Shown here piece by piece: positions 1 through 64,000 of a stretch of 64,000 bases of DNA. Source of the stretch: Candidatus Ligilactobacillus excrementigallinarum (GTDB taxonomy: Bacteria > Bacillota > Bacilli > Lactobacillales > Lactobacillaceae). The notes below the pieces were generated by a model. The model made no database searches. It was not told the DNA's origin and saw only the letters and a list, made by a program, of their open reading frames with translations. A program made the translations under genes and the position numbers. Every line of letters begins with the position of its first letter. Within the stretch, counting starts at the first letter, position 1. The stretch covers positions 1 to 64,000 of the forward strand of contig DXFP01000036.1 of NCBI GenBank assembly GCA_019114385.1, given 5' to 3'.

Positions 1-123
1 TATTTGAACCAAATAGTAAAAATTTCTTTTTCCAATTGGATAATATCCTTTTATTTCTGAGTATCTATATCCTTTTTGATACATGTGATACATATTTATT
101 TTATCTTCTTTTGAAAATCGCAT
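1..123 (-). CDS. Partial HTH protein, probably transposase OrfA of an IS3/IS150-type element, cut by the window edge
   Basis: Minus-strand ATG at 121-123 gives MRFSKEDKINMYHMYQKGYRYSEIKGYYPIGKRNFYYLVQI..., resembling an IS3-family OrfA N-terminus; an IS-like terminal inverted repeat lies just upstream. Confidence 0.5.
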   Translation of the reverse strand, partial: MRFSKEDKINMYHMYQKGYRYSEIKGYYPIGKRNFYYLVQI

Positions 124-171
124 AAAAAACATCCCAAATCTTAGATTTATTTGTCCAAGATTTGGGGTGCA
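1..171 (-). mobile_element. Left-edge fragment of an IS3-family-like element (terminus at about 171)
   Basis: CCCAAATCTT...AAGATTTGGGG subterminal inverted repeat, terminal TGCA, OrfA-like ORF; the dispersed repeat resumes mid-unit immediately after. Confidence 0.45.
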
Positions 172-173
172 TA

Positions 174-287
174 TCAGATTGATTCGGAGGTTTTTGAATT
201 TACAGACATGCCTGTTTGTTTTGGTATCCGATTATGCGGATATGAAAATAGAGGCTGGACTTATGTCACAACCTCCTTAAGTAATAC
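174..287 (+). repeat. Dispersed palindromic repeat, copy R1 (right half only)
   Basis: gattcggaggtttttgaatttacagacatgcctgtttgttttgg...gaggctggacttatgtcacaacctcc matches the other copies. Confidence 0.85.
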
Positions 288-293
288 TAAACT

Positions 294-752
294 TTATTTA
301 TTTTCACTTTTTTCTAAATATGCAATCAAACGATCTAATGCCTTATCGATATCCTGCTTTTCTTGATCGTTAAGACCTTCAGTCAACACTTTGATGTATT
401 CATTATGTTCACGATTGTGCAACCGGTAAAGCAATTTACCTTTTTTAGTTAATTCAATGTTAATTACACGCCGGTCCTTAACACTACGTTGACGAATTAC
501 ATAACCTAAATTTTCAAGCTTATCGATGCTGCTTGTCAAAGTTCCCTTTGTCAAAGACATCTTCTTAGCAATTTGAGTAATTGTTTGATTCTTATCTAAT
601 GAAATTGTGTGAATTAAGTGTAAATCCTTAACTGTAATATCATTGAATTGACTGTTAGCTAATTCAGCGTTTTCATGTTGAGTAGTTAAACTGTATAACA
701 TGAATAATTTATCGCTTAATAGTTCCATTTCTTTCTTCTTGTTATCACTCAT
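294..752 (-). CDS. MarR family transcriptional regulator (FabT-like)
   Basis: 152 aa; winged-helix pattern ITQIAKKMSLTKGTLTSSIDKLENLGYVIRQRSVKDRRVINIELTKKGK. Confidence 0.85.
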   Translation of the reverse strand: MSDNKKKEMELLSDKLFMLYSLTTQHENAELANSQFNDITVKDLHLIHTISLDKNQTITQIAKKMSLTKGTLTSSIDKLENLGYVIRQRSVKDRRVINIELTKKGKLLYRLHNREHNEYIKVLTEGLNDQEKQDIDKALDRLIAYLEKSENK

Positions 753-967
753 AGTACATTCTCCTGTAAAGTTCGCTTTTTGAAATTGATTAATTCCTAA
801 TCTCTTTTTTGTTGATGAAAAACCAATTATTTATTACTATCGTATCTTTAAAAATCATATTTTGTCAATCATTATTAATATATTTTTTTAATTATTTTTT
901 GTAATTTTTTGTGGTATCAAATATAAAAGAACCATATTGTAGACGACATACGTAATCTTTTAAGGTA

Positions 968-1003
968 AAACAAAGAGGCTATGACAAATTATGTCACAAC
1001 CTC
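968..1003 (-). terminator. Hairpin terminator downstream of the LPXTG gene
   Basis: agaggctatgacaaattatgtcacaacctct inverted repeat; related to the dispersed-repeat ends. Confidence 0.6.
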
Positions 1004-1073
1004 TCATGTTTTTACTATATTTAACTGATTTAAGGTTATTTGCTGCCTAAAATCCGCACATCCCTAGTTTTTA

Positions 1074-2900
1074 TTAGTTACGACGCTTCTTTGCAGCTAA
1101 ACCAAAGAGACCCATAACTGCACCTAATAAACCAACGCCTGCAACTGCAGCAGCATCATTTGTCTTTTCACCAGTTTGTGGTAATGAGTTTGATGAAGAC
1201 TTAGCTGTTGAAGACTTAGCATTTACTTCTGATGCATTGTATGTGTATTGAATTGGTTCATTGAAGTTGTTCTTAGCAGTCTTTGTAGAAACAGCTTCTT
1301 TTGTTGATGAAGCTTTTGCAGTTTCTTTCTTAGCAGCCTTCTTTGAAGCTTCCTTCTTAGCTACAGTCTTAGCAGCTGAAGATTCGTTTTTGTTTTCAGC
1401 GTTCTTGTCTGTAGTTTCTGAAGTTGTATTTTCCTTCTTGTTGTCAGTAGTTGTTGAAGTTGTATCTTCTTTGTTGCTGTTATCTTTTGAAGGTGTTACT
1501 TCTGCGGGACCGTTTGGAACATCATTAGGGTTATCAGCTGGTTGATTTGAATGATGTTCATTATCCTTTGAAGGTGTTACTTCTGCAGGACCATTTTGAA
1601 TATCGTTAGGGTTATCAGCTGGTTGTGCTGAGTGATGTTCATTTTCAACTTGTGATAACATATCACTAGCTGTCTTCAATGCGTTGTTTGCATTTTCAAC
1701 GGCTTGTTGATCCTTCTTCAAGTTTGCTTGTGCGTTATCAAATGCTTCTTGTGCATCGTGTTCAGCTGCTGTGGCTTCGTTCAACTTATTGGCTGTATCT
1801 TTGTAATTGTCCTTAGCCTTGTTGAATGCTTCTTGTGCCCAGTGTTCATCTGCTTGAGCCTTGTTCAACTTGTTGGCTGTGTCTTTGTAGTTATCCTTAG
1901 CCTTGTTGAATGCTTCTTGTGCCCAGTGTTCGTTTGCTGTAGCTTCGTTCAACTTGTTGGCTGCATCTTTGTATGCATCTTTGTCTTTTTGAACTTTATC
2001 TTGAGCAGCTGTTAAATCTTTTTGAGCTTGACCAAATGCAGCTTGTGCTGTAGCTAATCCTTGAACATCGTTGTTCTTTTGAGCATCAGCTAACATGTCA
2101 CTAGCTGTCTTCAATGCGTTGTTTGCATCTTCGACAGCTTGTTGATCCTTCTTCAAGTTATCTTGTGCCTTGTTGAAGTTTGATTGTGCAACTTGCTTGT
2201 CTGCTTGTGCTTTGTTCAACTTGTTGGCTGTATCTTTATAGCTGTCTTGTGCCTTGTTGAAAGCTTCTTGAGCCCAGTGTTCGTCTGCTTGAGCCTTGTT
2301 CAACTTGTTTGCTGTATCTTTGTAGTTGTCTTGTGCCTTGTTGAATGCTTCTTGTGCCCAGTGCTTATCTGCTTGTGCTTTGTTCAACTTGTTGGCTGTG
2401 TCTTTGTAGCTACCTTTGTCAGCACTAACTTTGTCTTGAGCATTGATTAAATCTTTTTGAGCTTGATCAAATGCAGCTTGTGCTGTATCTTTAGCTTTTT
2501 GATTTTCAGCTGAGCTTGATGCTGCAGCAGTATCTTTTGAAGATGATGTTGCAGCTGTTGATGATGAGTTAGCTGCTGAACTTGAAGTTGAAGCAGTTGT
2601 ATTGCTTGATGAAACTGAAGATGTTGTTGCATCTGCTTTGCTTGATGTGTTTGATGAGCTTGATGAACGTAATGTCACCTTGTTTGAAGCAGATGATGAT
2701 TTTTGTGAAACTGCAGCAACGTTTGCATCAGAATTTGATGAGCTTGATGCTACTGTATCAGCGTTAGCAACAACATTACTTGCAGATAACGTCAATGCAC
2801 CTACACCAGCAGTAAGTACTAATGATGATACCCACTTGCCTCCTTTTTTGTATGTCTTTACTCGAGAAATTTCAGACATTTTTTCGACTTTTCGTCTCAT
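1074..2900 (-). CDS. LPXTG-anchored surface protein with KxYKxGKxW-like signal peptide and coiled-coil repeats
   Basis: N-term SRVKTYKKGGKWVSSLVLTAGVGALTLSASNVVANA; C-term LPQTGEKTNDAAAVAGVGLLGAVMGLFGLAAKKRRN; 28-aa repeats. Confidence 0.9.
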   Translation of the reverse strand: MRRKVEKMSEISRVKTYKKGGKWVSSLVLTAGVGALTLSASNVVANADTVASSSSNSDANVAAVSQKSSSASNKVTLRSSSSSNTSSKADATTSSVSSSNTTASTSSSAANSSSTAATSSSKDTAAASSSAENQKAKDTAQAAFDQAQKDLINAQDKVSADKGSYKDTANKLNKAQADKHWAQEAFNKAQDNYKDTANKLNKAQADEHWAQEAFNKAQDSYKDTANKLNKAQADKQVAQSNFNKAQDNLKKDQQAVEDANNALKTASDMLADAQKNNDVQGLATAQAAFGQAQKDLTAAQDKVQKDKDAYKDAANKLNEATANEHWAQEAFNKAKDNYKDTANKLNKAQADEHWAQEAFNKAKDNYKDTANKLNEATAAEHDAQEAFDNAQANLKKDQQAVENANNALKTASDMLSQVENEHHSAQPADNPNDIQNGPAEVTPSKDNEHHSNQPADNPNDVPNGPAEVTPSKDNSNKEDTTSTTTDNKKENTTSETTDKNAENKNESSAAKTVAKKEASKKAAKKETAKASSTKEAVSTKTAKNNFNEPIQYTYNASEVNAKSSTAKSSSNSLPQTGEKTNDAAAVAGVGLLGAVMGLFGLAAKKRRN

Positions 2901-3569
2901 AAGAAGTTCACTCCTTTATAAAAATACAAACCTTTAATTTTTACGTAAAAAGTTTTTAGCTATTTACGGTAGTAATATAATCTCATCACTTCAAAAACAC
3001 AATAGATTTTTCAAACAAATTTCATAATTTAATACTTTTTTTAACAATTAGGGAACAATCCGTTTACCGGTGTTTGCTTATTAATAATTCGCTTACATTT
3101 TGTAATTGAATGAATATACATTATTTTTCACTGTGTTTAAATTTTATCAAAATCAAAAAATTAAAATTCTGTTTGCACAGATTATTATTGATATATCAGC
3201 ATTAATAACCAGTTAAACACTGTTTCATTAATTAATAAAGGTATAAAAATTTCATCATATTTTTTAAATGTGTCTGAATTGATACAATGATTAGGATTTT
3301 CATTTTTGCTTAAAAACCAAATTGATAATCGTTACATATGACGAACTATATTAACAAAATAAGCAATTATAGTTAATGAATTTTCTGATTTTAAAAATAA
3401 ATAATAAGAAATTCACTAGTTAATTTTGAATTTAATACACATAATTTTACCCAATTCTTCTAACTTTTAAGTTAGATATTCAAACCACATTATCAAAATT
3501 TCTTTGCATTTGGTTTACATTTTGTGATGAAGTGTTGAAATTAGAATGTGCAAATCGTCTCAAGCACAA

Positions 3570-3732
3570 AAAAAGAGGCTGTGGTAAAAACAGCCCCTTT
3601 TTCATATCCGCATAATCGGGTTCCAAAACAAACAGGCATGTCTGTAAGTTCAAAAACCTCCGAATCAATCCTACGTAATTCGTTCGTTTTTTCTTACAAC
3701 ATGTCTGTTTAAGGTGCTTTGTCACACCTTCC
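3570..3732 (-). repeat. Dispersed palindromic repeat, copy R2
   Basis: Full-length: gaggctgtggtaaaaacagcccc...acaggcatgtctgtaagttcaaaaacctccgaatcaatcctacgtaattcgttcg...acatgtctgttt...gtcacacctt. Confidence 0.9.
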
Positions 3733-3739
3733 TAATTTA

Positions 3740-5653
3740 CTAATCTATTTTTTTAATCTTGCCTTGTTGAATATAAACAGCCAAGATTGAGATGTCAGCT
3801 GGGTTAACTCCGCTAATTCGGCTTGCTTGTGCCAAAGTTTCTGGTTGAATCTTAGATAATTTTTCAACCGCTTCTGTGGCTAAGCCGTCAATTGCACTGT
3901 AATCAATTTTTTCTGGAATCTTCTTAGCTTCCATTCGGTGCAATTTTTCAACCTTTTCTTCAGCCTTCTTAATGTATCCGGCATACTTGTATTGGATTTC
4001 AATTTGTTCAATTACCCGGCGATCTAGCGGATGATCTGGTGCCGGAATAAATTGTAATAAATCTTTGTATGTCATGTATGGCCGCCGTAACATATCACTT
4101 GCTAATACGCCATCTTTCAAAGGTCGATCGCCATGTGCTTCTAAGTAAGCATCAATTTCTGGATTAGGTTTAATCCGAATTGATTCCAGCCGTTGCTTTT
4201 CATTTTCAATATCAGCTTTCTTTTGTTCAAACTTAGCGTACCGTTCGTCTGAAATTAAGCCGATTTGATGTCCTAATTCAGTTAGACGCAAATCCGCATT
4301 ATCGTGCCGCAAAATCAAGCGGTATTCTGCTCGTGAAGTTAATAAACGATATGGTTCATTTGTACCCTTGGTTACCAAATCATCAACTAAAACGCCAATA
4401 TACGCGTCACTTCGCTTCAACACGATTTGATCTTTACCAAGTGCGTAGCGTCCAGCGTTAATTCCGGCAATCAAACCTTGACCAGCTGCTTCTTCATAAC
4501 CAGAAGTCCCGTTAATTTGACCTGCAGTGTATAAGCCCCTGATTTTCTTAGTTTCAAGAGTTGGACGTAATTGATATGGTGAAACTACATCATATTCAAT
4601 AGCATATCCTGGCCGCATCATTTCAACGTCTTCCAAGCCCTTAATGTTGTGCAGCATTTGTAATTGAACTTCTTCCGGCAATGATGTAGATAATCCATCT
4701 ACATAATATTCATCCGTTGTCCGTCCTTCTGGTTCGAGGAATAATTGATGGCGATCTTTATCTGCAAATCGTACAACTTTATCTTCAATTGATGGACAAT
4801 AACGAGGGCCAACTCCTTCAATTACTCCAGTAAACATTGGTGCCCGATCAAGATTATCGCGAATAATTTGATGAACTTTTTCATTTGTATAAGTCAACCA
4901 GCATGATAATTGATCCTTAACTGGAAGATACTCATCATCTGAAGATTCAAAACTAAAGTGATTTACATCTTCATCTCCGGGTTGTTCTTCAGTTTCATCA
5001 TAGTGAATTGTATTACCATCAACTCGTGGTGGAGTACCTGTCTTGAAACGGACAATGTCAAAACCGTACTTTTCTTCCAAATTCTTCGTTAATTCCAATG
5101 CTGGTTGCGAGTTATTTGGACCAGATGAATACATTAATTCACCGATAATAATTCTGCCTCGTGCTGAAGTCCCAGTAGTTAGAACAACTGCCTTTGCTCC
5201 ATAGTGAGCACCTGTACTTGAAACTACTCCAGTAACTTTACCATCTTCGACAATTAAGTCATCAACCATTCCTTGGCGCAAGGTCAAGTTAGGTTCTTCT
5301 TCCAAAGTATGTTTCATTTCAATTGAGTATTGGCGCTTATCTGCTTGAGCACGCAAAGCACGTACAGCAGGTCCCTTACTTGTATTCAACATCCGCATTT
5401 GAATGTATGTCTTATCAATATTCTTTCCCATTTCTCCGCCGAGGGCATCAATTTCGCGAACAACAGTTCCTTTAGCTGGTCCGCCCACTGATGGATTACA
5501 TGGCATAAATGCGACCATTTCTAAGTTAATGGTCATCAATAACGTTTTGTTGCCCATTCTTGCAGCTGCCAATGCTGCCTCACAGCCGGCATGTCCTGCA
5601 CCAACAACAATGACATCATAGTCTTTTGCTTTATATGGCTTTCCTTCTTGCAT
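3740..5653 (-). CDS. mnmG: tRNA uridine-5-carboxymethylaminomethyl modification enzyme MnmG (GidA)
   Basis: FAD motif [22 protein letters not shown]; 637 aa; adjacent to mnmE. Confidence 0.97.
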
Positions 5654-5675
5654 CCTATTCTCCTTATATAAGTAA

Positions 5676-7073
5676 TTATTTTCCTAAGCAGAATTTGCTG
5701 AATAATTCATCCAACAATTCATCTTTGTAAGAATCACCTGTGATTTCACCTAAGTATTCCCATGCGTCGCGCAAATCAGTTTGACATAAATCAACTGGCA
5801 TGCCATTTTCAATTCCAGTTAACACAGCATCCAAAGAATTGCTTGCTTTATTTAACAATGCTACGTGGCGGGCATTATTAATAATGACTTCATTTTGTGA
5901 ACTTTCAATTCCATCCGCAAACATTTCTTTAATGCGGCTTTCAAGTTCGTCTACTCCTTGAGCATTCTTAATTGAAGTTCTGATGATATTTTCTTTGCCA
6001 ACTAATTCTTCAACTTCTGCCATTTCGATTTGCATTGGCAAGTCTATCTTATTCATAATTACAATGCGTTGTTTATCTTTAGTTAAATCAATTAACTGCC
6101 GATCTTCTTCAGTTAATGGTTCACTTGCATTTAAGACTAAGATGACCAAATCACCTTGGTTAATTGCTTTGCGTGAACGTTCAACCCCGATTTTTTCAAC
6201 TTTATCTTCAGTTTCACGAATTCCGGCAGTATCAATTAACTTCAATGGGATACCCTTAATATTTACATATTCTTCAATTACATCCCGTGTTGTTCCAGCT
6301 ACATCCGTTACAATCGCTTTGTCTTCATGCAACAAATAGTTTAACAAACTTGATTTACCAACATTTGGCCGTCCCACAATGGCAGTTGCCAAGCCTTCAC
6401 GCAAAATTTTTCCGCCTTGAGCTGTTTCAAGTAATTTACGAATCTTCTTGCGTACTTCAACTGTCCGTTCCTTTAACAGCTTAGTAGTAATCATTTCGGT
6501 TCCATCATATTCTGGATAGTCAATGTTAACTTCTACTTTAGATAAAGTATCCAGGATTTCTTCCCGTAATGCCCGAATTAATTTTGCTAAACTACCGCCT
6601 AAATGATTCAAAGCAAGTTGGGCAGAACGATCTGTCTTCGCTTCAATAATATCTAATACAGATTCCGCTTGAGTTAAATCAATTCGGCCGTGCAAAAATG
6701 CCCGCTCTGTAAATTCACCCGGATTAGCCATTCGTGCACCGTAAGTTAGTAATAATTGCAAAATTTTGTTAGTAGGCACAATTCCGCCGTGACAATTAAT
6801 TTCAACAATGTCTTCCCGTGTATATGTTTTAGGAGCACGCATAACAGTAACCATTACTTCATCGACCATTTCACCCGTTTGCGGATTAATGATGTGTCCA
6901 TAATTAATTGTATGAGTTGGTACTTTAGTTAAATCCTTACCTTTAAATAACTTCATAATAATTGGTAATGCATCATCACCGCTTAAACGAACAATAGAAA
7001 TTGCCCCTTCTCCAGGTGGAGTTGAAATGGCTGCAATTGTATCATATTCTGTAACTTCTTCTACCATATTCAT
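5676..7073 (-). CDS. mnmE: tRNA modification GTPase MnmE (TrmE)
   Basis: [21 protein letters not shown]-terminal FSKFCLGK. Confidence 0.97.
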
Positions 7074-7270
7074 ATCCCTTTCTATATAACTTTAACCAAT
7101 AAAAAAAGTGCCTACTCCACCCTAACTGCACAATTAAAAGGTGGATAAAGCACTTTGACTACTTCATCTACTATCAAACTATTTCGCATACCATATTACT
7201 TGGTTATAAATCAAAAGTCAAGCAGAAGAAACTTAATTTTTGATTAGCTTTTTCATCCAAAAAATTAAGT

Positions 7271-7313
7271 ATAAAAAAACTCTAATCTATGCGAACATAG
7301 ATTAGAGAAAAAG
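7271..7313 (-). terminator. Rho-independent terminator with 12-bp stem and UUCG loop
   Basis: Minus strand: CTCTAATCTATG-TTCG-CATAGATTAGAG followed by TTTTTTT. Confidence 0.88.
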
Positions 7314-7431
7314 GATTGTATATTTGGAGTATGTTAGGTAGCAAATAACTAGGGATGTTATTTACTATGTCTTTAGCATACTTTTTAATTGTGAATTTTT
7401 CATGACCATTTTTAGCAAAAGCGGTTAAGTT

Positions 7432-8655
7432 TCATTTTCTTTTCTTGTGATTTAAACCTAAATCTAAGCGAGTTAAGATTTCAGAAACTGTTAAAGCAGC
7501 CACTTTAAATAATGGCATATGATGTTTGTGATGGACTTCGCCAACTTGTGGCAAACGTTGATTTTGTTCACTTGGTTTTGCAGTTGTTTTAGTGTCTTGC
7601 GGTTGTTTTTCAGGCATTGCTTTGATTTGTGCTTGTAAAGTTTCAATTTGTTTTTGAATATCAAGCCCTGCACGCTTAGCATTTGTTAATTCGTTAATTT
7701 TCTCTGCTAAGACTTGCCGCATCCGTTCATGCCGACGTTCAATCTGATTAACTTCTTCCTCTGCTTTACGTAAGTCAGCTTTTACCGTTTGCATATGATT
7801 ATTGGCATTTTGCAAAACTGATAATCGATCTTGATATTCAACTAATAATTGTTGATCTTTTTCAAGTTTAATTTTAGTTGCTTGCAAAGCCTTGGCAGTG
7901 TCGCCTTGCAATAAACTGGTTTTATTTTCAACTTCTTCCAAGTTTTCCTGTACATTTGCCAATTCGCGTTGAGCCCCGCGTAATTTGTATTTTGCAGTAT
8001 TTAAATCAATTTGTTTATTCTGTAATTGGTAGCGTGCAGCTTTAATATTAGTTTCATCAGTATTGCTGATTGCCACTTTCGCATCTGCTACTGCCCTTTC
8101 TTCACTGTTAACAATTTGATTGGCCCCATTAACTGTTTTTTGTGCCTTAATCTGTTCTTCTTCTAACAGTTGCTTTTGCTCATTCAGACGTTTAATTTGC
8201 GCTTCTTCCTGCTGACTGCGCTTAGACGTCGTCTCTTTAGTATTTTCTAACTTAGAAATATTTTGTTGATCTAATAAAATATCATTTTGCTTATTACTAA
8301 TTTTTTGACTTAATTGATTAATATTTTCAATTGTTGCACTTTGTAAATCTTGCTGGGCTTGCGCCTTTTTAGCCTGTGCCTGCTCTAATTTTGTCTGTGC
8401 TTCTTCAGTTTCATGATCGATTTGAGCTGATTGTTTCCGATTAGAATCCACTTCCAATTGTAAGCGTTCAATTTTTTGCTGTGCATCACTCAACGCTTGA
8501 CGCTTTTGATTTAATTGGACTGTTAATTCAGTCCGGTTATCAACTGAATTAGGGGTTGGTGCTTGCGCACTGTCCTTTGATGAAGAAGCTTTATGATTAT
8601 TAATGATTTTTTTTAAAGCATTCGAGCTCGCATCAAAAACTGATGATTTCTTCAT
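7432..8655 (-). CDS. Coiled-coil protein with degenerate sortase-like C-terminal motif (LPQVGE)
   Basis: 407 aa, heptad-rich; C-term RLPQVGEVHHKHHMPLFKVAALTVSEILTRLDLGLNHKKRK; no evident N-terminal signal peptide. Confidence 0.75.
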   Translation of the reverse strand: MKKSSVFDASSNALKKIINNHKASSSKDSAQAPTPNSVDNRTELTVQLNQKRQALSDAQQKIERLQLEVDSNRKQSAQIDHETEEAQTKLEQAQAKKAQAQQDLQSATIENINQLSQKISNKQNDILLDQQNISKLENTKETTSKRSQQEEAQIKRLNEQKQLLEEEQIKAQKTVNGANQIVNSEERAVADAKVAISNTDETNIKAARYQLQNKQIDLNTAKYKLRGAQRELANVQENLEEVENKTSLLQGDTAKALQATKIKLEKDQQLLVEYQDRLSVLQNANNHMQTVKADLRKAEEEVNQIERRHERMRQVLAEKINELTNAKRAGLDIQKQIETLQAQIKAMPEKQPQDTKTTAKPSEQNQRLPQVGEVHHKHHMPLFKVAALTVSEILTRLDLGLNHKKRK

Positions 8656-8782
8656 ACGGATACCTCTTTTAAAATAGTCACGAAATTCATGTACCTTTTA
8701 TTATTCGTGCGAAAATATACTATCCTAATTTTAACATTTATACAGTATTAATGCACGAGCTCATATTCTTTTCTTTGACTGC

Positions 8783-9358
8783 TTAGACACTTACTTGCTG
8801 GGTTTTATGCGAAATACATTGCACATAACTTATAAAATTGTTAAAACATTCTGTCAAAAACTGTTCGCATTTTGGGGCATGTAATTTCCCATTTTGATCA
8901 AATTTATCCTGTGCATATCCCATTAGAAACTCATTTCCTGGCAGCACATACGCTTCTAACCCCGGTGAATTCAAAATCATCCGCAAATTTTCCTGTGCCT
9001 TTGCTGTTCCCTGATTGCCATATGAGGCTCCCACAATCATGACTGGTTTGCCTTTAAAAGGATGAGCTGCACTTGACAGCCACTCAAGTGTACTTTTCAA
9101 AGCTGCTGGAATCGCATGATCATATTCCGGCGTCGCAATGATTATCCCATCAGCTGCTTCAATTTTCTTTGCCAAATCCAACACACATTGTGGTGCATGT
9201 TCAATTTGATCCTCATCAAACAACGGAATAGCCTTGATTTCGGCTAATTCAATTTCAACTTGTGCACTAAATTGACGCTGCATATATTGCATCAACATGC
9301 GATTGTAAGATTTAGCAGCATTGCTGCCAATTAGTCCAATAAATTTCATTTTTCTCAT
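8783..9358 (-). CDS. NADPH-dependent FMN reductase family protein
   Basis: KFIGLIGSNAAKSYNRMLMQYM, ATPEYDHAIPAALKSTLEWLS. Start may be 9349. Confidence 0.88.
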   Translation of the reverse strand: MRKMKFIGLIGSNAAKSYNRMLMQYMQRQFSAQVEIELAEIKAIPLFDEDQIEHAPQCVLDLAKKIEAADGIIIATPEYDHAIPAALKSTLEWLSSAAHPFKGKPVMIVGASYGNQGTAKAQENLRMILNSPGLEAYVLPGNEFLMGYAQDKFDQNGKLHAPKCEQFLTECFNNFISYVQCISHKTQQVSV

Positions 9359-9406
9359 CCCCTGAATTCCTTTTTCAATTTAATTATGGCTTAAGTTTTG
9401 CACAAC

Positions 9407-9421
9407 TTGCAAGCGCTTTCT
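9407..9421 (+). promoter_or_regulatory. Candidate cre (CcpA) site
   Basis: TTGCAAGCGCTTTCT matches WTGNAANCGNWNNCW at every defined position; in a divergent intergenic region. Confidence 0.65.
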
Positions 9422-9491
9422 AAAAAAGTGAGTATGATTCATTTTCTTATCCTTCTTTTTCTGCTAAAATTTATTTGATAGGAGGAAAAAG

Positions 9492-10256
9492 ATGAATTTT
9501 TCATTTTCAGATAAGAATCCTAAAAAGCCTTGGTTTACTTGGGTTTTTTGGATTCTTAGTTTTATTTTAGTTAATCTAATTTTGCTTATTCCCCAAACTC
9601 TTTTTCACTTAAGTTCATTTACCAGTTTTATTACGTTGCAAGGAATTTGTGAATTGGGAATCATCGGCAGTGCGTTGCTTATTAACCATTTTTATACTAA
9701 GGAACAGTTAGTATTTAAACATTGGAATCTTTTTTCGCACTCTTTCATTTTTGATTTTCTCTTTATTTACTACTTGATGGGAATTTTACTTTTGCATCAT
9801 GAAATGCATCATGTTGTTTTATACGGAATCCTAGCAATCTTAATTGGTTGCGCTGAAGAAATTTCTTTCCGTGGAATATTACTAAGCAGTTTTATTCACA
9901 ACTGGCGCGGAAAGCATCCGCTCTTGATGGGCATTCTATTGAGCAGTTTTTTATTTGGGATTTCGCATTCAATCAATGCTTTCTCACAGCCATTAAAAAA
10001 TACAGTTGTACAGATGGTTGTCGCCTTTTCTTTAGGTATCATTTTGGCGTTAATGTACTTAGTTACCGGAAACTTAGTAACTCCAATTTTATTTCATGCA
10101 TTGATTGACTTTACTTCAATCAGTATTTCAAACTCAACTGAAAGTCAGGCTGGCTGGCAAACGGCAATGCCGCTATTAATAATTGCTTTGATTATTCTCA
10201 TAGTAGAATTACGACCAAGTGTACGCCGTAAAATTAAACAAAACTTTCAATTATAA
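9492..10256 (+). CDS. CPBP family intramembrane metalloprotease
   Basis: EEISFRG, SHSINAF and HALIDF motifs in a multi-TM protein. Confidence 0.88.
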   Translation: MNFSFSDKNPKKPWFTWVFWILSFILVNLILLIPQTLFHLSSFTSFITLQGICELGIIGSALLINHFYTKEQLVFKHWNLFSHSFIFDFLFIYYLMGILLLHHEMHHVVLYGILAILIGCAEEISFRGILLSSFIHNWRGKHPLLMGILLSSFLFGISHSINAFSQPLKNTVVQMVVAFSLGIILALMYLVTGNLVTPILFHALIDFTSISISNSTESQAGWQTAMPLLIIALIILIVELRPSVRRKIKQNFQL

Positions 10257-10331
10257 TAGTTAATTCGTGATTTTTAATTATAAAATTGATACATTATTAA
10301 TGGAATATTTATAACTTGGAAGTGAATCAAC

Positions 10332-10598
10332 ATGCAATTAATCTCTAGAAATAATGCAGCAGTTATGATTCAAAAACGAATGAAAACAGGTAAACGGCTG
10401 CATGTTATTATCACTACATGGAAACGGGACCGCAAAATTGAAATCATCCAAAACGGCGGAAATTTCAATTTAAACGAAAACGGCTTTAAGCACTATCAAG
10501 CACAAAAGTTAAACCAGCAAAAGTGTTTGCAAGTCCTTAAAGAACGCATGAACATTGAATTTCCACGGAGTCATCAAGTTTATATTGCATTTAAGTAA
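10332..10598 (+). CDS. Hypothetical protein
   Basis: 88-aa ORF with intergenic spacing; ends just before repeat R3. Confidence 0.6.
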   Translation: MQLISRNNAAVMIQKRMKTGKRLHVIITTWKRDRKIEIIQNGGNFNLNENGFKHYQAQKLNQQKCLQVLKERMNIEFPRSHQVYIAFK

Positions 10599-10600
10599 AG

Positions 10601-10768
10601 TAAAGGAGGTTGTGACATAAGTCCAGCCTCTATTTATATATCTGCATAATCGTGTTCCAAAACAAATAGGCATGTCTGTAAATTCAAAAACCTCCGAATC
10701 AATCCTACATAATTCGTTCGTTTTTTCATTACAACATGCCCATTTTTTTGTGTTTTATCGCACTTTAT
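10601..10768 (-). repeat. Dispersed palindromic repeat, copy R3
   Basis: gaggttgtgacataagtccagcctc...ggcatgtctgtaaattcaaaaacctccgaatcaatcctacataattcgttcg. Confidence 0.9.
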
Positions 10769-11016
10769 TTAATTAAAATTTTTAATGCTAATGAAACAAC
10801 TAATACTAAAATAACTGCTCCAATGATTGAAGGAATAATGGCCATTCCTGCAACTACGGGACCCCAGTAACCTAAAATATGTTCTCCCAAAGCAGAACCT
10901 ATTAATCCAGCAACAATATTAGCAATCCAGCTCATTGATCCACCACGGTTAGTCAACCAGCCAGCCACAGCACCAATAATTGCTCCGATTAGTAATGTCC
11001 AAATTAAATGAAGCAT
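10765..11016 (-). CDS. GlsB/YeaQ/YmgE family stress response membrane protein
   Basis: GAIIGAVAGWLTNRGGSMSWIANIVAGLIGSALGEHILG. Confidence 0.88.
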   Translation of the reverse strand: MLHLIWTLLIGAIIGAVAGWLTNRGGSMSWIANIVAGLIGSALGEHILGYWGPVVAGMAIIPSIIGAVILVLVVSLALKILIK

Positions 11017-11046
11017 CCTCTAACCCTCCCAAAATCAATAATAAAT

Positions 11047-11826
11047 TTATTTTACCTCAAAATCATTTTGAATCTGCTGAATTGCACTTGGTTTTAAAAT
11101 AACCTTAATTACCAAGAAAGCAAAGAGAATAAAGAATAGGATATTTACAATGCCACTTCCGAATAACGGTGCAATATGAGTTAAAATCACTGCAAAGAAG
11201 GCCTCAATAAAACTGAAGAAGAGCGGCACAATAATATTTACACTTCTCAAATATAATAATGCACATACTAAACCTAATGAAAATGCAGCTACTAGCTGAT
11301 AAATGGTTTCCAATACTCCGCCATATAAGTCATTCAACAAAAAGATTTGAAAAACACTATATAATGCTGAACAAGCAACTACACTTTTCGTAACGACATT
11401 TTCCGTCTTCCATTCATGTAGCATCGCTGGTAATAATACGCCAAAAAAGGTTACCACTGGAATTGACGAAGTCGATAAAGTATAAAACAGCCAAAACATT
11501 GGATCCAGTGAAATACGCAATGAAGTTTCTGATGGAATCGTCTTAAACATCACATTAATTGCAACAATATATACCGGCATAAACAACCACAGCCAGCCAA
11601 TACGCCGCATTCCAAACCATTTAAAATAAATTTTCTCTTTTGTATAAAGCCAATTAATCAGTAAAATCAGTCCAATAACGATCAAATTGCTAATCAACAT
11701 ATCTACTGCTGAGATTTTAATTTGGAATAATCTCGAAATTAAATGCAGAATAAAAATTCCAATTAACCAAAATAAAAGTGTCAGCCAAAATTTTTTCAAC
11801 ATTTTTCCTTGATTTTGCTTTTCCAT
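11047..11826 (-). CDS. CPBP-like membrane protein lacking the catalytic motifs
   Basis: Shares INWLYTKEKIYFKW, AFSLGLVCALLYL and related segments with 9492..10256, but EExxxR and both His motifs are replaced. Confidence 0.7.
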   Translation of the reverse strand: MEKQNQGKMLKKFWLTLLFWLIGIFILHLISRLFQIKISAVDMLISNLIVIGLILLINWLYTKEKIYFKWFGMRRIGWLWLFMPVYIVAINVMFKTIPSETSLRISLDPMFWLFYTLSTSSIPVVTFFGVLLPAMLHEWKTENVVTKSVVACSALYSVFQIFLLNDLYGGVLETIYQLVAAFSLGLVCALLYLRSVNIIVPLFFSFIEAFFAVILTHIAPLFGSGIVNILFFILFAFLVIKVILKPSAIQQIQNDFEVK

Positions 11827-11970
11827 TAATAATCCCTTTCAATTAATCAATTTCAATAATAATTTTAGTATACTTTCACCTGAAATGGAACATGGAAACC
11901 TACTTCACATCATTATGCATTAAAATGTTCTATAATAGTGTTGTTAACTAAACAGAAAGGACAGATTATT

Positions 11971-12351
11971 ATGCAACATGCTTTAATCAATCATGATATC
12001 GAAAATGTTGAACGCCAAATTAAAAAATTTATTGCTGATGAGGGATTCAAAATATTTGATGATATTGACCAACGTCAAGAAGCTGTAAATGTCGGCTTAG
12101 AAATTCCAGAAACTCGATTAATTATTTTTGGCAATCCTAAGGTGGGAACCTTACTCATGCAAGAAAATGATGATATCACTTTCGAACTTCCTATCAAGAT
12201 TTTACTAATTCAGAAAGAAAAACAAACTGAATTAATTTACCGTGACCCGCTTAATTTCCCAGGAAATAATGAATTATCTGCCCAAGGCCAAGCTATTTTA
12301 CAACGCATGCATACCATGTATACTAAAATGATTGCAGCTGCCAAGCAGTAA
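11971..12351 (+). CDS. DUF302 domain-containing protein
   Basis: MQHALINHDIENVERQIKKFIADEGFKIFDDIDQ...RLIIFGNPKVGTLLM; start reset from 11938 by RBS agaaagga. Confidence 0.85.
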   Translation: MQHALINHDIENVERQIKKFIADEGFKIFDDIDQRQEAVNVGLEIPETRLIIFGNPKVGTLLMQENDDITFELPIKILLIQKEKQTELIYRDPLNFPGNNELSAQGQAILQRMHTMYTKMIAAAKQ

Positions 12352-12355
12352 ATTT

Positions 12356-12371
12356 AGTTTCACGTGAAACA
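12356..12371 (+). promoter_or_regulatory. parS: parS chromosome partitioning site (ParB/Spo0J binding)
   Basis: AGTTTCACGTGAAACA differs from TGTTTCACGTGAAACA only at the first base; intergenic and about 16 kb from the unwinding region. Confidence 0.88.
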
Positions 12372-12372
12372 C

Positions 12373-13155
12373 TTAAAACCACGTAGTCAGAAAATGACTT
12401 GCGTGGCGTTTTTGTTTATGATGACTTGGAAAATCCTGTCCAATATCAGTAAAAACGCCGTCAACTCCCCAGTTAAATAGCTGATTAGCCCGATCAATTC
12501 GATCAACAGTCCATACATTCACTTCAAAACCTGCCTGTTTCATTTTTTCTACTTGTCGTTGATTTAGGTGCCGATTATCCGGATGAATGATTTTAGTTCC
12601 AATTAATTTTGCAATTGGACGCCAAAATGGCAAAGTGTACGGATTAAACAAACATGCATATTCTAAATCTGGTCTTAACTTCTGCAACTGCATCAAAATA
12701 TCTGGATAAAAAGACGAAATCACTACTCGGCACGCTGGATTAATCCGATTAATTTTGACTGCTAACTGCTGAACCATTGAATTCGTCAATTGTTTAGCAT
12801 CTTTTCCAGTTACAGATTTTATTTCCAAATTAACATTGATTTGTGTCCGGTTTAGAAAATCAATCAACTGATCAAATGTCGGAACTTTTTCTGCACAATA
12901 TTGTTCATCAAACCACGCTCCTGCAGAATACTGCTGTAGTTGAGCAAATGTCATTTCAGAAATTTTGCCTATTCCATTTGTAGTGCGGGAAATTTCTGTA
13001 TCATGCATAATTACTAACTTCTCATCTTGTGTAATCGCAATATCCGTTTCCAACCAATTAATATTATATGCAGGCATCAATTCAAACGCTGCCATCGTAT
13101 TTTCCGGTGCCAAAGTAGACATTCCACGATGCGCAATGATTTTCTTCGATTCCAT
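12373..13155 (-). CDS. Glycerophosphodiester phosphodiesterase
   Basis: IIAHRGMSTLAPENTMAAFELM...LETDIAITQDEKLVIMHD...VFTDIGQDF. Confidence 0.93.
   Translation of the reverse strand: MESKKIIAHRGMSTLAPENTMAAFELMPAYNINWLETDIAITQDEKLVIMHDTEISRTTNGIGKISEMTFAQLQQYSAGAWFDEQYCAEKVPTFDQLIDFLNRTQINVNLEIKSVTGKDAKQLTNSMVQQLAVKINRINPACRVVISSFYPDILMQLQKLRPDLEYACLFNPYTLPFWRPIAKLIGTKIIHPDNRHLNQRQVEKMKQAGFEVNVWTVDRIDRANQLFNWGVDGVFTDIGQDFPSHHKQKRHASHFLTTWF
12376..12421 (+). terminator. Terminator for the DUF302 gene, embedded in the 3' coding end of the convergent GDPD gene
   Basis: CCACGTAGTCA-gaaaa-TGACTTGCGTGG then CGTTTTTGTTT. Confidence 0.75.
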
Positions 13156-13203
13156 TTCGTCACATTCTTTCTTAATTATTTACTACTATATATTTTATAC
13201 TAA

Positions 13204-13274
13204 AAAGAGGCTGACTTAAGCCAGCCTCCATTTCTATATTTATATCCCTGTTATTGGCGTTTTGTCACACCTTT
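13204..13274 (-). repeat. Dispersed palindromic repeat, copy R4 (internally deleted)
   Basis: aaagaggctgacttaagccagcctccatttctatat...gttttgtcacacctt. Confidence 0.65.
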
Positions 13275-13298
13275 ATTTGGAATATTTTAACTACAAAA

Positions 13299-13470
13299 AA
13301 AGTGAGACTGGGCGGTCTCACCTGGGAGAGTTTTCGTTTACGCTAAGTTCATATTAAGGGGTCAAGAACAGCGCACAAATTAAAAAAACGAAAACTTATT
13401 AAATAACAGTGGCTCTAGGTTTTTAATCATTTTCAAGTATCGGTTGGGAGAGGATACTATACTTTCCGAT
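13299..13470 (-). ncRNA. Candidate structured sRNA with C-rich motifs and strong terminator
   Basis: Minus strand: CCTCTCCCA ... GTTTTCGTTT...AAACGAAAAC stem with TTGACCCCTTAATAT apical region ... CTCTCCCA ... GTGAGACcgcccaGTCTCAC-TTTTTTT. No ORF. Confidence 0.5.
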
Positions 13471-13754
13471 GATATTAATTCATCAGTTGTATTTAAAGAG
13501 AGTAATAATACATAATGGATATGTATTTACCGGTCTAAATATTCGTACAATATAAGTTACTGAGTAAGTGAAAATTGAAATCCACTGTTATTCCTTATCA
13601 AAAGCGTTTATCTTTACATAGAAATTATTAACTTCCATGTTCAGTTATCATCTTATCATTCGGATAAAAAATCTGATCAAAATTTCCTGAATTGCCGTTT
13701 TTATTTCCTGAATGAAGATTAAATCATCAAATTACTTAAAATGTCCTAAAATAT

Positions 13755-13797
13755 GAAACAGCAACTTGCAAAAATCTTTTCGCAAATTGCTGTTTCA
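13755..13797 (-). terminator. Hairpin terminator downstream of the 79-aa membrane protein
   Basis: gaaacagcaacttgc...gcaaattgctgtttc. Confidence 0.6.
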
Positions 13798-13803
13798 ACT
13801 TAA

Positions 13804-14043
13804 TTATTTTCCAATTAATTGCACAATCGTTTCTGGACTGAAAAACATCCAGAGTCCAATAATTAATGCGATTAATCCTAAAAGTGCTCCGTAGTACAAG
13901 GCAAGCGGCGAGAAACTATTCTTTGTGCCTTTGGTTCTCAAAAAGCGATAATACTTCCACGCTGCAAATAATTGCCAAATACCGATTAATGCAAGCACAA
14001 TTCCTGATATTCGAAATACCATTATCCTTCCAACTTTCCCCAT
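13804..14043 (-). CDS. Small membrane protein, hypothetical
   Basis: 79 aa with two hydrophobic segments; start may be 14022. Confidence 0.6.
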   Translation of the reverse strand: MGKVGRIMVFRISGIVLALIGIWQLFAAWKYYRFLRTKGTKNSFSPLALYYGALLGLIALIIGLWMFFSPETIVQLIGK

Positions 14044-14057
14044 TAGATTACTTGCGG

Positions 14058-14138
14058 CTAAATTAACAATACTATGCCGACAAGCGTTGCAATCACAGCC
14101 AAGTCAAAGCCAGCATACACTGCAGCTGAACTAGACAT
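14058..14138 (-). CDS. Candidate 26-aa hydrophobic peptide
   Basis: MSSSAAVYAGFDLAVIATLVGIVLLI* read on the minus strand. Confidence 0.25.
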   Translation of the reverse strand: MSSSAAVYAGFDLAVIATLVGIVLLI

Positions 14139-14288
14139 TCGCTGTACTCTTTGCTTTCAGTACTTGATTAATAAAAAAACTCCCAAATTCCAAGCATTCT
14201 TGCCATTATCTCCCCCTTCTTTCATTCGGCTAATATTAATTATAATTATTTTAGATAATTTTCCAAACTTTTTTATAGTCAAATAAAA

Positions 14289-15674
14289 TCATTTTTTATC
14301 ATAGCGAGTCATCTTTAGCGGATCTACCCATCGATCAAAATCAGCTGCTGACACTTTGCCTGATTGTAAAGCTGCTTCGCGTAATGTCAATCCTTCTTTT
14401 TCTGCTAACTGAGCAATTTCAGCGCTTGCATGATAACCAATATGCGGAGAAAGCGCCGTAACCGTCATCAATGAATGATCCACCAACTCTTGCATTCGCT
14501 CCTGGTTCACCGTCAAGCCTTTAATCATTTTATCTGCAAAGCCGTAAATCGTTCCGGTCAGTAATTTGGCCGATTCCAAAAATGCAGCAATAATTACCGG
14601 TTTATAAACATTCATTTCAAAATTGCCTTGTGAACTGGCAACCGTAATCGTAGTATCATTTCCCATAACCCGGACTGCCGCCATTGTAATTGCTTCGGCT
14701 TGTGTTGGATTAACTTTACCAGGCATAATAGATGATCCCGGTTCATTTGCCGGAATGTTGAGTTCATTATAGCCGGCGCGCGGACCACTGGCTAAGAACC
14801 GAACATCGTTAGCAATTTTCAACAAGTCACTCGCTAAAGTTTTGATTGCACCATGAACTGCGTTAAGTGCAGAATGAGCAGCTAACCCATAAAACTTATT
14901 TGATTTTGCTGTAAAATCGGCATCATAAATTTGATTCAAATGCTTAGTCAATTGATCAGCAAACCCAACTGGAGTATTTAATCCTGTACCAACTGCCGTT
15001 CCGCCGATTGCTAATTCATTTAAGTCCGACATTAATTTTTGAATAAAGTTTAAATCATGCTGCAACATGCTGACCCAGCCGCTGATTTCTTGGCCAAAAG
15101 TTAACGGTGTTGCATCTTGTAAATGAGTTCGTCCAATTTTGACAACTTTCCAGTATTGGTTTTGCTTCTTGGTTAATTCATCAATTAAATGTTGTATGGC
15201 ACGATTTAGTTTTTTAATCGCTATCATTGCTGCAATATTCATTGCGGTTGGGAAGGTATCGTTCGAACTTTGTGATCGATTAACATCATCGTTAGGCAAA
15301 ATTTCAACAGTTGCATCCATTTTCCGCGTTAAATTGGCAATCACTTCATTGGCATTCATGTTTGTTTGTGTTCCTGAGCCCGTTTGGTAAACATGCAATG
15401 GAAAAGCAGTTCTCAATTCAGTATCGCTGCAATCTAACAACTGGTCTACTGCTTTTACAATTAAATCAGCTTTCTTTTGCTCCAAATTACCTTGTTCATA
15501 GTTGGCTAAAGCTGCCGCCTTTTTAATATTCAACATTGCTTTAATAATTTCCAACGGCATTAATTCTCCTGTAGGAAAATTATTCCGGCTGCGTTCCGTT
15601 TGCGGTCCCCATAACGCATCCTTAGGAATTCGCACTTCTCCAAGTGTATCTGCTTCAATCCGATAGTCTTTCAT
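14289..15674 (-). CDS. fumC: Fumarate hydratase class II
   Basis: GSSIMPGKVNPTQAEA signature; real start MKDYRIEADTLGEVRIPKDALWGPQT at 15674. Confidence 0.95.
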   Translation of the reverse strand: MKDYRIEADTLGEVRIPKDALWGPQTERSRNNFPTGELMPLEIIKAMLNIKKAAALANYEQGNLEQKKADLIVKAVDQLLDCSDTELRTAFPLHVYQTGSGTQTNMNANEVIANLTRKMDATVEILPNDDVNRSQSSNDTFPTAMNIAAMIAIKKLNRAIQHLIDELTKKQNQYWKVVKIGRTHLQDATPLTFGQEISGWVSMLQHDLNFIQKLMSDLNELAIGGTAVGTGLNTPVGFADQLTKHLNQIYDADFTAKSNKFYGLAAHSALNAVHGAIKTLASDLLKIANDVRFLASGPRAGYNELNIPANEPGSSIMPGKVNPTQAEAITMAAVRVMGNDTTITVASSQGNFEMNVYKPVIIAAFLESAKLLTGTIYGFADKMIKGLTVNQERMQELVDHSLMTVTALSPHIGYHASAEIAQLAEKEGLTLREAALQSGKVSAADFDRWVDPLKMTRYDKK

Positions 15675-15753
15675 AATAAATCTCCTTTCTAATTTATCAA
15701 TGCTTATTATAGTACATTTTTTAATGATGCTTAATTTGAAAAAAATCTGCGAT

Positions 15754-15866
15754 ATAGATTCAACCTCTATTTCTATATCCATAAAAAACAAACAGGTATA
15801 CCTGTAAGAAATTCTGAATCAACACTTTGTTTTCCTTACAGCATACCTGTTTTACTGCGCTTTTTA
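15754..15866 (-). repeat. Dispersed palindromic repeat, copy R5 (diverged)
   Basis: attcaacctctatttctatatcc...aaacaggtatacctgtaag...ctgaatcaac...cttacagcatacctgttt. Confidence 0.75.
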
Positions 15867-15870
15867 ACTT

Positions 15871-16848
15871 TTAGATAAATTGCAAAATGCCCATCAATAC
15901 TGGAACTACTACGATAAATAATACCGTACTCATTACAACGACATTGGTTGCATACTTGACATCTCCATGAGCCTCATCCGCCAAAATTGGCAAAACTGCG
16001 AGCATTGGAGTTGCTGATTGCACAATCAATGTTTGTTGCATCAATCGTGGTAAATCAAAGTGCAATGCTGAAGCACCAAATTTAATTAACAAAATCAAAA
16101 TGATTGGTGATAATACAAACCGGCCAAGCAATGCTACTACTGAGTCACGATCGAATTTAAAGTTATTCAAACCGGCATCACACAACACAATTCCGATATA
16201 AATCAATGATAATGGTGTTACTAAGTTACCAACATAACTCAATGTTTGGAATAAGAATGAAGGTTGACTGTTTGGCAAACCTAATAATAACCAAATAATA
16301 GCGACCACAAATCCAACTAAAGGCATTGGTAATAATTTTTGCCAATTTAATTTCCGCTTTTGCTTCTTACTTTTATCAACTGTCGGATCATCATTGTAAA
16401 TTAAGAAGATTCCGAATGCCCATGTTGAAACTGTATTAATCAAATAGTAAATTAAGAAATATGGCATTGCCTTGCTGCCAAATAATGCGTTATTTAATGG
16501 CATTCCAATGAAGATTGTATTGGCGTTTACAATCGCGTTCATCAAAATTCCCCGTCTGCCGGGACGAACTTTCATCACTTTAACTACTAAATAAGCAATT
16601 AAGTAACCAATAATTACTCCTAAGGCAGGGAAAAGCAATCCTTCACCTAAGCTGCCTAAACTTGAACGTGTCAAATGTTTTTGCACTGACACAAAGATTG
16701 AAGCAGGTAATGCGATTTTTGTGATCAAATTTGAAATATTGCCTGCAAAAGAATCATTAAACCATCCGAATTTCCGTAGTAAGTATCCCAAGGCCATAAT
16801 CAATACAATGACAACTACACTTGAGACTGAAGTTAAAAATGTGCCCAT
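15871..16848 (-). CDS. AEC family permease, probable malate permease
   Basis: MGTFLTSVSSVVVIVLIMALGYLLRKFGWF; paired with malolactic enzyme. Confidence 0.85.
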   Translation of the reverse strand: MGTFLTSVSSVVVIVLIMALGYLLRKFGWFNDSFAGNISNLITKIALPASIFVSVQKHLTRSSLGSLGEGLLFPALGVIIGYLIAYLVVKVMKVRPGRRGILMNAIVNANTIFIGMPLNNALFGSKAMPYFLIYYLINTVSTWAFGIFLIYNDDPTVDKSKKQKRKLNWQKLLPMPLVGFVVAIIWLLLGLPNSQPSFLFQTLSYVGNLVTPLSLIYIGIVLCDAGLNNFKFDRDSVVALLGRFVLSPIILILLIKFGASALHFDLPRLMQQTLIVQSATPMLAVLPILADEAHGDVKYATNVVVMSTVLFIVVVPVLMGILQFI

Positions 16849-16874
16849 TTTGGTTCTCCTTCTATAATAATATC

Positions 16875-18494
16875 CTAGTATTTTGGTTCCCATTTCATAT
16901 CTGCAACAGCCTTTTGTGCATCATCAACTCCTGCAATTCCTTGATTAATCGCACTTTGAGCAACTGTTGCTGCAACTGTTTGGGTAAAGTCAGTCAATTT
17001 CGCAACTGGTGGTAATACTGCTGCACCTGGTTGACTTGCATCTACAATGTCGCCTAAGGCATGGGCTGCAGCTGCCAACATTTTTTCATTTACTACCTTT
17101 GCCTTAGCTGCAATTGCACCATAACCAACACCTGGGTAAACCAATGCATTATTAGCTTGACCGATTGTGTAAGTTACACCCTTGTATTCAACTGGAGCTG
17201 ATGGGATTCCAGTAGCGACCAATGCACGACCGTCTGTCCATTTAATCAAGTCTTCTGCTTTAGCTTCCAATAACTTCGTTGGATTTGAAATTGGGAAAAT
17301 AATTGGACGTTCTGTATGAGCAGCCATTTCTTTAACAATAGATTCAGTAAAGGCACCCGGTTGCTTTGAAGTTCCAATCATTACAGTTGGGTGAACAGCC
17401 TTCACAATTGCTTCTAAGTTAGTTAATTCATCCGCATTTTCAAATTCACTGCGTTGACGCACAAATGGCTTTTGTGCAGGTGTTAAGCCTTCGGTATCTT
17501 CAAACAATAATCCCTGCTTATCAACCAAATAGAAATGCTTCTTAGCTTCTTCTCTGTCCATTCCTTGACGCACTAATTCATCACACATCATTTGTGCAAT
17601 TCCGCATCCCGCTGTACCAGCACCGAATGTTAAGAAGACTTGATCTTCGAGTTTTTGTTTTGAAATCTTCAATGCTCCTAAGATTCCTGCTAAACAAATG
17701 ATTCCGGTACCTTGGATATCATCATTAAATACTGGAATTTCATCTTGATATTTTTGTAAAATAACATCTGCATTTGAACGCCCAAAGTCTTCAAAGTGCA
17801 ATAAAACATCAGGGAATAATTTCCGAGCAGCCTTAACAAATTTATCTACAGCTTCATAGTAACGGTCGCCATAAATCCGTTTGTGGTGTTCACCTAAGTA
17901 CAATGGATCGTTTAGCAATTCTTCATTATCTGTTCCAGCATCTAATGAAACTGGCAATACATTGCGAGGATCAATTCCAGAAGCAGCAGTATAAACCATT
18001 AACTTACCGATTGAGATATCGACCCCTTGAGTTCCCCAATCACCAATTCCTAAAATTGCTTCAGCATCTGAAATCACAATTAACTTAATGTCGCGTCCAT
18101 CAGCCGCATTCTTCAAAGTTTCTTCAATGTCATCTTGAGCATCGACCGAAATAAATGCTGCATCCTGAGGTTGAACAAATACATGGCTGTAATTTTCGAT
18201 TGAATCTGCAATTACAGGATCATATACGATTGGCATAAATTCAACTAAATGTTTGTCCATTAAATAGTAAAATAATGTCCGATTAGTATTAAATACTTCC
18301 ATTAAAAATTGCCGTTTTTCAAAATCATTTGGCTTAGCTTGGAAGTGAGCATAAGTTTGTTGTGCTTGTTCTTCAATTGTTTGAACATTAACAGGCAATG
18401 TTCCTACCAAATCTAATTCTTTCCGTTCTTCTTTAGTAAATGCAGTTCCTTTGTTTAAAAAAGGATCCTTTAATACTTCAATTCCACGTTTCAT
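16875..18494 (-). CDS. mleS: Malolactic enzyme
   Basis: [34 protein letters not shown]..., [32 protein letters not shown]; 539 aa. Confidence 0.93.
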
Positions 18495-18616
18495 GGTAAC
18501 TGATCTTCTTTCTTTAATATTTTATACCTGAAGTTTAATCTTTCTTAATAATTATAGTCAAATGTATCACTTAAGATAAAAAATATTTATATGACATAAA
18601 TAGCCAAAATAAAAAT

Positions 18617-18775
18617 GAAGGTGTAAAAAAACAAACAGGCATGTTGTAAGAAGAAAACCGAATGAATTACCGTAGTATTAATTCGGAGGTTTTTGAATTT
18701 ACAGACATGCCTGTTTGTTTTGGAACCCGATTATGCGAATATAGAATAGAGGTTGGACTTATGTCACAACCTCTT
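18617..18775 (+). repeat. Dispersed palindromic repeat, copy R6
   Basis: aaacaggcatgttgtaag...ttcggaggtttttgaatttacagacatgcctgtttgttttggaacccgattatgcg...gaggttggacttatgtcacaacctc. Confidence 0.92.
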
Positions 18776-18782
18776 ACAAATT

Positions 18783-19430
18783 TTAGTTATCACCTTGTTG
18801 CAAGTGATTTGCATCGTTATTAACTTTACTTTGTTGTTCAGGTGTTGAATAATATTTTTGAACTAATTGTGATACAGAGACGGTCCGTGTCATTAATTTT
18901 TCATCTGCCACACAATTGCCAGAATTTGGATTTAGGCGTTTGAATGTTACCATATCACCATTTACTTTCCAGTAAATATTAGCTGTTCCATCACCATGAG
19001 TGGAAATGAAATTATATCCGCTAGTTTCGCCATTTCCATTATCTATACCGTACCACAAATGGTTATCATTGACATATTCATCAATGACCTCAGGTTCTTG
19101 GTCCATTGCCAACAAAATTCCCATTTGCTGTGGTGTAATATCCTTAGTTGCTACTTTGCTTGAGGAATCTGAATTAACTGAAGAGTTTGAACTGCTGTTC
19201 ATTAATGACGATCTTGCACTGCTTTGACTGCTCAGACTGCTTGCAACTGATGAAGAAACAATTGAATTGCTTGTTTCTTGCTTAGATTGCGCTTTTTCTG
19301 TTTTAAAAGCAGTTGACTTCTTAGTTGCTTTTTCAGTATTTGAGTTGCCACACGCTGCAAGCGACACTGACATCAACACTGCTGCTGAACCCAGTAATGT
19401 TGCTTTGATTGATTTTTTCATAACTAACAT
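18783..19430 (-). CDS. Secreted lipoprotein (Lreu_0056-like)
   Basis: Lipobox MKKSIKATLLGSAAVLMSVSLAACG, Ser-rich linker, folded C-terminal domain; the upstream extension in the ORF track is unsupported, and the start position is approximate. Confidence 0.75.
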   Translation of the reverse strand: MLVMKKSIKATLLGSAAVLMSVSLAACGNSNTEKATKKSTAFKTEKAQSKQETSNSIVSSSVASSLSSQSSARSSLMNSSSNSSVNSDSSSKVATKDITPQQMGILLAMDQEPEVIDEYVNDNHLWYGIDNGNGETSGYNFISTHGDGTANIYWKVNGDMVTFKRLNPNSGNCVADEKLMTRTVSVSQLVQKYYSTPEQQSKVNNDANHLQQGDN

Positions 19431-19606
19431 CTCTTCCTTTTTATCTTTCCAAAGAACAAACATACTCAAACGAAGGTAAAAAGTCAAATTTATATACAAT
19501 TAAATAAGCAGACTGCATACTATTTGCAATCTGCTTATGAATTAATTAAATTTAGGTGTTGTTGCTGTGTATCCGAGCTATTAATCGTGCTCTCACATCT
19601 TTTATC

Positions 19607-21964
19607 CTACCATTTCCATTCCAACACTTCTGGCAAATCACGGCCCGTATCACGAATGTATTGATTGTGTTTAGCAATCATTGCATCCATTTCAGCCATA
19701 ATTGAGCCATATTGTGAAGGATTTGGCAAACTAGCCACTGCATCCTTAACTAAATCGAACCGGTCCAATTGGTTCAAGACCCGCATGTCAAATGGAGTCG
19801 TAATATCTCCATTTTCACGATAGCCGTGGAAGCGTACATTATGATTATGCCGGTCATAGAAAATGTCGCGCAATAAACCTTCAAAACCGTGGAAGGCAAA
19901 GATTACTGGTTTATCCTTAGTAAAGTACATGTCAAATTCTTCATCGCTTAATCCGCGTGGGTTCCGCTTTGGACTTTCCAATTTCAGTAAATCAACTACA
20001 TTGATAAACCGAATTTTCAAATTTGGTAATTTTTGTTTCAAAATTGAAATCGCAGCTAAGCATTCCAAGTTTGGTTCAGTTCCTGCTGCTGCAAAAACAA
20101 TATCTGGTTCTTGATCTTGGTCAGTTGAGGCCCAATCAATAATCTTCAATCCTTTATCGACTAATTCCTTAGCTTCTTCAGGTGAGTAGAATTGCTGCCG
20201 TGGATGCTTTGATGAAACAACATAGTTAATTTTATCGCGGTCATTTAAAATCTTATCAAAGACAGCTAATAATGTATTGGCATCTGCTGGCAAATATTCC
20301 CGAATATATTCTGGCTTCTTATCAGCTAATAAACCTAGTGCACCTGGGTCTTGGTGAGTATAACCATTGTGATCTTGTTGAAAGACTGTTGAGGTTGCCA
20401 TTACGTTCAATGAAGGTACTGACGTTCTCCATGGTTGTTCCTTGGCTTTTCTTAACCACTTGAAGTGTTGTGTCAACATTGAGTCAATTACCCGCAAAAA
20501 TGCTTCATAACTTTGGAAGAAACCATGCCGGCCAGTAAGAACATATCCTTCTAAGAATCCTTCTGCTTGGTGTTCTGACAATTGAGAATCAATTACTCGA
20601 CCTGCAGGAGCCACAAATTCATCATTTGGTTTATGAATTGGTTCAATCCATTGACGTTCTGTAGCTTCAAATACTGGGGCGAACCGATCAGACATGACTT
20701 CGTCTGGGCCAAACATTCTGAAGTTGCGGTTCTTCGCATTCATTTTAATTACATCTTTTAAATATTCCCCTAAAACGCGGTTATCTTGGGCAGTAACTCC
20801 GCCGCGTGTACTTGTGTCAACTGCATAGTCACGAAAATCTGGCAAGATTAGGTCCCGAATTAACTTACCAGGATTTGTGTGTTCATTCATCGCCATCCGA
20901 TGACTGCCTTTTGGCAAAATTTCAGCAATTTCAGCTTTTAATTTACCTTCGTCATCAAACAATTCTTCTGGATGATAACTCTTTAACCATGCAACTAATT
21001 GATCTGCATGTTCCATGTGGTCTTCATCAATTGGTAATGGAACTTGATGTGCTCTAAATGAACCTTCAATCGGCTTGCCATCCCATTCTTTAGGCCCTGT
21101 CCAACCCTTAGGAGAACGCAAAACAATCATTGGCCATTGTGGCAATGTTGGATCATTATTTTCACGAGCATGCTTTTGAATTTGTTGAATATCTTCAATT
21201 GCTTCATCCATCACTTTTGCCATTGCGACATGCATCTTCTTTGGATCGTCGCCTTCAACAAAGTATGGCTTCCAACCCATTCCTTCAAAGTACTTTTGCA
21301 AGGTTTCATCACTTTCACGTGATAAAATTGTTGGATTAGAAATCTTGTAACCATTCAAATTCAAAATTGGCAATACTGCTCCATCATTAATTGGATTAAT
21401 AAACTTATTGGATTGCCATGATGTAGCTAGTGGACCGGTTTCGGCTTCACCATCGCCAACCACAACTGCAGCAATTAAATCTGGATTATCTAAGATTGCC
21501 CCTGTCGCATGTGAAATTGAATATCCTAATTCTCCGCCTTCATGAATTGATCCTGGAGTTTCAGGAGCAGCATGTGAAGCCACTCCGCCAGGAAATGAAA
21601 ATTGTTTAAATAAGCGCTTCATTCCTTCTTCATCTTGGCTAATACGTGGATAAATTTCAGAATAACTGCCATCTAAATATGAGTTAGAAACCATTACTTG
21701 GCCACCATGTCCAGGGCCTTCGACATAGAACATATTTAAATTGTATTTCGTAATTACCCGATTCAAATGAGCATAAATAAAGTTTTGTCCGGCAATCGTT
21801 CCCCAATGACCAATCGGACGAGCTTTTACATCGCTTGCTTTTAATTCTCTTCTTAACAATGGATTATCTTTTAAATATAATTGACCAATCGAAACATAGT
21901 TGGCTGCCCGCCAGTATGCATCCAATTTTGCTAAATATTCTGGTGATGAATAATCTTGTGTCAT
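19607..21964 (-). CDS. xpkA: Xylulose-5-phosphate/fructose-6-phosphate phosphoketolase
   Basis: [35 protein letters not shown]; start [23 protein letters not shown]. Confidence 0.97.
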
Positions 21965-22078
21965 CTGCTTTTCCTCCCTTGAAACTGCTTTCATTATTAA
22001 CTACAATATCATCATAACTTGAAAATGATTATGGGTCAACCTTTATTTTTAATGGTACGGACCAAAACAGATTTTATA

Positions 22079-22115
22079 AAAAAGAAGGTATGACCACGTC
22101 ATAACCTTCTAATCG
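22079..22115 (-). terminator. Terminator downstream of ackA
   Basis: AGAAGGTtATGACgtgGTCATACCTTCT followed by TTTTTT on the minus strand. Confidence 0.75.
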
Positions 22116-22192
22116 AGTTTGTATGCTTTGTAGTTGAGCTGTGACCTAACTTACGTATCCCCCGTAGTTGAGATACGAGCTGCCAAGCATCC

Positions 22193-23380
22193 TTATTTTA
22201 ATTTCTCAACATCTCTAGCAATCATCAATTCTTCATCAGTCGGAATCCGCAACACCTTAATCTTAGAATCATCCGTTGAAATCAAGCCATCAGCGTTTGC
22301 ATCATTCCGTTGATCATCAATTTCCATTCCCATGAAACTTAGACGATCAATAATTCGTTTCCGAATTGCACTTTCATTTTCACCAATTCCGGCCGTAAAG
22401 ACGATTCCATCTAAACCGCCCATTTCAGCATAGTATTGACCAACGTAGCGCACAATATTCTTTACGAATAACTTGATTGCCAATGCACTGCGCTTATCAC
22501 CGTCTTTTTCAGCAGCTTGCAAGTCGCGCATATCCAATGAACGCCCTGAAACGCCCAACAAGCCTGACTTCTTATTCAATGTGTCTAAAACAGCATCCAC
22601 GTCAGTAGTTCCCATTTTCTTCATTACATAGGCTACCAATGAAAAATCCACATCACCTGACCGAGTTCCCATTGTAATCCCTGTCAGTGGAGTGAAACCC
22701 ATTGATGTATCAAATGACTTGCCATCCTTAATTGCACACATTGAAGAGCCTGCACCTAAGTGACATGTAATCAATTTTAAGTCTTCAAGCGGTTTACCTA
22801 AGTATTCAGCTGCACGTTCTGCCACATATTGATGACTTGTTCCGTGAGCACCATAACGCCGCACACCATATTTTTCATACCATTCATAAGGTGTACTGTA
22901 CATGTAATTTTCTTCAGTTAATGTTTGGTGGAAAGCTGTATCAAATACTGCTACAGACAAAGCATTTGGTAACAACTTTTTAAATTCTGTGATTCCAATC
23001 AAGTTATTTGGATTATGCAATGGTGCAAAATCTGCTAATTCATCAATTTTTTGAATCACATCATCATCGATAACTACTGAGCGATCGAAATATTCGCCCC
23101 CAGCAACTACTCGATGACCTACACCAGTAATCTCTTCAAAATCTTTAACAATTACTAACTCCTTCAACAATTTCAACATTTCTTGAATTGCAGTTCCGTG
23201 ATCTGGCAATGGTTTTTCTTCGGTATAAACTTGACCATCACCATACTTGATGATGATTTTTGAACCGTCAAATCCAATACGTTCCAAGACACCTTTTGCA
23301 ATTTCTTTTTCTTCAGGCATTTCATACAATTTAAACTTTAATGTTGAACTGCCTGAATTAATGACTAATGTTTTTTCCAA
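22193..23380 (-). CDS. ackA: Acetate kinase (copy 1)
   Basis: LVINSGSSTLKFKLYE, DTAFHQT, GVRRYGAHGTSHQYVA. Confidence 0.96.
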   Translation of the reverse strand: MEKTLVINSGSSTLKFKLYEMPEEKEIAKGVLERIGFDGSKIIIKYGDGQVYTEEKPLPDHGTAIQEMLKLLKELVIVKDFEEITGVGHRVVAGGEYFDRSVVIDDDVIQKIDELADFAPLHNPNNLIGITEFKKLLPNALSVAVFDTAFHQTLTEENYMYSTPYEWYEKYGVRRYGAHGTSHQYVAERAAEYLGKPLEDLKLITCHLGAGSSMCAIKDGKSFDTSMGFTPLTGITMGTRSGDVDFSLVAYVMKKMGTTDVDAVLDTLNKKSGLLGVSGRSLDMRDLQAAEKDGDKRSALAIKLFVKNIVRYVGQYYAEMGGLDGIVFTAGIGENESAIRKRIIDRLSFMGMEIDDQRNDANADGLISTDDSKIKVLRIPTDEELMIARDVEKLK

Positions 23381-23515
23381 TTGACTTCTCCCTTAAATTA
23401 ACAATTCTACAAAGAAAATAACATTAAAAAGTAGCCATTGCAAGTAAAACTTGTTTAATTATGAAATTTTTTGAGTTTGATTTTATATTAATCATTAAAG
23501 CTAAATATTTTATAA

Positions 23516-24718
23516 TTAATGTTCTGATTTTGCCTTTAATTTTTCTACCTCACGTGCAATCATTAATTCCTCATTTGTCGCAATCCGCAACACCTTAACA
23601 GGAGAATCTGGCATTGAAATTATTCCTTCTTTGTTTTGCAGATTAGCTTGTTCATCTAATTTTATTCCCGCAAAATGCAGCCGTTCACATACTCTTTGGC
23701 GAATTTCATCAGAATTTTCTCCAATTCCCGCTGTAAAGACAATTCCATCTAGGCCGCCCATTTCAAAAGTATATTGACCTAAGTACCGCACAATATTTCT
23801 AATAAAAATTTTTACTGCCAAATGTGCCCGTTGATTGTCCTGTTTTTCCGCTTGTAATACATCCCGCATATCTGGTGACACCCCAGAAATACCTAACAAA
23901 CCGGATTTTTTATTTAAAATGGCCGTCATTTCATCCGGATCAGTGATTTTTTCTTGTTTCATAACATAATCTATAAGCGAAACATCTACATCACCAGCAC
24001 GCGAAGCCATTGTTAATCCAGTTAACGGCGTAAAGCCCATTGACGTATCAAAAGATTTGCCGTCTTTAATCGCACACATCGAAGCACCTGCTCCCAAGTG
24101 ACACGTAATCAATTTAAGTTGCGCTAACGGTTTATCAAAATACTCTGCCGCTTTTTGTGCTACATAATGATGACTGGTTCCATGTGCTCCATATCTCCGA
24201 GCACCGTATTTTTCATACCATTCAAATGGAACACTGTAAATATAATTTTCTTCCGGTAAAGTTTGATGAAAAGCTGTATCAAACACAGCCACTGCAACTG
24301 CATTTGGTAATATGCGCTTAAATTCTCGAATTCCAATTAAGTTATTTGGATTATGCAGTGGTGCAATTGCTGACAATTTATCGATTTTTTGCATTACATC
24401 TTCATTAATAATTACTGACTTATTAAATTCTTCCCCACCGGCAACTACGCGATGCCCAACTCCAGTAATTTCATGATAATCTGTAATAATCGCTAATTTT
24501 TTCAATAAATGCAATAATTCGTGAATTGCAGCTGCATGATCTGGAAATGGCTTTTCTGCTTTAAATTCTTGTTGCTGTCCATATTTAATTTTCACTCTTG
24601 AATTTGGTAAACCAATACACTCTAAAATTCCGCGTGCCAAGCATTTTTCAGCCGGCATCTCATATAATTTAAATTTAACAGTTGAACTGCCTGAATTGAT
24701 AACTAGTGTTTTTGCCAT
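23516..24718 (-). CDS. ackA: Acetate kinase (copy 2)
   Basis: LVINSGSSTVKFKLYE, same motifs; tandem paralogue. Confidence 0.96.
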   Translation of the reverse strand: MAKTLVINSGSSTVKFKLYEMPAEKCLARGILECIGLPNSRVKIKYGQQQEFKAEKPFPDHAAAIHELLHLLKKLAIITDYHEITGVGHRVVAGGEEFNKSVIINEDVMQKIDKLSAIAPLHNPNNLIGIREFKRILPNAVAVAVFDTAFHQTLPEENYIYSVPFEWYEKYGARRYGAHGTSHHYVAQKAAEYFDKPLAQLKLITCHLGAGASMCAIKDGKSFDTSMGFTPLTGLTMASRAGDVDVSLIDYVMKQEKITDPDEMTAILNKKSGLLGISGVSPDMRDVLQAEKQDNQRAHLAVKIFIRNIVRYLGQYTFEMGGLDGIVFTAGIGENSDEIRQRVCERLHFAGIKLDEQANLQNKEGIISMPDSPVKVLRIATNEELMIAREVEKLKAKSEH

Positions 24719-24745
24719 AATTTTCGTCCCCTTTGCTTCCTTTTA

Positions 24746-24760
24746 TTGTAAACGATTACA
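24746..24760 (-). promoter_or_regulatory. Candidate cre (CcpA) site upstream of ackA copy 2
   Basis: TTGTAAACGATTACA matches WTGNAANCGNWNNCW at every defined position. Confidence 0.7.
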
Positions 24761-24873
24761 TATATTATATCTCAAAAATTTTGACTATGTAATGCTGACC
24801 TTCACTGTTACAAATTTGAATACAAAAAAACAGCAACACCGCACATACGATGTTGCTGTTATAAGCTTTGCAA

Positions 24874-25722
24874 CTACTTTCTCTTGCTCTTGTATGCTTT
24901 ACGCTTAGCTTTTTCTAAACGTTTTTTCCGTGCTTTTTCAGCTGCAGCTTTTTCTTCGCGTTCACGCCGAATCTTAAATGGATTTTGCAATAACAATGTT
25001 TGTCCTACAGAAAAGGCGTTAGTTACCACCCAGTACAAGGCTAACGCTGATGGTAAATTGATGGCAATAAATCCTGTCATAATTGGCATGAAGTACAGCA
25101 TCATATTATTCATCATGTTATTTGTACCTTCTGGCTGACTCATCATTGATAATTTTGAAGTTGCGAAGGTAAAAAGTGCTGCCAAAATCGGCATGATGTA
25201 GTAAGGGTCTTTCTCCCCTAAGTGCATCCACAAGAAATCGCCATTCTTTAAAATTGGTGAACGCCAAATTGCTTGATATAAAGCAATCAAAATTGGCATT
25301 TGAATTAACATTGGCAAGCATCCAGCCATTGGGTTAATCCCTGCTTCTGCATAAAGTTTTTGTTGTTCTTCACTCAACTTTTGCATTGATTCTGGATCTT
25401 TGCCTGGATATTTCTTTTGTAATTCCATCAATTTTGGTTGAATTTCTTGCGTCTTCCGCATACTCTTCATTTGATAGAACATCAAAGGCAAGATGATAAT
25501 TCTGACAATAATTGTAAAGACCACGATTCCCCAACCATAGTTATGGCCAAAGAAATTACTTAACCACTTAATGGCGCAGACGAAGTTCCAAATAATGTAA
25601 TGATCCCAAAAACCTGTACTGTGTGAGGTAATTGGAGCATTACTTGTACATCCGCCTAAAAGGACAGCCAATGACAAGGCAGAAAGAATCGCTAAATTTC
25701 TTTTAGTACGTCGTTTTTTCAT
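24874..25722 (-). CDS. yidC: Membrane protein insertase YidC/OxaA
   Basis: Lipobox LAVLLGGC; GWGIVVFTIIVRIIILPLMFYQ; CLPMLIQMPILIALYQAI. Confidence 0.96.
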   Translation of the reverse strand: MKKRRTKRNLAILSALSLAVLLGGCTSNAPITSHSTGFWDHYIIWNFVCAIKWLSNFFGHNYGWGIVVFTIIVRIIILPLMFYQMKSMRKTQEIQPKLMELQKKYPGKDPESMQKLSEEQQKLYAEAGINPMAGCLPMLIQMPILIALYQAIWRSPILKNGDFLWMHLGEKDPYYIMPILAALFTFATSKLSMMSQPEGTNNMMNNMMLYFMPIMTGFIAINLPSALALYWVVTNAFSVGQTLLLQNPFKIRREREEKAAAEKARKKRLEKAKRKAYKSKRK

Positions 25723-25737
25723 TAGTTATGCAATTCC

Positions 25738-26097
25738 TCACTTTTCCGTTTTATCGTTTGCAGGCAAGACTTTCGCCAAACGCAATGCGTGACTTAAGTG
25801 CTTTTTTACTTCTGCCATCGACATCCATGCTACTGTTGGACGTGCAATTACCAAAAAATCGCAATCTTGTTTCAATTGCGGCTTCAAATCGGTTAAAGTT
25901 TGGCGAATCCGCCGCTTTACCCAATTTCGTGCAACTGCATTGCCCACCTTTTTACCTACTGAAATTCCGACCCGAAAATGAACTTGGTCCGGTTTTTCCA
26001 ACATGTAAACTACAAATTGTCGATTAGCAACTGACTTGCCCTGCTTGAAAACCGTTTGGAATTCTGCTTCTTTTTTGACGCGGTATGATTTTCTCAT
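25738..26097 (-). CDS. rnpA: Ribonuclease P protein component
   Basis: [20 protein letters not shown] signature. Confidence 0.97.
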
Positions 26098-26142
26098 TGT
26101 CGATCTCCCAAAATGGACTTATCACTTGTTCTAGATAAGAAA

Positions 26143-26170
26143 AAAAGACCACTGACGGTCCAGTGATCTA
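26143..26170 (-). terminator. Hairpin/terminator between rpmH and rnpA
   Basis: Minus strand: GATCACTGgaccgtCAGTGGTC followed by TTTTTTTCTT; the stem starts at the rpmH stop codon. Confidence 0.7.
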
Positions 26171-26302
26171 TGCAGACAATACTTTTCTACCTTTACGGCG
26201 TCTACGTGCTAACACATTCCGACCGTTCTTTGTACTCATACGCTTACGGAAACCATGTACGCGTTGACGGTGACGTTTCTTAGGTTGGTAAGTTCTCTTC
26301 AT
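26168..26302 (-). CDS. rpmH: 50S ribosomal protein L34
   Basis: [44 protein letters not shown] (44 aa, absent from the ORF track because of its size). Confidence 0.98.
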
Positions 26303-26524
26303 CGAATAACACCTCCTCAAATTAAAATTTAATTCATTGATTTTTCAGTATCAATATTCAAGTCAAAACAGACTTACTTTGTAAGTTTAACATACAAGCG
26401 GCTAAATGAAAAGTTATTTTTCAGTTTAATCATTGCTTTTTACCAAAAAAACAGCAGGATTTTATTCACATTTTAATAAAATTTATCAGCAATTTAAAAA
26501 AATAATTGTGAATTGCATTTTGCA

Positions 26525-26765
26525 TAATCCACAGGCTTTTTTACAGAGATATCCACAACTAACACTATGTTAATTTTATTTTTGTGAATTTAAGTTAATT
26601 TTGTGGAAAACTCTCATAACCTTTGATAAATCAACGAATATTTTTTTGGTTTCATTGTGCATAATTCAATTTAAAATGGATATATCCACAGAAAATATTT
26701 GCTTGTGGATATTTAAAATCACCCTTGTGTTTTCTTTAAAAAACTTTTTTCACAGCTGTGGAAAA
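26525..26765. other. oriC: oriC, upstream DnaA-box cluster
   Basis: TAATCCACA 26525, ATATCCACA 26549, TGTGGAAAA 26602, ATATCCACA 26682, TGTGGATAT 26704, TGTGGAAAA 26757. Confidence 0.85.
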
Positions 26766-26822
26766 CTATTTTTTTTAATGCTACAATGGAGCTATAAATT
26801 TTTTATAAAGGAGGAGCAATTT

Positions 26823-28202
26823 GTGCTTGATCCAGAACTTGAATCATTATGGAAAATTGTATCAGATGGTTTGCATGAATCTTACCAAGAAATTCCATTT
26901 AACACTTGGATAAAACCAGCTGAACCAGTTGAATTCTCTAATGATACTTTAGTTATTAATGTTCCATTCAAGTTGATTAAAGATTATTGGGATCGAACTG
27001 TCAGCCCTCAAATCAGTACTTTATTGGAACCTGCAATCGGCCGCAAAATCAAAGTTATCGTCCGCATTAAGGGTGAAGAGAAACCAACTACTACTGTCGA
27101 AGAACCAACAAAGGATGAAGCTGATTTAATTGAAGGACAAGTCGTACCTGAAACAACTAAAAGCAGTCCATTTGCTCAAAATAACCAATTAAATCCTAAC
27201 TATACTTTTGAAAAATTTGTTGTCGGCAATGGTAACCAAATGGCACATGCAGCCGCACTTGCAGTTGCTGAAAATCCCGGCCAAATCTATAATCCGCTAT
27301 TTATTTATGGAGGTGCCGGATTAGGAAAAACGCACTTGATGCAAGCAATCGGAAATTCGATTTTAGATCGTAATCCTAATATGAAGATTAAATATGTATC
27401 AAGTGAATCCTTTATGAACGACTATATTAGTTCACTGCAACTTAAAAACCAGGCTGTTTTTCGCACCGAATACCGCAACGTTGACTTATTATTAGTTGAT
27501 GATATCCAATTTTTAGCTGATAAAGTCGGAACTCAGGAAGAATTTTTCAATACTTTCGAAACATTATTCCGCAATAATCGGCAAATTGTCTTAACAGCTG
27601 ATCGATTGCCTAATGAAATTCAAAATTTGCAAAAGCGGTTGGTTACGCGGTTTAAGATGGGATTACCTGTTGACATTACTCCGCCAGATTTTGAAACTCG
27701 AATTGCAATTTTACGTGAAAAATCACAGTCACTCGGCTTAGATTTACCAAACGAAGCGCTAAATTATATTTCTGGTCACTTTGATTCCAGTGTCCGTGAT
27801 CTGGAAGGCGCATTATCTCGTATTAAAGTTTATACTTCAATGACTGATGGACCAATTACTACTAGTATGGTTGCTGAAGCATTGCGTGGCTTAATTGATC
27901 AAAAAACTGAACGGACCGTTACTATCAGCTTGATTCAAAACAAAGTTGCGAAATACTATAACGTAACTGTCCCTGATTTGAAAGGTAAAAAGCGCGTCAA
28001 AACAATTGTTAAACCGCGTCAAATTGCAATGTATCTCAGTCGTGAGTTAACAAATGCTTCTTTACCAAAAATTGGACAAGAATTTGGCGGCAAAGATCAT
28101 ACAACGGTCATTCACGCACACGAAAAAATTAGTAAGGAATTATTTAGAAATAAAGAGCTGCAAAAACAGATTAATGATTTAAAGGAAGAGTTGCAAATTT
28201 AG
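26823..28202 (+). CDS. dnaA: Chromosomal replication initiator protein DnaA
   Basis: GTG start after ggaggagcaattt: (M)LDPELESLWKIVSDGLHESYQEIPFNTWIKP; GGAGLGKTHLM. The 74-residue track extension is translated oriC. Confidence 0.97.
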   Translation: MLDPELESLWKIVSDGLHESYQEIPFNTWIKPAEPVEFSNDTLVINVPFKLIKDYWDRTVSPQISTLLEPAIGRKIKVIVRIKGEEKPTTTVEEPTKDEADLIEGQVVPETTKSSPFAQNNQLNPNYTFEKFVVGNGNQMAHAAALAVAENPGQIYNPLFIYGGAGLGKTHLMQAIGNSILDRNPNMKIKYVSSESFMNDYISSLQLKNQAVFRTEYRNVDLLLVDDIQFLADKVGTQEEFFNTFETLFRNNRQIVLTADRLPNEIQNLQKRLVTRFKMGLPVDITPPDFETRIAILREKSQSLGLDLPNEALNYISGHFDSSVRDLEGALSRIKVYTSMTDGPITTSMVAEALRGLIDQKTERTVTISLIQNKVAKYYNVTVPDLKGKKRVKTIVKPRQIAMYLSRELTNASLPKIGQEFGGKDHTTVIHAHEKISKELFRNKELQKQINDLKEELQI

Positions 28203-28206
28203 TACC

Positions 28207-28340
28207 TGTGAATAACTTTTGATTTATCCCAAAGTTTATCCACAGATTATTCACAATCAAAAACTAGATTTTAACTACTTTCATTAAAGTTTTCCACAGT
28301 TTCAACAACCCCTAATACTAATACTATAATTAATTACTTA
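28207..28340. other. oriC: oriC, dnaA-dnaN DnaA boxes plus unwinding region
   Basis: TGTGAATAA 28207, TTATCCACA 28236, TTATTCACA 28247, TTTTCCACA 28290, then C-rich caacaacccc, DnaA-trio-like ctaatactaatactataatt, and an AT-only tract. Confidence 0.88.
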
Positions 28341-28368
28341 TATATATTAATTAAGGAGTCATCTAATT

Positions 28369-29508
28369 ATGAAATTTACAATCAAAAGAAATGCGTTCAT
28401 TAAAAAAATGAATGATGTACAACGGGCAATTTCTTCAAAAACCGCAATTGAAATTTTAACTGGAATTAAAATTAACGTTACTAATGAAACTTTAACGTTA
28501 ACTGGTAGCGATTCTGATATTTCAATTGAAAATGAAATTAAAGCAGACGATTCTGATTACGAATTATCAGTTGAAGAACCAGGTGCAATTGTTTTACCGG
28601 CACGTTTTTTCAGTGAAATTATTAAAAAATTACCAGAAGATACATTTACTTTAGCTGTTAATGATCGTTTCCAAGCAACAATTACTTCTGGTCAAACTGA
28701 ATATCAAGTAAATGGAGTAAATCCTGAAAATTATCCTCATTTACCAGAAGTTGATTCAAATGAACATCTTAGAATTGCGGCTGATATTTTTAAACAAATT
28801 ATCAATCAAACAGTAATCGCTGTTTCAACTCAAGAAAGCCGGCCATTATTAACTGGAGTACATTTGACAATTAAAGATCAAGAATTGCATGCAGTAGCTA
28901 CAGATTCACACCGGTTAAGCCAACGGAAAATTAAGTTAGATGGGGCTGAAAATGTCAGTTACGATATCATCGTTCCAGGAAAATCATTAATTGAATTATC
29001 CCGGATGATTAGCGATTCAACGGATCAACTTGAAATTCAAATTGCAGAAAATCAAATTTTATTTAATTTTAATGACACTGCGTTTTATTCACGGTTACTT
29101 GAAGGAATGTATCCTGATACAGATCGTTTAATTCCTCAAAGTTCAGAAACAACAGTTGAATTCAATGCGGTTACATTGTTGAGAGCGATTGAACGTGCTT
29201 CATTGCTTTCGCACGAAGGCCGAAATAACGTTGTTAAATTGAGTTTAAATACTGAAACTCAAATAGCAACCTTATCAAGTAACTCACCAGAAGTTGGTAA
29301 CATTGAAGAAGAATTGCAATTTGATAAGTTGGATGGAAATAATATTGAAATTTCATTTAACCCGGATTATATGCGAGCTGCACTACAAGCATTAGGGCAA
29401 TCTGAAGTTCGATTGGCATTAACTTTGCCATTGCGTCCATTCACCTTGACACCAACAGAAGACAGTGAAGACTTTATTCAATTGATTACACCAGTGAGAA
29501 CCTTCTAA
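28369..29508 (+). CDS. dnaN: DNA polymerase III subunit beta
   Basis: 379 aa sliding clamp; C-term QLITPVRTF; follows dnaA. Confidence 0.97.
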   Translation: MKFTIKRNAFIKKMNDVQRAISSKTAIEILTGIKINVTNETLTLTGSDSDISIENEIKADDSDYELSVEEPGAIVLPARFFSEIIKKLPEDTFTLAVNDRFQATITSGQTEYQVNGVNPENYPHLPEVDSNEHLRIAADIFKQIINQTVIAVSTQESRPLLTGVHLTIKDQELHAVATDSHRLSQRKIKLDGAENVSYDIIVPGKSLIELSRMISDSTDQLEIQIAENQILFNFNDTAFYSRLLEGMYPDTDRLIPQSSETTVEFNAVTLLRAIERASLLSHEGRNNVVKLSLNTETQIATLSSNSPEVGNIEEELQFDKLDGNNIEISFNPDYMRAALQALGQSEVRLALTLPLRPFTLTPTEDSEDFIQLITPVRTF

Positions 29509-29520
29509 TTTCACGAATTT

Positions 29521-29665
29521 AGAAGGTGTGACACAGGCATGTTGTAAGGAAAAAAACGAACGAATTACGTAGTATTGATTCGAAGGTTTTTGAATTTACA
29601 GACATGCCTGTTTGTTTTGGAACCCGATTATGCGGATATAGAAATAGAGACTGGACTTAATAATC
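29521..29665 (+). repeat. Dispersed palindromic repeat, copy R7
   Basis: aggtgtgacacaggcatgttgtaaggaaaaaaacgaacgaattacgtagtattgattcgaaggtttttgaatttacagacatgcctgtttgttttggaaccc. Confidence 0.92.
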
Positions 29666-29802
29666 AGAGTTCAAAAACATTTTGTATTTTGAGCAAATAA
29701 TATGACAAGCTGCATGAGATAATTTAAAATTAACGTGGACTTTGTGGAGGTTTTTTTTACAATAAAGCATTGTGCAAAATATATTTTGAAAGGGATGGCG
29801 AA

Positions 29803-31167
29803 ATGACACAAGTCAAGAAGGTATCGAAAAAGTATATTTACTTCTTCGGTTCATTCGGCGGAATCCTATTTGGTTACGATATTGGCGTAATGACAGGAGC
29901 CTTGCCATTTTTGCAAATTGACTGGAATATGCATTCTGCCTTTTGGGAAGGATGTATCACTTCTTCACTGATGTTTGGAGCAATTTTCGGTGGCATTATG
30001 GCAGGTCATTTATCAGATAAAATTGGGCGGAAGCGTCTCTTATCTTTTTCAGCGTTAATCTTTATTGTCGGTTCATTGTTGTCTGCATTTGCACCGCAAA
30101 ACGGTTATCTATACTTGTCTCTTGTCCGGGTTTTCCTAGGACTATCGGTCGGAGCAATTTCAGCAACCGTACCAAATTATATGTCAGAAATGACACCGGC
30201 CAAGTCTAGAGGGCGGTTATCAGGAATTAATTTTACAATGATTGCTTTAGGAACTTTATTGTCATACGTTGTAGATTATTTCTTGCAATATTTGCCTGCT
30301 ACATTTGCCTGGAGAACAATGCTGGGAATGGCAGCAGTGCCTGCATTGACTTTATTTGTCGGAAGTTTAAATTTACCGGGTTCTCCACGGTATTTAATTA
30401 ATCAAAATAGAATTGATGAAGCACGGCAAGTTTTGGCTTTAGTCCAACCTGAAGATCAAATTGAAAATGAAATTCAAGCAATTCAAGATGTAAAACAGGT
30501 TGAAAATCAAAGTGCAGATCAAGGTAAGTTCAGTAAATTATTTACTGGGAAATATCGGTATTTGGTAATCGCCGGAGTAGGTGTAGCAGCTTTTCAACAA
30601 TTTATGGGCGTAAATGCAATCTTTTACTACATTCCATTGATTGTTGCCAAAGCAACTGGTCATGCAGCATCTTCTAACTTAATGTGGCCAGTTATTGAAG
30701 GTGCAATCCTATTATTAGCGTCATTCATTTTCTTAGCAATTGCGGATAAATTTAAACGCCGGACATTATTGATTCTCGGCGGAACTGGAATGGGATTGTC
30801 ATTTATTTTACCAGCAGTAATCAATACATTCTTTAGTCATGTAAATCCATTGATTACTATTTTTTTCTTGTGTATTTATGTTGGCTTTTACGGCTTTACC
30901 TGGGCACCATTGACATGGGTAATTGTTGGTGAAATTTTCCCATTAGCAATTCGAGGAAAAGCTAGCGGAGTTGCCTCATCATTTAACTGGATTGGCGCCT
31001 TTTTAGTAGGTTTGTTATTCCCTTTGATGACGGCATCAATGTCGCAAGAGACGGTGTTTGCAATTTTCGGCGTAATTTGTTTACTGGCGGTTGCCTTTAT
31101 TATCTTTAAGGTGCCGGAAACAAAGGGTCGTACTTTGGAAGAAATTGAGGAGAAGTATGTAAGATAG
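29803..31167 (+). CDS. MFS sugar porter (sugar:H+ symporter)
   Basis: FGYDIGVMTGALPFLQ, GHLSDKIGRKR, PETKGRTLEEIEEK. Confidence 0.92.
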   Translation: MTQVKKVSKKYIYFFGSFGGILFGYDIGVMTGALPFLQIDWNMHSAFWEGCITSSLMFGAIFGGIMAGHLSDKIGRKRLLSFSALIFIVGSLLSAFAPQNGYLYLSLVRVFLGLSVGAISATVPNYMSEMTPAKSRGRLSGINFTMIALGTLLSYVVDYFLQYLPATFAWRTMLGMAAVPALTLFVGSLNLPGSPRYLINQNRIDEARQVLALVQPEDQIENEIQAIQDVKQVENQSADQGKFSKLFTGKYRYLVIAGVGVAAFQQFMGVNAIFYYIPLIVAKATGHAASSNLMWPVIEGAILLLASFIFLAIADKFKRRTLLILGGTGMGLSFILPAVINTFFSHVNPLITIFFLCIYVGFYGFTWAPLTWVIVGEIFPLAIRGKASGVASSFNWIGAFLVGLLFPLMTASMSQETVFAIFGVICLLAVAFIIFKVPETKGRTLEEIEEKYVR

Positions 31168-31350
31168 AATGTGAGAATCAAAGTACGAAAGTCCTCTCAA
31201 GTCAGCATGTATAAGTTGTTCGTTGTGTCTGGATGAACGTGAATCATGGAAAATTATACATAAGTGATTAGACTAGAGTCCGATTAAAGCCAAAATATGG
31301 AAGACATGCAGGTTAGAGGGCTGCGTATTTGCATTTAGCTTCACATCCTA
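31168..31350 (+). ncRNA. Candidate rod-like structured RNA (3' UTR or independent)
   Basis: Nested pairing ATGTGA/TCACAT, GTACG/CGTAT, AGTCCTCT/AGAGGGCT, GCATGT/ACATGC over ~180 nt, followed by a hairpin/T-tract. Confidence 0.45.
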
Positions 31351-31362
31351 AAATTAATTAAA

Positions 31363-31398
31363 GAGACTGTGACATAAGTCCAGTCTCTTTTTATATTC
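31363..31398 (+). terminator. Repeat-derived terminator (R8, hairpin only)
   Basis: AGAGACTGtgacataagtCCAGTCTCTTTTTAT. Confidence 0.75.
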
Positions 31399-31578
31399 GT
31401 ATATTTTTATTGTATTTCCTAAATTTAAACTCTAAGCATTTTTTAGTTAATTGGATAAAAATAATTAAAAGCTATTAAATGAGCTTAAAACGCAAATGAG
31501 CCGTTTTTAAATTGTTTTTATAAATGAAAAAGGGTATAATTGTATAGTAAAAAGTCTGATTTTAAGGAGGTTTGCCAG

Positions 31579-31797
31579 ATGCAAGAAATCGTTTTGAAAA
31601 CACCTTACATTACGCTCGGACAATTGTTGAAAATTGCAGATGTAATTTCATCAGGTGGACAGGCCAAATGGTACTTAAGCGAACATGAAATTTATGTAAA
31701 TGGCCAATTAGACAATCGTCGTGGACGCAAGCTTTATCCTGATGATGAAGTTAAGCTGCCGAACGGAAAAACTTACGTGATGAGAGCCGGCCGCTAA
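31579..31797 (+). CDS. yaaA: S4 domain protein YaaA
   Basis: TLGQLLKIADVISSGGQAKWYLSEHEIYVNGQLDNRRGRKLYPDDEV; aaggagg RBS; upstream of recF. Confidence 0.93.
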   Translation: MQEIVLKTPYITLGQLLKIADVISSGGQAKWYLSEHEIYVNGQLDNRRGRKLYPDDEVKLPNGKTYVMRAGR

Positions 31798-31801
31798 GCG
31801 A

Positions 31802-34941
<3,140 letters not shown>

Positions 34942-34982
34942 TGTGAATTATTACCTGGGAAATTTAGAAGGAGGCAGCTACT

Positions 34983-37559
34983 GTGGTAGATTTACCAAAT
35001 CGAATTAAAGATGTTGATCTTTCAAGCGTCATGCAAACATCTTTCTTGGATTACGCAATGAGTGTTTTAGTAGCACGGGCATTGCCAGATGTACGTGACG
35101 GTTTGAAGCCTGTTCACCGGCGAATTTTATACGGAATGAGCGAATTAGGGGTTACTCCAGACAAGCCATATAAAAAATCGGCCAGAATTGTCGGAGAAGT
35201 TATGGGTAAATTTCACCCCCATGGTGATTCAGCAATTTATGAATCAATGGTGCGGATGGCCCAAGATTTCAGTTATCGTTATATGTTAGTTGATGGTCAC
35301 GGAAACTTCGGCTCGGTCGATGGTGATGGCGCAGCTGCAATGCGTTATACTGAAGCACGGATGTCAAAAATTGCAACAGAAATGCTGCGTGACATCAATA
35401 AAGATACAATTGATTTTCAACCAAATTACGATGGTACAGAACGTGAACCTAAAGTTTTACCAGCTCGTTTCCCTAATTTATTGGTAAATGGAGCAACGGG
35501 GATTGCGGTCGGGATGACCACTAATATTCCACCGCACAACTTGGCAGAAGTCATTTCTGGAATTCATATTTTGATGGATAATCCGGATGCAACGACTGCA
35601 GACTTGATGGAAGCTATCCCAGGACCTGACTTTCCAACTGGCGGAATTGTAATGGGTAAATCTGGGATCCGGAAAGCATATGAAACAGGTAAAGGAACAG
35701 TTACTTTACGTGCGAAAGTCGATATTGAAGAACAAAAGAACGGTAAGCAGCAAATTATCGTGCATGAATTACCATACATGGTAAATAAAGCACGCCTGAT
35801 TGAACGAATTTCAGAGTTAGCTCGTGAAAAGGAAATTGACGGTATTACTGCAATTCATGATGAATCTGACCGTGATGGAATGCGAATCACCATTGATATA
35901 CGACGGGATGTAAGTGCCTCAGTTGTTTTGAATAATTTGTACAAAATGACTTTGATGCAAACTTCATTTGGCTTTAATATGCTGGCAATTGTAGACGGCA
36001 CTCCTAAGATTTTAAGCTTGAAGCAGATTTTGCAACATTACTTGAAGCACCAAGTAGAAGTTATTCGGCGCAGAACTGAATTTGATTTGAAGAAAGCTAA
36101 AGCACGAGCTCACATTTTGGCTGGGTTGCGGATTGCTTTGGATCACATTCAAGCAATTATTGATATTATTCGCAATTCTGAAAGCGGAGATGTTGCTAAA
36201 GACCGCTTGATGAATGAATTTGAATTAAGCGATAAACAAGCACAAGCAATCTTAGACATGCGTTTGGTTCGGTTGACCGGTTTGGAACGGACTAAGGTTG
36301 AAGCTGATTATGAAAAGACAATGAACGCCATTGCTGATTACGAAAGTATTTTGGCAAGCAAAGATCGAATTAATGAGATTATTTATCAAGAATTACTTGA
36401 TATTCAATCTAAATATGGCGATGAACGTCGGACTGAATTAATGGTCGGCGAAGTAACCAGCATCGAAGACGAAGATTTGATTGAAGAAGAATCTGTTGCA
36501 ATTACATTGACACATAATGGTTACATCAAGCGGTTGCCAACGAGTGATTTCAAGGCACAACGGCGCGGCGGCCGCGGTGTTCAAGGAATGGGCGTTCATG
36601 ATGATGACTTTATTGAACAATTGATTACAACTTCAACTCATGATGAATTGTTATTCTTTACTAACTTAGGCAAAGTTTACAGCATGAAAGGATACGAAAT
36701 TCCAGAATACGGCCGTTCAGCCAAAGGAATTCCGGTAATCAATTTATTAAACATCGATGTGGGCGAAAAGATTGCTACGGTAGTAAATATTCCGCACGAT
36801 GAAGATCAAGCAGCACAGTATCTCTTCTTTACAACAAAGATGGGAACCGTTAAACGGACACCAGTTGTTGATTTCAGTAATATTCGGAAAAATGGGCTAA
36901 AGGCAATTAACTTACATGATGACGATGAATTGATGAATGTTTCATTGACAGATGGTAATCAAAACATGATTATTGGAACTCACTTAGGATATGCAGTTTC
37001 CTTCAGCGAAGATACAGTACGTTCAATGGGACGGACTGCAGCGGGGGTACGTGGTATTCGATTGCGTGAAAATGACTATGTAATTGGCTCTGATATTTTG
37101 GATGCTGATAGCGACGTCTTTGTTATTTCAGAAAAAGGATATGGTAAACGGACTCCAGCTACTGAATATCCAATTAAGGGCCGTGGCGGTAAAGGAATTA
37201 AAACTTCAAATATCACTGAAAAGAATGGTCCATTAGCAGGATTAACAATTGTTCATGGCGAAGAAGATATCATGGTAATTACTAATAAAGGGGTCTTGAT
37301 TCGCTTTAATGTTGCTGATGTCTCAGAAACTGGTCGGGCAACATTAGGGGTTCACTTGATTAACCTTGAAGATGATGCCACTGTATCGACGATTGCTAAG
37401 GTTGATCCAGAAGATGACGAAGAAGAACAAACATTGGAAGCAGACGAAGCAAATGTTGATCAAGCAGCAGAAGCCACACCTGCAGATAATGAATTGTTAA
37501 AACAAGGTGTGCAAGATTTAGCTGACCGTGAAATCAAACATAACGAAGAAAATAAATAA
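34983..37559 (+). CDS. gyrA: DNA gyrase subunit A
   Basis: [46 protein letters not shown]. Confidence 0.97.
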
Positions 37560-37597
37560 ACAGGTACCCAGATAGGATGCTGATTAGAAAGAAAAAG

Positions 37598-37687
37598 AGG
37601 TTGTGACATAAGTCCAGCCTCTTTTTCTATATTTGCATAATCAGATTCCAAAACAAATAGGTATGTTTTGGCACAGCTTCTTTTTTG
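37598..37687 (-). repeat. Dispersed palindromic repeat, copy R9 (deleted), acting as gyrA terminator
   Basis: aaagaggttgtgacataagtccagcctctttttctatatttgcataatcagattccaaaacaaataggtatgtt. Confidence 0.8.
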
Positions 37688-37703
37688 TAAATACTTATTT
37701 AAA

Positions 37704-38956
37704 TTAATCTATACCATTTTGGACATTTTTATTACTTTGAGTATGTTGACTCATTTGCTTTAATCCGGGAATTAATAACATAACTGCAAAGCTAAGCAAA
37801 TACATAGTCGATAAAAATCCCATAACAACTGAAATTGAATATTTACTCATCAATAAACCGATGATAACAGTTGAAAAGCTGCCGATTGCTTTGCCAATCC
37901 CCATTACTAAGTTATTAGCAGTAGCGGCAATTTCAGTTGGATATAAATAATTCATGATAGCACCATAGCCGCCATACATTCCATTAGCAAAGAATCCAAC
38001 AACGGCTCCAAGTAAGACTAGTTCAAGCATGTTGCGTGCTCGGATTAATGCATAAATGACAAATGCAGAACCAACCAGGAAAAGGCCGAATGATTTGCGT
38101 GGCCCCAAGTGATCTAAGATATTTCCAAAAATCAGCATGCCGATGCACATTCCAACGATTGTGGAAATCATCCAAATAGAAGAAGACCCTTGCACAGTAA
38201 TACCAAGCTGCTTTTGAACAATAGTAGGTAACCAGTTCATCAAGCCATAGTATCCACCAGTTTGGACAACTACCATGAAAATCAATCCTAAAGTTTGAAA
38301 GGCGATTTTAGGTGAACTAGCAAACCGAGTTAAAGAAATCTTAGGTTGATTATTATTTTGATGATTAGCGACAAATGTGGGACTTTCTTTAAGGTGTCGG
38401 CGAATGAAAAATGCCAGAATAACAGGTACGATTCCAACTAAGAATAATACATGTCAACCCCAACGAGGCAAAATGATTGCAGAAAGAATGGCAGCTATAA
38501 TGCCTCCAAGTTGTCCGCCAATTGCGGCAAGTGATGAGATGCGACCATAGTGCTTAGTTGAAAAATACTCAGCAATCAATGCCATCCCAACACCGTACTC
38601 ACCGCCGTTTCCAAGACCAATGATGAAGCGCAGAATATAAATCATAGTGATATTTTTGGCAAAGTACATTAATGCTGTTCCGGCAGCAAAAATAAAAATG
38701 GTATACGAAAATACTTTTACTCGGCCATACTTATCACTAAGAATTCCGAACAGAACACCCCCGAGCAAAACGCCCTAGTGTGTAATTGTATTGATCCAAC
38801 CAGCTTGAATTGTGGAAATTCCTAAACTGGCAATGATTGAAGAAAGGGCGAAAGACATGAAATTAAATCCATGTTTTCAAATGAAAAACCAGTCGCAGTA
38901 GAGGCAATTACACGTTTTTGCGCAGAACTTAGACTGGTCTGAGATGATTTATTCAT
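37704..38956 (-). pseudogene. MFS transporter pseudogene with one frameshift and two in-frame stops
   Basis: ATG 38954-38956 (MNKSSQTSLSSAQKRVIASTATGFSFENMDLIS), frameshift near 38855-38866, TAG 38775-38777, TGA 38454-38456 (RWG*HVLFLVG); downstream pieces share one frame. Confidence 0.88.
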
Positions 38957-39112
38957 AATAATTCTAATAATTCCTCCAAAATTAATGCTCACAGGCATTT
39001 TTTATTTTGATAATTTTCAAAAAAATATTTTGTCATTTTAAAAAATAAAATCAATACGAAAAAAATATTTATTTTGCGAATATATAAAGTGTAGAGAAAA
39101 TTAGGATTCTTA

Positions 39113-39141
39113 TTGCAAATCAAAAAATTAAATGCTATAAT
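39113..39141 (+). promoter_or_regulatory. rpsF operon promoter
   Basis: TTGCAA - 17 bp - TATAAT. Confidence 0.7.
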
Positions 39142-39211
39142 CTTAGCTTGTAATACCTTGTTCTTTTTATAATAAAAAAGAACCAAAAGTCCATAAGGAG
39201 GTGCAAACACT

Positions 39212-39502
39212 ATGACACATTATGAAATCACATACATCATCAATCCTTCACTTGACGAAGCTGCTAAGAATGAATTAGTTGAACGTTTTGACAACGTATT
39301 GAAGAACGGTGGTGCTGAAATTATTGATTCAAAAGACTGGTCAAAGCGTCGTTTTGCATATGAAATTAACGGTTACACAGAAGGTATGTACCACATTGTA
39401 AACGTTAATGCTGAAAATGCAGATGCAATTAACGAATTTGATCGTCTTTCAAAGATCAATGACGGTATCTTACGTCACATGATCGTAAAACGCGAAGACT
39501 AA
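39212..39502 (+). CDS. rpsF: 30S ribosomal protein S6
   Basis: [23 protein letters not shown]...[16 protein letters not shown]. Confidence 0.97.
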
Positions 39503-39540
39503 AATTAATCTTTAAATAACCAATAAAGGAGGGCTTGACC

Positions 39541-40107
39541 TTGATTAACAGAGTAGTTCTTGTAGGTCGCTTAACTAAGGATCCTGATTTACGCTACACA
39601 CAATCTGGCGCAGCCGTTGCAACTTTTACTGTTGCAGTTGATCGTCAGTTTACGAACCAAAATGGTGAACGCGGTGCAGACTTTATTAACTGCGTAATTT
39701 GGCGCAAAGCCGCTGAAAACTTTGCCAACTTTACTCATAAAGGTTCAATGATTGCAGTTGAAGGACGATTACAATCTCGTTCATATGAAAATCAACAAGG
39801 CAATCGCGTGTACGTTACAGAAGTTGTTGTTGATAACTTCTCATTGCTGGAGACTAAAGCGCAATCAGAACAATACCGCCGTGAACATCCAAATCAAGGC
39901 GGCTCTTCAATGAATAATAATTCATCATTTGATTCAAACCCATACGGTAATCCAGCAGGTAACCAGGGTGGCGCATTTAATGGAAATGTTCAAACTGGGA
40001 ACTTAAGCAATCCTGATAATAGTCAAGACAATGCTAATAATGCTGACGATCCATTTGCTGACAATGGTCAACAAATCGATATTTCAGATGATGATTTGCC
40101 ATTCTAG
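39541..40107 (+). CDS. ssb: Single-stranded DNA-binding protein
   Basis: [34 protein letters not shown]; acidic tail DISDDDLPF; likely TTG start at 39541. Confidence 0.96.
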
Positions 40108-40128
40108 TAATTGAGGAGGGAAATCAAC

Positions 40129-40365
40129 ATGGCACAACAACGTCGTGGCGGTCGTCGTCGCCGTAAGGTAGACTACATCGCAGCTAACCACATTGAATAC
40201 ATCGACTACAAAGATACAGATTTATTACGTCGTTTTATCTCAGAACGTGGTAAAATCTTACCTCGTCGTGTAACAGGTACAAGCGCTAAGAACCAACGCA
40301 AGCTTACAGTTGCTATTAAGCGTGCTCGTATCATGGGCTTGTTACCATTCGTAGCTGAAGACTAA
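40129..40365 (+). CDS. rpsR: 30S ribosomal protein S18
   Basis: [59 protein letters not shown]. Confidence 0.97.
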
Positions 40366-40386
40366 TAATTAGCTTAGAAAGCTGGA

Positions 40387-40423
40387 AAAGACTCCTGTCG
40401 GTCCTCCGATAGGGGTCTTTTTT
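40387..40423 (+). terminator. rpsR operon terminator
   Basis: AAAGACTCCTgTCGGtcctCCGAtAGGGGTCTTTTTT. Confidence 0.92.
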
Positions 40424-40661
40424 GAATTTGATGGTTATTTTCCTCTCTTGATTGACAATTGTGTCAAAATTAAAAACAAATAGAGACTGAGCATGAAATT
40501 CAGTCTCTAATGCAGCTTAATATATATGCGAAAAGATTGAATAAGTCTTTATGAAAGTTTAGTAACTGAAATTTCAATATTAATTTTAATGGCCATTTTT
40601 TCATGACTAATAATAAACTATGAACCTAACTTGAAGAGAAATAAAATCGCAATTATTTATC

Positions 40662-40677
40662 GTTTACAATTGTAAAC
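40662..40677 (+). promoter_or_regulatory. cop box (CopY-type operator)
   Basis: Perfect palindrome GTTTACAATTGTAAAC containing TACAnnTGTA, ~45 bp before a copper ATPase. Confidence 0.82.
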
Positions 40678-40723
40678 ATAAAGCATATACTTAAGTTGGA
40701 TATAGAATTGAGGAGGTTTTTTT

Positions 40724-42781
40724 ATGGATAAAAAGCAAATGCAACATATGCACCACGAGATGGATCACGACATGCATATGGATCATCATGAGATGCATAT
40801 GGATCACGATATGCACAATATGAGCATGGATATGGGGAACGGCCATATGATGCATATGGGAAATATGAAACGTAAATTCTGGGTATCATTGATTTTAACG
40901 ATTCCGATTATTTTAATGACACCATTTATGGGAATACACATGCCATTTGAAATCACTTTTCCCGGTTCAGCGTGGGTAGTAACTATTTTGGGAACCATCA
41001 TCTTTTTTTATGGTGGATCGCCCTTTTTCAGCGGAACTAAAAGCGAATTAGCTAATCGTAAACCAGCAATGATGACATTAATTGCGATGGGGATTACGGT
41101 GGCATATGTTTATAGTATTTATTCAGTGATTCAACAACAGCTTTTTGGTAACAATCATGTGATGAGTTTCTTCTGGGAACTTTCAAGTTTAGTAGTAATT
41201 ATGTTATTGGGTCACCGAATTGAAATGAGTGTGGAAATGAAGGCGAGTTCTTCACTTGATTCTTTGGTAAAATTACTGCCTAAACAAGCTCACAAACTCG
41301 TTAATGGTGAAGTTCATGATTTACCTTTAAAAGAGGTCAAAGAAGGCGACTTACTACAAGTATTGGCCGGAGAAAAGATGCCTGCTGATGGAATTGTTGT
41401 TGATGGGAATTCAACCGCTAATGAATCAATGGTTACTGGTGAAGCCCGTGCAGTTGCTAAAAAGAAAGGAGATAAGGTCGTTGGCGGTTCAACTAACGGC
41501 AATGGAACCTTGACAATTAAAGTTACTGGGACAGGCGAGAGCGGCTATTTGGCACAGGTAATGAAGTTAATTAGCGATGCAAAGGCAACTAAGTCAGAAC
41601 AAGAAAATATGGCAGATAAAGTGGCTGGAACATTATTCTATGCCGCAGTGACGATTGCGTTAATCGCCTTTGTAGTTTGGTTGCATTTACGCGGCTTATC
41701 ATATGCATTGTCTGTTGCCGTAGCTACGTTAGTTGTTGCTTGTCCGCACGCATTAGGATTAGCGATTCCATTGGTTGTTGCACGCAGTACTGCAATGGCT
41801 GCTCGGCAAGGATTATTAATTCATAATCGAAATGCAATGGAACAGGTAAAAGATCTTAAGTATGCCTTGATGGACAAGACCGGAACCTTAACAGAAGGTA
41901 ATTTTAAAGTACAACAAGTAAAATCTTTGGATAATGCTGTAAGTGATGACCAAGTATTGCAAATGATGGCTGGCTTGGAAATGAATTCCAGCCATCCACT
42001 GGCAGTTGGGATTATGGAGGCTGCTAAGGCTAGTCAACTTGAAGTTAAAGCAGCTACTGATGTTGAGCAAATGACTGGAATTGGATTGCAAGGAAAAATC
42101 AATGGTCAGAAATACAGTTTGGTTTCAGCTAATGGACTGAAAAAAGAAGGTTTGACAGTTCCTGTGCTTTCAGATTTACCGGTTGCAAGCACAGTTAGTT
42201 ACTTGGTTGGTAATGGAAAAGTATTAGGATATGTAGCTCAAGCAGATACAGTAAAACCAGATTCTAAACAATTTGTGACTGAACTGAAGCGTCAGGGAAT
42301 TACTCCAGTAATGCTTACAGGTGATAATGAAAAAGCCGCTCAAGCAGTTGCCCATGAATTAGGAATTACAGAAATACGGGCAGAATTAATGCCTGAAGAC
42401 AAAGAAAAGATTGTCCGTGAGTACCAACAAAAAGGCAAAGTGATGATGATCGGTGATGGAATCAATGATGCTCCAAGTTTGACACGTGCAGACATAGGTG
42501 TGGCAATTGGTTCAGGAACAGATGTAGCGATTAATTCAGCTGATATCGTTTTAGTTAAGAGTCATCCAACTGATGTATTGAAATTTTTGAAAATTGCCCG
42601 CAAGACGACTTTGAAAATGACTGAAAATCTTTGGTGGGGAGCAGGATATAACATCATCGTATTACCATTAGCCGCAGGTATCTTGGCACCATTTGGATTT
42701 ATTTTAAGTCCAATGGTCGGGGCAATTGTAATGTCATGTTCAACAATTATTGTAGCTTTGAATGCAATGACCTTGAAATAA
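40724..42781 (+). CDS. copB: CopB-type copper-translocating P1B ATPase with His/Met-rich N-terminus
   Basis: MDKKQMQHMHHEMDHDMHMDHHEMHMDHDMHNMSM..., CPH TM motif, DKTGTLTEG, MIGDGINDAPSL. Confidence 0.9.
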   Translation: MDKKQMQHMHHEMDHDMHMDHHEMHMDHDMHNMSMDMGNGHMMHMGNMKRKFWVSLILTIPIILMTPFMGIHMPFEITFPGSAWVVTILGTIIFFYGGSPFFSGTKSELANRKPAMMTLIAMGITVAYVYSIYSVIQQQLFGNNHVMSFFWELSSLVVIMLLGHRIEMSVEMKASSSLDSLVKLLPKQAHKLVNGEVHDLPLKEVKEGDLLQVLAGEKMPADGIVVDGNSTANESMVTGEARAVAKKKGDKVVGGSTNGNGTLTIKVTGTGESGYLAQVMKLISDAKATKSEQENMADKVAGTLFYAAVTIALIAFVVWLHLRGLSYALSVAVATLVVACPHALGLAIPLVVARSTAMAARQGLLIHNRNAMEQVKDLKYALMDKTGTLTEGNFKVQQVKSLDNAVSDDQVLQMMAGLEMNSSHPLAVGIMEAAKASQLEVKAATDVEQMTGIGLQGKINGQKYSLVSANGLKKEGLTVPVLSDLPVASTVSYLVGNGKVLGYVAQADTVKPDSKQFVTELKRQGITPVMLTGDNEKAAQAVAHELGITEIRAELMPEDKEKIVREYQQKGKVMMIGDGINDAPSLTRADIGVAIGSGTDVAINSADIVLVKSHPTDVLKFLKIARKTTLKMTENLWWGAGYNIIVLPLAAGILAPFGFILSPMVGAIVMSCSTIIVALNAMTLK

Positions 42782-42879
42782 TTTATGAAAACTCGTTCTT
42801 AAGATAATCTTAACAAAGAATACGCTTTCTAGAAGATAAAATTCACAATTTCTTCACATTTAAGCTGTAAATTATGAAC

Positions 42880-43027
42880 ATAGCCTGATAGAAAAGGCCG
42901 AAACATTTTCATTACTTTTTCTCCCCTGAAAAGTAGTTGATTACAAATCATGAAACTCAAGCTTCCCCTTTGAGATTTCATAAAATATACTCCTTTTTTC
43001 TCCGCAGTACGCTGCGGAGTTTTTTTG
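42880..43027 (+). ncRNA. Candidate sRNA with two C-rich hairpin loops and terminator
   Basis: ACTTTTtCTCCCCtgAAAAGT (42914-42934), ATGAAACTCAAgcttcccctTTGAGaTTTCAT (42950-42981), CTCCGCAGtacgCTGCGGAGTTTTTTT (43000-43026). No ORF. Confidence 0.6.
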
Positions 43028-43163
43028 TTTATAAAAAAGTTTTCATATCGATTTTCTATATTACCAAAATCATTGGTGAAAAATTAATGTGATAAAATGT
43101 ATTAACCACTCTTTGATTTTATTGTGGTATAATTTGGACAACAAACATAGGAGGTATATTCAG

Positions 43164-43487
43164 ATGAATAAAATGATTGTAACTACTACGGAAAAGATTC
43201 CGGGACATAATTATGAAGTAATTGGTGAAGTTTTTGGAGTTACTACCCAATCAAAAAATTTGTTCAAAAATATCGGTGCAAGTTTGAAAAATGTAGTTGG
43301 TGGAGAAATTAAAGCTTATACTGAAATGATTCACGAAGCACGTGATAAAGCAATTAGCCGGTTGCGTGATGAAGCAGCGAGTCAAGGCGCAGATGCAGTA
43401 GTAATGATGCGCTTTGACTCCGGTTCAATTGGTGGCGACATGCAGTCAGTAGTTGCATACGGAACAGCGGTGAAATTTATTGATTAG
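43164..43487 (+). CDS. YbjQ/UPF0145 family heavy-metal-binding domain protein
   Basis: [29 protein letters not shown]...[17 protein letters not shown]; start reset to 43164. Confidence 0.88.
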
Positions 43488-43527
43488 TAGTAAGTTGCAT
43501 GAGATATAAATAAATTGGAGGTTGTGA

Positions 43528-43557
43528 TGTAAATCCAACCTCTTTTTAATTTATTTA
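43528..43557 (+). terminator. Repeat-derived hairpin terminator (R10)
   Basis: ggaggttgtgatgtaaatccaacctcttttt. Confidence 0.75.
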
Positions 43558-43596
43558 AAAAATTAATATTAAAAAGTTTATCGTTTTTCATAATAT

Positions 43597-43809
43597 GGTT
43601 ATGTAGTTGGCGGAAATGACATTGAAAGTTACATATTTTGGAAAAAAACAGGTGATCAAGTAACAATCAAAACAGTTGAAAATCCTGCAGAAAAGCATAT
43701 GAGAACGAGAGTGGCGTCCTATCAGCGACTATTACAGGATTATTATCAAACTTTGCAACAGCAACAAGAAGTAAAAGATGACACAAATAAACTTAAAGAT
43801 TGTTATTAA
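43597..43809 (+). pseudogene. C-terminal remnant of a lipoprotein related to the 18783 gene
   Basis: GYVVGGNDIESYIFWKKTGDQVTIKTVENPAEKHMRTRVASYQRLLQDYYQTLQQQQEVKDDTNKLKDCY*, no start; aligns with ...TANIYWKVNGDMVTFKRLNPNS...VSVSQLVQKYYSTPEQQSKVNNDANHL. Confidence 0.6.
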
Positions 43810-43812
43810 CTA

Positions 43813-43843
43813 TTGCCTTCGAGTTAACTCTAAGGAATATAAT
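43813..43843 (+). promoter_or_regulatory. MerR-type promoter, 19-bp spacer (site M1)
   Basis: TTGCCT-TCGAGTTAACTCTAAGGAA-TATAAT with dyad CCTTCGAGTTAACTCTAAGG. Confidence 0.8.
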
Positions 43844-43874
43844 ATAGTCAATCAAGGAAACAGGAGTGATAAGA

Positions 43875-44915
43875 ATGAAAGCAGGAGTTTTTGTAGAACC
43901 AGGTAAAGTAGAATGCCAAGAAATTGAGAAACCAACTATTGAAAAGGATACGGATGCAATTATTAAGGTAGTTCGGGCTTGCGTTTGCGGCTCTGATTTA
44001 TGGTGGTTTCGAGGAATTTCAGAACGGCCAAAGTGTTCATTAACAGGACATGAAGCAATAGGAATTGTAGAAGAAGTTGGTTCTGATGTTACAAATGTTA
44101 AACCCGGTGATTTTGTCATTGCCCCATTTACTCACGGCTGCGGTAAGTGTGCAGCTTGCGAAGCGGGATTTGATGGCAACTGTATGGATCCAGCCTCAAA
44201 AGGTATGAACGCTGGTTATCAAGCAGAATACTTAAACTTCAGAAATGCAAATTGGGCATTGATTAAGATTCCAGGCCAACCTGAAGACTATACAGATGAT
44301 CAATTAAATTCATTGCTTGCTCTGGCAGATGTAATGGCTACAGGTTATCACGCAGCAGCTAGTGCAGAAGTTAAGGAAGGCGACACGGTTGTTGTAATGG
44401 GTGACGGCGCAGTTGGTTTGTGCGGTGTATTGTCAGCTAAGTTGTTGGGCGCTAAGCGGATTATTGCAATGAGTCGGCACGCAGATCGGCAAAAATTAGC
44501 TCGTGAATTCGGAGCAACTGATATTGTTCCTGAACGTGGAGATGAAGCAGTGAAGAAAGTAATGGAAATTACTGATGGCAACGGTGCAGATGCTGCTTTA
44601 GAATGTGTTGGAACAGAACTTTCAATGAATACGGCAGTTAAGGTTGTTCGTCCAGGTGCAGTTGTAGGACGGGTCGGTGTTCCACATGGCGAAGATGTCA
44701 ATACTGCAGAATTATTCTGGCAAAATATTGGTGTTCGCGGAGGAATTGCTTCTCCAATTACAGATGATCGCAATGTATTGTTGAATGCAGTTTTACAAGA
44801 CAAAATTAATCCAGGAAAGATTTTTACTAAGAGTTTTGATTTAGAACATATCCAAGATGCCTATGAAGCAATGGACAAACGTGAAGCAATCAAATCTGTA
44901 TTGGTGATTGACTAA
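43875..44915 (+). CDS. Zinc-dependent alcohol dehydrogenase family protein
   Basis: MKAGVFVEPGKVECQEIEKP, CVCGSDLWWF, GHEAIGIVEEVG, CGKCAACEAG. Confidence 0.92.
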   Translation: MKAGVFVEPGKVECQEIEKPTIEKDTDAIIKVVRACVCGSDLWWFRGISERPKCSLTGHEAIGIVEEVGSDVTNVKPGDFVIAPFTHGCGKCAACEAGFDGNCMDPASKGMNAGYQAEYLNFRNANWALIKIPGQPEDYTDDQLNSLLALADVMATGYHAAASAEVKEGDTVVVMGDGAVGLCGVLSAKLLGAKRIIAMSRHADRQKLAREFGATDIVPERGDEAVKKVMEITDGNGADAALECVGTELSMNTAVKVVRPGAVVGRVGVPHGEDVNTAELFWQNIGVRGGIASPITDDRNVLLNAVLQDKINPGKIFTKSFDLEHIQDAYEAMDKREAIKSVLVID

Positions 44916-44931
44916 AATTTGTAATATGAAT

Positions 44932-44988
44932 GAGAAAGTGTGACAAAATACTATTTTTTGGCATTTTGTCGCACTTTCTATTTTTTAT
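44932..44988 (+). terminator. Terminator after ADH
   Basis: AGAAAGTGTGACAAAAT...ATTTTGTCGCACTTTCTATTTTTT. Confidence 0.85.
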
Positions 44989-44997
44989 CAAAAAAGC

Positions 44998-45028
44998 TTG
45001 TCTTCGACTATGGTCTAAGCGATAACCT
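44998..45028 (+). promoter_or_regulatory. Candidate MerR-type promoter, 19-bp spacer (site M2, weaker)
   Basis: TTGTCT-TCGACTATGGTCTAAGCGA-TAACCT. Confidence 0.5.
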
Positions 45029-45050
45029 TGAAATTGAAAGGGTGATAGAG

Positions 45051-45788
45051 ATGAAAAAAACAGTAGTAATTACAGGAGCATCAAGTGGAATAGGAAAGGC
45101 AACAGCTTTGATGCTGGGGAAAAAAGGTTATCAAGTTGTATTGGGTGCTCGTCGCGAAAATAAATTAGTTGAAATCAAGGAACAAATTGAAAAAGAAAAC
45201 GGAACTGCAATTTATCAAGTAACAGATGTAACTAAGGCAGAAGAAGTGCAAAAGTTAGCTGATATTGCACATGATAAGTTTGGTCAAATTGATATCTGGA
45301 TTAACTGCGCAGGAATTATGCCACAATCAATGTTAGCTGAAAAGCGGATTAACGATTGGGATAATATGCTTGATATTAATGTAAAAGGCACCTTGTACGG
45401 CATTGCTGCTGCATTAACCTACATGGTACCTGCCAAAAAGGGTCATATTATTAATATTTCATCAATTGCAGCACATGCTGTTGGAGTTGGGACTTCAGTA
45501 TATTCTGCTACTAAGGCTGCAGTTAACGCAATTAGTGAAGGATTACGGCAAGAAATGGCCCAAATGAAGACTAATATTCGTGTAACAGTTGTTTCACCTG
45601 GTGCAATCAATACTAATTTGCTAAACTCAATTACTAGTGAAGATGTAAAGAAATTTGTAACAGATTTTTATGATAATTATGCAATTCCAGTTGATCGAAT
45701 TGCCAAAGTAATTGCAGATGCAATTGAAATGCCTGAAGATACAACTTTGAACGAAATTATTGTACGGTCAACAGCTCAAGAACTTTAA
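45051..45788 (+). CDS. SDR family oxidoreductase
   Basis: VVITGASSGIGKATA, INCAG, YSATKAA; start 45051 after gaaagggtgatagag. Confidence 0.93.
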   Translation: MKKTVVITGASSGIGKATALMLGKKGYQVVLGARRENKLVEIKEQIEKENGTAIYQVTDVTKAEEVQKLADIAHDKFGQIDIWINCAGIMPQSMLAEKRINDWDNMLDINVKGTLYGIAAALTYMVPAKKGHIINISSIAAHAVGVGTSVYSATKAAVNAISEGLRQEMAQMKTNIRVTVVSPGAINTNLLNSITSEDVKKFVTDFYDNYAIPVDRIAKVIADAIEMPEDTTLNEIIVRSTAQEL

Positions 45789-45807
45789 TGAGAAAGGAAA
45801 ATTTCCA

Positions 45808-46239
45808 ATGAAGACATATAAAATCAGTGAAGTAGCCAAAATTCTTGGCGTTAGTGTACATACACTGCGTTATTGGGATAAAATCGGATTATTAAATTTC
45901 ATTGAACGGGATAAAAACGGAAATCGTGTTTTTAAGCGTGACGATTTTATTTTATTAGATACAATTCTATGTTTAAAGGCCACTGGGATGCACTTACGTG
46001 ATATTAAACATTATGTTGAATTATGTCAAAAAGGAATTTCTAGTGTGCCAGAACGACTGGAAATCATGGAAGGCCAAAAGGATGAGATTGAAAAACAAAT
46101 TGAAGATTTAAAAGACGAATTGTTTGTTGCTGAACAGAAGGTTAAATACTATGAAGAAGCAATTAAATGTAATTCATTGGATGTTTTTCCTGAAGAACGT
46201 GAAAAATGGCTTAATAAGATTTTTGATTTAGATGAATAA
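45808..46239 (+). CDS. MerR family transcriptional regulator
   Basis: MKTYKISEVAKILGVSVHTLRYWDKIGLLNF. Confidence 0.93.
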   Translation: MKTYKISEVAKILGVSVHTLRYWDKIGLLNFIERDKNGNRVFKRDDFILLDTILCLKATGMHLRDIKHYVELCQKGISSVPERLEIMEGQKDEIEKQIEDLKDELFVAEQKVKYYEEAIKCNSLDVFPEEREKWLNKIFDLDE

Positions 46240-46240
46240 A

Positions 46241-46297
46241 CAAGAAAGTGTGATAAATACTTGCTTTTAGTGTTTTGTCGCACTTTCTATTTTTTTA
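46241..46297 (+). terminator. Terminator after the MerR gene
   Basis: AGAAAGTGTGAtAAAtACttgcttttaGTgTTTTgTCGCACTTTCTATTTTTTT; same type as 44932-44988. Confidence 0.85.
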
Positions 46298-46307
46298 TAA
46301 AAAACAC

Positions 46308-46338
46308 TTGCATTTGAGTTAACTTTAAGGAGTACACT
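46308..46338 (+). promoter_or_regulatory. MerR-type promoter, 19-bp spacer (site M3)
   Basis: TTGCAT-TTGAGTTAACTTTAAGGAG-TACACT. Confidence 0.75.
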
Positions 46339-46372
46339 GAGTTTGAAAAATTAAGGAAAGGATCGTGGCAAT

Positions 46373-46831
46373 ATGAGTAAGATTTTATTCATCAATGCAA
46401 GTGAATATGATAATGGAAATACAAGTCGTTTGGGACATGAAATTTTAAACGGATTAGACTATGAATAACTAAATTTAGTAGATTACAAAATTTATCAATT
46501 AGGACAACATTTTGATGATGATCAATTTGAAGAAGTAATCGCAAAAATGCAGGCGGCAGATACCTGGGTAATTTGTACTCCAGTTTACTGGCATAATATG
46601 AGCGGTCATCTTAAAACTTGGTTTGACCGGATGTCAGAATATCCGCATCGTATGTGGTACGGGAAGAAATTAGGATTGGGAGTTCAAGGAATGGAACCGT
46701 CAGATACGATCGAGCCGATGAAACGCCTGATGAAACGCTTTTGCAGCCTCAATCAAATGGATTTTTTAGGCGAAGCAACAACTAATCAGGAAATTAAGGA
46801 ATTGAATTCCAAGTTAAAACAGTTAATTTAA
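46373..46831 (+). pseudogene. NAD(P)H-dependent oxidoreductase/flavodoxin-like gene with one in-frame TAA
   Basis: MSKILFINASEYDNGNTSRLGHEILNGLDYE*LNLVDYKIYQLGQHFDDDQFEEVIAKMQAADTWVICTPVYWHNMSGHLKTWFDR; TAA at 46466-46468. Confidence 0.85.
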
Positions 46832-46858
46832 TGGTAAGAAAGGTTTAGGAGAGACAAG

Positions 46859-48082
46859 ATGAAAAAACAAATGAAGAAATTTTCAATTTTGGCAATTTCA
46901 TTGATGACTGCTTCAGCACCAGCAATTAATGCGGCGATTCCAATGTTAGCTAAACATTTTAGTAATGTGCCGTTACCAATGGTTGAAATGTTAACAACGA
47001 TTCCATCATTATTTTTAATTGTTTCAATTTTATTTAGTAATTGGATTGCTAAGAAGATTGGATTAAAACAAACAATCATGATTGGGGTTGCATTAATTGT
47101 AGTATCTGCACTTGGTAGTTCATTAGTTAACAATTTTGCTTTTATTTTTGCAATGCGGGCATTGTTAGGACTTGGAGTAGGATTATTTAACTCTTTGTTA
47201 GTAGCTGTTGTTGATTATTTTTATCAAGGCCAAGAGAGAACGCAAACGTTTGGCTTTCAAAGTGCATTTGAAGGATTAGGCGGAATTATTATTACTTTTA
47301 TTGCCGGCCAATTAATGCGAATTAACTGGCAAGCTCCATTTTGGACATATGGATTAGCATTACCAATTTTGCTCTTATTCATGATTTTTGTGCCCAAGAT
47401 TCCTAAAAATCAAACTCAAAATCTAGAGAATGATAGCCAAGAAGTTACAGAAGAACAAACAGAACCTTCAGATATAATCGAAGATAGTGAAGCATCTGCT
47501 AATAAGGCAGAAACTGCTCAACGTCATGGTTATGGACGTTTGGTAGGTTATATGGCATTTATTTTCATTGTTGCAATTTTCTATATGATTATTGGAGTTA
47601 AAGTTTCAGAAGTGATTGTTAATCGTGGATTTGGAACTTCAACGGATGCAAGTTATGTAATTTTGCTTTTAAGTATTGGAGCAACATTGTCAGGTTTCAT
47701 TTTTGGTAATTTAGAAAAACATTTGAAACGCTTAATGATGCCATGCGGATTGACATTACTAGGTTTAGCTTCCATTTTGATTGGTACAGCACATAACAAT
47801 ATTAGTGTTTATATTGCTGGTTTTATTACAGGAATTGGCTTCCGGATGATTTTGCCACATATTATCAATGCAGTTAACCGATTATATCCAGCACAAACTG
47901 CAAGTGTGGCAACTTGCATTTTGGTAAGTTATAACTTAGGAGCTGCAATTTCTCCATATGTTGCTGCTGGGTTAATGAAAATTTCTGCTTTCAATAGTAT
48001 TGGTAATTTATTCATGCTTGGAACAGGATTATATTTATGCATGGCGATAATTGGATTTATTTATAATATTATTACAAGATAA
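46859..48082 (+). CDS. MFS transporter
   Basis: 12-TM MFS pattern: SIPMLAKHF..., LLGLGVGLFNSLLVAVVDYFYQGQERTQTFGFQSAFEGLGG. Confidence 0.9.
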   Translation: MKKQMKKFSILAISLMTASAPAINAAIPMLAKHFSNVPLPMVEMLTTIPSLFLIVSILFSNWIAKKIGLKQTIMIGVALIVVSALGSSLVNNFAFIFAMRALLGLGVGLFNSLLVAVVDYFYQGQERTQTFGFQSAFEGLGGIIITFIAGQLMRINWQAPFWTYGLALPILLLFMIFVPKIPKNQTQNLENDSQEVTEEQTEPSDIIEDSEASANKAETAQRHGYGRLVGYMAFIFIVAIFYMIIGVKVSEVIVNRGFGTSTDASYVILLLSIGATLSGFIFGNLEKHLKRLMMPCGLTLLGLASILIGTAHNNISVYIAGFITGIGFRMILPHIINAVNRLYPAQTASVATCILVSYNLGAAISPYVAAGLMKISAFNSIGNLFMLGTGLYLCMAIIGFIYNIITR

Positions 48083-48101
48083 AGGGCATAATTTGATTAT
48101 G

Positions 48102-48941
48102 ATGAAAAAGAAATGGAAAGTTCTGACAATCGCCTTATTTATTATCGCAATAATCTGCGGAATAATATTTAGCATTGAAAATTCAAAAGCAAAACAAGAT
48201 TCAAAAAGATTTGCGAATATTACGGTAACTCTTTTCTTTCATGGCTTTGAGAGTAGTTCGCATGCTGAGAAACAGACGGTCAACTCATTGAAAAAACGAG
48301 GAGCAACCAACACTGTAATTAAGGCGAATGTCAGTCGAACAGGGCATGTTTTGCTTACAGGCAAATTACCATCAAAAGTAAAAAATCCGGTTGTCGAAGT
48401 TAACTTTGAAAATAATCGGGAAGCTGATTATTCAATTGATGGAAAGTGGACGAAAAATGTGGTCGTTGCTTTACAGAAAAAATATGGAATGCAGAAAATG
48501 AACATGGTAGGACATTCAATGGAAAATATGGATATTATGTATTATCTACTGGCAAATGCTGATAATAAAAAACTTCCAAGGTTATGTAAGCAAGTTGATA
48601 TTGCAGGACATTTTAACGGAATTTTAGGATACTCCCGAATTAATAATGCGCCAATTAATGCAACCGGAAAACCCATGAAAATGGATCAAGCTTATCGAAA
48701 TTTATTACCATTAAGAAATAAGTATCCGAATAAGCAAGTTAAAGTGTTGAATATTTATGGCAATATTGGCAATGGAACCGATGGGAGGGTATCTAATAAT
48801 TCTTCTAAATCATTAAAATATTTATTAAATGGCCGTGAATTATCATATCAGGAATATGAAATTAAAGGGGTTTCGCATAGTAAATTGCATGAAAGTCGAA
48901 GAGTTGATGATTTATTGGATGAATTTCTTTATGAGGAATAG
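48102..48941 (+). CDS. DUF915-type alpha/beta hydrolase, copy 1 (altered nucleophile elbow GHSME)
   Basis: TLFFHGFESSSHAEKQTVNSL, MVGHSMENMDIMYY, VSHSKLHESRRVDDLL. Confidence 0.87.
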   Translation: MKKKWKVLTIALFIIAIICGIIFSIENSKAKQDSKRFANITVTLFFHGFESSSHAEKQTVNSLKKRGATNTVIKANVSRTGHVLLTGKLPSKVKNPVVEVNFENNREADYSIDGKWTKNVVVALQKKYGMQKMNMVGHSMENMDIMYYLLANADNKKLPRLCKQVDIAGHFNGILGYSRINNAPINATGKPMKMDQAYRNLLPLRNKYPNKQVKVLNIYGNIGNGTDGRVSNNSSKSLKYLLNGRELSYQEYEIKGVSHSKLHESRRVDDLLDEFLYEE

Positions 48942-48957
48942 AATTTGAAAAAATCAT

Positions 48958-48988
48958 TTGCTTTGAAGTTTACTTTAAGTTTTATGAT
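48958..48988 (+). promoter_or_regulatory. MerR-type promoter, 19-bp spacer (site M4)
   Basis: TTGCTT-TGAAGTTTACTTTAAGTTT-TATGAT. Confidence 0.72.
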
Positions 48989-49027
48989 AATAACGAATTA
49001 AAGATCAAGCGAAAGGAATGAATTTTC

Positions 49028-49444
49028 ATGAATATTTCGGCGGTAGGTAAAAAATTTGATTTAACAACTGATACACTGCGCTACTACGAACGTGAAGGAT
49101 TAATCCCGCCAGTTCACCGTAATGAAAGTGGTTATCGTGATTATACTAATTATGATTTAAACTGGATCTACTTTGTCCGGGCAATGAGAAAAGCAGGCGT
49201 TTCAGTTGAATCAATGATTGAATATACAAAGCTGTTCATGCAAGACCGTAAGGGGACTGCTGAAGCCCGCAAAGATATTTTACGCGAAGAAAAGGCGGAG
49301 TTAGAAGCGAAAATTTTTGATTTGCAGCAAACTTTAGATTATTTAAATTATAAAATTGATAATTTTGATGACCATATTCGAAACTTCGAGGATCGGCTTG
49401 ATCCATACATTCAAGATCAATTGAATGAAGAAGATGATAATTAA
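49028..49444 (+). CDS. MerR family transcriptional regulator
   Basis: MNISAVGKKFDLTTDTLRYYEREGLIPPVHRNESGYRDYTNYDLNWIYFVRAMRKAG. Confidence 0.94.
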   Translation: MNISAVGKKFDLTTDTLRYYEREGLIPPVHRNESGYRDYTNYDLNWIYFVRAMRKAGVSVESMIEYTKLFMQDRKGTAEARKDILREEKAELEAKIFDLQQTLDYLNYKIDNFDDHIRNFEDRLDPYIQDQLNEEDDN

Positions 49445-49487
49445 AAATGGAATAAATTGTTATTTTTTAGCATGGAGAGAAATTGAA

Positions 49488-49525
49488 TTTATTTAAATTT
49501 ACTATATAATAGTAAGTAAATTTGG
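49488..49525 (+). promoter_or_regulatory. Promoter with overlapping dyad operator before SDR gene
   Basis: TTGAAT-16-TATAAT; dyad AAATTTACTatataatAGTAAgTAAATTT spans the -10. Confidence 0.55.
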
Positions 49526-49607
49526 TGCGAACCTTTTACTGAAAAGGTTGATTTATCAAAAAGTATATTCTAAAATGAATGAAAATAATATTGGAGATGA
49601 AAGTGTT

Positions 49608-50417
49608 ATGAGTAAGAATTTAGAAAATAAAGTTGCAATCGTAACTGCCGCAAGTCGCGGAATTGGTTTGGCAATTACTAAGAAGTTCGTTGAAGAAGGC
49701 GCCATCGTTTATATGGCAGTGCGTGATAGTGAAAAGAATCGTAAATTAACAGCTGAAATGCATGCTGAAAATCCAAATTATCGATCAGTAATTTACAATG
49801 CTTTTGACTTCGATACTTATGAACCAATGATTCAAGAAGTTGTAAAGGATGCCGGTCACTTGGATATCTTAGTAAATAACTTTGGAACAACAAATGTTAA
49901 GGAAGATACAACTTTAGTTGACGGCAACAGCGAAGCATTCTTTGATATCGTAAATAAGAACTTAGCTAGTGTATATTACACTTCAAAATACGCAGTTAAG
50001 GCAATGAAAGGCCAAGAAAATGGCGGGAACATCATTAATATTTCATCAGTTGCTGGTACAAATCCTGATGTAAGTCGGTTAGCATATGGTGTTTCAAAGG
50101 CAGCCATCAACTCATTGACTCAACAAACAGCAGTTGAATATGCCCGGGACGGTATTCGTGCAAATGCTGTTTTGCCTGGCTTTGTAGGCACAGATGGAGC
50201 AATGCAAAACATGTCACAAAGTTTCTTGGATGGTTTCTTGAAGCATGTGCCATTGGATGAAATCGTTAAGCCGGAAGACATTGCCAATATGGTTGCATTC
50301 TTGGCAAGTGACGAGTCACGCTATGTTACAGGTGAATTGATTCCAGTTGCCGGTGGATTTGGATTGCCAACACCAATTTTTGGCGATGTGATGAGTGGCA
50401 ATACGGAACAAAGATAA
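49608..50417 (+). CDS. SDR family oxidoreductase
   Basis: VAIVTAASRGIGLAI, NNFG, YGVSKAAIN; start 49608. Confidence 0.92.
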   Translation: MSKNLENKVAIVTAASRGIGLAITKKFVEEGAIVYMAVRDSEKNRKLTAEMHAENPNYRSVIYNAFDFDTYEPMIQEVVKDAGHLDILVNNFGTTNVKEDTTLVDGNSEAFFDIVNKNLASVYYTSKYAVKAMKGQENGGNIINISSVAGTNPDVSRLAYGVSKAAINSLTQQTAVEYARDGIRANAVLPGFVGTDGAMQNMSQSFLDGFLKHVPLDEIVKPEDIANMVAFLASDESRYVTGELIPVAGGFGLPTPIFGDVMSGNTEQR

Positions 50418-50532
50418 GGATGTGAGAGCCGTTTCGAGCAACGGTCAATATAGCAACTCGAATGAGCTCAGAAAGTTGCATACTTCTTAACTGCAAAGCA
50501 GTATCACTTACGTACAAAATATTCTAATTAAA

Positions 50533-50697
50533 GGAAGGCGTGACAAAACACCCTAAACAGGCATGTTGTAAGGAAAATCGAACGAATTACGTAGTAAAGA
50601 TTCGGAGGTTTTTGAATTTACAGGCATGCCTGTTTGTTTTAAAAGTTGATTATGCGGATATAGAAATAGAGGTTGGACTTATGTCACAACCTCCTTA
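50533..50697 (+). repeat. Dispersed palindromic repeat, copy R11 (in the 5' leader of the DUF915 gene)
   Basis: aaggcgtgacaaaacaccctaaacaggcatgttgtaaggaaaatcgaacgaattacgtag...gaggttggacttatgtcacaacctcc. Confidence 0.93.
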
Positions 50698-50719
50698 TTT
50701 TATAAAGGAGCAAAACATT

Positions 50720-51559
50720 ATGAAACATAAATTAAAGAGGATTATATTACTGTTAATTGTGATTATTTTAATTTTTGGACTTGTTGTCGGGATGGGTCAA
50801 AATGCAGAACGTCGCCATGAACGAAACCGCTTTGCACACACGACGCCTACACTATTCTTTCATGGATTTGGCAGTAGTTCACATGCTGAAGAACAGATGG
50901 TTAATTCTTTGAAAAGTAAAGGAATCACAAATACAGTAATTAAAGCAAATGTGAATTCAGGCGGACAAGTTTCGCTTTCTGGAAAATTACCGCATAAAAT
51001 CAAGAATCCAGTCGTAGAAGTGAATTTTGAAAATAGTCGAGAAACCAACTATCGTATTGATGGTAAATGGACTAAAAATGTAGTTAAGGCTTTGCAAAAA
51101 CGCTATGGAATGAAAACGATGAACATGGTGGGACATTCCATGGGAAATATGGATATTATGTATTATTTGCTTGCGAATGCTAATGATTCTTCTCTTCCTA
51201 AATTAAAGAAGCAGGTTGATATTGCAGGACATTTTAATGGAATTTTAGGGTATTCTAAGCATCCTGATTCTCCAGTTAATCAAGCGGGAAAACCAGCTGC
51301 CATGGACCAATATTATCGAGAATTGCTGCCGCTAAGAAAAAACTATCCCAATAAGCAAGTTAAGGTATTAAATATTTATGGTAATGTTGGTAATGGCTCT
51401 GATGGACGGGTATCAAACAATTCATCTAAATCGTTGAAATATTTACTTAATGGACTTGAACTTTCTTATGAAGAGCGGGAAATTAAGGGAGTTTCACATA
51501 GTAAATTACATGATAATCGACAAGTTGATGATTTATTGGCTAAATTCATTTATGAATAA
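50720..51559 (+). CDS. DUF915-type alpha/beta hydrolase, copy 2 (canonical GHSMG)
   Basis: MKHKLKRIILLLIVIILIFGLVV..., MVGHSMGNMDIMYY; paralogue of 48102..48941; true ATG 50720 after aaaggagc. Confidence 0.9.
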   Translation: MKHKLKRIILLLIVIILIFGLVVGMGQNAERRHERNRFAHTTPTLFFHGFGSSSHAEEQMVNSLKSKGITNTVIKANVNSGGQVSLSGKLPHKIKNPVVEVNFENSRETNYRIDGKWTKNVVKALQKRYGMKTMNMVGHSMGNMDIMYYLLANANDSSLPKLKKQVDIAGHFNGILGYSKHPDSPVNQAGKPAAMDQYYRELLPLRKNYPNKQVKVLNIYGNVGNGSDGRVSNNSSKSLKYLLNGLELSYEEREIKGVSHSKLHDNRQVDDLLAKFIYE

Positions 51560-51570
51560 AATAAAAACTC

Positions 51571-51601
51571 TTGCCTTGAAGTTGACTCTAGGGAATATTC
51601 T
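51571..51601 (+). promoter_or_regulatory. MerR-type promoter, 19-bp spacer (site M5)
   Basis: TTGCCT-TGAAGTTGACTCTAGGGAA-TATTCT. Confidence 0.72.
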
Positions 51602-51636
51602 AATAGTGCAATAAATTGAAAAGTAAAGTGAAAGAA

Positions 51637-51800
51637 ATGAATATTTCTGCAGTAAGTAAAAAAATTTGATTTAACGCCAGATACGTTGCGTTACTACGAA
51701 CGTGAGGGTTTAATTCCCTCAGTTAATCGGAATGAAAGCGGCTATCGCGATTATATAAATTATGATTTGAATTGGAAGAAAAGATTTTTGATTTAACCTT
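51637..51800 (+). pseudogene. Truncated, frameshifted MerR regulator (paralogue of 49028)
   Basis: MNISAVSKK[frameshift]FDLTPDTLRYYEREGLIPSVNRNESGYRDYINYDLNW then a jump to the ...KKRFLI remnant. Confidence 0.9.
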
Positions 51801-52020
51801 CATGCTTTTAGATAACTGACATAATGGTGTTTTACAAAAAATAAATCTTATGCATTTTTATATAATTTCACTTACATTTATTAATTTTATTGATTAAAGT
51901 TCGATATTTTACCAAAAATATTTCATTAATTATTAACTTTTATCGTTTGTTTTGATATAATTCTTCATAGTGATTAGCAATCATTATATGAAATGTAAAA
52001 AAGTAAGGAGTGAGTAATGA

Positions 52021-53526
52021 ATGGCAAATCACAAGAATCTTAAAAAAGTAATCGCTGTCTCAAGTATGGCAGCAGCTACAATGGGAGCTGGCACAATTGT
52101 AAACGCTGATAACGTTCACCAACAACCAGTATCATCACAAAAATCAAGCATCTCAACAAAGGTTTCAACAGAATCACAATCTGTTAAGTCAAGCAGCAGG
52201 GTTGTTTTGAAGTCATCTAAATCATCTTCAACTAAGGTTTCATCTCAATCATCAGTAAAGAAAACTACATCAACAGCATCATCAAGTTCAAAGGCATCAA
52301 CTAAGACTTCGTTAATTTCAGCTAAGAAAGCTCAACCAATGAACTTAGCTGCAGTACAACAAGGTAAGATGACAAGTGATGTTAAGTCAACAACAGATCC
52401 ATTGATGAATGACTTCAATAAGTGGAATAACTCAAGCGATAGCGACTTATCATATGATGCTAATGATGCAAAAACTGCTTATGATAGCATCAACCAAATT
52501 GCAAAACAATATGATGAAGGCGCATATGCAAACAAGAGTGATCGTGATTACATCATTAAAGATGTCGCTAACAGCTTAAAAAATGCCAAGTCTGACTATG
52601 ATATGAGTAAGACACTTTCGGATATTCCTAACTTAAAAGAAAAGCAACAAATCTACAAGGATGTATATGAAGCATGGAACAATTTGTATAACTTATTAAC
52701 AAACGGCGAACCAGCACAAACCTCATCTCAAACCTCATCTTCAGCTAAATCATCATCAAAGAAGAATGATACAAAGGCTTCATCAATTTCAAAAGCTAAT
52801 AGTAAGAAAGACTCAGCTAAAAAATCATCAGAATCTTCAAAGAAAGTTTCATCACAGAATTCAAATAAGAATGCAGCAGATGCAGTATCAGCTATTGAAA
52901 CATTACAAGACGCAGCTAACAAATACCAAAACTCAAGCGATGCAACAACACAATCATACGCTCAAGAAGCACAACAATGGTTAAGCAACCTTGGAACATT
53001 CATGAATGCTCAAAAGAACGGTTGGAATAGTCAAAAAGAAATTGATAATGAAATCAATGCTTTGAAGAATGACATTAAATCAAACGAAGATATACTTAAT
53101 GCAAGTTGGTTCCATGGCAATGACGCAACTAAGGAAATTATCAAAGATCAAATTAATGCTGATAAAGCAATGTTGACTTACTTAACAGGTAACGTACAAG
53201 AAACACCAACTACAAAGAATGATGCTGAAGCAACATCATCAAAGAAAGCTGATCAAAAAGTTGCTGCTAAGAACATAACATCAGCTAAGAAGTCAGTAAG
53301 TAAAGTAAACAAGACTGTTTCAAGTAAATCTTTACATGAAACTCATATTGTTTCAGTTGCAACAAAGAATGCTGCTAAGAACATAAAATCAACAAAAGCT
53401 AATACTGCAACTAAGAAATCAACATTGCCACAAACTGGTGAAACAAACAATATTGGCGTATTAGCAGGTATTAGTGTTCTTGCAATCGCAGCTGCAGGTG
53501 CATTTTTATTCCGCAAACGTGGATAA
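52021..53526 (+). CDS. LPXTG-anchored Ser/Lys-rich surface protein
   Basis: Signal peptide MANHKNLKKVIAVSSMAAATMGAGTIVNA; LPQTGETNNIGVLAGISVLAIAAAGAFLFRKRG. Confidence 0.92.
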   Translation: MANHKNLKKVIAVSSMAAATMGAGTIVNADNVHQQPVSSQKSSISTKVSTESQSVKSSSRVVLKSSKSSSTKVSSQSSVKKTTSTASSSSKASTKTSLISAKKAQPMNLAAVQQGKMTSDVKSTTDPLMNDFNKWNNSSDSDLSYDANDAKTAYDSINQIAKQYDEGAYANKSDRDYIIKDVANSLKNAKSDYDMSKTLSDIPNLKEKQQIYKDVYEAWNNLYNLLTNGEPAQTSSQTSSSAKSSSKKNDTKASSISKANSKKDSAKKSSESSKKVSSQNSNKNAADAVSAIETLQDAANKYQNSSDATTQSYAQEAQQWLSNLGTFMNAQKNGWNSQKEIDNEINALKNDIKSNEDILNASWFHGNDATKEIIKDQINADKAMLTYLTGNVQETPTTKNDAEATSSKKADQKVAAKNITSAKKSVSKVNKTVSSKSLHETHIVSVATKNAAKNIKSTKANTATKKSTLPQTGETNNIGVLAGISVLAIAAAGAFLFRKRG

Positions 53527-53546
53527 AAAACTAAGAACTGCTTTCA

Positions 53547-53581
53547 AGGAGTTGTGACATTAAGTCCAACTCCTTTTTTAT
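53547..53581 (+). terminator. Terminator of the LPXTG gene (repeat-related)
   Basis: AAGGAGTTgtgacattaagtCCAACTCCTTTTTTAT. Confidence 0.8.
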
Positions 53582-53745
53582 AGAAGGTGTGACAAAACTC
53601 AAAAAACAGGTATGTTGTAAAGAAAAAAACGAACGAATTACGTAGGATTGATTCGGAGGTTTTTGAATTTACAGACATGCCTGTTTGTTTTGAAATTCGA
53701 TTATGCGGATATAGAAATAGAGGCTGAACTTATGTCACACCTTCA
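53582..53745 (+). repeat. Dispersed palindromic repeat, copy R12
   Basis: agaaggtgtgacaaaactcaaaaaacaggtatgttgtaaagaaaaaaacgaacgaattacgtaggattgattcggagg...tatgtcacaccttc. Confidence 0.93.
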
Positions 53746-53920
53746 CTTTTTAAAATTTTTTCGTGATTATTAACCTTGGATAGTTACTAGACCAGCAATT
53801 TGAAGCCATCTTTTTCATTTGTTTGCTGAGTTTGATTGAAAAATCGATCTTAAAAGGAATTTCATGACAATTTTGATAATGATGCACAATTGGTTTGAAA
53901 TCTATAAGGGACCACAAGTA

Positions 53921-54730
53921 TTATCTTTCTTTAATCGTTTTTCCTTCAAACGAATAACCAAAGCCGCGCACCGTCTTAATATATTTAGGATGTTGCGGAT
54001 CAGGTTCAATTTTATCCCGCAAATGACTAATATGGATATCAACGATTCGCGACGTACCCAAATCATTGTATTCCCAAACTCCGCGCAACAATTGTTCTCG
54101 CGACAGAACTTGTCCCTTATTTTGAACAAGAAAGTAGAGTAATTTAAATTCTTTAGGAGTTAATCCTAAATCAGTTCCATTTTTTAATACCCGATAATGA
54201 TCAATATCAAGAAGCAAGTCATCTAATTTAATGTGATTATGATGATTGTGATGAGTGTCCTGAATTTCATCAGCAGGGATAAAGTCGGACGTCACCTGAT
54301 CGTCAATGTTTATTTCAGGTTCAAATAATTCAGGAACCTTTTGATGTGAGTGGACAGCACGACTCCACATTGCTTGCTGAATACGGACAATAACTTCTTC
54401 ATATTCGTATGGCTCAACCAAATAACCATCAACGTGCAACGCAAACAACTGCATTTCATAATCTAAATCTTTTTTGGATGCCAAAGCTAAAATTGGCTTA
54501 TTAAAAGTTTCTCGGATTTTTTGAATAAAGGGGAGGGTTTCTTCTTTGGTTGTAGCATCTAGATCCCAGATGATACCAGCTACATGTTTATGTTGAATAA
54601 AGTCCATTACATCTGTAATTTCAGTAGTATTGTAAACCATCCAACCATGATCGTTGCAGTACGTATTCAGTTTCATAAATAGCGGTAATTTTTTGGTTAT
54701 TAAAATTAAACGATCTTCCATGCAGTTCAC
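53921..54730 (-). CDS. OmpR/PhoB-family response regulator with degenerate receiver
   Basis: C-term wHTH LGLTPKEFKLLYFLVQNKGQVLSREQLLRGVWEYN...TVRGFGYSF; receiver RLILITKK... lacks the DD pair. Confidence 0.9.
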   Translation of the reverse strand: MNCMEDRLILITKKLPLFMKLNTYCNDHGWMVYNTTEITDVMDFIQHKHVAGIIWDLDATTKEETLPFIQKIRETFNKPILALASKKDLDYEMQLFALHVDGYLVEPYEYEEVIVRIQQAMWSRAVHSHQKVPELFEPEINIDDQVTSDFIPADEIQDTHHNHHNHIKLDDLLLDIDHYRVLKNGTDLGLTPKEFKLLYFLVQNKGQVLSREQLLRGVWEYNDLGTSRIVDIHISHLRDKIEPDPQHPKYIKTVRGFGYSFEGKTIKER

Positions 54731-54789
54731 CTTCCCTTATGTACAATTCTTCTTTTATTATTTCATACCAAATAAAAAAACACTAATTA

Positions 54790-54867
54790 TTTACAAAACA
54801 TTTACATAAAAACTACATTTAAACTTTTTTTACATAGCATTTACATGAAATCTATGGGCTTTTTACA
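54790..54867 (+). promoter_or_regulatory. Candidate Pho box (11-bp phased TTTACA direct repeats)
   Basis: TTTACA at 54790, 54801, 54829, 54840, 54862; degenerate in-phase units at 54812 and 54851. Confidence 0.8.
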
Positions 54868-54921
54868 TGCCGAGTGTATCTTAAAAGTATAATTAAGCCC
54901 GGCGTTGAAAGGAGTTTGGAA

Positions 54922-55785
54922 ATGAAAAACAAGAAGGCGACATTGCTTGCCGTTTTAGGATTGTTAGGAATTATGCTTGCAGGATGCGGTAAACAGCAGG
55001 CAACAGATAAAATTACGATTGTGGGATCTACGGCATTGCAGCCATTAGTGGAAAAGGCCGCAAATGAATTTGATCAGGAACATCAAGGAAATATTACAGT
55101 CCAAGGCGGCGGATCAGGTACAGGATTGAGTCAAGTACAGGAAGGTGCGGTTCAAATTGGAAATTCAGATGTATTTGCGAGTCAACAAAACGGAATCAGA
55201 GCGAATGAATTGGTGGACCATAAAGTTGCAGTTGCAGGAATTGCCCCGATTGTCAATCGCGGAGTAAATATTAAAAATGTGACAATGAAACAATTACGTG
55301 AGATTTTTACTGGAAAAATTACCAACTGGAAACAATTAGGCGGTAAAGATCAAGAAATTGTAGTTATTAACCGGTCGAAAGGAAGCGGAACCCGGGTAAC
55401 ATTTGAAAGTGACGTAATGAAGGGTGTTGAACCAATGAGTGCTCAAGAGCAAGAATCAAATGGAACAGTCCAACAGATTGTTTCTAACACTCCTGGGGCA
55501 ATCAGTTATATTTCATTTTCATATTTGCGTAGTCAAGGAATCAAGCCTTTGATGATTGATGGCGTAAAGCCCACTAGCAAAAACGTAGAAACAAATAAAT
55601 GGAAAATTTGGTCATATGAACACATGTATACCAAAGGAAAACCAACTGGTAAAACAAAGAAGTTCTTGCAATTTATGTTATCAGACAAGGTGCAGAACAG
55701 TTTAGTAGAAGAAATGAAGTATATCAGTATTCATCAAATGCAAGTCGAAAAGAGTCCGTCAGGCAAGATAACTGAAATTAAGTAA
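54922..55785 (+). CDS. pstS: Phosphate ABC transporter substrate-binding lipoprotein
   Basis: GIMLAGCGK lipobox, IVGSTALQPLVEKAA, GGGSGTG. Confidence 0.95.
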   Translation: MKNKKATLLAVLGLLGIMLAGCGKQQATDKITIVGSTALQPLVEKAANEFDQEHQGNITVQGGGSGTGLSQVQEGAVQIGNSDVFASQQNGIRANELVDHKVAVAGIAPIVNRGVNIKNVTMKQLREIFTGKITNWKQLGGKDQEIVVINRSKGSGTRVTFESDVMKGVEPMSAQEQESNGTVQQIVSNTPGAISYISFSYLRSQGIKPLMIDGVKPTSKNVETNKWKIWSYEHMYTKGKPTGKTKKFLQFMLSDKVQNSLVEEMKYISIHQMQVEKSPSGKITEIK

Positions 55786-55797
55786 GGAAGTGAAAAC

Positions 55798-56703
55798 ATG
55801 GATGAAATTAAGCCAAAATTATTATCAAAGTCAAAGCAAACAGCCGAAGATCGGCGCGGTAAAATTCTATGTTATGCCTGCTTAAGTTTGATTGTGGTGT
55901 TAATTGTTTCAATTTTGTACTTCATTATGGATAAGGGTGCGGCAACATTTACACAAAATCATTTAAGCATCACTGAGTTCTTTACTGGAACAAAGTGGGA
56001 TCCAGGACATCATTTAATTGGTGCATTGCCAATGATTACAACTTCCTTCTTAGTTACGATTCTAGCTGCTTTATTAGCAACTCCGTTTGCAATTGGAGTG
56101 GCCATTTTCATGACTGAATACGCTCCTAAGAAGGGCACAAAGGCATTGCGCGCAGTCATTGAATTGTTAGTAGGGATTCCTTCAGTTGTCTACGGTTATA
56201 TCGGACTAATGGTAGTGGTGCCATTTGTACGGAAAATAATTGGTGGAACTGGATTTGGAATTTTGGCTGGGACTTTAGTTTTATTTGTAATGATTTTACC
56301 AACTGTGATTTCTTTAACAGCAGATAGTTTGAAATCTATTCCAGTAAGTTATCGGCAAGCAGCCTTGGCGTTAGGGGCTACCAAGTGGCAATCAATTTAT
56401 AAAATTGTGTTACGCGCAGCTTTACCTGGAATTTTAACGGCAATTATTTTTGGAATGACACGCGCCTTTGGTGAAGCATTAGCTGTCCAAATGGTAATTG
56501 GAAATGCAGTTTTGATGCCGCATGGTTTAGGTACTCCAACAGCAACTTTAACTAGTCAATTAACCAGTCAAATGGGAAATACAGTCTTAGGAACGGTTTC
56601 AAATAACGCATTATGGTCATTGGCCTTGATTTTATTATTAATGTCATTGGCATTTAACTTGCTGATTAGATTTATTACTCGGAAAGGAGCAATTAAGCGA
56701 TGA
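55798..56703 (+). CDS. pstC: Phosphate ABC transporter permease PstC
   Basis: Permease following pstS; ELLVGIPSVVYGYIGL, GATKWQSIYKIVLRAALPGI. Confidence 0.95.
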   Translation: MDEIKPKLLSKSKQTAEDRRGKILCYACLSLIVVLIVSILYFIMDKGAATFTQNHLSITEFFTGTKWDPGHHLIGALPMITTSFLVTILAALLATPFAIGVAIFMTEYAPKKGTKALRAVIELLVGIPSVVYGYIGLMVVVPFVRKIIGGTGFGILAGTLVLFVMILPTVISLTADSLKSIPVSYRQAALALGATKWQSIYKIVLRAALPGILTAIIFGMTRAFGEALAVQMVIGNAVLMPHGLGTPTATLTSQLTSQMGNTVLGTVSNNALWSLALILLLMSLAFNLLIRFITRKGAIKR

Positions 56704-57596
56704 ATCCAAAAACCAGCGATAAGATAGCACGGAAAGTCATTTACGGGGTTGTCGTCTTATTGATTTTATTACTTGTTTTCTTAATTGGATATATTTTAGT
56801 AACTGGTTTGCCAGATATGTCATGGCACTTCTTAACTAGTGTGAGTGAATCTTTTGAAGCAGGCGGTGGAATTCGAGATCAAATTTTTAATTCAGTATAT
56901 ATCTTGATTTTAACTACTTTGATTTCATTGCCAATTGCTTTAGGAGTGGGAATCTATCTTGCAGAATATGCTAAGGATAACTGGTTCACTAATTTCTTGC
57001 GGACCATTATTGAATTATTAAGTTCATTACCGTCAATTGTTGTTGGTTTATTTGGATATTTATTATTTGTAATTAAATTTCAAATTGGCTTCTCAATTAT
57101 TTCCGGGGCAATTACGTTAACTTTCTTTAATTTACCATTGTTAACCCGCAGTATTGAAGATGCTTTTCGTTCAGTTCCGCGAGATCAGCGTGAAGCAGGA
57201 GTTTCACTTGGAATTTCAAAGTGGAAAACTATCACGGGCATTGTCTTACCATGTGCTTTACCTGAAATTTTAACTGGGATTATCTTGAGTGCAGGGCGAA
57301 TCTTCGGTGAAGCTGCGGCCCTGATTTACACAGCCGGTCAAAGTAACTCAGTAATTAATTATGCTGATTGGAATCCATTTTCTCCAACAAGTCCGTTAAA
57401 TATTTTCCGACCAGCCGAAACTTTGGCAGTTCATATTTGGAAAGTTAATACTGAATCAATCTTACCAGATGCTCACCAAGTTTCTAGTGGTTCAGCAGCA
57501 GTCTTAATTATTGTAATTTTAATTTTTAACTTTGGTGCTCGCTGGCTCGGAAATACAGTTTATCGTAAGTTAACAGCAACAGAAAAAGGAAAATAA
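56700..57596 (+). CDS. pstA: Phosphate ABC transporter permease PstA
   Basis: ELLSSLPSIVVGLFGYL; overlaps the pstC stop. Confidence 0.95.
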   Translation: MNPKTSDKIARKVIYGVVVLLILLLVFLIGYILVTGLPDMSWHFLTSVSESFEAGGGIRDQIFNSVYILILTTLISLPIALGVGIYLAEYAKDNWFTNFLRTIIELLSSLPSIVVGLFGYLLFVIKFQIGFSIISGAITLTFFNLPLLTRSIEDAFRSVPRDQREAGVSLGISKWKTITGIVLPCALPEILTGIILSAGRIFGEAAALIYTAGQSNSVINYADWNPFSPTSPLNIFRPAETLAVHIWKVNTESILPDAHQVSSGSAAVLIIVILIFNFGARWLGNTVYRKLTATEKGK

Positions 57597-57598
57597 AA

Positions 57599-58381
57599 AT
57601 GACAACAGAAACATATATCAGACAAATTGATACCGAAGCAGCATTATCAACAAAAGATTTAGCAGTTTATTACGGTGAGAAACAGGCGTTTTCACGTGGA
57701 ACAATTAGTTTTCCACGCAACCAAATTTCTGCCTTGATTGGGCCTTCCGGATGTGGTAAATCAACTTTCTTACGTTCATTGAACCGGATGAATGACGACA
57801 TCGCACGGGTTGAAGGACAAATTATGTACCGCAATTTAGATATTAACAACGATAAAATTAATATTTATGAATTGCGTAAACATATTGGAATGGTATTTCA
57901 ACATCCAAATCCATTTTACAAATCAATTCGGGAAAATATTACGTATGCATTAAAGTACAACGGAATTAGGGATAAACAAGTCTTAGAACAAAAGGTTGAA
58001 GAAAGCTTAAAGGCCGTTGCTTTGTGGGATGAAGTGAAGGATTCATTGGATAAAAACGCCAAGGCATTATCAGGTGGTCAACAACAACGGTTATGCATTG
58101 CGCGATCAATTGCGATGCAGCCTGATATTTTGTTGTTGGATGAACCCACAAGTGGACTTGATCCAATCTCAACACGCAAAGTAGAAGCTACCTTGCAAGA
58201 ATTGAAACAGAACTACACAATCATTATTGTGACGCATAACATGCAGCAGGCTTCCCGCAGCAGTGATTATACTGCATTTTTCAATATGGGCAGAATCATT
58301 GAATTTGATAAGACACCTAATATTTTTACAACTCCAAAAATTAAGTTGACAGAAGATTATGTTTCAGGAAACTTTGGCTAA
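57599..58381 (+). CDS. pstB: Phosphate ABC transporter ATP-binding protein PstB (copy 1)
   Basis: [35 protein letters not shown]. Confidence 0.95.
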   Translation: MTTETYIRQIDTEAALSTKDLAVYYGEKQAFSRGTISFPRNQISALIGPSGCGKSTFLRSLNRMNDDIARVEGQIMYRNLDINNDKINIYELRKHIGMVFQHPNPFYKSIRENITYALKYNGIRDKQVLEQKVEESLKAVALWDEVKDSLDKNAKALSGGQQQRLCIARSIAMQPDILLLDEPTSGLDPISTRKVEATLQELKQNYTIIIVTHNMQQASRSSDYTAFFNMGRIIEFDKTPNIFTTPKIKLTEDYVSGNFG

Positions 58382-58393
58382 GAGGTAGAAGCA

Positions 58394-59146
58394 ATGGAAA
58401 TATTAACGACTGAAAATGTACATTTATATTATGGAAAAAAAGAGGCTTTGCATGGTTTTGATTTAGGCTTTGAAGAAAAGAAAATTACAGCCTTAATTGG
58501 GCCTTCCGGATGCGGCAAATCAACTTATTTGCGCTGTTTGAATCGGATGAATGATTTACTAGAAAACGTAACTATTACGGGTAGTTTTAAGCTAAATGGC
58601 AAGGATATCTACAGTCCAAAAGTTGATGTGGTTGATTTGAGAAAACGCGTAGGAATGGTATTTCAACAACCTAATCCCTTTCCATTATCTGTATATGATA
58701 ATATTGCATTTGGCTTGCGGTTAAAGGGGATTAAGGATAAACATGTAATTGATCAACGAGTAGAAGAAAGTTTGAAACAAGCTGCCGTTTGGAATGAAGT
58801 GAAGGATCATTTGAAAAAGGATGCACTTGCATTTTCAGGTGGTCAACAACAGCGGATTTGCATTGCACGTGTGTTAGCAGTTCAACCAGAAATTATTTTA
58901 ATGGATGAACCAACGAGTGCGCTTGATCCAGTTTCAAATGCTAAAATTGAAGAAATGCTTGTTGAATTAAAAAAAGATTATACAATTATTATTGTGACAC
59001 ATAATATGCAGCAGGCATCACGGATTTCTGATCAGACGGCCTTTTTCTTAAATGGTAATTTAATTGAACATGGCCGCACAGATCAGATGTTTATGAATCC
59101 AAAAGAAAAGTTAACGAATGATTACTTAAATGGCCGTTTTGGCTAA
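58394..59146 (+). CDS. pstB: Phosphate ABC transporter ATP-binding protein PstB (copy 2)
   Basis: [35 protein letters not shown]. Confidence 0.95.
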
Positions 59147-59171
59147 TATATAACAGGAAGAAGGAAAGATA

Positions 59172-59930
59172 ATGAAAGAAATTTTTCGGGATGAAATGAA
59201 GAAACTAAATGGTCGCTTTAATGAAATGGGAATTGATATCAGTGAACAAATTTATCAGGCAACCAAGTCATTTGTTGACCATGATCAACAGTTGGCTGAA
59301 CAGATTATTAATCAGGATGAAACCATCAACGATAATGAAATTTCTCTAGAAGAACGTGCATTGAAATTAATTGCACTCCAGCAACCTGTTGCGCGCGATT
59401 TTCGAAAAATTATTAGTATTTTAAAGGCTAGTTCAGATTTGGAGCGGATTGGTGATCATGCAATTATTATTGCTCGGGAAACGATTCGCTTAAAAGGAAA
59501 TAATCGAATTCCGGAAGTTGAAGAATTAATTTCTGATTTAACAGCTGATATCCGCAGTATGTTGGAACAATCATTGGATGCTTCAATTCGCGGCGATGCA
59601 GAAATGGCCAAAAAGATTGCGCAATCTGATCAAGAAGTTGATGAACAATACTATCAAATTTATCAATTATTAATTGAAATTATGAAACGTGAAACCAATA
59701 CGGCGGTCGCTGCTACCAGCTACTTAATGGTAATTCGGATGTTGGAACGGATTGGCGATCACATTGTAAACTTATGTGAATGGGTATTGTATGATGAAAC
59801 TGGTAAATTAAAAGAATTAAATCCAGGCAAGCTGCACAGAGATGAATATTTGAAAGTTGAAGAACAAGAAGCGATTGTGCGGCATGAAAGAAAAAAGGCT
59901 AAGTTAAAAAAAGAAGCAAATAAAGAATAG
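59172..59930 (+). CDS. phoU: Phosphate transport system regulator PhoU
   Basis: DLERIGDHAIIIARE, MLERIGDHIVNLCEWV. Confidence 0.94.
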   Translation: MKEIFRDEMKKLNGRFNEMGIDISEQIYQATKSFVDHDQQLAEQIINQDETINDNEISLEERALKLIALQQPVARDFRKIISILKASSDLERIGDHAIIIARETIRLKGNNRIPEVEELISDLTADIRSMLEQSLDASIRGDAEMAKKIAQSDQEVDEQYYQIYQLLIEIMKRETNTAVAATSYLMVIRMLERIGDHIVNLCEWVLYDETGKLKELNPGKLHRDEYLKVEEQEAIVRHERKKAKLKKEANKE

Positions 59931-59949
59931 ATTATATCAAAGATGAAAA

Positions 59950-60015
59950 AATTTAAAGGCTGTGACGCAAGTCCAGTCTTTTTTATATGCACAATCTTCC
60001 TTCTTTTGCGCTTCA
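59950..60015 (-). repeat. Dispersed palindromic repeat, decayed fragment R13 (terminator end)
   Basis: aaaggctgtgacgcaagtccagtcttttttatatgcacaatcttcc. Confidence 0.55.
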
Positions 60016-60150
60016 AATGCAAATCTATTTCATTTGATGACAGAGATGTTAGAATAAGGGCGTAATCAAAGAAAGCGTATATTGAAACACTTGCGATGAT
60101 TATATTTTCGGGAAAGTTTTTATATTTATTATATAAAGGGGAATCAAATT

Positions 60151-61485
60151 ATGGCAGAAGATAAATCAACATACGCACCATTGAAAGGAATCAAAGTTGT
60201 TGACTGGACACAAGTACAATCAGGTCCTTCATGTACACAATTACTTGCATGGTTAGGCGCTGAAGTAATTAAGATTGAACGCCCTGATACTGGTGGTGAC
60301 CCAACTCGGAATCAATTGCTTGATATTGAAGATTCATGGGGCATGTATTACCTTCAATTAAATGCAAATAAGAAGTCATTGACTTTAAACATCAAGAGTG
60401 ATGAAGGTAAGAAGATTATGACAGATTTGCTTAAGAAGGCCGATATCTTTGTTGAAAACGTAAGACCAGGTGCTGCAGATCGTGCCGGTTTTGGTTGGAA
60501 AGATGTTCACAAGTTGAACCCACGTTTGATTATGGCTTCATTGAAAGGATTTAATGAAGGTTCACGTTTTGAAAATGTTAAGGCTTATGAACCAGTTGCT
60601 CAATCAGCTGGTGGTGCTGCCTCAGCAACTGGTTGGAATGATGGTAAATATAATGTACCAACTCAATCAGCCGGTGCTTTAGGTGATACAAACTCAGGAA
60701 TGCACTTAACAATCGGAATTTTAGCAGCATTGCTTCAACGGGAACACACTGGCGAAGGAACATTTGTATATCAATCAATGCAAAATGCCGTTCTTGATTT
60801 ATGCCGGATTAAGTTACGTGACCAAGTAATGCTTGATAACTTAGGTGCATTACCACACTATGCTGTATATCCTAACTTTAAGTGGGGTAAAGCAATTCCA
60901 CGTGCAGAAAATACAGAAGGTGGAGAAGTTATTGGCTGGACATACAAGGCAAAAGGTTGGGAAACAGATCCTAATGCTTATGTATACATTGTTATCCAAA
61001 GTTCAAAGAAGAGCTGGGAAACAATTGCTAATACAATGGGTCATCCAGAATGGATTGATGATGAACGCTTCTGTGACTGGCAACACCGTCAATTGCACAA
61101 GGAAGAATTATATGATGCAATCGAATCATACACAAAGAATTACGATAAGTATGAATTAACAGAAAAATTAGGTAAAGAAGGTATCCCTGTAGGACCAGTA
61201 CTTGACTGGTATGAAATCGAAAACGATCCTGATTTGAACTCAGATGGTACAATTGTCACAATTGATCAAGGCGGAAACCGTGGTAAATACAAGACATTAG
61301 GTATTCCGTTCAAGTTAGGCAACTATGTTCCAGATTATAAGCGGGCACCTGATTTGGGTGAAAACAACAATGAAATTTTGAAGAGTTTAGGCTACAGTGA
61401 TGATCAAATTAAAGATCTTGAAAAAGATGGAACGATTATCCCTGCACAAAAGCCAAAGAATCCACGCCGTGAGGTTATTAAATAA
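60151..61485 (+). CDS. frc: Class III CoA-transferase, formyl-CoA:oxalate CoA-transferase-like
   Basis: LKGIKVVDWTQVQSGPSCTQLLAWLGAEVIKIERPDTGGDPTR; VENVRPGAADRAGFGW. Confidence 0.87.
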   Translation: MAEDKSTYAPLKGIKVVDWTQVQSGPSCTQLLAWLGAEVIKIERPDTGGDPTRNQLLDIEDSWGMYYLQLNANKKSLTLNIKSDEGKKIMTDLLKKADIFVENVRPGAADRAGFGWKDVHKLNPRLIMASLKGFNEGSRFENVKAYEPVAQSAGGAASATGWNDGKYNVPTQSAGALGDTNSGMHLTIGILAALLQREHTGEGTFVYQSMQNAVLDLCRIKLRDQVMLDNLGALPHYAVYPNFKWGKAIPRAENTEGGEVIGWTYKAKGWETDPNAYVYIVIQSSKKSWETIANTMGHPEWIDDERFCDWQHRQLHKEELYDAIESYTKNYDKYELTEKLGKEGIPVGPVLDWYEIENDPDLNSDGTIVTIDQGGNRGKYKTLGIPFKLGNYVPDYKRAPDLGENNNEILKSLGYSDDQIKDLEKDGTIIPAQKPKNPRREVIK

Positions 61486-61600
61486 GGGTATGGAGATTGT
61501 CTTGAACTTGCATAGAGTTAGACTGAAATCTGCATACTTATATTTGCCTTGCTAGGCTTAAGCTGGAATTTAATTATCGGCTTTTCTCCTTATAATAAAA

Positions 61601-61642
61601 GAACATCAACTTCAATTTGAAGTTGGTGTTTTTTTATTATAA
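61601..61642 (+). terminator. Terminator downstream of the CoA-transferase
   Basis: ACaTCAACTTCAatTTGAAGTTGgTGTTTTTTT. Confidence 0.85.
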
Positions 61643-61754
61643 AAATTTCGTATTTAGAAGTGAGACCTAAAATTATCGCGCAATATTAATATGTAAATTC
61701 TTTTAAATATAATTCAAAAGTGATACAACTAGAATGAGGAAGGAGCTGTTTTAT

Positions 61755-62909
61755 ATGACAGAAGAAAATGAAATTTTGAAAATGCATGGCGGTACCGAAC
61801 CAGGCGTATTAAGCATGAAGCCCCGGTTTGAGGTTACTAACAGAGAACAATTGGGCAAGGCATATACCCCAGGGGTTGCTGAAATTGCCAAGTTGATTGA
61901 AAAGGATCCATCTGTAAAGAATAAATATACAATGAGCGGCAAGTTAGTTGGAATTGTTACGGACGGTTCAGCAGTGCTGGGTTTAGGTAATATTGGTCCA
62001 GCTGGCGGATTGCCAATCATCGAAGGCAAGGCATTGCTTTATAAGGATTTAGCTGGAGTGGATGCAGTTCCATTGGCATTGAACCAAGTTTCAGTAGATG
62101 AACAAGTGGAAACGTTGAAGAATTTGTCAACTTCTTTTGCTGGTTTTCATTTGGAAGACATTACTGCGCCTAAATGTTTTGAATTAGAAGAAAAATTGGC
62201 AGCTGCAGTTGATATTCCAGTATATCATGATGATCAAGAAGGAACTGCAATCGTAGTTTTGGCAGCGTTAATGAATGCCGCTAAGGTTGCAGGCAAAACA
62301 TTAACTGACTTGAAAGTTTTGGTTAATGGAATCGGAGCTTCAGGTTACGCTACAGCAAAATTATTACTTGAAGCTGGAATTAAGCACATTACATTGGTAG
62401 ATGAAGCAGGTCCAATTAGTGCAGATGACCAACGTTTTAATAAATATCAACGGAAATTAGCCCAAGAAAGTGCAGTGAATGCTCATTTTGATAATTTAGC
62501 CGAAGCAATTGAAGACCAAGATGTCTTTATTGGACTTTCAGTAGGAGATATTTTAAGTGCTGAAGATGTTCAACGGATGGCTGATGACCCAATTATCTTT
62601 GCTTTGGCTAACCCTAAGCCGGAAATCGATCCTCAAATTGCACATGATGCAGGAGTAAAAATTATGGCAACTGGTTCAAGTCAATACCCTAACCAAGTCA
62701 ATAATGTCCTAGTATTTCCAGGGTTATATCGTGGATTATTAAAATCTGGAATTAAGAAAGTAACTGCTGATTTGGAAATCGCAATTGCCAAGGGCTTAAG
62801 TGCTAGAATTGCTGAACCAACAGCTGATAAGTTTATTTCAGGAGTATTTGATAAGGGAGTAGTAGATACAGTTACCCAAACTGTGGTGGATTTCGCTAAT
62901 CAAAATTAG
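61755..62909 (+). CDS. NAD(P)-dependent malic enzyme family protein (or oxaloacetate decarboxylase)
   Basis: YTPGVAEIAKLIEKDPS, VTDGSAVLGLGNIGPAGGLPIIEGKALLYKDLAGVDAVP; start 61755. Confidence 0.92.
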   Translation: MTEENEILKMHGGTEPGVLSMKPRFEVTNREQLGKAYTPGVAEIAKLIEKDPSVKNKYTMSGKLVGIVTDGSAVLGLGNIGPAGGLPIIEGKALLYKDLAGVDAVPLALNQVSVDEQVETLKNLSTSFAGFHLEDITAPKCFELEEKLAAAVDIPVYHDDQEGTAIVVLAALMNAAKVAGKTLTDLKVLVNGIGASGYATAKLLLEAGIKHITLVDEAGPISADDQRFNKYQRKLAQESAVNAHFDNLAEAIEDQDVFIGLSVGDILSAEDVQRMADDPIIFALANPKPEIDPQIAHDAGVKIMATGSSQYPNQVNNVLVFPGLYRGLLKSGIKKVTADLEIAIAKGLSARIAEPTADKFISGVFDKGVVDTVTQTVVDFANQN

Positions 62910-62935
62910 GTAAGAACGAAAAGAGGAGAATTCAA

Positions 62936-63907
62936 ATGAGTGTGTTTTGGACTTCTATTCAAAGTGTAATTTCAATTGTAATTATGATGGCAGTAGGCTA
63001 TTTTTGCCGTGCCAAAGGATGGTTTGGCGATCGTTTTTCTAAGGGATTATCTCAATTAATTATGAAGATTGCCTTACCATGTGCAATTTTTATGTCAATG
63101 CTGCAACGGTTCCATTTGGATCAGTTGAAGAATTTATCTAAAGGACTTATTTATACAATTCTTTCAATTTTTATCGGGTACATAATTAGTTGGATTGCCG
63201 TTCGAATTTTCAAGATTCCAAAGGGCCAACGCGGATTAATGATGACCGGAATTAACGGGGCGAACACCGTCTTTATTGGATTGCCATTAAATGTTGCTTT
63301 GTTTGGTAATGTTTCAATTCCTTACTTATTGGTATATTATATTGTTAATACTATCATCATCTGGACAGTTGGGGTTTGGGTAATCGCCGCAGATGATCCA
63401 ACCACAAAAGAAAGGAACGTCAAAATTGACTGGAAACATTTTCTGCCAGCTCCAATTTGGGGATTTATTATTGCTTTGCCATTCTTAATTTGGATGCCTA
63501 ATGCAGCTACACAATTGCCAACATTTATTACTAAAACATTATCAGATATCGGTGGCTTAGTAACACCACTATCATTAATGTATATTGGGATTATGTTGCG
63601 CGACTTTGGAATTTCAAATATTAAATTCACTAAGAGTTTAAATATTTCATTGGTCGGCCGGTTTATTGTTTCACCAATCGTAATGTTCTTAATTATTATG
63701 TGTGGAACTCACATGGGGATTTCAATTGCACCAATGTTCCACAAGACATTGATTATTCAAGCAGCTACTCCATCATTGGCTGTTTTGCCAATTTTAGCTG
63801 ATCAATATCACTGTGATGTTGAATTTGCGACTGATTTAGTGGCTGCAACCTCAGTATTGTTTGTAATTGTCGTCCCAGTTATTATGATGATTTTGAATTT
63901 TATTTAA
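62936..63907 (+). CDS. AEC family transporter (organic acid permease)
   Basis: VFWTSIQSVISIVIMMAVGYFCRAKGWFGDRFSKGLSQLIMKIALPCAIFMS; paralogue of 15871..16848. Confidence 0.9.
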   Translation: MSVFWTSIQSVISIVIMMAVGYFCRAKGWFGDRFSKGLSQLIMKIALPCAIFMSMLQRFHLDQLKNLSKGLIYTILSIFIGYIISWIAVRIFKIPKGQRGLMMTGINGANTVFIGLPLNVALFGNVSIPYLLVYYIVNTIIIWTVGVWVIAADDPTTKERNVKIDWKHFLPAPIWGFIIALPFLIWMPNAATQLPTFITKTLSDIGGLVTPLSLMYIGIMLRDFGISNIKFTKSLNISLVGRFIVSPIVMFLIIMCGTHMGISIAPMFHKTLIIQAATPSLAVLPILADQYHCDVEFATDLVAATSVLFVIVVPVIMMILNFI

Positions 63908-63921
63908 TATGAGGGATATTT

Positions 63922-64000
63922 ATGAAAGTTAATCAAATCAACCTGCAAATTCCGCGCTACTATCGAAAATGGCAGCAGTTTTTGCTTAAACAAGGCATTA
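63922..64000 (+). CDS. Partial CDS running off the right edge
   Basis: ATG at 63922: MKVNQINLQIPRYYRKWQQFLLKQGI...; RBS gaggg upstream. Confidence 0.55.
   Translation, partial: MKVNQINLQIPRYYRKWQQFLLKQGI

Follow-up and report, generated by a model that had tools for sequence, protein, structure and literature searches.

A putative response regulator-controlled small RNA with C-rich modules resembling inverted translation starts in Ligilactobacillus and related lactic acid bacteria

We describe a small RNA (sRNA) gene on the plus strand, at positions 42880-43027 of the window (the whole stretch of DNA analysed, 64,000 nt), and we propose that it encodes a trans-acting sRNA which is induced by a response regulator (RR) of an envelope-stress system and carries modules able to block the Shine-Dalgarno (SD) sequence and the AUG of its targets. 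We put the probability of this explanation as a whole at about 0.7. Sequence comparison demonstrates a conserved stand-alone unit, a structure backed by covariation, a promoter box and the co-occurrence of this box with a candidate regulator. The sRNA is a member of a large family of lactic acid bacteria, for the most part undescribed and with an uncharacterised enterococcal RNA as its sole Rfam relative, and our verdict is that a broad regulon, absent from the literature that we searched, lies behind it.

Results

The gene, of ~147 to 148 nt, is recognised by its identity in five genomes, its almost invariant core, the z-score of the fold and the covariance model score. The earlier note on this DNA had described a plus-strand sRNA with two C-rich hairpin loops at 42880-43027, and all the elements that it quoted are present. 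From the 5′ end, all on the plus strand, the predicted fold starts with a mini-hairpin, GCCU...AGGC (42883-42898), that is invariant among relatives. Module 1 (42910-42936) consists of a CAU and hairpin 1 with the loop UCUCCCCUG, the hairpin reading ACTTTT-TCTCCCCTG-AAAAGT at 42914-42934. Module 2 (42950-42981) is hairpin 2, ATGAAACTCAAG-CTTCCCC-TTTGAG(A)TTTCAT, which exposes the loop CUUCCCC and corresponds to helix 1 of the family model. Module 3 (42979-42999), a CAU with the unpaired linker AUACUCCUUUUUU, is the most conserved sequence of the sRNA family; within it, ACTCCTTTTTT (42989-42999) is unpaired and a third C-rich site, ACUCCUUUUUU, absent from the earlier note, lies unpaired directly 5′ of the terminator. 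The intrinsic terminator (43000-43026), CTCCGCAG-TACG-CTGCGGAG-T7, has an 8-bp stem and a UACG loop and corresponds to helix 2 of the family model.

The predicted folding energy of the 148-nt RNA is -34.8 kcal/mol, compared with -20.5 +/- 3.2 kcal/mol for dinucleotide shuffles (z = -4.5). As previously claimed, the strong terminator lies ~220 nt past the stop (42781) of the copper-pump gene copB, and no plus-strand ORF that would account for it was found; it is the sole terminator detected within 42300-43600. The unit thus has the general attributes of a trans-acting sRNA, i.e., a terminator, a conserved structure, the lack of an ORF, and a promoter of its own, the last recognised by sequence only. 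Its structure and its independence are well supported by these comparisons and, even taken alone, the window sRNA is, by its predicted features, a real regulatory RNA of ordinary size.

A direct repeat, TTCACA-N5-TTCACA (42842-42858, plus strand), occupies the -35 region and constitutes, from its sequence and conservation, a putative box for an OmpR-family RR. Exactly 9 nt past the box lies a -10-like element, TAAATT (42868-42873, plus strand), at a spacing that is constant among family members, and the positions of the repeat and of the -10 element place the inferred start at ~42880. The full pattern TTCACA-N5-TTCACA-N9-TAAATT (42842-42873) is unique in the window and had 0 matches in 100 shuffled windows. 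All close relatives keep TTCACA-N5-TTCAYA followed 9 nt on by the -10 element; the box plus -10 pattern occurred 44 times in 22 genomes (17 of them positive), versus a single occurrence of the reversed pattern, and the box pattern is present in 82 of 121 Lactobacillales genomes. The box also stands 5′ of htrA (genomes G000, G004, G291, and G295), prsA (G288), FtsX-type ABC permeases and further sRNAs, the htrA, prsA and ABC-permease names having been assigned by us from translated sequence. Since the system reading the box would also drive htrA, it probably responds to envelope or secretion stress. The link to copper implied by the earlier note finds no support, as htrA, prsA and ABC-permease genes have the box too and the proximity of copB to the sRNA is not conserved. 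Farther upstream, a distal repeat with an 11-bp period, TCTTAAG-N4-TCTTAAC (42797-42814, plus strand), is a possible second regulator site; TTCTTAA..TCTTAA likewise occurs upstream in G003, G010, and G018 and adjoining copB in G004.

The most likely reader of the box is an OmpR-type RR, hereafter the L157-type RR, defined as the orthologues of G000:C10:11302-12012. Such orthologues, 68 to 74% identical to the G000 protein, adjoin box-bearing ABC genes in three genera, and the three Ligilactobacillus RR-free genomes scanned with the box pattern (G007, G012, and G022) contain zero boxes. We tested co-occurrence of the L157-type RR with the htrA promoter box, scored as at least 10 of 12 matching positions plus TANNNT at the exact spacing: the box was found in 13 of 20 RR-containing genomes and in 0 of 10 RR-free genomes (Fisher p = 6e-4, with kinship making the genomes non-independent). 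The other seven htrA promoters of RR-containing genomes have no convincing box, and a Lactobacillus-like group, g54, possesses the RR (65 to 67% identity) and neither box nor sRNA. The link between box and RR is therefore only an association, imperfect as g54 illustrates. The RR itself has only generic matches in NCBIfam and PDB, its best NCBIfam model being PieR, at 306 of 450 bits and hence below the cut-off; published work offers CroR and BsrR/YclR as further possible identities.

The same sRNA might have its box read by another OmpR-type regulator (LisR-like, WalR or PhoP-like), which we regard as unlikely, if a serious contender. The htrA gene of G000 sits in the WalR gene region, and the window itself contains, at 53948-54845, two similar yet distinct boxes, TTTACA-N5-TTTACA, 5′ of pstS. 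Against this possibility, box presence follows the L157-type RR, and WalR, which is present in both genomes examined for it and expected to be universal here, would not explain the box-free genomes. A Pho-box reading, with PhoP as regulator, is not favoured, since the pstS boxes read TTTACA-N5-TTTACA whereas the sRNA and htrA sites retain a C at position 3. The pstS boxes are divergent from an OmpR-type regulator gene with a degenerate-looking receiver, a homologue of which adjoins ybjQ in G003, G010, and G018.

We propose that, upon envelope or secretion stress, a two-component system activates the OmpR-family RR, most likely the orthologue of G000:C10:11302-12012, which would bind TTCACA-N5-TTCACA upstream of the -10 element and activate the sRNA promoter. 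The resulting ~147-nt RNA would present C-rich stretches in the loops of two hairpins and within the linker 5′ of the terminator. Transcription of the window sRNA, its control by this particular RR and the nature of the signal are what we infer from the arrangement just described.

Non-coding units picked by the promoter alone contain 45 C4 runs versus 2 G4 runs, and their C-run bases are predicted to be unpaired in 292 of 353 cases (83%), versus 459 of 1144 (40%) for other C residues. In the window sRNA, each of three C-rich stretches lies 3′ of a CAU, so that the modules are reverse complements of SD-spacer-AUG. The reverse complement of module 1 is AGGGGAGAAAAAGUAAUG (SD-8-AUG) and that of module 3 is AAAAAAGGAGUAUAUUUUAUG; read in this way, the modules resemble translation starts of the types AGGGGAG-AAAAAGTA-ATG-like and AAAAAAGGAG-TATATTTT-ATG. 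Anti-SD and anti-start CAU are present in unpaired regions (42910-42927 and 42979-42999), with each CAU partly in a stem. Because a CAU stands upstream of each C-stretch at start codon spacing, each module could pair with both the SD and the AUG of a target, which would deny access to the 30S subunit and thereby repress translation. The SD-targeting layout suggested by the earlier note agrees with this predicted anatomy. The terminator loop of the window sRNA (UACG) has no C-run, and many relatives have CCCC there.

Near-matches to the modules outside the sRNA (at most three mismatches, six genomes) fall mostly at real gene starts, including those of nrdI and a thioredoxin-like gene (three genomes each), a small redox protein (two) and a flavoprotein (G000), with module 3 near-complementary to the nrdI and thioredoxin-like starts. 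These predicted matches are few and species-dependent and could reflect generic ribosome-binding-site similarity, so the redox flavour of the candidate targets is only a lead. The scarcity and species dependence of the matches would also suit an RNA that is real and box-controlled and mainly acts by binding a protein or as an RNA sponge. We judge such a role improbable, since the spacing CAU...CCCC/CUCC suits SD-AUG and agrees with the anatomy of the csRNAs (PMC3091779), and we retain start site covering as the probable mode of action on specific targets.

A covariance model, R1, comprising hairpin 2, the linker and the terminator, was trained on six sequences, including that of the window, and its search uncovered a family. 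The window RNA scores 41.7 bits, as a member of the training set. Members were found in 17 of 26 genomes of the genus (E <= 0.01) and in 29 of 201 Lactobacillaceae genomes (E <= 0.1), E-values that are rough since loops were padded with N and a bulge base was removed in three of the six training sequences. Matches at L060, L069, L071, and L097, located at coding or structureless places, were judged false. Among the species named in family-bearing records are L. aviarius, L. araffinosus, L. agilis, L. murinus, L. animalis, and L. ruminis. Several Lactobacillaceae genomes hold three to six sRNA copies; L. plantarum has three inside 5 kb, and locus L213 (G213:C40:26635-27356) has four in tandem, ~217 nt apart. 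No match was obtained in the plasmid records searched.

Across 77 distinct aligned sequences, 95.7% of the modelled pairing is kept, a proportion that leans upward because the structure guided the alignment, the slid control showing the effect to be far larger than this bias. All 16 modelled pairs show compensatory changes on both sides: the two-sided changes amount to 443 cells, versus 125 +/- 8 in shuffled alignments and a maximum of 70 in slid controls. Both-side changes affect 8/8 pairs of helix 1 (hairpin 2) and 8/8 pairs of helix 2 (the terminator), the latter with 99.3% of cells paired, and in distant family members the stem sequence is entirely different. The earlier note had named loops that vary freely in homologues as evidence against the sRNA; the opposite is seen, with C-rich loops retained while stems change, so that this objection does not apply.

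Among five related genomes of the genus (G003, G004, G010, G018, and G025), the sRNA is 97 to 98% identical, compared with 74 to 81% for the adjacent ybjQ, and a 126-nt core carries one substitution in all the genomes compared. Because ybjQ follows the sRNA on the same strand in six of six close genomes, the sRNA might be the 5′ untranslated region of ybjQ and its terminator a conditional attenuator. This we consider very improbable: relatives of the RNA adjoin unrelated genes, ybjQ has its own extended -10 element (TGGTATAAT, 43125-43133) and SD sequence, and the fold offered no alternative pairing that could act as an antiterminator.

It is still harder to regard the RNA as the 3′ untranslated region or a processed tail of the copB mRNA, even if it lies on the same strand as copB and no terminator-like site was detected in the interval from the copB stop to the terminator of the sRNA. 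Its position after copB, mentioned in the earlier note, is true of the window and incidental, as the five relatives have other genes upstream, namely a peptide transporter in G003, G010, and G018 and an ATPase gene in G004/G025, and a conserved box with its -10 element separates the upstream gene from the sRNA. This changing neighbour argues that 42880-43027 is, as far as genome comparison can tell, a stand-alone sRNA gene and not a tail of copB. An equally slim chance attaches to a minus-strand gene for a small protein (42829-42981, 50 aa) of which the plus-strand features would be the shadow: it has a perfect-looking ribosome-binding site (AAAAAAGGAG-8-ATG) and 34 N-terminal residues conserved in six genomes, but the DNA stays unchanged even at third codon positions, both the length and the C-terminal part vary freely, and the plus-strand hairpins covary family-wide, with wholly different stem sequences in distant members. 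The sRNA interpretation of the earlier note is thus borne out by a promoter and a terminator of the unit's own, a near-invariant sequence in shifting neighbourhoods and covarying stems.

Of note, G004 also contains copB followed by a truncated or broken sRNA promoter copy that is joined to the end of ssb and to rpsR (L012 1100-1620; G004:C1:1342802), an arrangement that places a rearrangement breakpoint at the sRNA promoter.

Discussion

At gathering scores, Rfam yielded no family in the window and only an adjacent tRNA in related loci. The best family below cut-off is Ref84 (RF02846), to which the window RNA scores 25.5 bits (E 0.27), short of the cut-off of 52. Box-bearing RNAs from two other taxonomic families of the order (f2 and f5) reach 41.0 and 45.1 bits with Ref84, also below 52, and E <= 3e-6 with R1, and connect the enterococcal family with the lactobacillar RNAs. 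In Ref84-like RNAs, the first base of the model lies 40 nt past the box start, coinciding with the predicted transcription start. Ref84 shares with the window RNA the order hairpin, UACUCCUU linker, terminator, and with the bridging relatives a 5′ part UACCAA...AACAAC, then hairpin, UACUCCUU(UU) linker and terminator; the window RNA exceeds Ref84 in length and differs from it by two hairpins with C4 loops. E. faecalis sRNA_109 and E. faecium sRNA_093, described as similar to Ref84 ("Enterococcus sRNA 84"), are transcribed and their function is given as unknown (PMC7724050).

Our model of SD and AUG covering follows, by analogy, the csRNAs (PMC3091779) and LhrC (PMC4132741). The csRNAs, or Ccn sRNAs, of the streptococcal CiaRH regulon are likewise multi-copy, under two-component control, and equipped with anti-SD and anti-start CAU elements (PMC3091779), and htrA, too, is reported to be regulated by CiaR (PMC10197876). 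However, the CiaR box of the csRNAs is TTTAAG-N5-TTTAAG (PMC8186281), which differs from the TTCAYA-N5-TTCAYA found here, and Lactobacillus has been reported to lack CiaH homologues (PMC3091779). A TTAAG-like repeat does occur ~80 nt upstream of the sRNA start, in reverse orientation relative to the CiaR box. In Listeria, LhrC1-5 bind SD regions through several UCCC sites in loops and in a single-stranded stretch, under LisRK control and in response to cell-envelope stress (PMC4132741). The LhrC layout places UCCC motifs in a hairpin loop, a single-stranded stretch and the terminator loop; the window RNA has C-rich motifs in two loops and the linker and UACG in its terminator loop, and it scores 20.9 bits with LhrC (RF00616; cut-off 110). 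An OmpR-family regulator tied to htrA is also typical of CssR/LisR/CroR-type envelope-stress regulons (PMC11326707).

The literature searched yielded no account of multi-copy sRNAs under two-component control in lactobacilli. Somewhat short of an even chance, in our estimate, is the broader idea of one ancestral, Lactobacillales-wide envelope-stress sRNA regulon, in which an RR reading TTCAYA-N5-TTCAYA would control htrA, prsA and ABC genes together with fast-evolving, multi-copy sRNAs (Ref84, the lactobacillar RNAs and perhaps LhrC). The stems of these RNAs would turn over while anti-start/anti-SD modules are kept, and the sRNAs would persist with new promoters where the regulator was lost (G012, G014, G021, and G022). 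The family defined here has a regulator, a promoter box and a target logic that can be put to the test in bacteria of food and probiotic use, L. plantarum among them. It also suggests a function for the enterococcal Ref84-like RNAs and offers a good case for how sRNAs retain binding modules while swapping stems.

Several further loci deserve mention. RR-free genomes retain the sRNA with C6 loops and without the box at L007, L033, and L051 (G022, G012, and G021, respectively), which suggests promoter replacement. In G000, a second box-controlled sRNA (L107, G000:C6:1986 onward) has the loop UCUAUCCCUCUUGA and the linker ATACTTCCTTTT, lies upstream of an antiporter-like gene and has orthologues in G003 and G010, and a third related RNA (L070, G000:C22:3261-3349), with a CUCCCCCU loop and a TTACTCCTTTTTT linker, has a sigma-70-like promoter in place of the box. 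In the Streptococcus-like G039 (L201/L214), the same box stands 5′ of an ABC transporter operon that is followed by a different, vex-vnc-like two-component system. Finally, the box also controls a long RNA at L209 (G036:C26), in which three or more hairpins each carry a CCCCCUAA-type loop.

Follow-up and report, generated by a model that had tools for sequence, protein, structure and literature searches.

Joint duplication of a DUF915 hydrolase gene and its MerR-type regulator gene in Candidatus Ligilactobacillus excrementigallinarum, with recent loss of one regulator and a glutamate in the nucleophile elbow of one hydrolase

Two genes for DUF915 hydrolases, each followed by an operator-like dyad and a MerR-type regulator gene, lie close together in the genome of Candidatus Ligilactobacillus excrementigallinarum. 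In one of the two enzymes the last glycine of the nucleophile elbow is replaced by a glutamate, and behind the other the regulator gene is broken. Have both units decayed in a complementary manner, as the initial annotation proposed, or is the unusual hydrolase maintained by selection? The window analysed here is a stretch of 64,000 nucleotides from an assembly of 1.47 Mb in 67 contigs, the one genome of the species examined; the nearest named hits belong to Limosilactobacillus. All genes between 43.8 and 51.8 kb, from the alcohol dehydrogenase gene to the MerR relic, are on the plus strand, and their order is: alcohol dehydrogenase, SDR oxidoreductase, MerR2, a broken FMN reductase, MFS transporter, hydrolase 1, MerR1, SDR oxidoreductase, repeat, hydrolase 2, and MerR relic.

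Features of the duplicated locus (window positions; the dyads are predicted operator-like elements)
Feature	Position	Strand	Remarks
Dyad M1	43818..43834	+	upstream of alcohol dehydrogenase; TTCGAG-19-TATAGT
MerR2	45808..46239	+	second, distant MerR-type regulator
Dyad at 46313	46313..46329	+	upstream of the FMN reductase-MFS-hydrolase 1 operon
NAD(P)H/FMN reductase-like gene, broken	46373..46831	+	in-frame TAA at 46466-46468, rest of frame open
MFS transporter	46859..48082	+	ends 19 nt upstream of hydrolase 1
Unit 1	48102..49444	+	hydrolase 1, M4, MerR1
Hydrolase 1 (DUF915)	48102..48941	+	279 aa; Ser/Asp/His triad kept; GHSME, HGFESS
Dyad M4	48963..48979	+	upstream of MerR1
MerR1	49028..49444	+	intact MerR-family regulator, without cysteine; PF13411
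SDR oxidoreductase	49608..50417	+	between units 1 and 2; own promoter-like site at 49483
Interspersed repeat copy	50534..50700	+	ends in hairpin, immediately 5' of hydrolase 2
Unit 2	50720..51794	+	hydrolase 2, M5, MerR relic
Hydrolase 2 (DUF915)	50720..51559	+	279 aa; canonical GHSMG, HGFGSS
Dyad M5	51576..51592	+	upstream of relic; intact though its own MerR is dead
MerR relic	51637..51794	+	ATG 51637; A7 frameshift 51658-51664; 139-nt deletion; 3' end lost

The two units had been described as a tandem. Two copies are indeed present, but they do not stand head to tail, as an SDR gene and a repeat intervene; this SDR gene is single. The repeat element of about 165 nt, found in the window at 50534-50700, 53583-53751, 18613-18773 (+) and 10603-10779 (-), occurs in at least 40 copies in the 1.47-Mb genome (134 candidates at first look); it is 83-92% identical, starts with GAAGGTGTGACAAAAC and ends with GGTTGGACTTATGTCACAACCTCTTTTT. 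As RNA, the element is predicted to fold strongly (-53.4 kcal/mol, z -6.0). An Rfam search of the window gave zero matches, the repeat element included; its appearance is that of a mobile hairpin or of an element resembling a terminator. Elsewhere in the window, a stop divides an MFS transporter gene on the minus strand (37704-38768), leaving two open frames.

Both hydrolases match the DUF915 profile PF06028 (E values of 5e-70 and 5e-73 for hydrolases 1 and 2, respectively), with scores of 236 and 246 bits against a gathering cut-off of 22. Their AlphaFold2 models have a mean pLDDT of 93-94 and a TM-score of about 0.93 to PDB 3fle (on target). The G-x-S-x-G elbow as well as the Asp and His residues are complete in unit 2, whereas unit 1 is without the last glycine, its Ser, Asp and His being present. 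By its sequence, hydrolase 1 is certainly a DUF915 homologue despite the failed catalytic motif.

The sequences of the two hydrolases are 70% identical, and the proteins are sisters with a support of 100/100 in a tree of 43 rows, with end branches of 0.24 for hydrolase 1 and 0.25 for hydrolase 2. The closest other relative of the window hydrolases among 61 genomes searched is 52% identical, and in 401 genomes of the family no relative exceeded about 55% identity. The homology between the units begins at the start codon of the hydrolase and continues via the operator into the MerR gene. Moreover, dS is 1.33 for the hydrolase pair and 1.31 for MerR1 and the relic (44 comparable codons), and these equal values indicate one duplication event for both genes. 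Judged from the sister relationship and the equal dS, the hydrolase and MerR genes were copied together as one unit, in agreement with the initial annotation, which was also right in its coordinates and in the elbow motifs (GHSME and GHSMG, encoded with GAA and GGA, respectively). One might argue that units 1 and 2 entered the genome independently from an external source and that no duplication took place in it, since dS is high (1.3) and the pair is absent from every other genome searched. The support of 100/100 for the two sisters among 43 rows, the low identity of the next relative (about 52-55%) and the shared gene order and operator of both units make this history very improbable. Gene conversion around the elbow was also considered and rejected: the longest run of identical codons is 7, a length reached in 1486 of 5000 shuffles, and there is thus no tract.

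Synteny offered little guidance to the ancestral position: in the relatives fetched, the neighbours in the window are not found beside related hydrolases, with the exception of distant SDRs and of one locus (L094), at which an alcohol dehydrogenase and a MerR gene lie 9-11 kb from the related hydrolase gene. In two genomes of another genus (L187, 1076-2340; L196, 1074-2334), a related DUF915 hydrolase gene is immediately preceded by a different MerR gene; nearby are genes for an MFS protein and for a carboxymuconolactone decarboxylase-like protein. This suggests that the pairing with this particular MerR is specific for the lineage whereas the theme is not.

MerR1 scores above the cut-offs for PF13411, PF00376 and PF09278 and matches PDB 3gp4 with an E value of 1e-34; it belongs to the MerR family. 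In the relic, the A-run has seven residues as compared to six in MerR1, resulting in a TGA after codon 10 (product MNISAVSKKI*). In addition, an internal deletion, located between repeats D4 and D17, lowers the offset to unit 1 from 2610 to 2471, so that DLNW is now followed by ELEEKIFDL. The junction, of the GAATTGGA type (51769-51776), falls on a short direct repeat. Jointly, the +1 and -139 changes bring the frame back, with ELEEKIFDL in the ATG frame, but the early TGA still stops translation. Beyond about position 51794, homology to MerR1 was not confidently found. Comparison with the intact paralogue thus bears out the earlier view that the MerR of unit 2 is dead. The surviving codons differ from those of MerR1 by 19 synonymous and 5 non-synonymous changes (dN/dS 0.04), and this predominance of synonymous differences suggests that the regulator died recently, long after the duplication. 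In the DNA-binding domains, 5 of 44 residues differ, and the loss may be due to redundancy with MerR1. The co-duplicated and then lost regulator points to an order of events in which both pairs would have been kept for long before one redundant regulator was dropped.

In the literature on alpha/beta hydrolases, the nucleophile elbow is described as a tight turn. The change in the elbow of hydrolase 1 (E141, codon 48522-48524) corresponds to a single transition, GAA as compared to GGA in unit 2. The residue at this Nu+2 position is glycine in 194 of 195 distinct DUF915 sequences from the same family and order, the exception being the protein of unit 1; in a smaller earlier set, it was glycine in 110 of 111 DUF915 sequences. 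The glutamate is therefore derived, and an ancestral glutamate, with which the reading of the initial annotation would have been at odds, is excluded by this count. The turn of the elbow normally needs small residues, but a bulkier side chain at Nu+2 might be accepted in certain alpha/beta hydrolases. Hydrolysis by hydrolase 1 is probably abolished or strongly reduced. A second glycine-to-glutamate change in hydrolase 1 affects the oxyanion loop (E50, HGFGSS to HGFESS). This position is occupied by glycine in 126 of the 195 DUF915 sequences and by other residues in the rest; because of this wide variation in the family, the change was ruled out as a second proof of inactivity. Likewise, the confidence of the AlphaFold2 models, being nearly the same for the two proteins, is uninformative as a gauge of the effect of the glutamate. 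A narrow literature search revealed no description of this duplicated locus or of the variant.

Is hydrolase 1 decaying? The pairwise dN/dS of the two hydrolases is 0.165. Under a shared clock, neutral evolution of unit 1 since the duplication was rejected (LRT 146-166 with four outgroup pairs), and the omegas of the two hydrolases were equal in three of the four outgroup pairs (p 0.03 for the fourth); in this fit, the synonymous lengths are saturated, and the omegas should therefore not be taken at face value. Clock-free branch dN/dS did not reject neutrality of unit 1 (LRT 1.8-2.3), as the outgroups are too saturated for power, and this approach was dropped. Hydrolase 1 departs from the strong family consensus at 8 sites and hydrolase 2 at 4 sites, a difference that is not significant. 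The constraint argues that selection has maintained the hydrolase 1 gene over most of the period after the duplication. The measured constraint averages this whole time, and the glutamate change may be much younger. The decay that had been ascribed to hydrolase 1 is not supported, given its end branch, the dN/dS value and the rejection of neutrality under the shared clock. The complementarity of the losses is not established either, as the loss of the regulator is recent and explained by redundancy and as the glutamate change may be functional.

The 1.47-Mb genome contains four exact matches to the pattern TTNRAGTTNACTYTARG, all within 8 kb (43.8-51.6 kb), all on the plus strand, and each preceding a gene start by about 30-50 nt, i. 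e. that of the alcohol dehydrogenase, the FMN reductase-MFS-hydrolase 1 operon, MerR1 and the relic. These four sites served to define the pattern, and the finding is therefore limited to the statement that nothing else in the genome resembles these four. There were no matches in 100 shuffles of the window and no exact matches for the reversed pattern; if one mismatch was allowed, one further place was found, the reverse reading of the first site aside, and the control then gave 11. M1, M4 and M5 can be read with a promoter spacer of 19 bp, M4 also with one of 17 bp (MerR type: 19-20 bp), and M4 and M5 stand as the predicted operator-like dyads that had been noted initially. Upstream of hydrolase 2, there is no such site and the repeat element is found instead. 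The site at 46313 thus places hydrolase 1 in an operon behind a candidate operator, unlike hydrolase 2. MerR1 is the obvious candidate to bind the four dyads and may regulate all four predicted operators in trans. The FMN reductase gene of the hydrolase 1 operon is broken, and this operon may therefore be decaying. The new parts of this work are the glycine-to-glutamate change and the predicted four-site local regulon.

Taken together, we favour a history of joint duplication and recent MerR loss, with hydrolase 1 maintained under MerR control, probably catalytically impaired, beside a canonical hydrolase 2, and we give it a slightly better than even chance of being correct. According to this proposal, a two-gene unit encoding a DUF915 alpha/beta hydrolase with a membrane anchor and, behind it, a MerR-type regulator that controls its own gene would have been duplicated once in the lineage, and selection would have kept the hydrolases and regulators of both units during most of the period that followed. 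The loss of the second regulator, by slippage and deletion, would be a recent event; the DNA-binding domain of MerR1, nearly identical to that of the relic, could serve the same four operators, and M5 would be a leftover. Hydrolase 1, at the end of an operon with the FMN reductase and the MFS transporter behind an operator of the local regulon, would have acquired the glutamate two residues after the nucleophile serine while keeping its fold, membrane anchor and triad. Most likely, it would have been retained as a stress-regulated partner of hydrolase 2, either non-hydrolytic or altered in function; hydrolase 2 itself has the canonical site and would be outside the MerR regulon. The loss of catalysis and this function of hydrolase 1 are inferred, as is the regulation in trans by MerR1.

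Three other accounts of hydrolase 1 have to be considered. The glutamate at 48523 may have arisen only very recently, be private to this strain or reflect an error of sequencing, the enzyme being active otherwise, and would then be devoid of functional meaning. It results from a single GGA to GAA transition in the one genome of the species, and past constraint is silent on when the change arose; the second glycine-to-glutamate change in the oxyanion loop speaks against an accident of this kind, despite the variability of the loop position among family members, and we regard this account as unlikely. Hydrolase 1 might also have remained active in spite of the glutamate and have changed its substrate preference under MerR control. 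Its intact triad, its confident model with the common fold and a constraint equal to that of hydrolase 2 would be in keeping with such neofunctionalisation, which is nevertheless rather unlikely given that the Nu+2 glycine is present in all other DUF915 sequences examined, even in paralogues that lack the nucleophile. Finally, as in the complementary decay of the initial annotation, both units may be dying, with one keeping the enzyme and the other the regulator by chance. One MerR gene is dead, other genes in the window are broken (the FMN reductase and the MFS transporter at 37704-38768), and hydrolase 1 has the larger number of consensus departures, an excess without significance; but hydrolase 1 is not truncated, its rate of evolution does not exceed that of hydrolase 2, and it is under strong overall purifying selection, which makes joint decay quite improbable.

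A parallel case is found in the Limosilactobacillus mucosae lineage. L. mucosae DSM 13345 and Lactobacillus sp. MRS-253-APC-2B have a nucleophile-less DUF915 copy 1.9 kb upstream of an intact copy (L006, 5273-6082; L007, 5104-5913). In the degenerate copy, GHSMG has become GIGTG and HGYGSS has become HDRTGS, so that the His and Ser of the elbow are lost and the glycine is kept. Between the two loci, dN/dS is 0.165 for the degenerate and 0.102 for the intact copy. The degenerate copy groups with its own intact copy rather than with those of the window, indicating an independent duplication. As in the window, a site-degenerate DUF915 protein lies near an intact copy and appears to be kept by selection; the neighbours are YitT-, DUF1836- and DegV-like genes but no MerR gene, which the window has. 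By these sequences, a site-degenerate DUF915 protein can be retained by selection, and the interpretation of hydrolase 1 as a pseudoenzyme is thus reasonable. It is tempting, if doubtful, to speculate that pairs of a DUF915 enzyme and a pseudoenzyme arise repeatedly in lactobacilli (with the present locus and that of the L. mucosae lineage as a minimum of two cases), that the non-catalytic protein is kept to serve its active sister as a sensor, a scaffold or an allosteric partner, and that here it belongs to a four-operator MerR regulon with its active sister outside.

With the solved PF06028 structures, i. e. SE_1780 (PDB 3fle), lin2722 (3ds8) and the L. plantarum protein 3lp5, the window hydrolases share the full-length profile, the fold and the Ser/Asp/His positions, whereas the glutamate at Nu+2 sets the hydrolase of unit 1 apart from the 194 other DUF915 sequences compared. 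In spite of these three structures, the function of DUF915 is not known (PMC11878206), and the variant of unit 1 beside its canonical sister offers a direct test of the hydrolase role. The regulatory part of the locus resembles the NmlR/AdhR-type MerR regulons. NmlR is the best NCBIfam match of MerR1 (NF041849); its score of 127 bits is below the cut-off of 175. The NmlR clade has an invariant sensing cysteine, Cys52/54 (PMC4776306). MerR1 was ruled out as a true NmlR as it has no cysteine and scores below the cut-off, and the lack of cysteine implies that sensing through the thiol chemistry of this clade is not open to it. The window hydrolases are not EstD of the Haemophilus influenzae adhC-estD locus. 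A further AdhR-type regulon used for comparison is adhA of Bacillus subtilis. Regulons of this type have dyad operators in their promoters, and the locus described here has operator-like dyads in candidate promoters; in adhC-estD an alcohol dehydrogenase and a hydrolase are encoded nearby, just as in the window.
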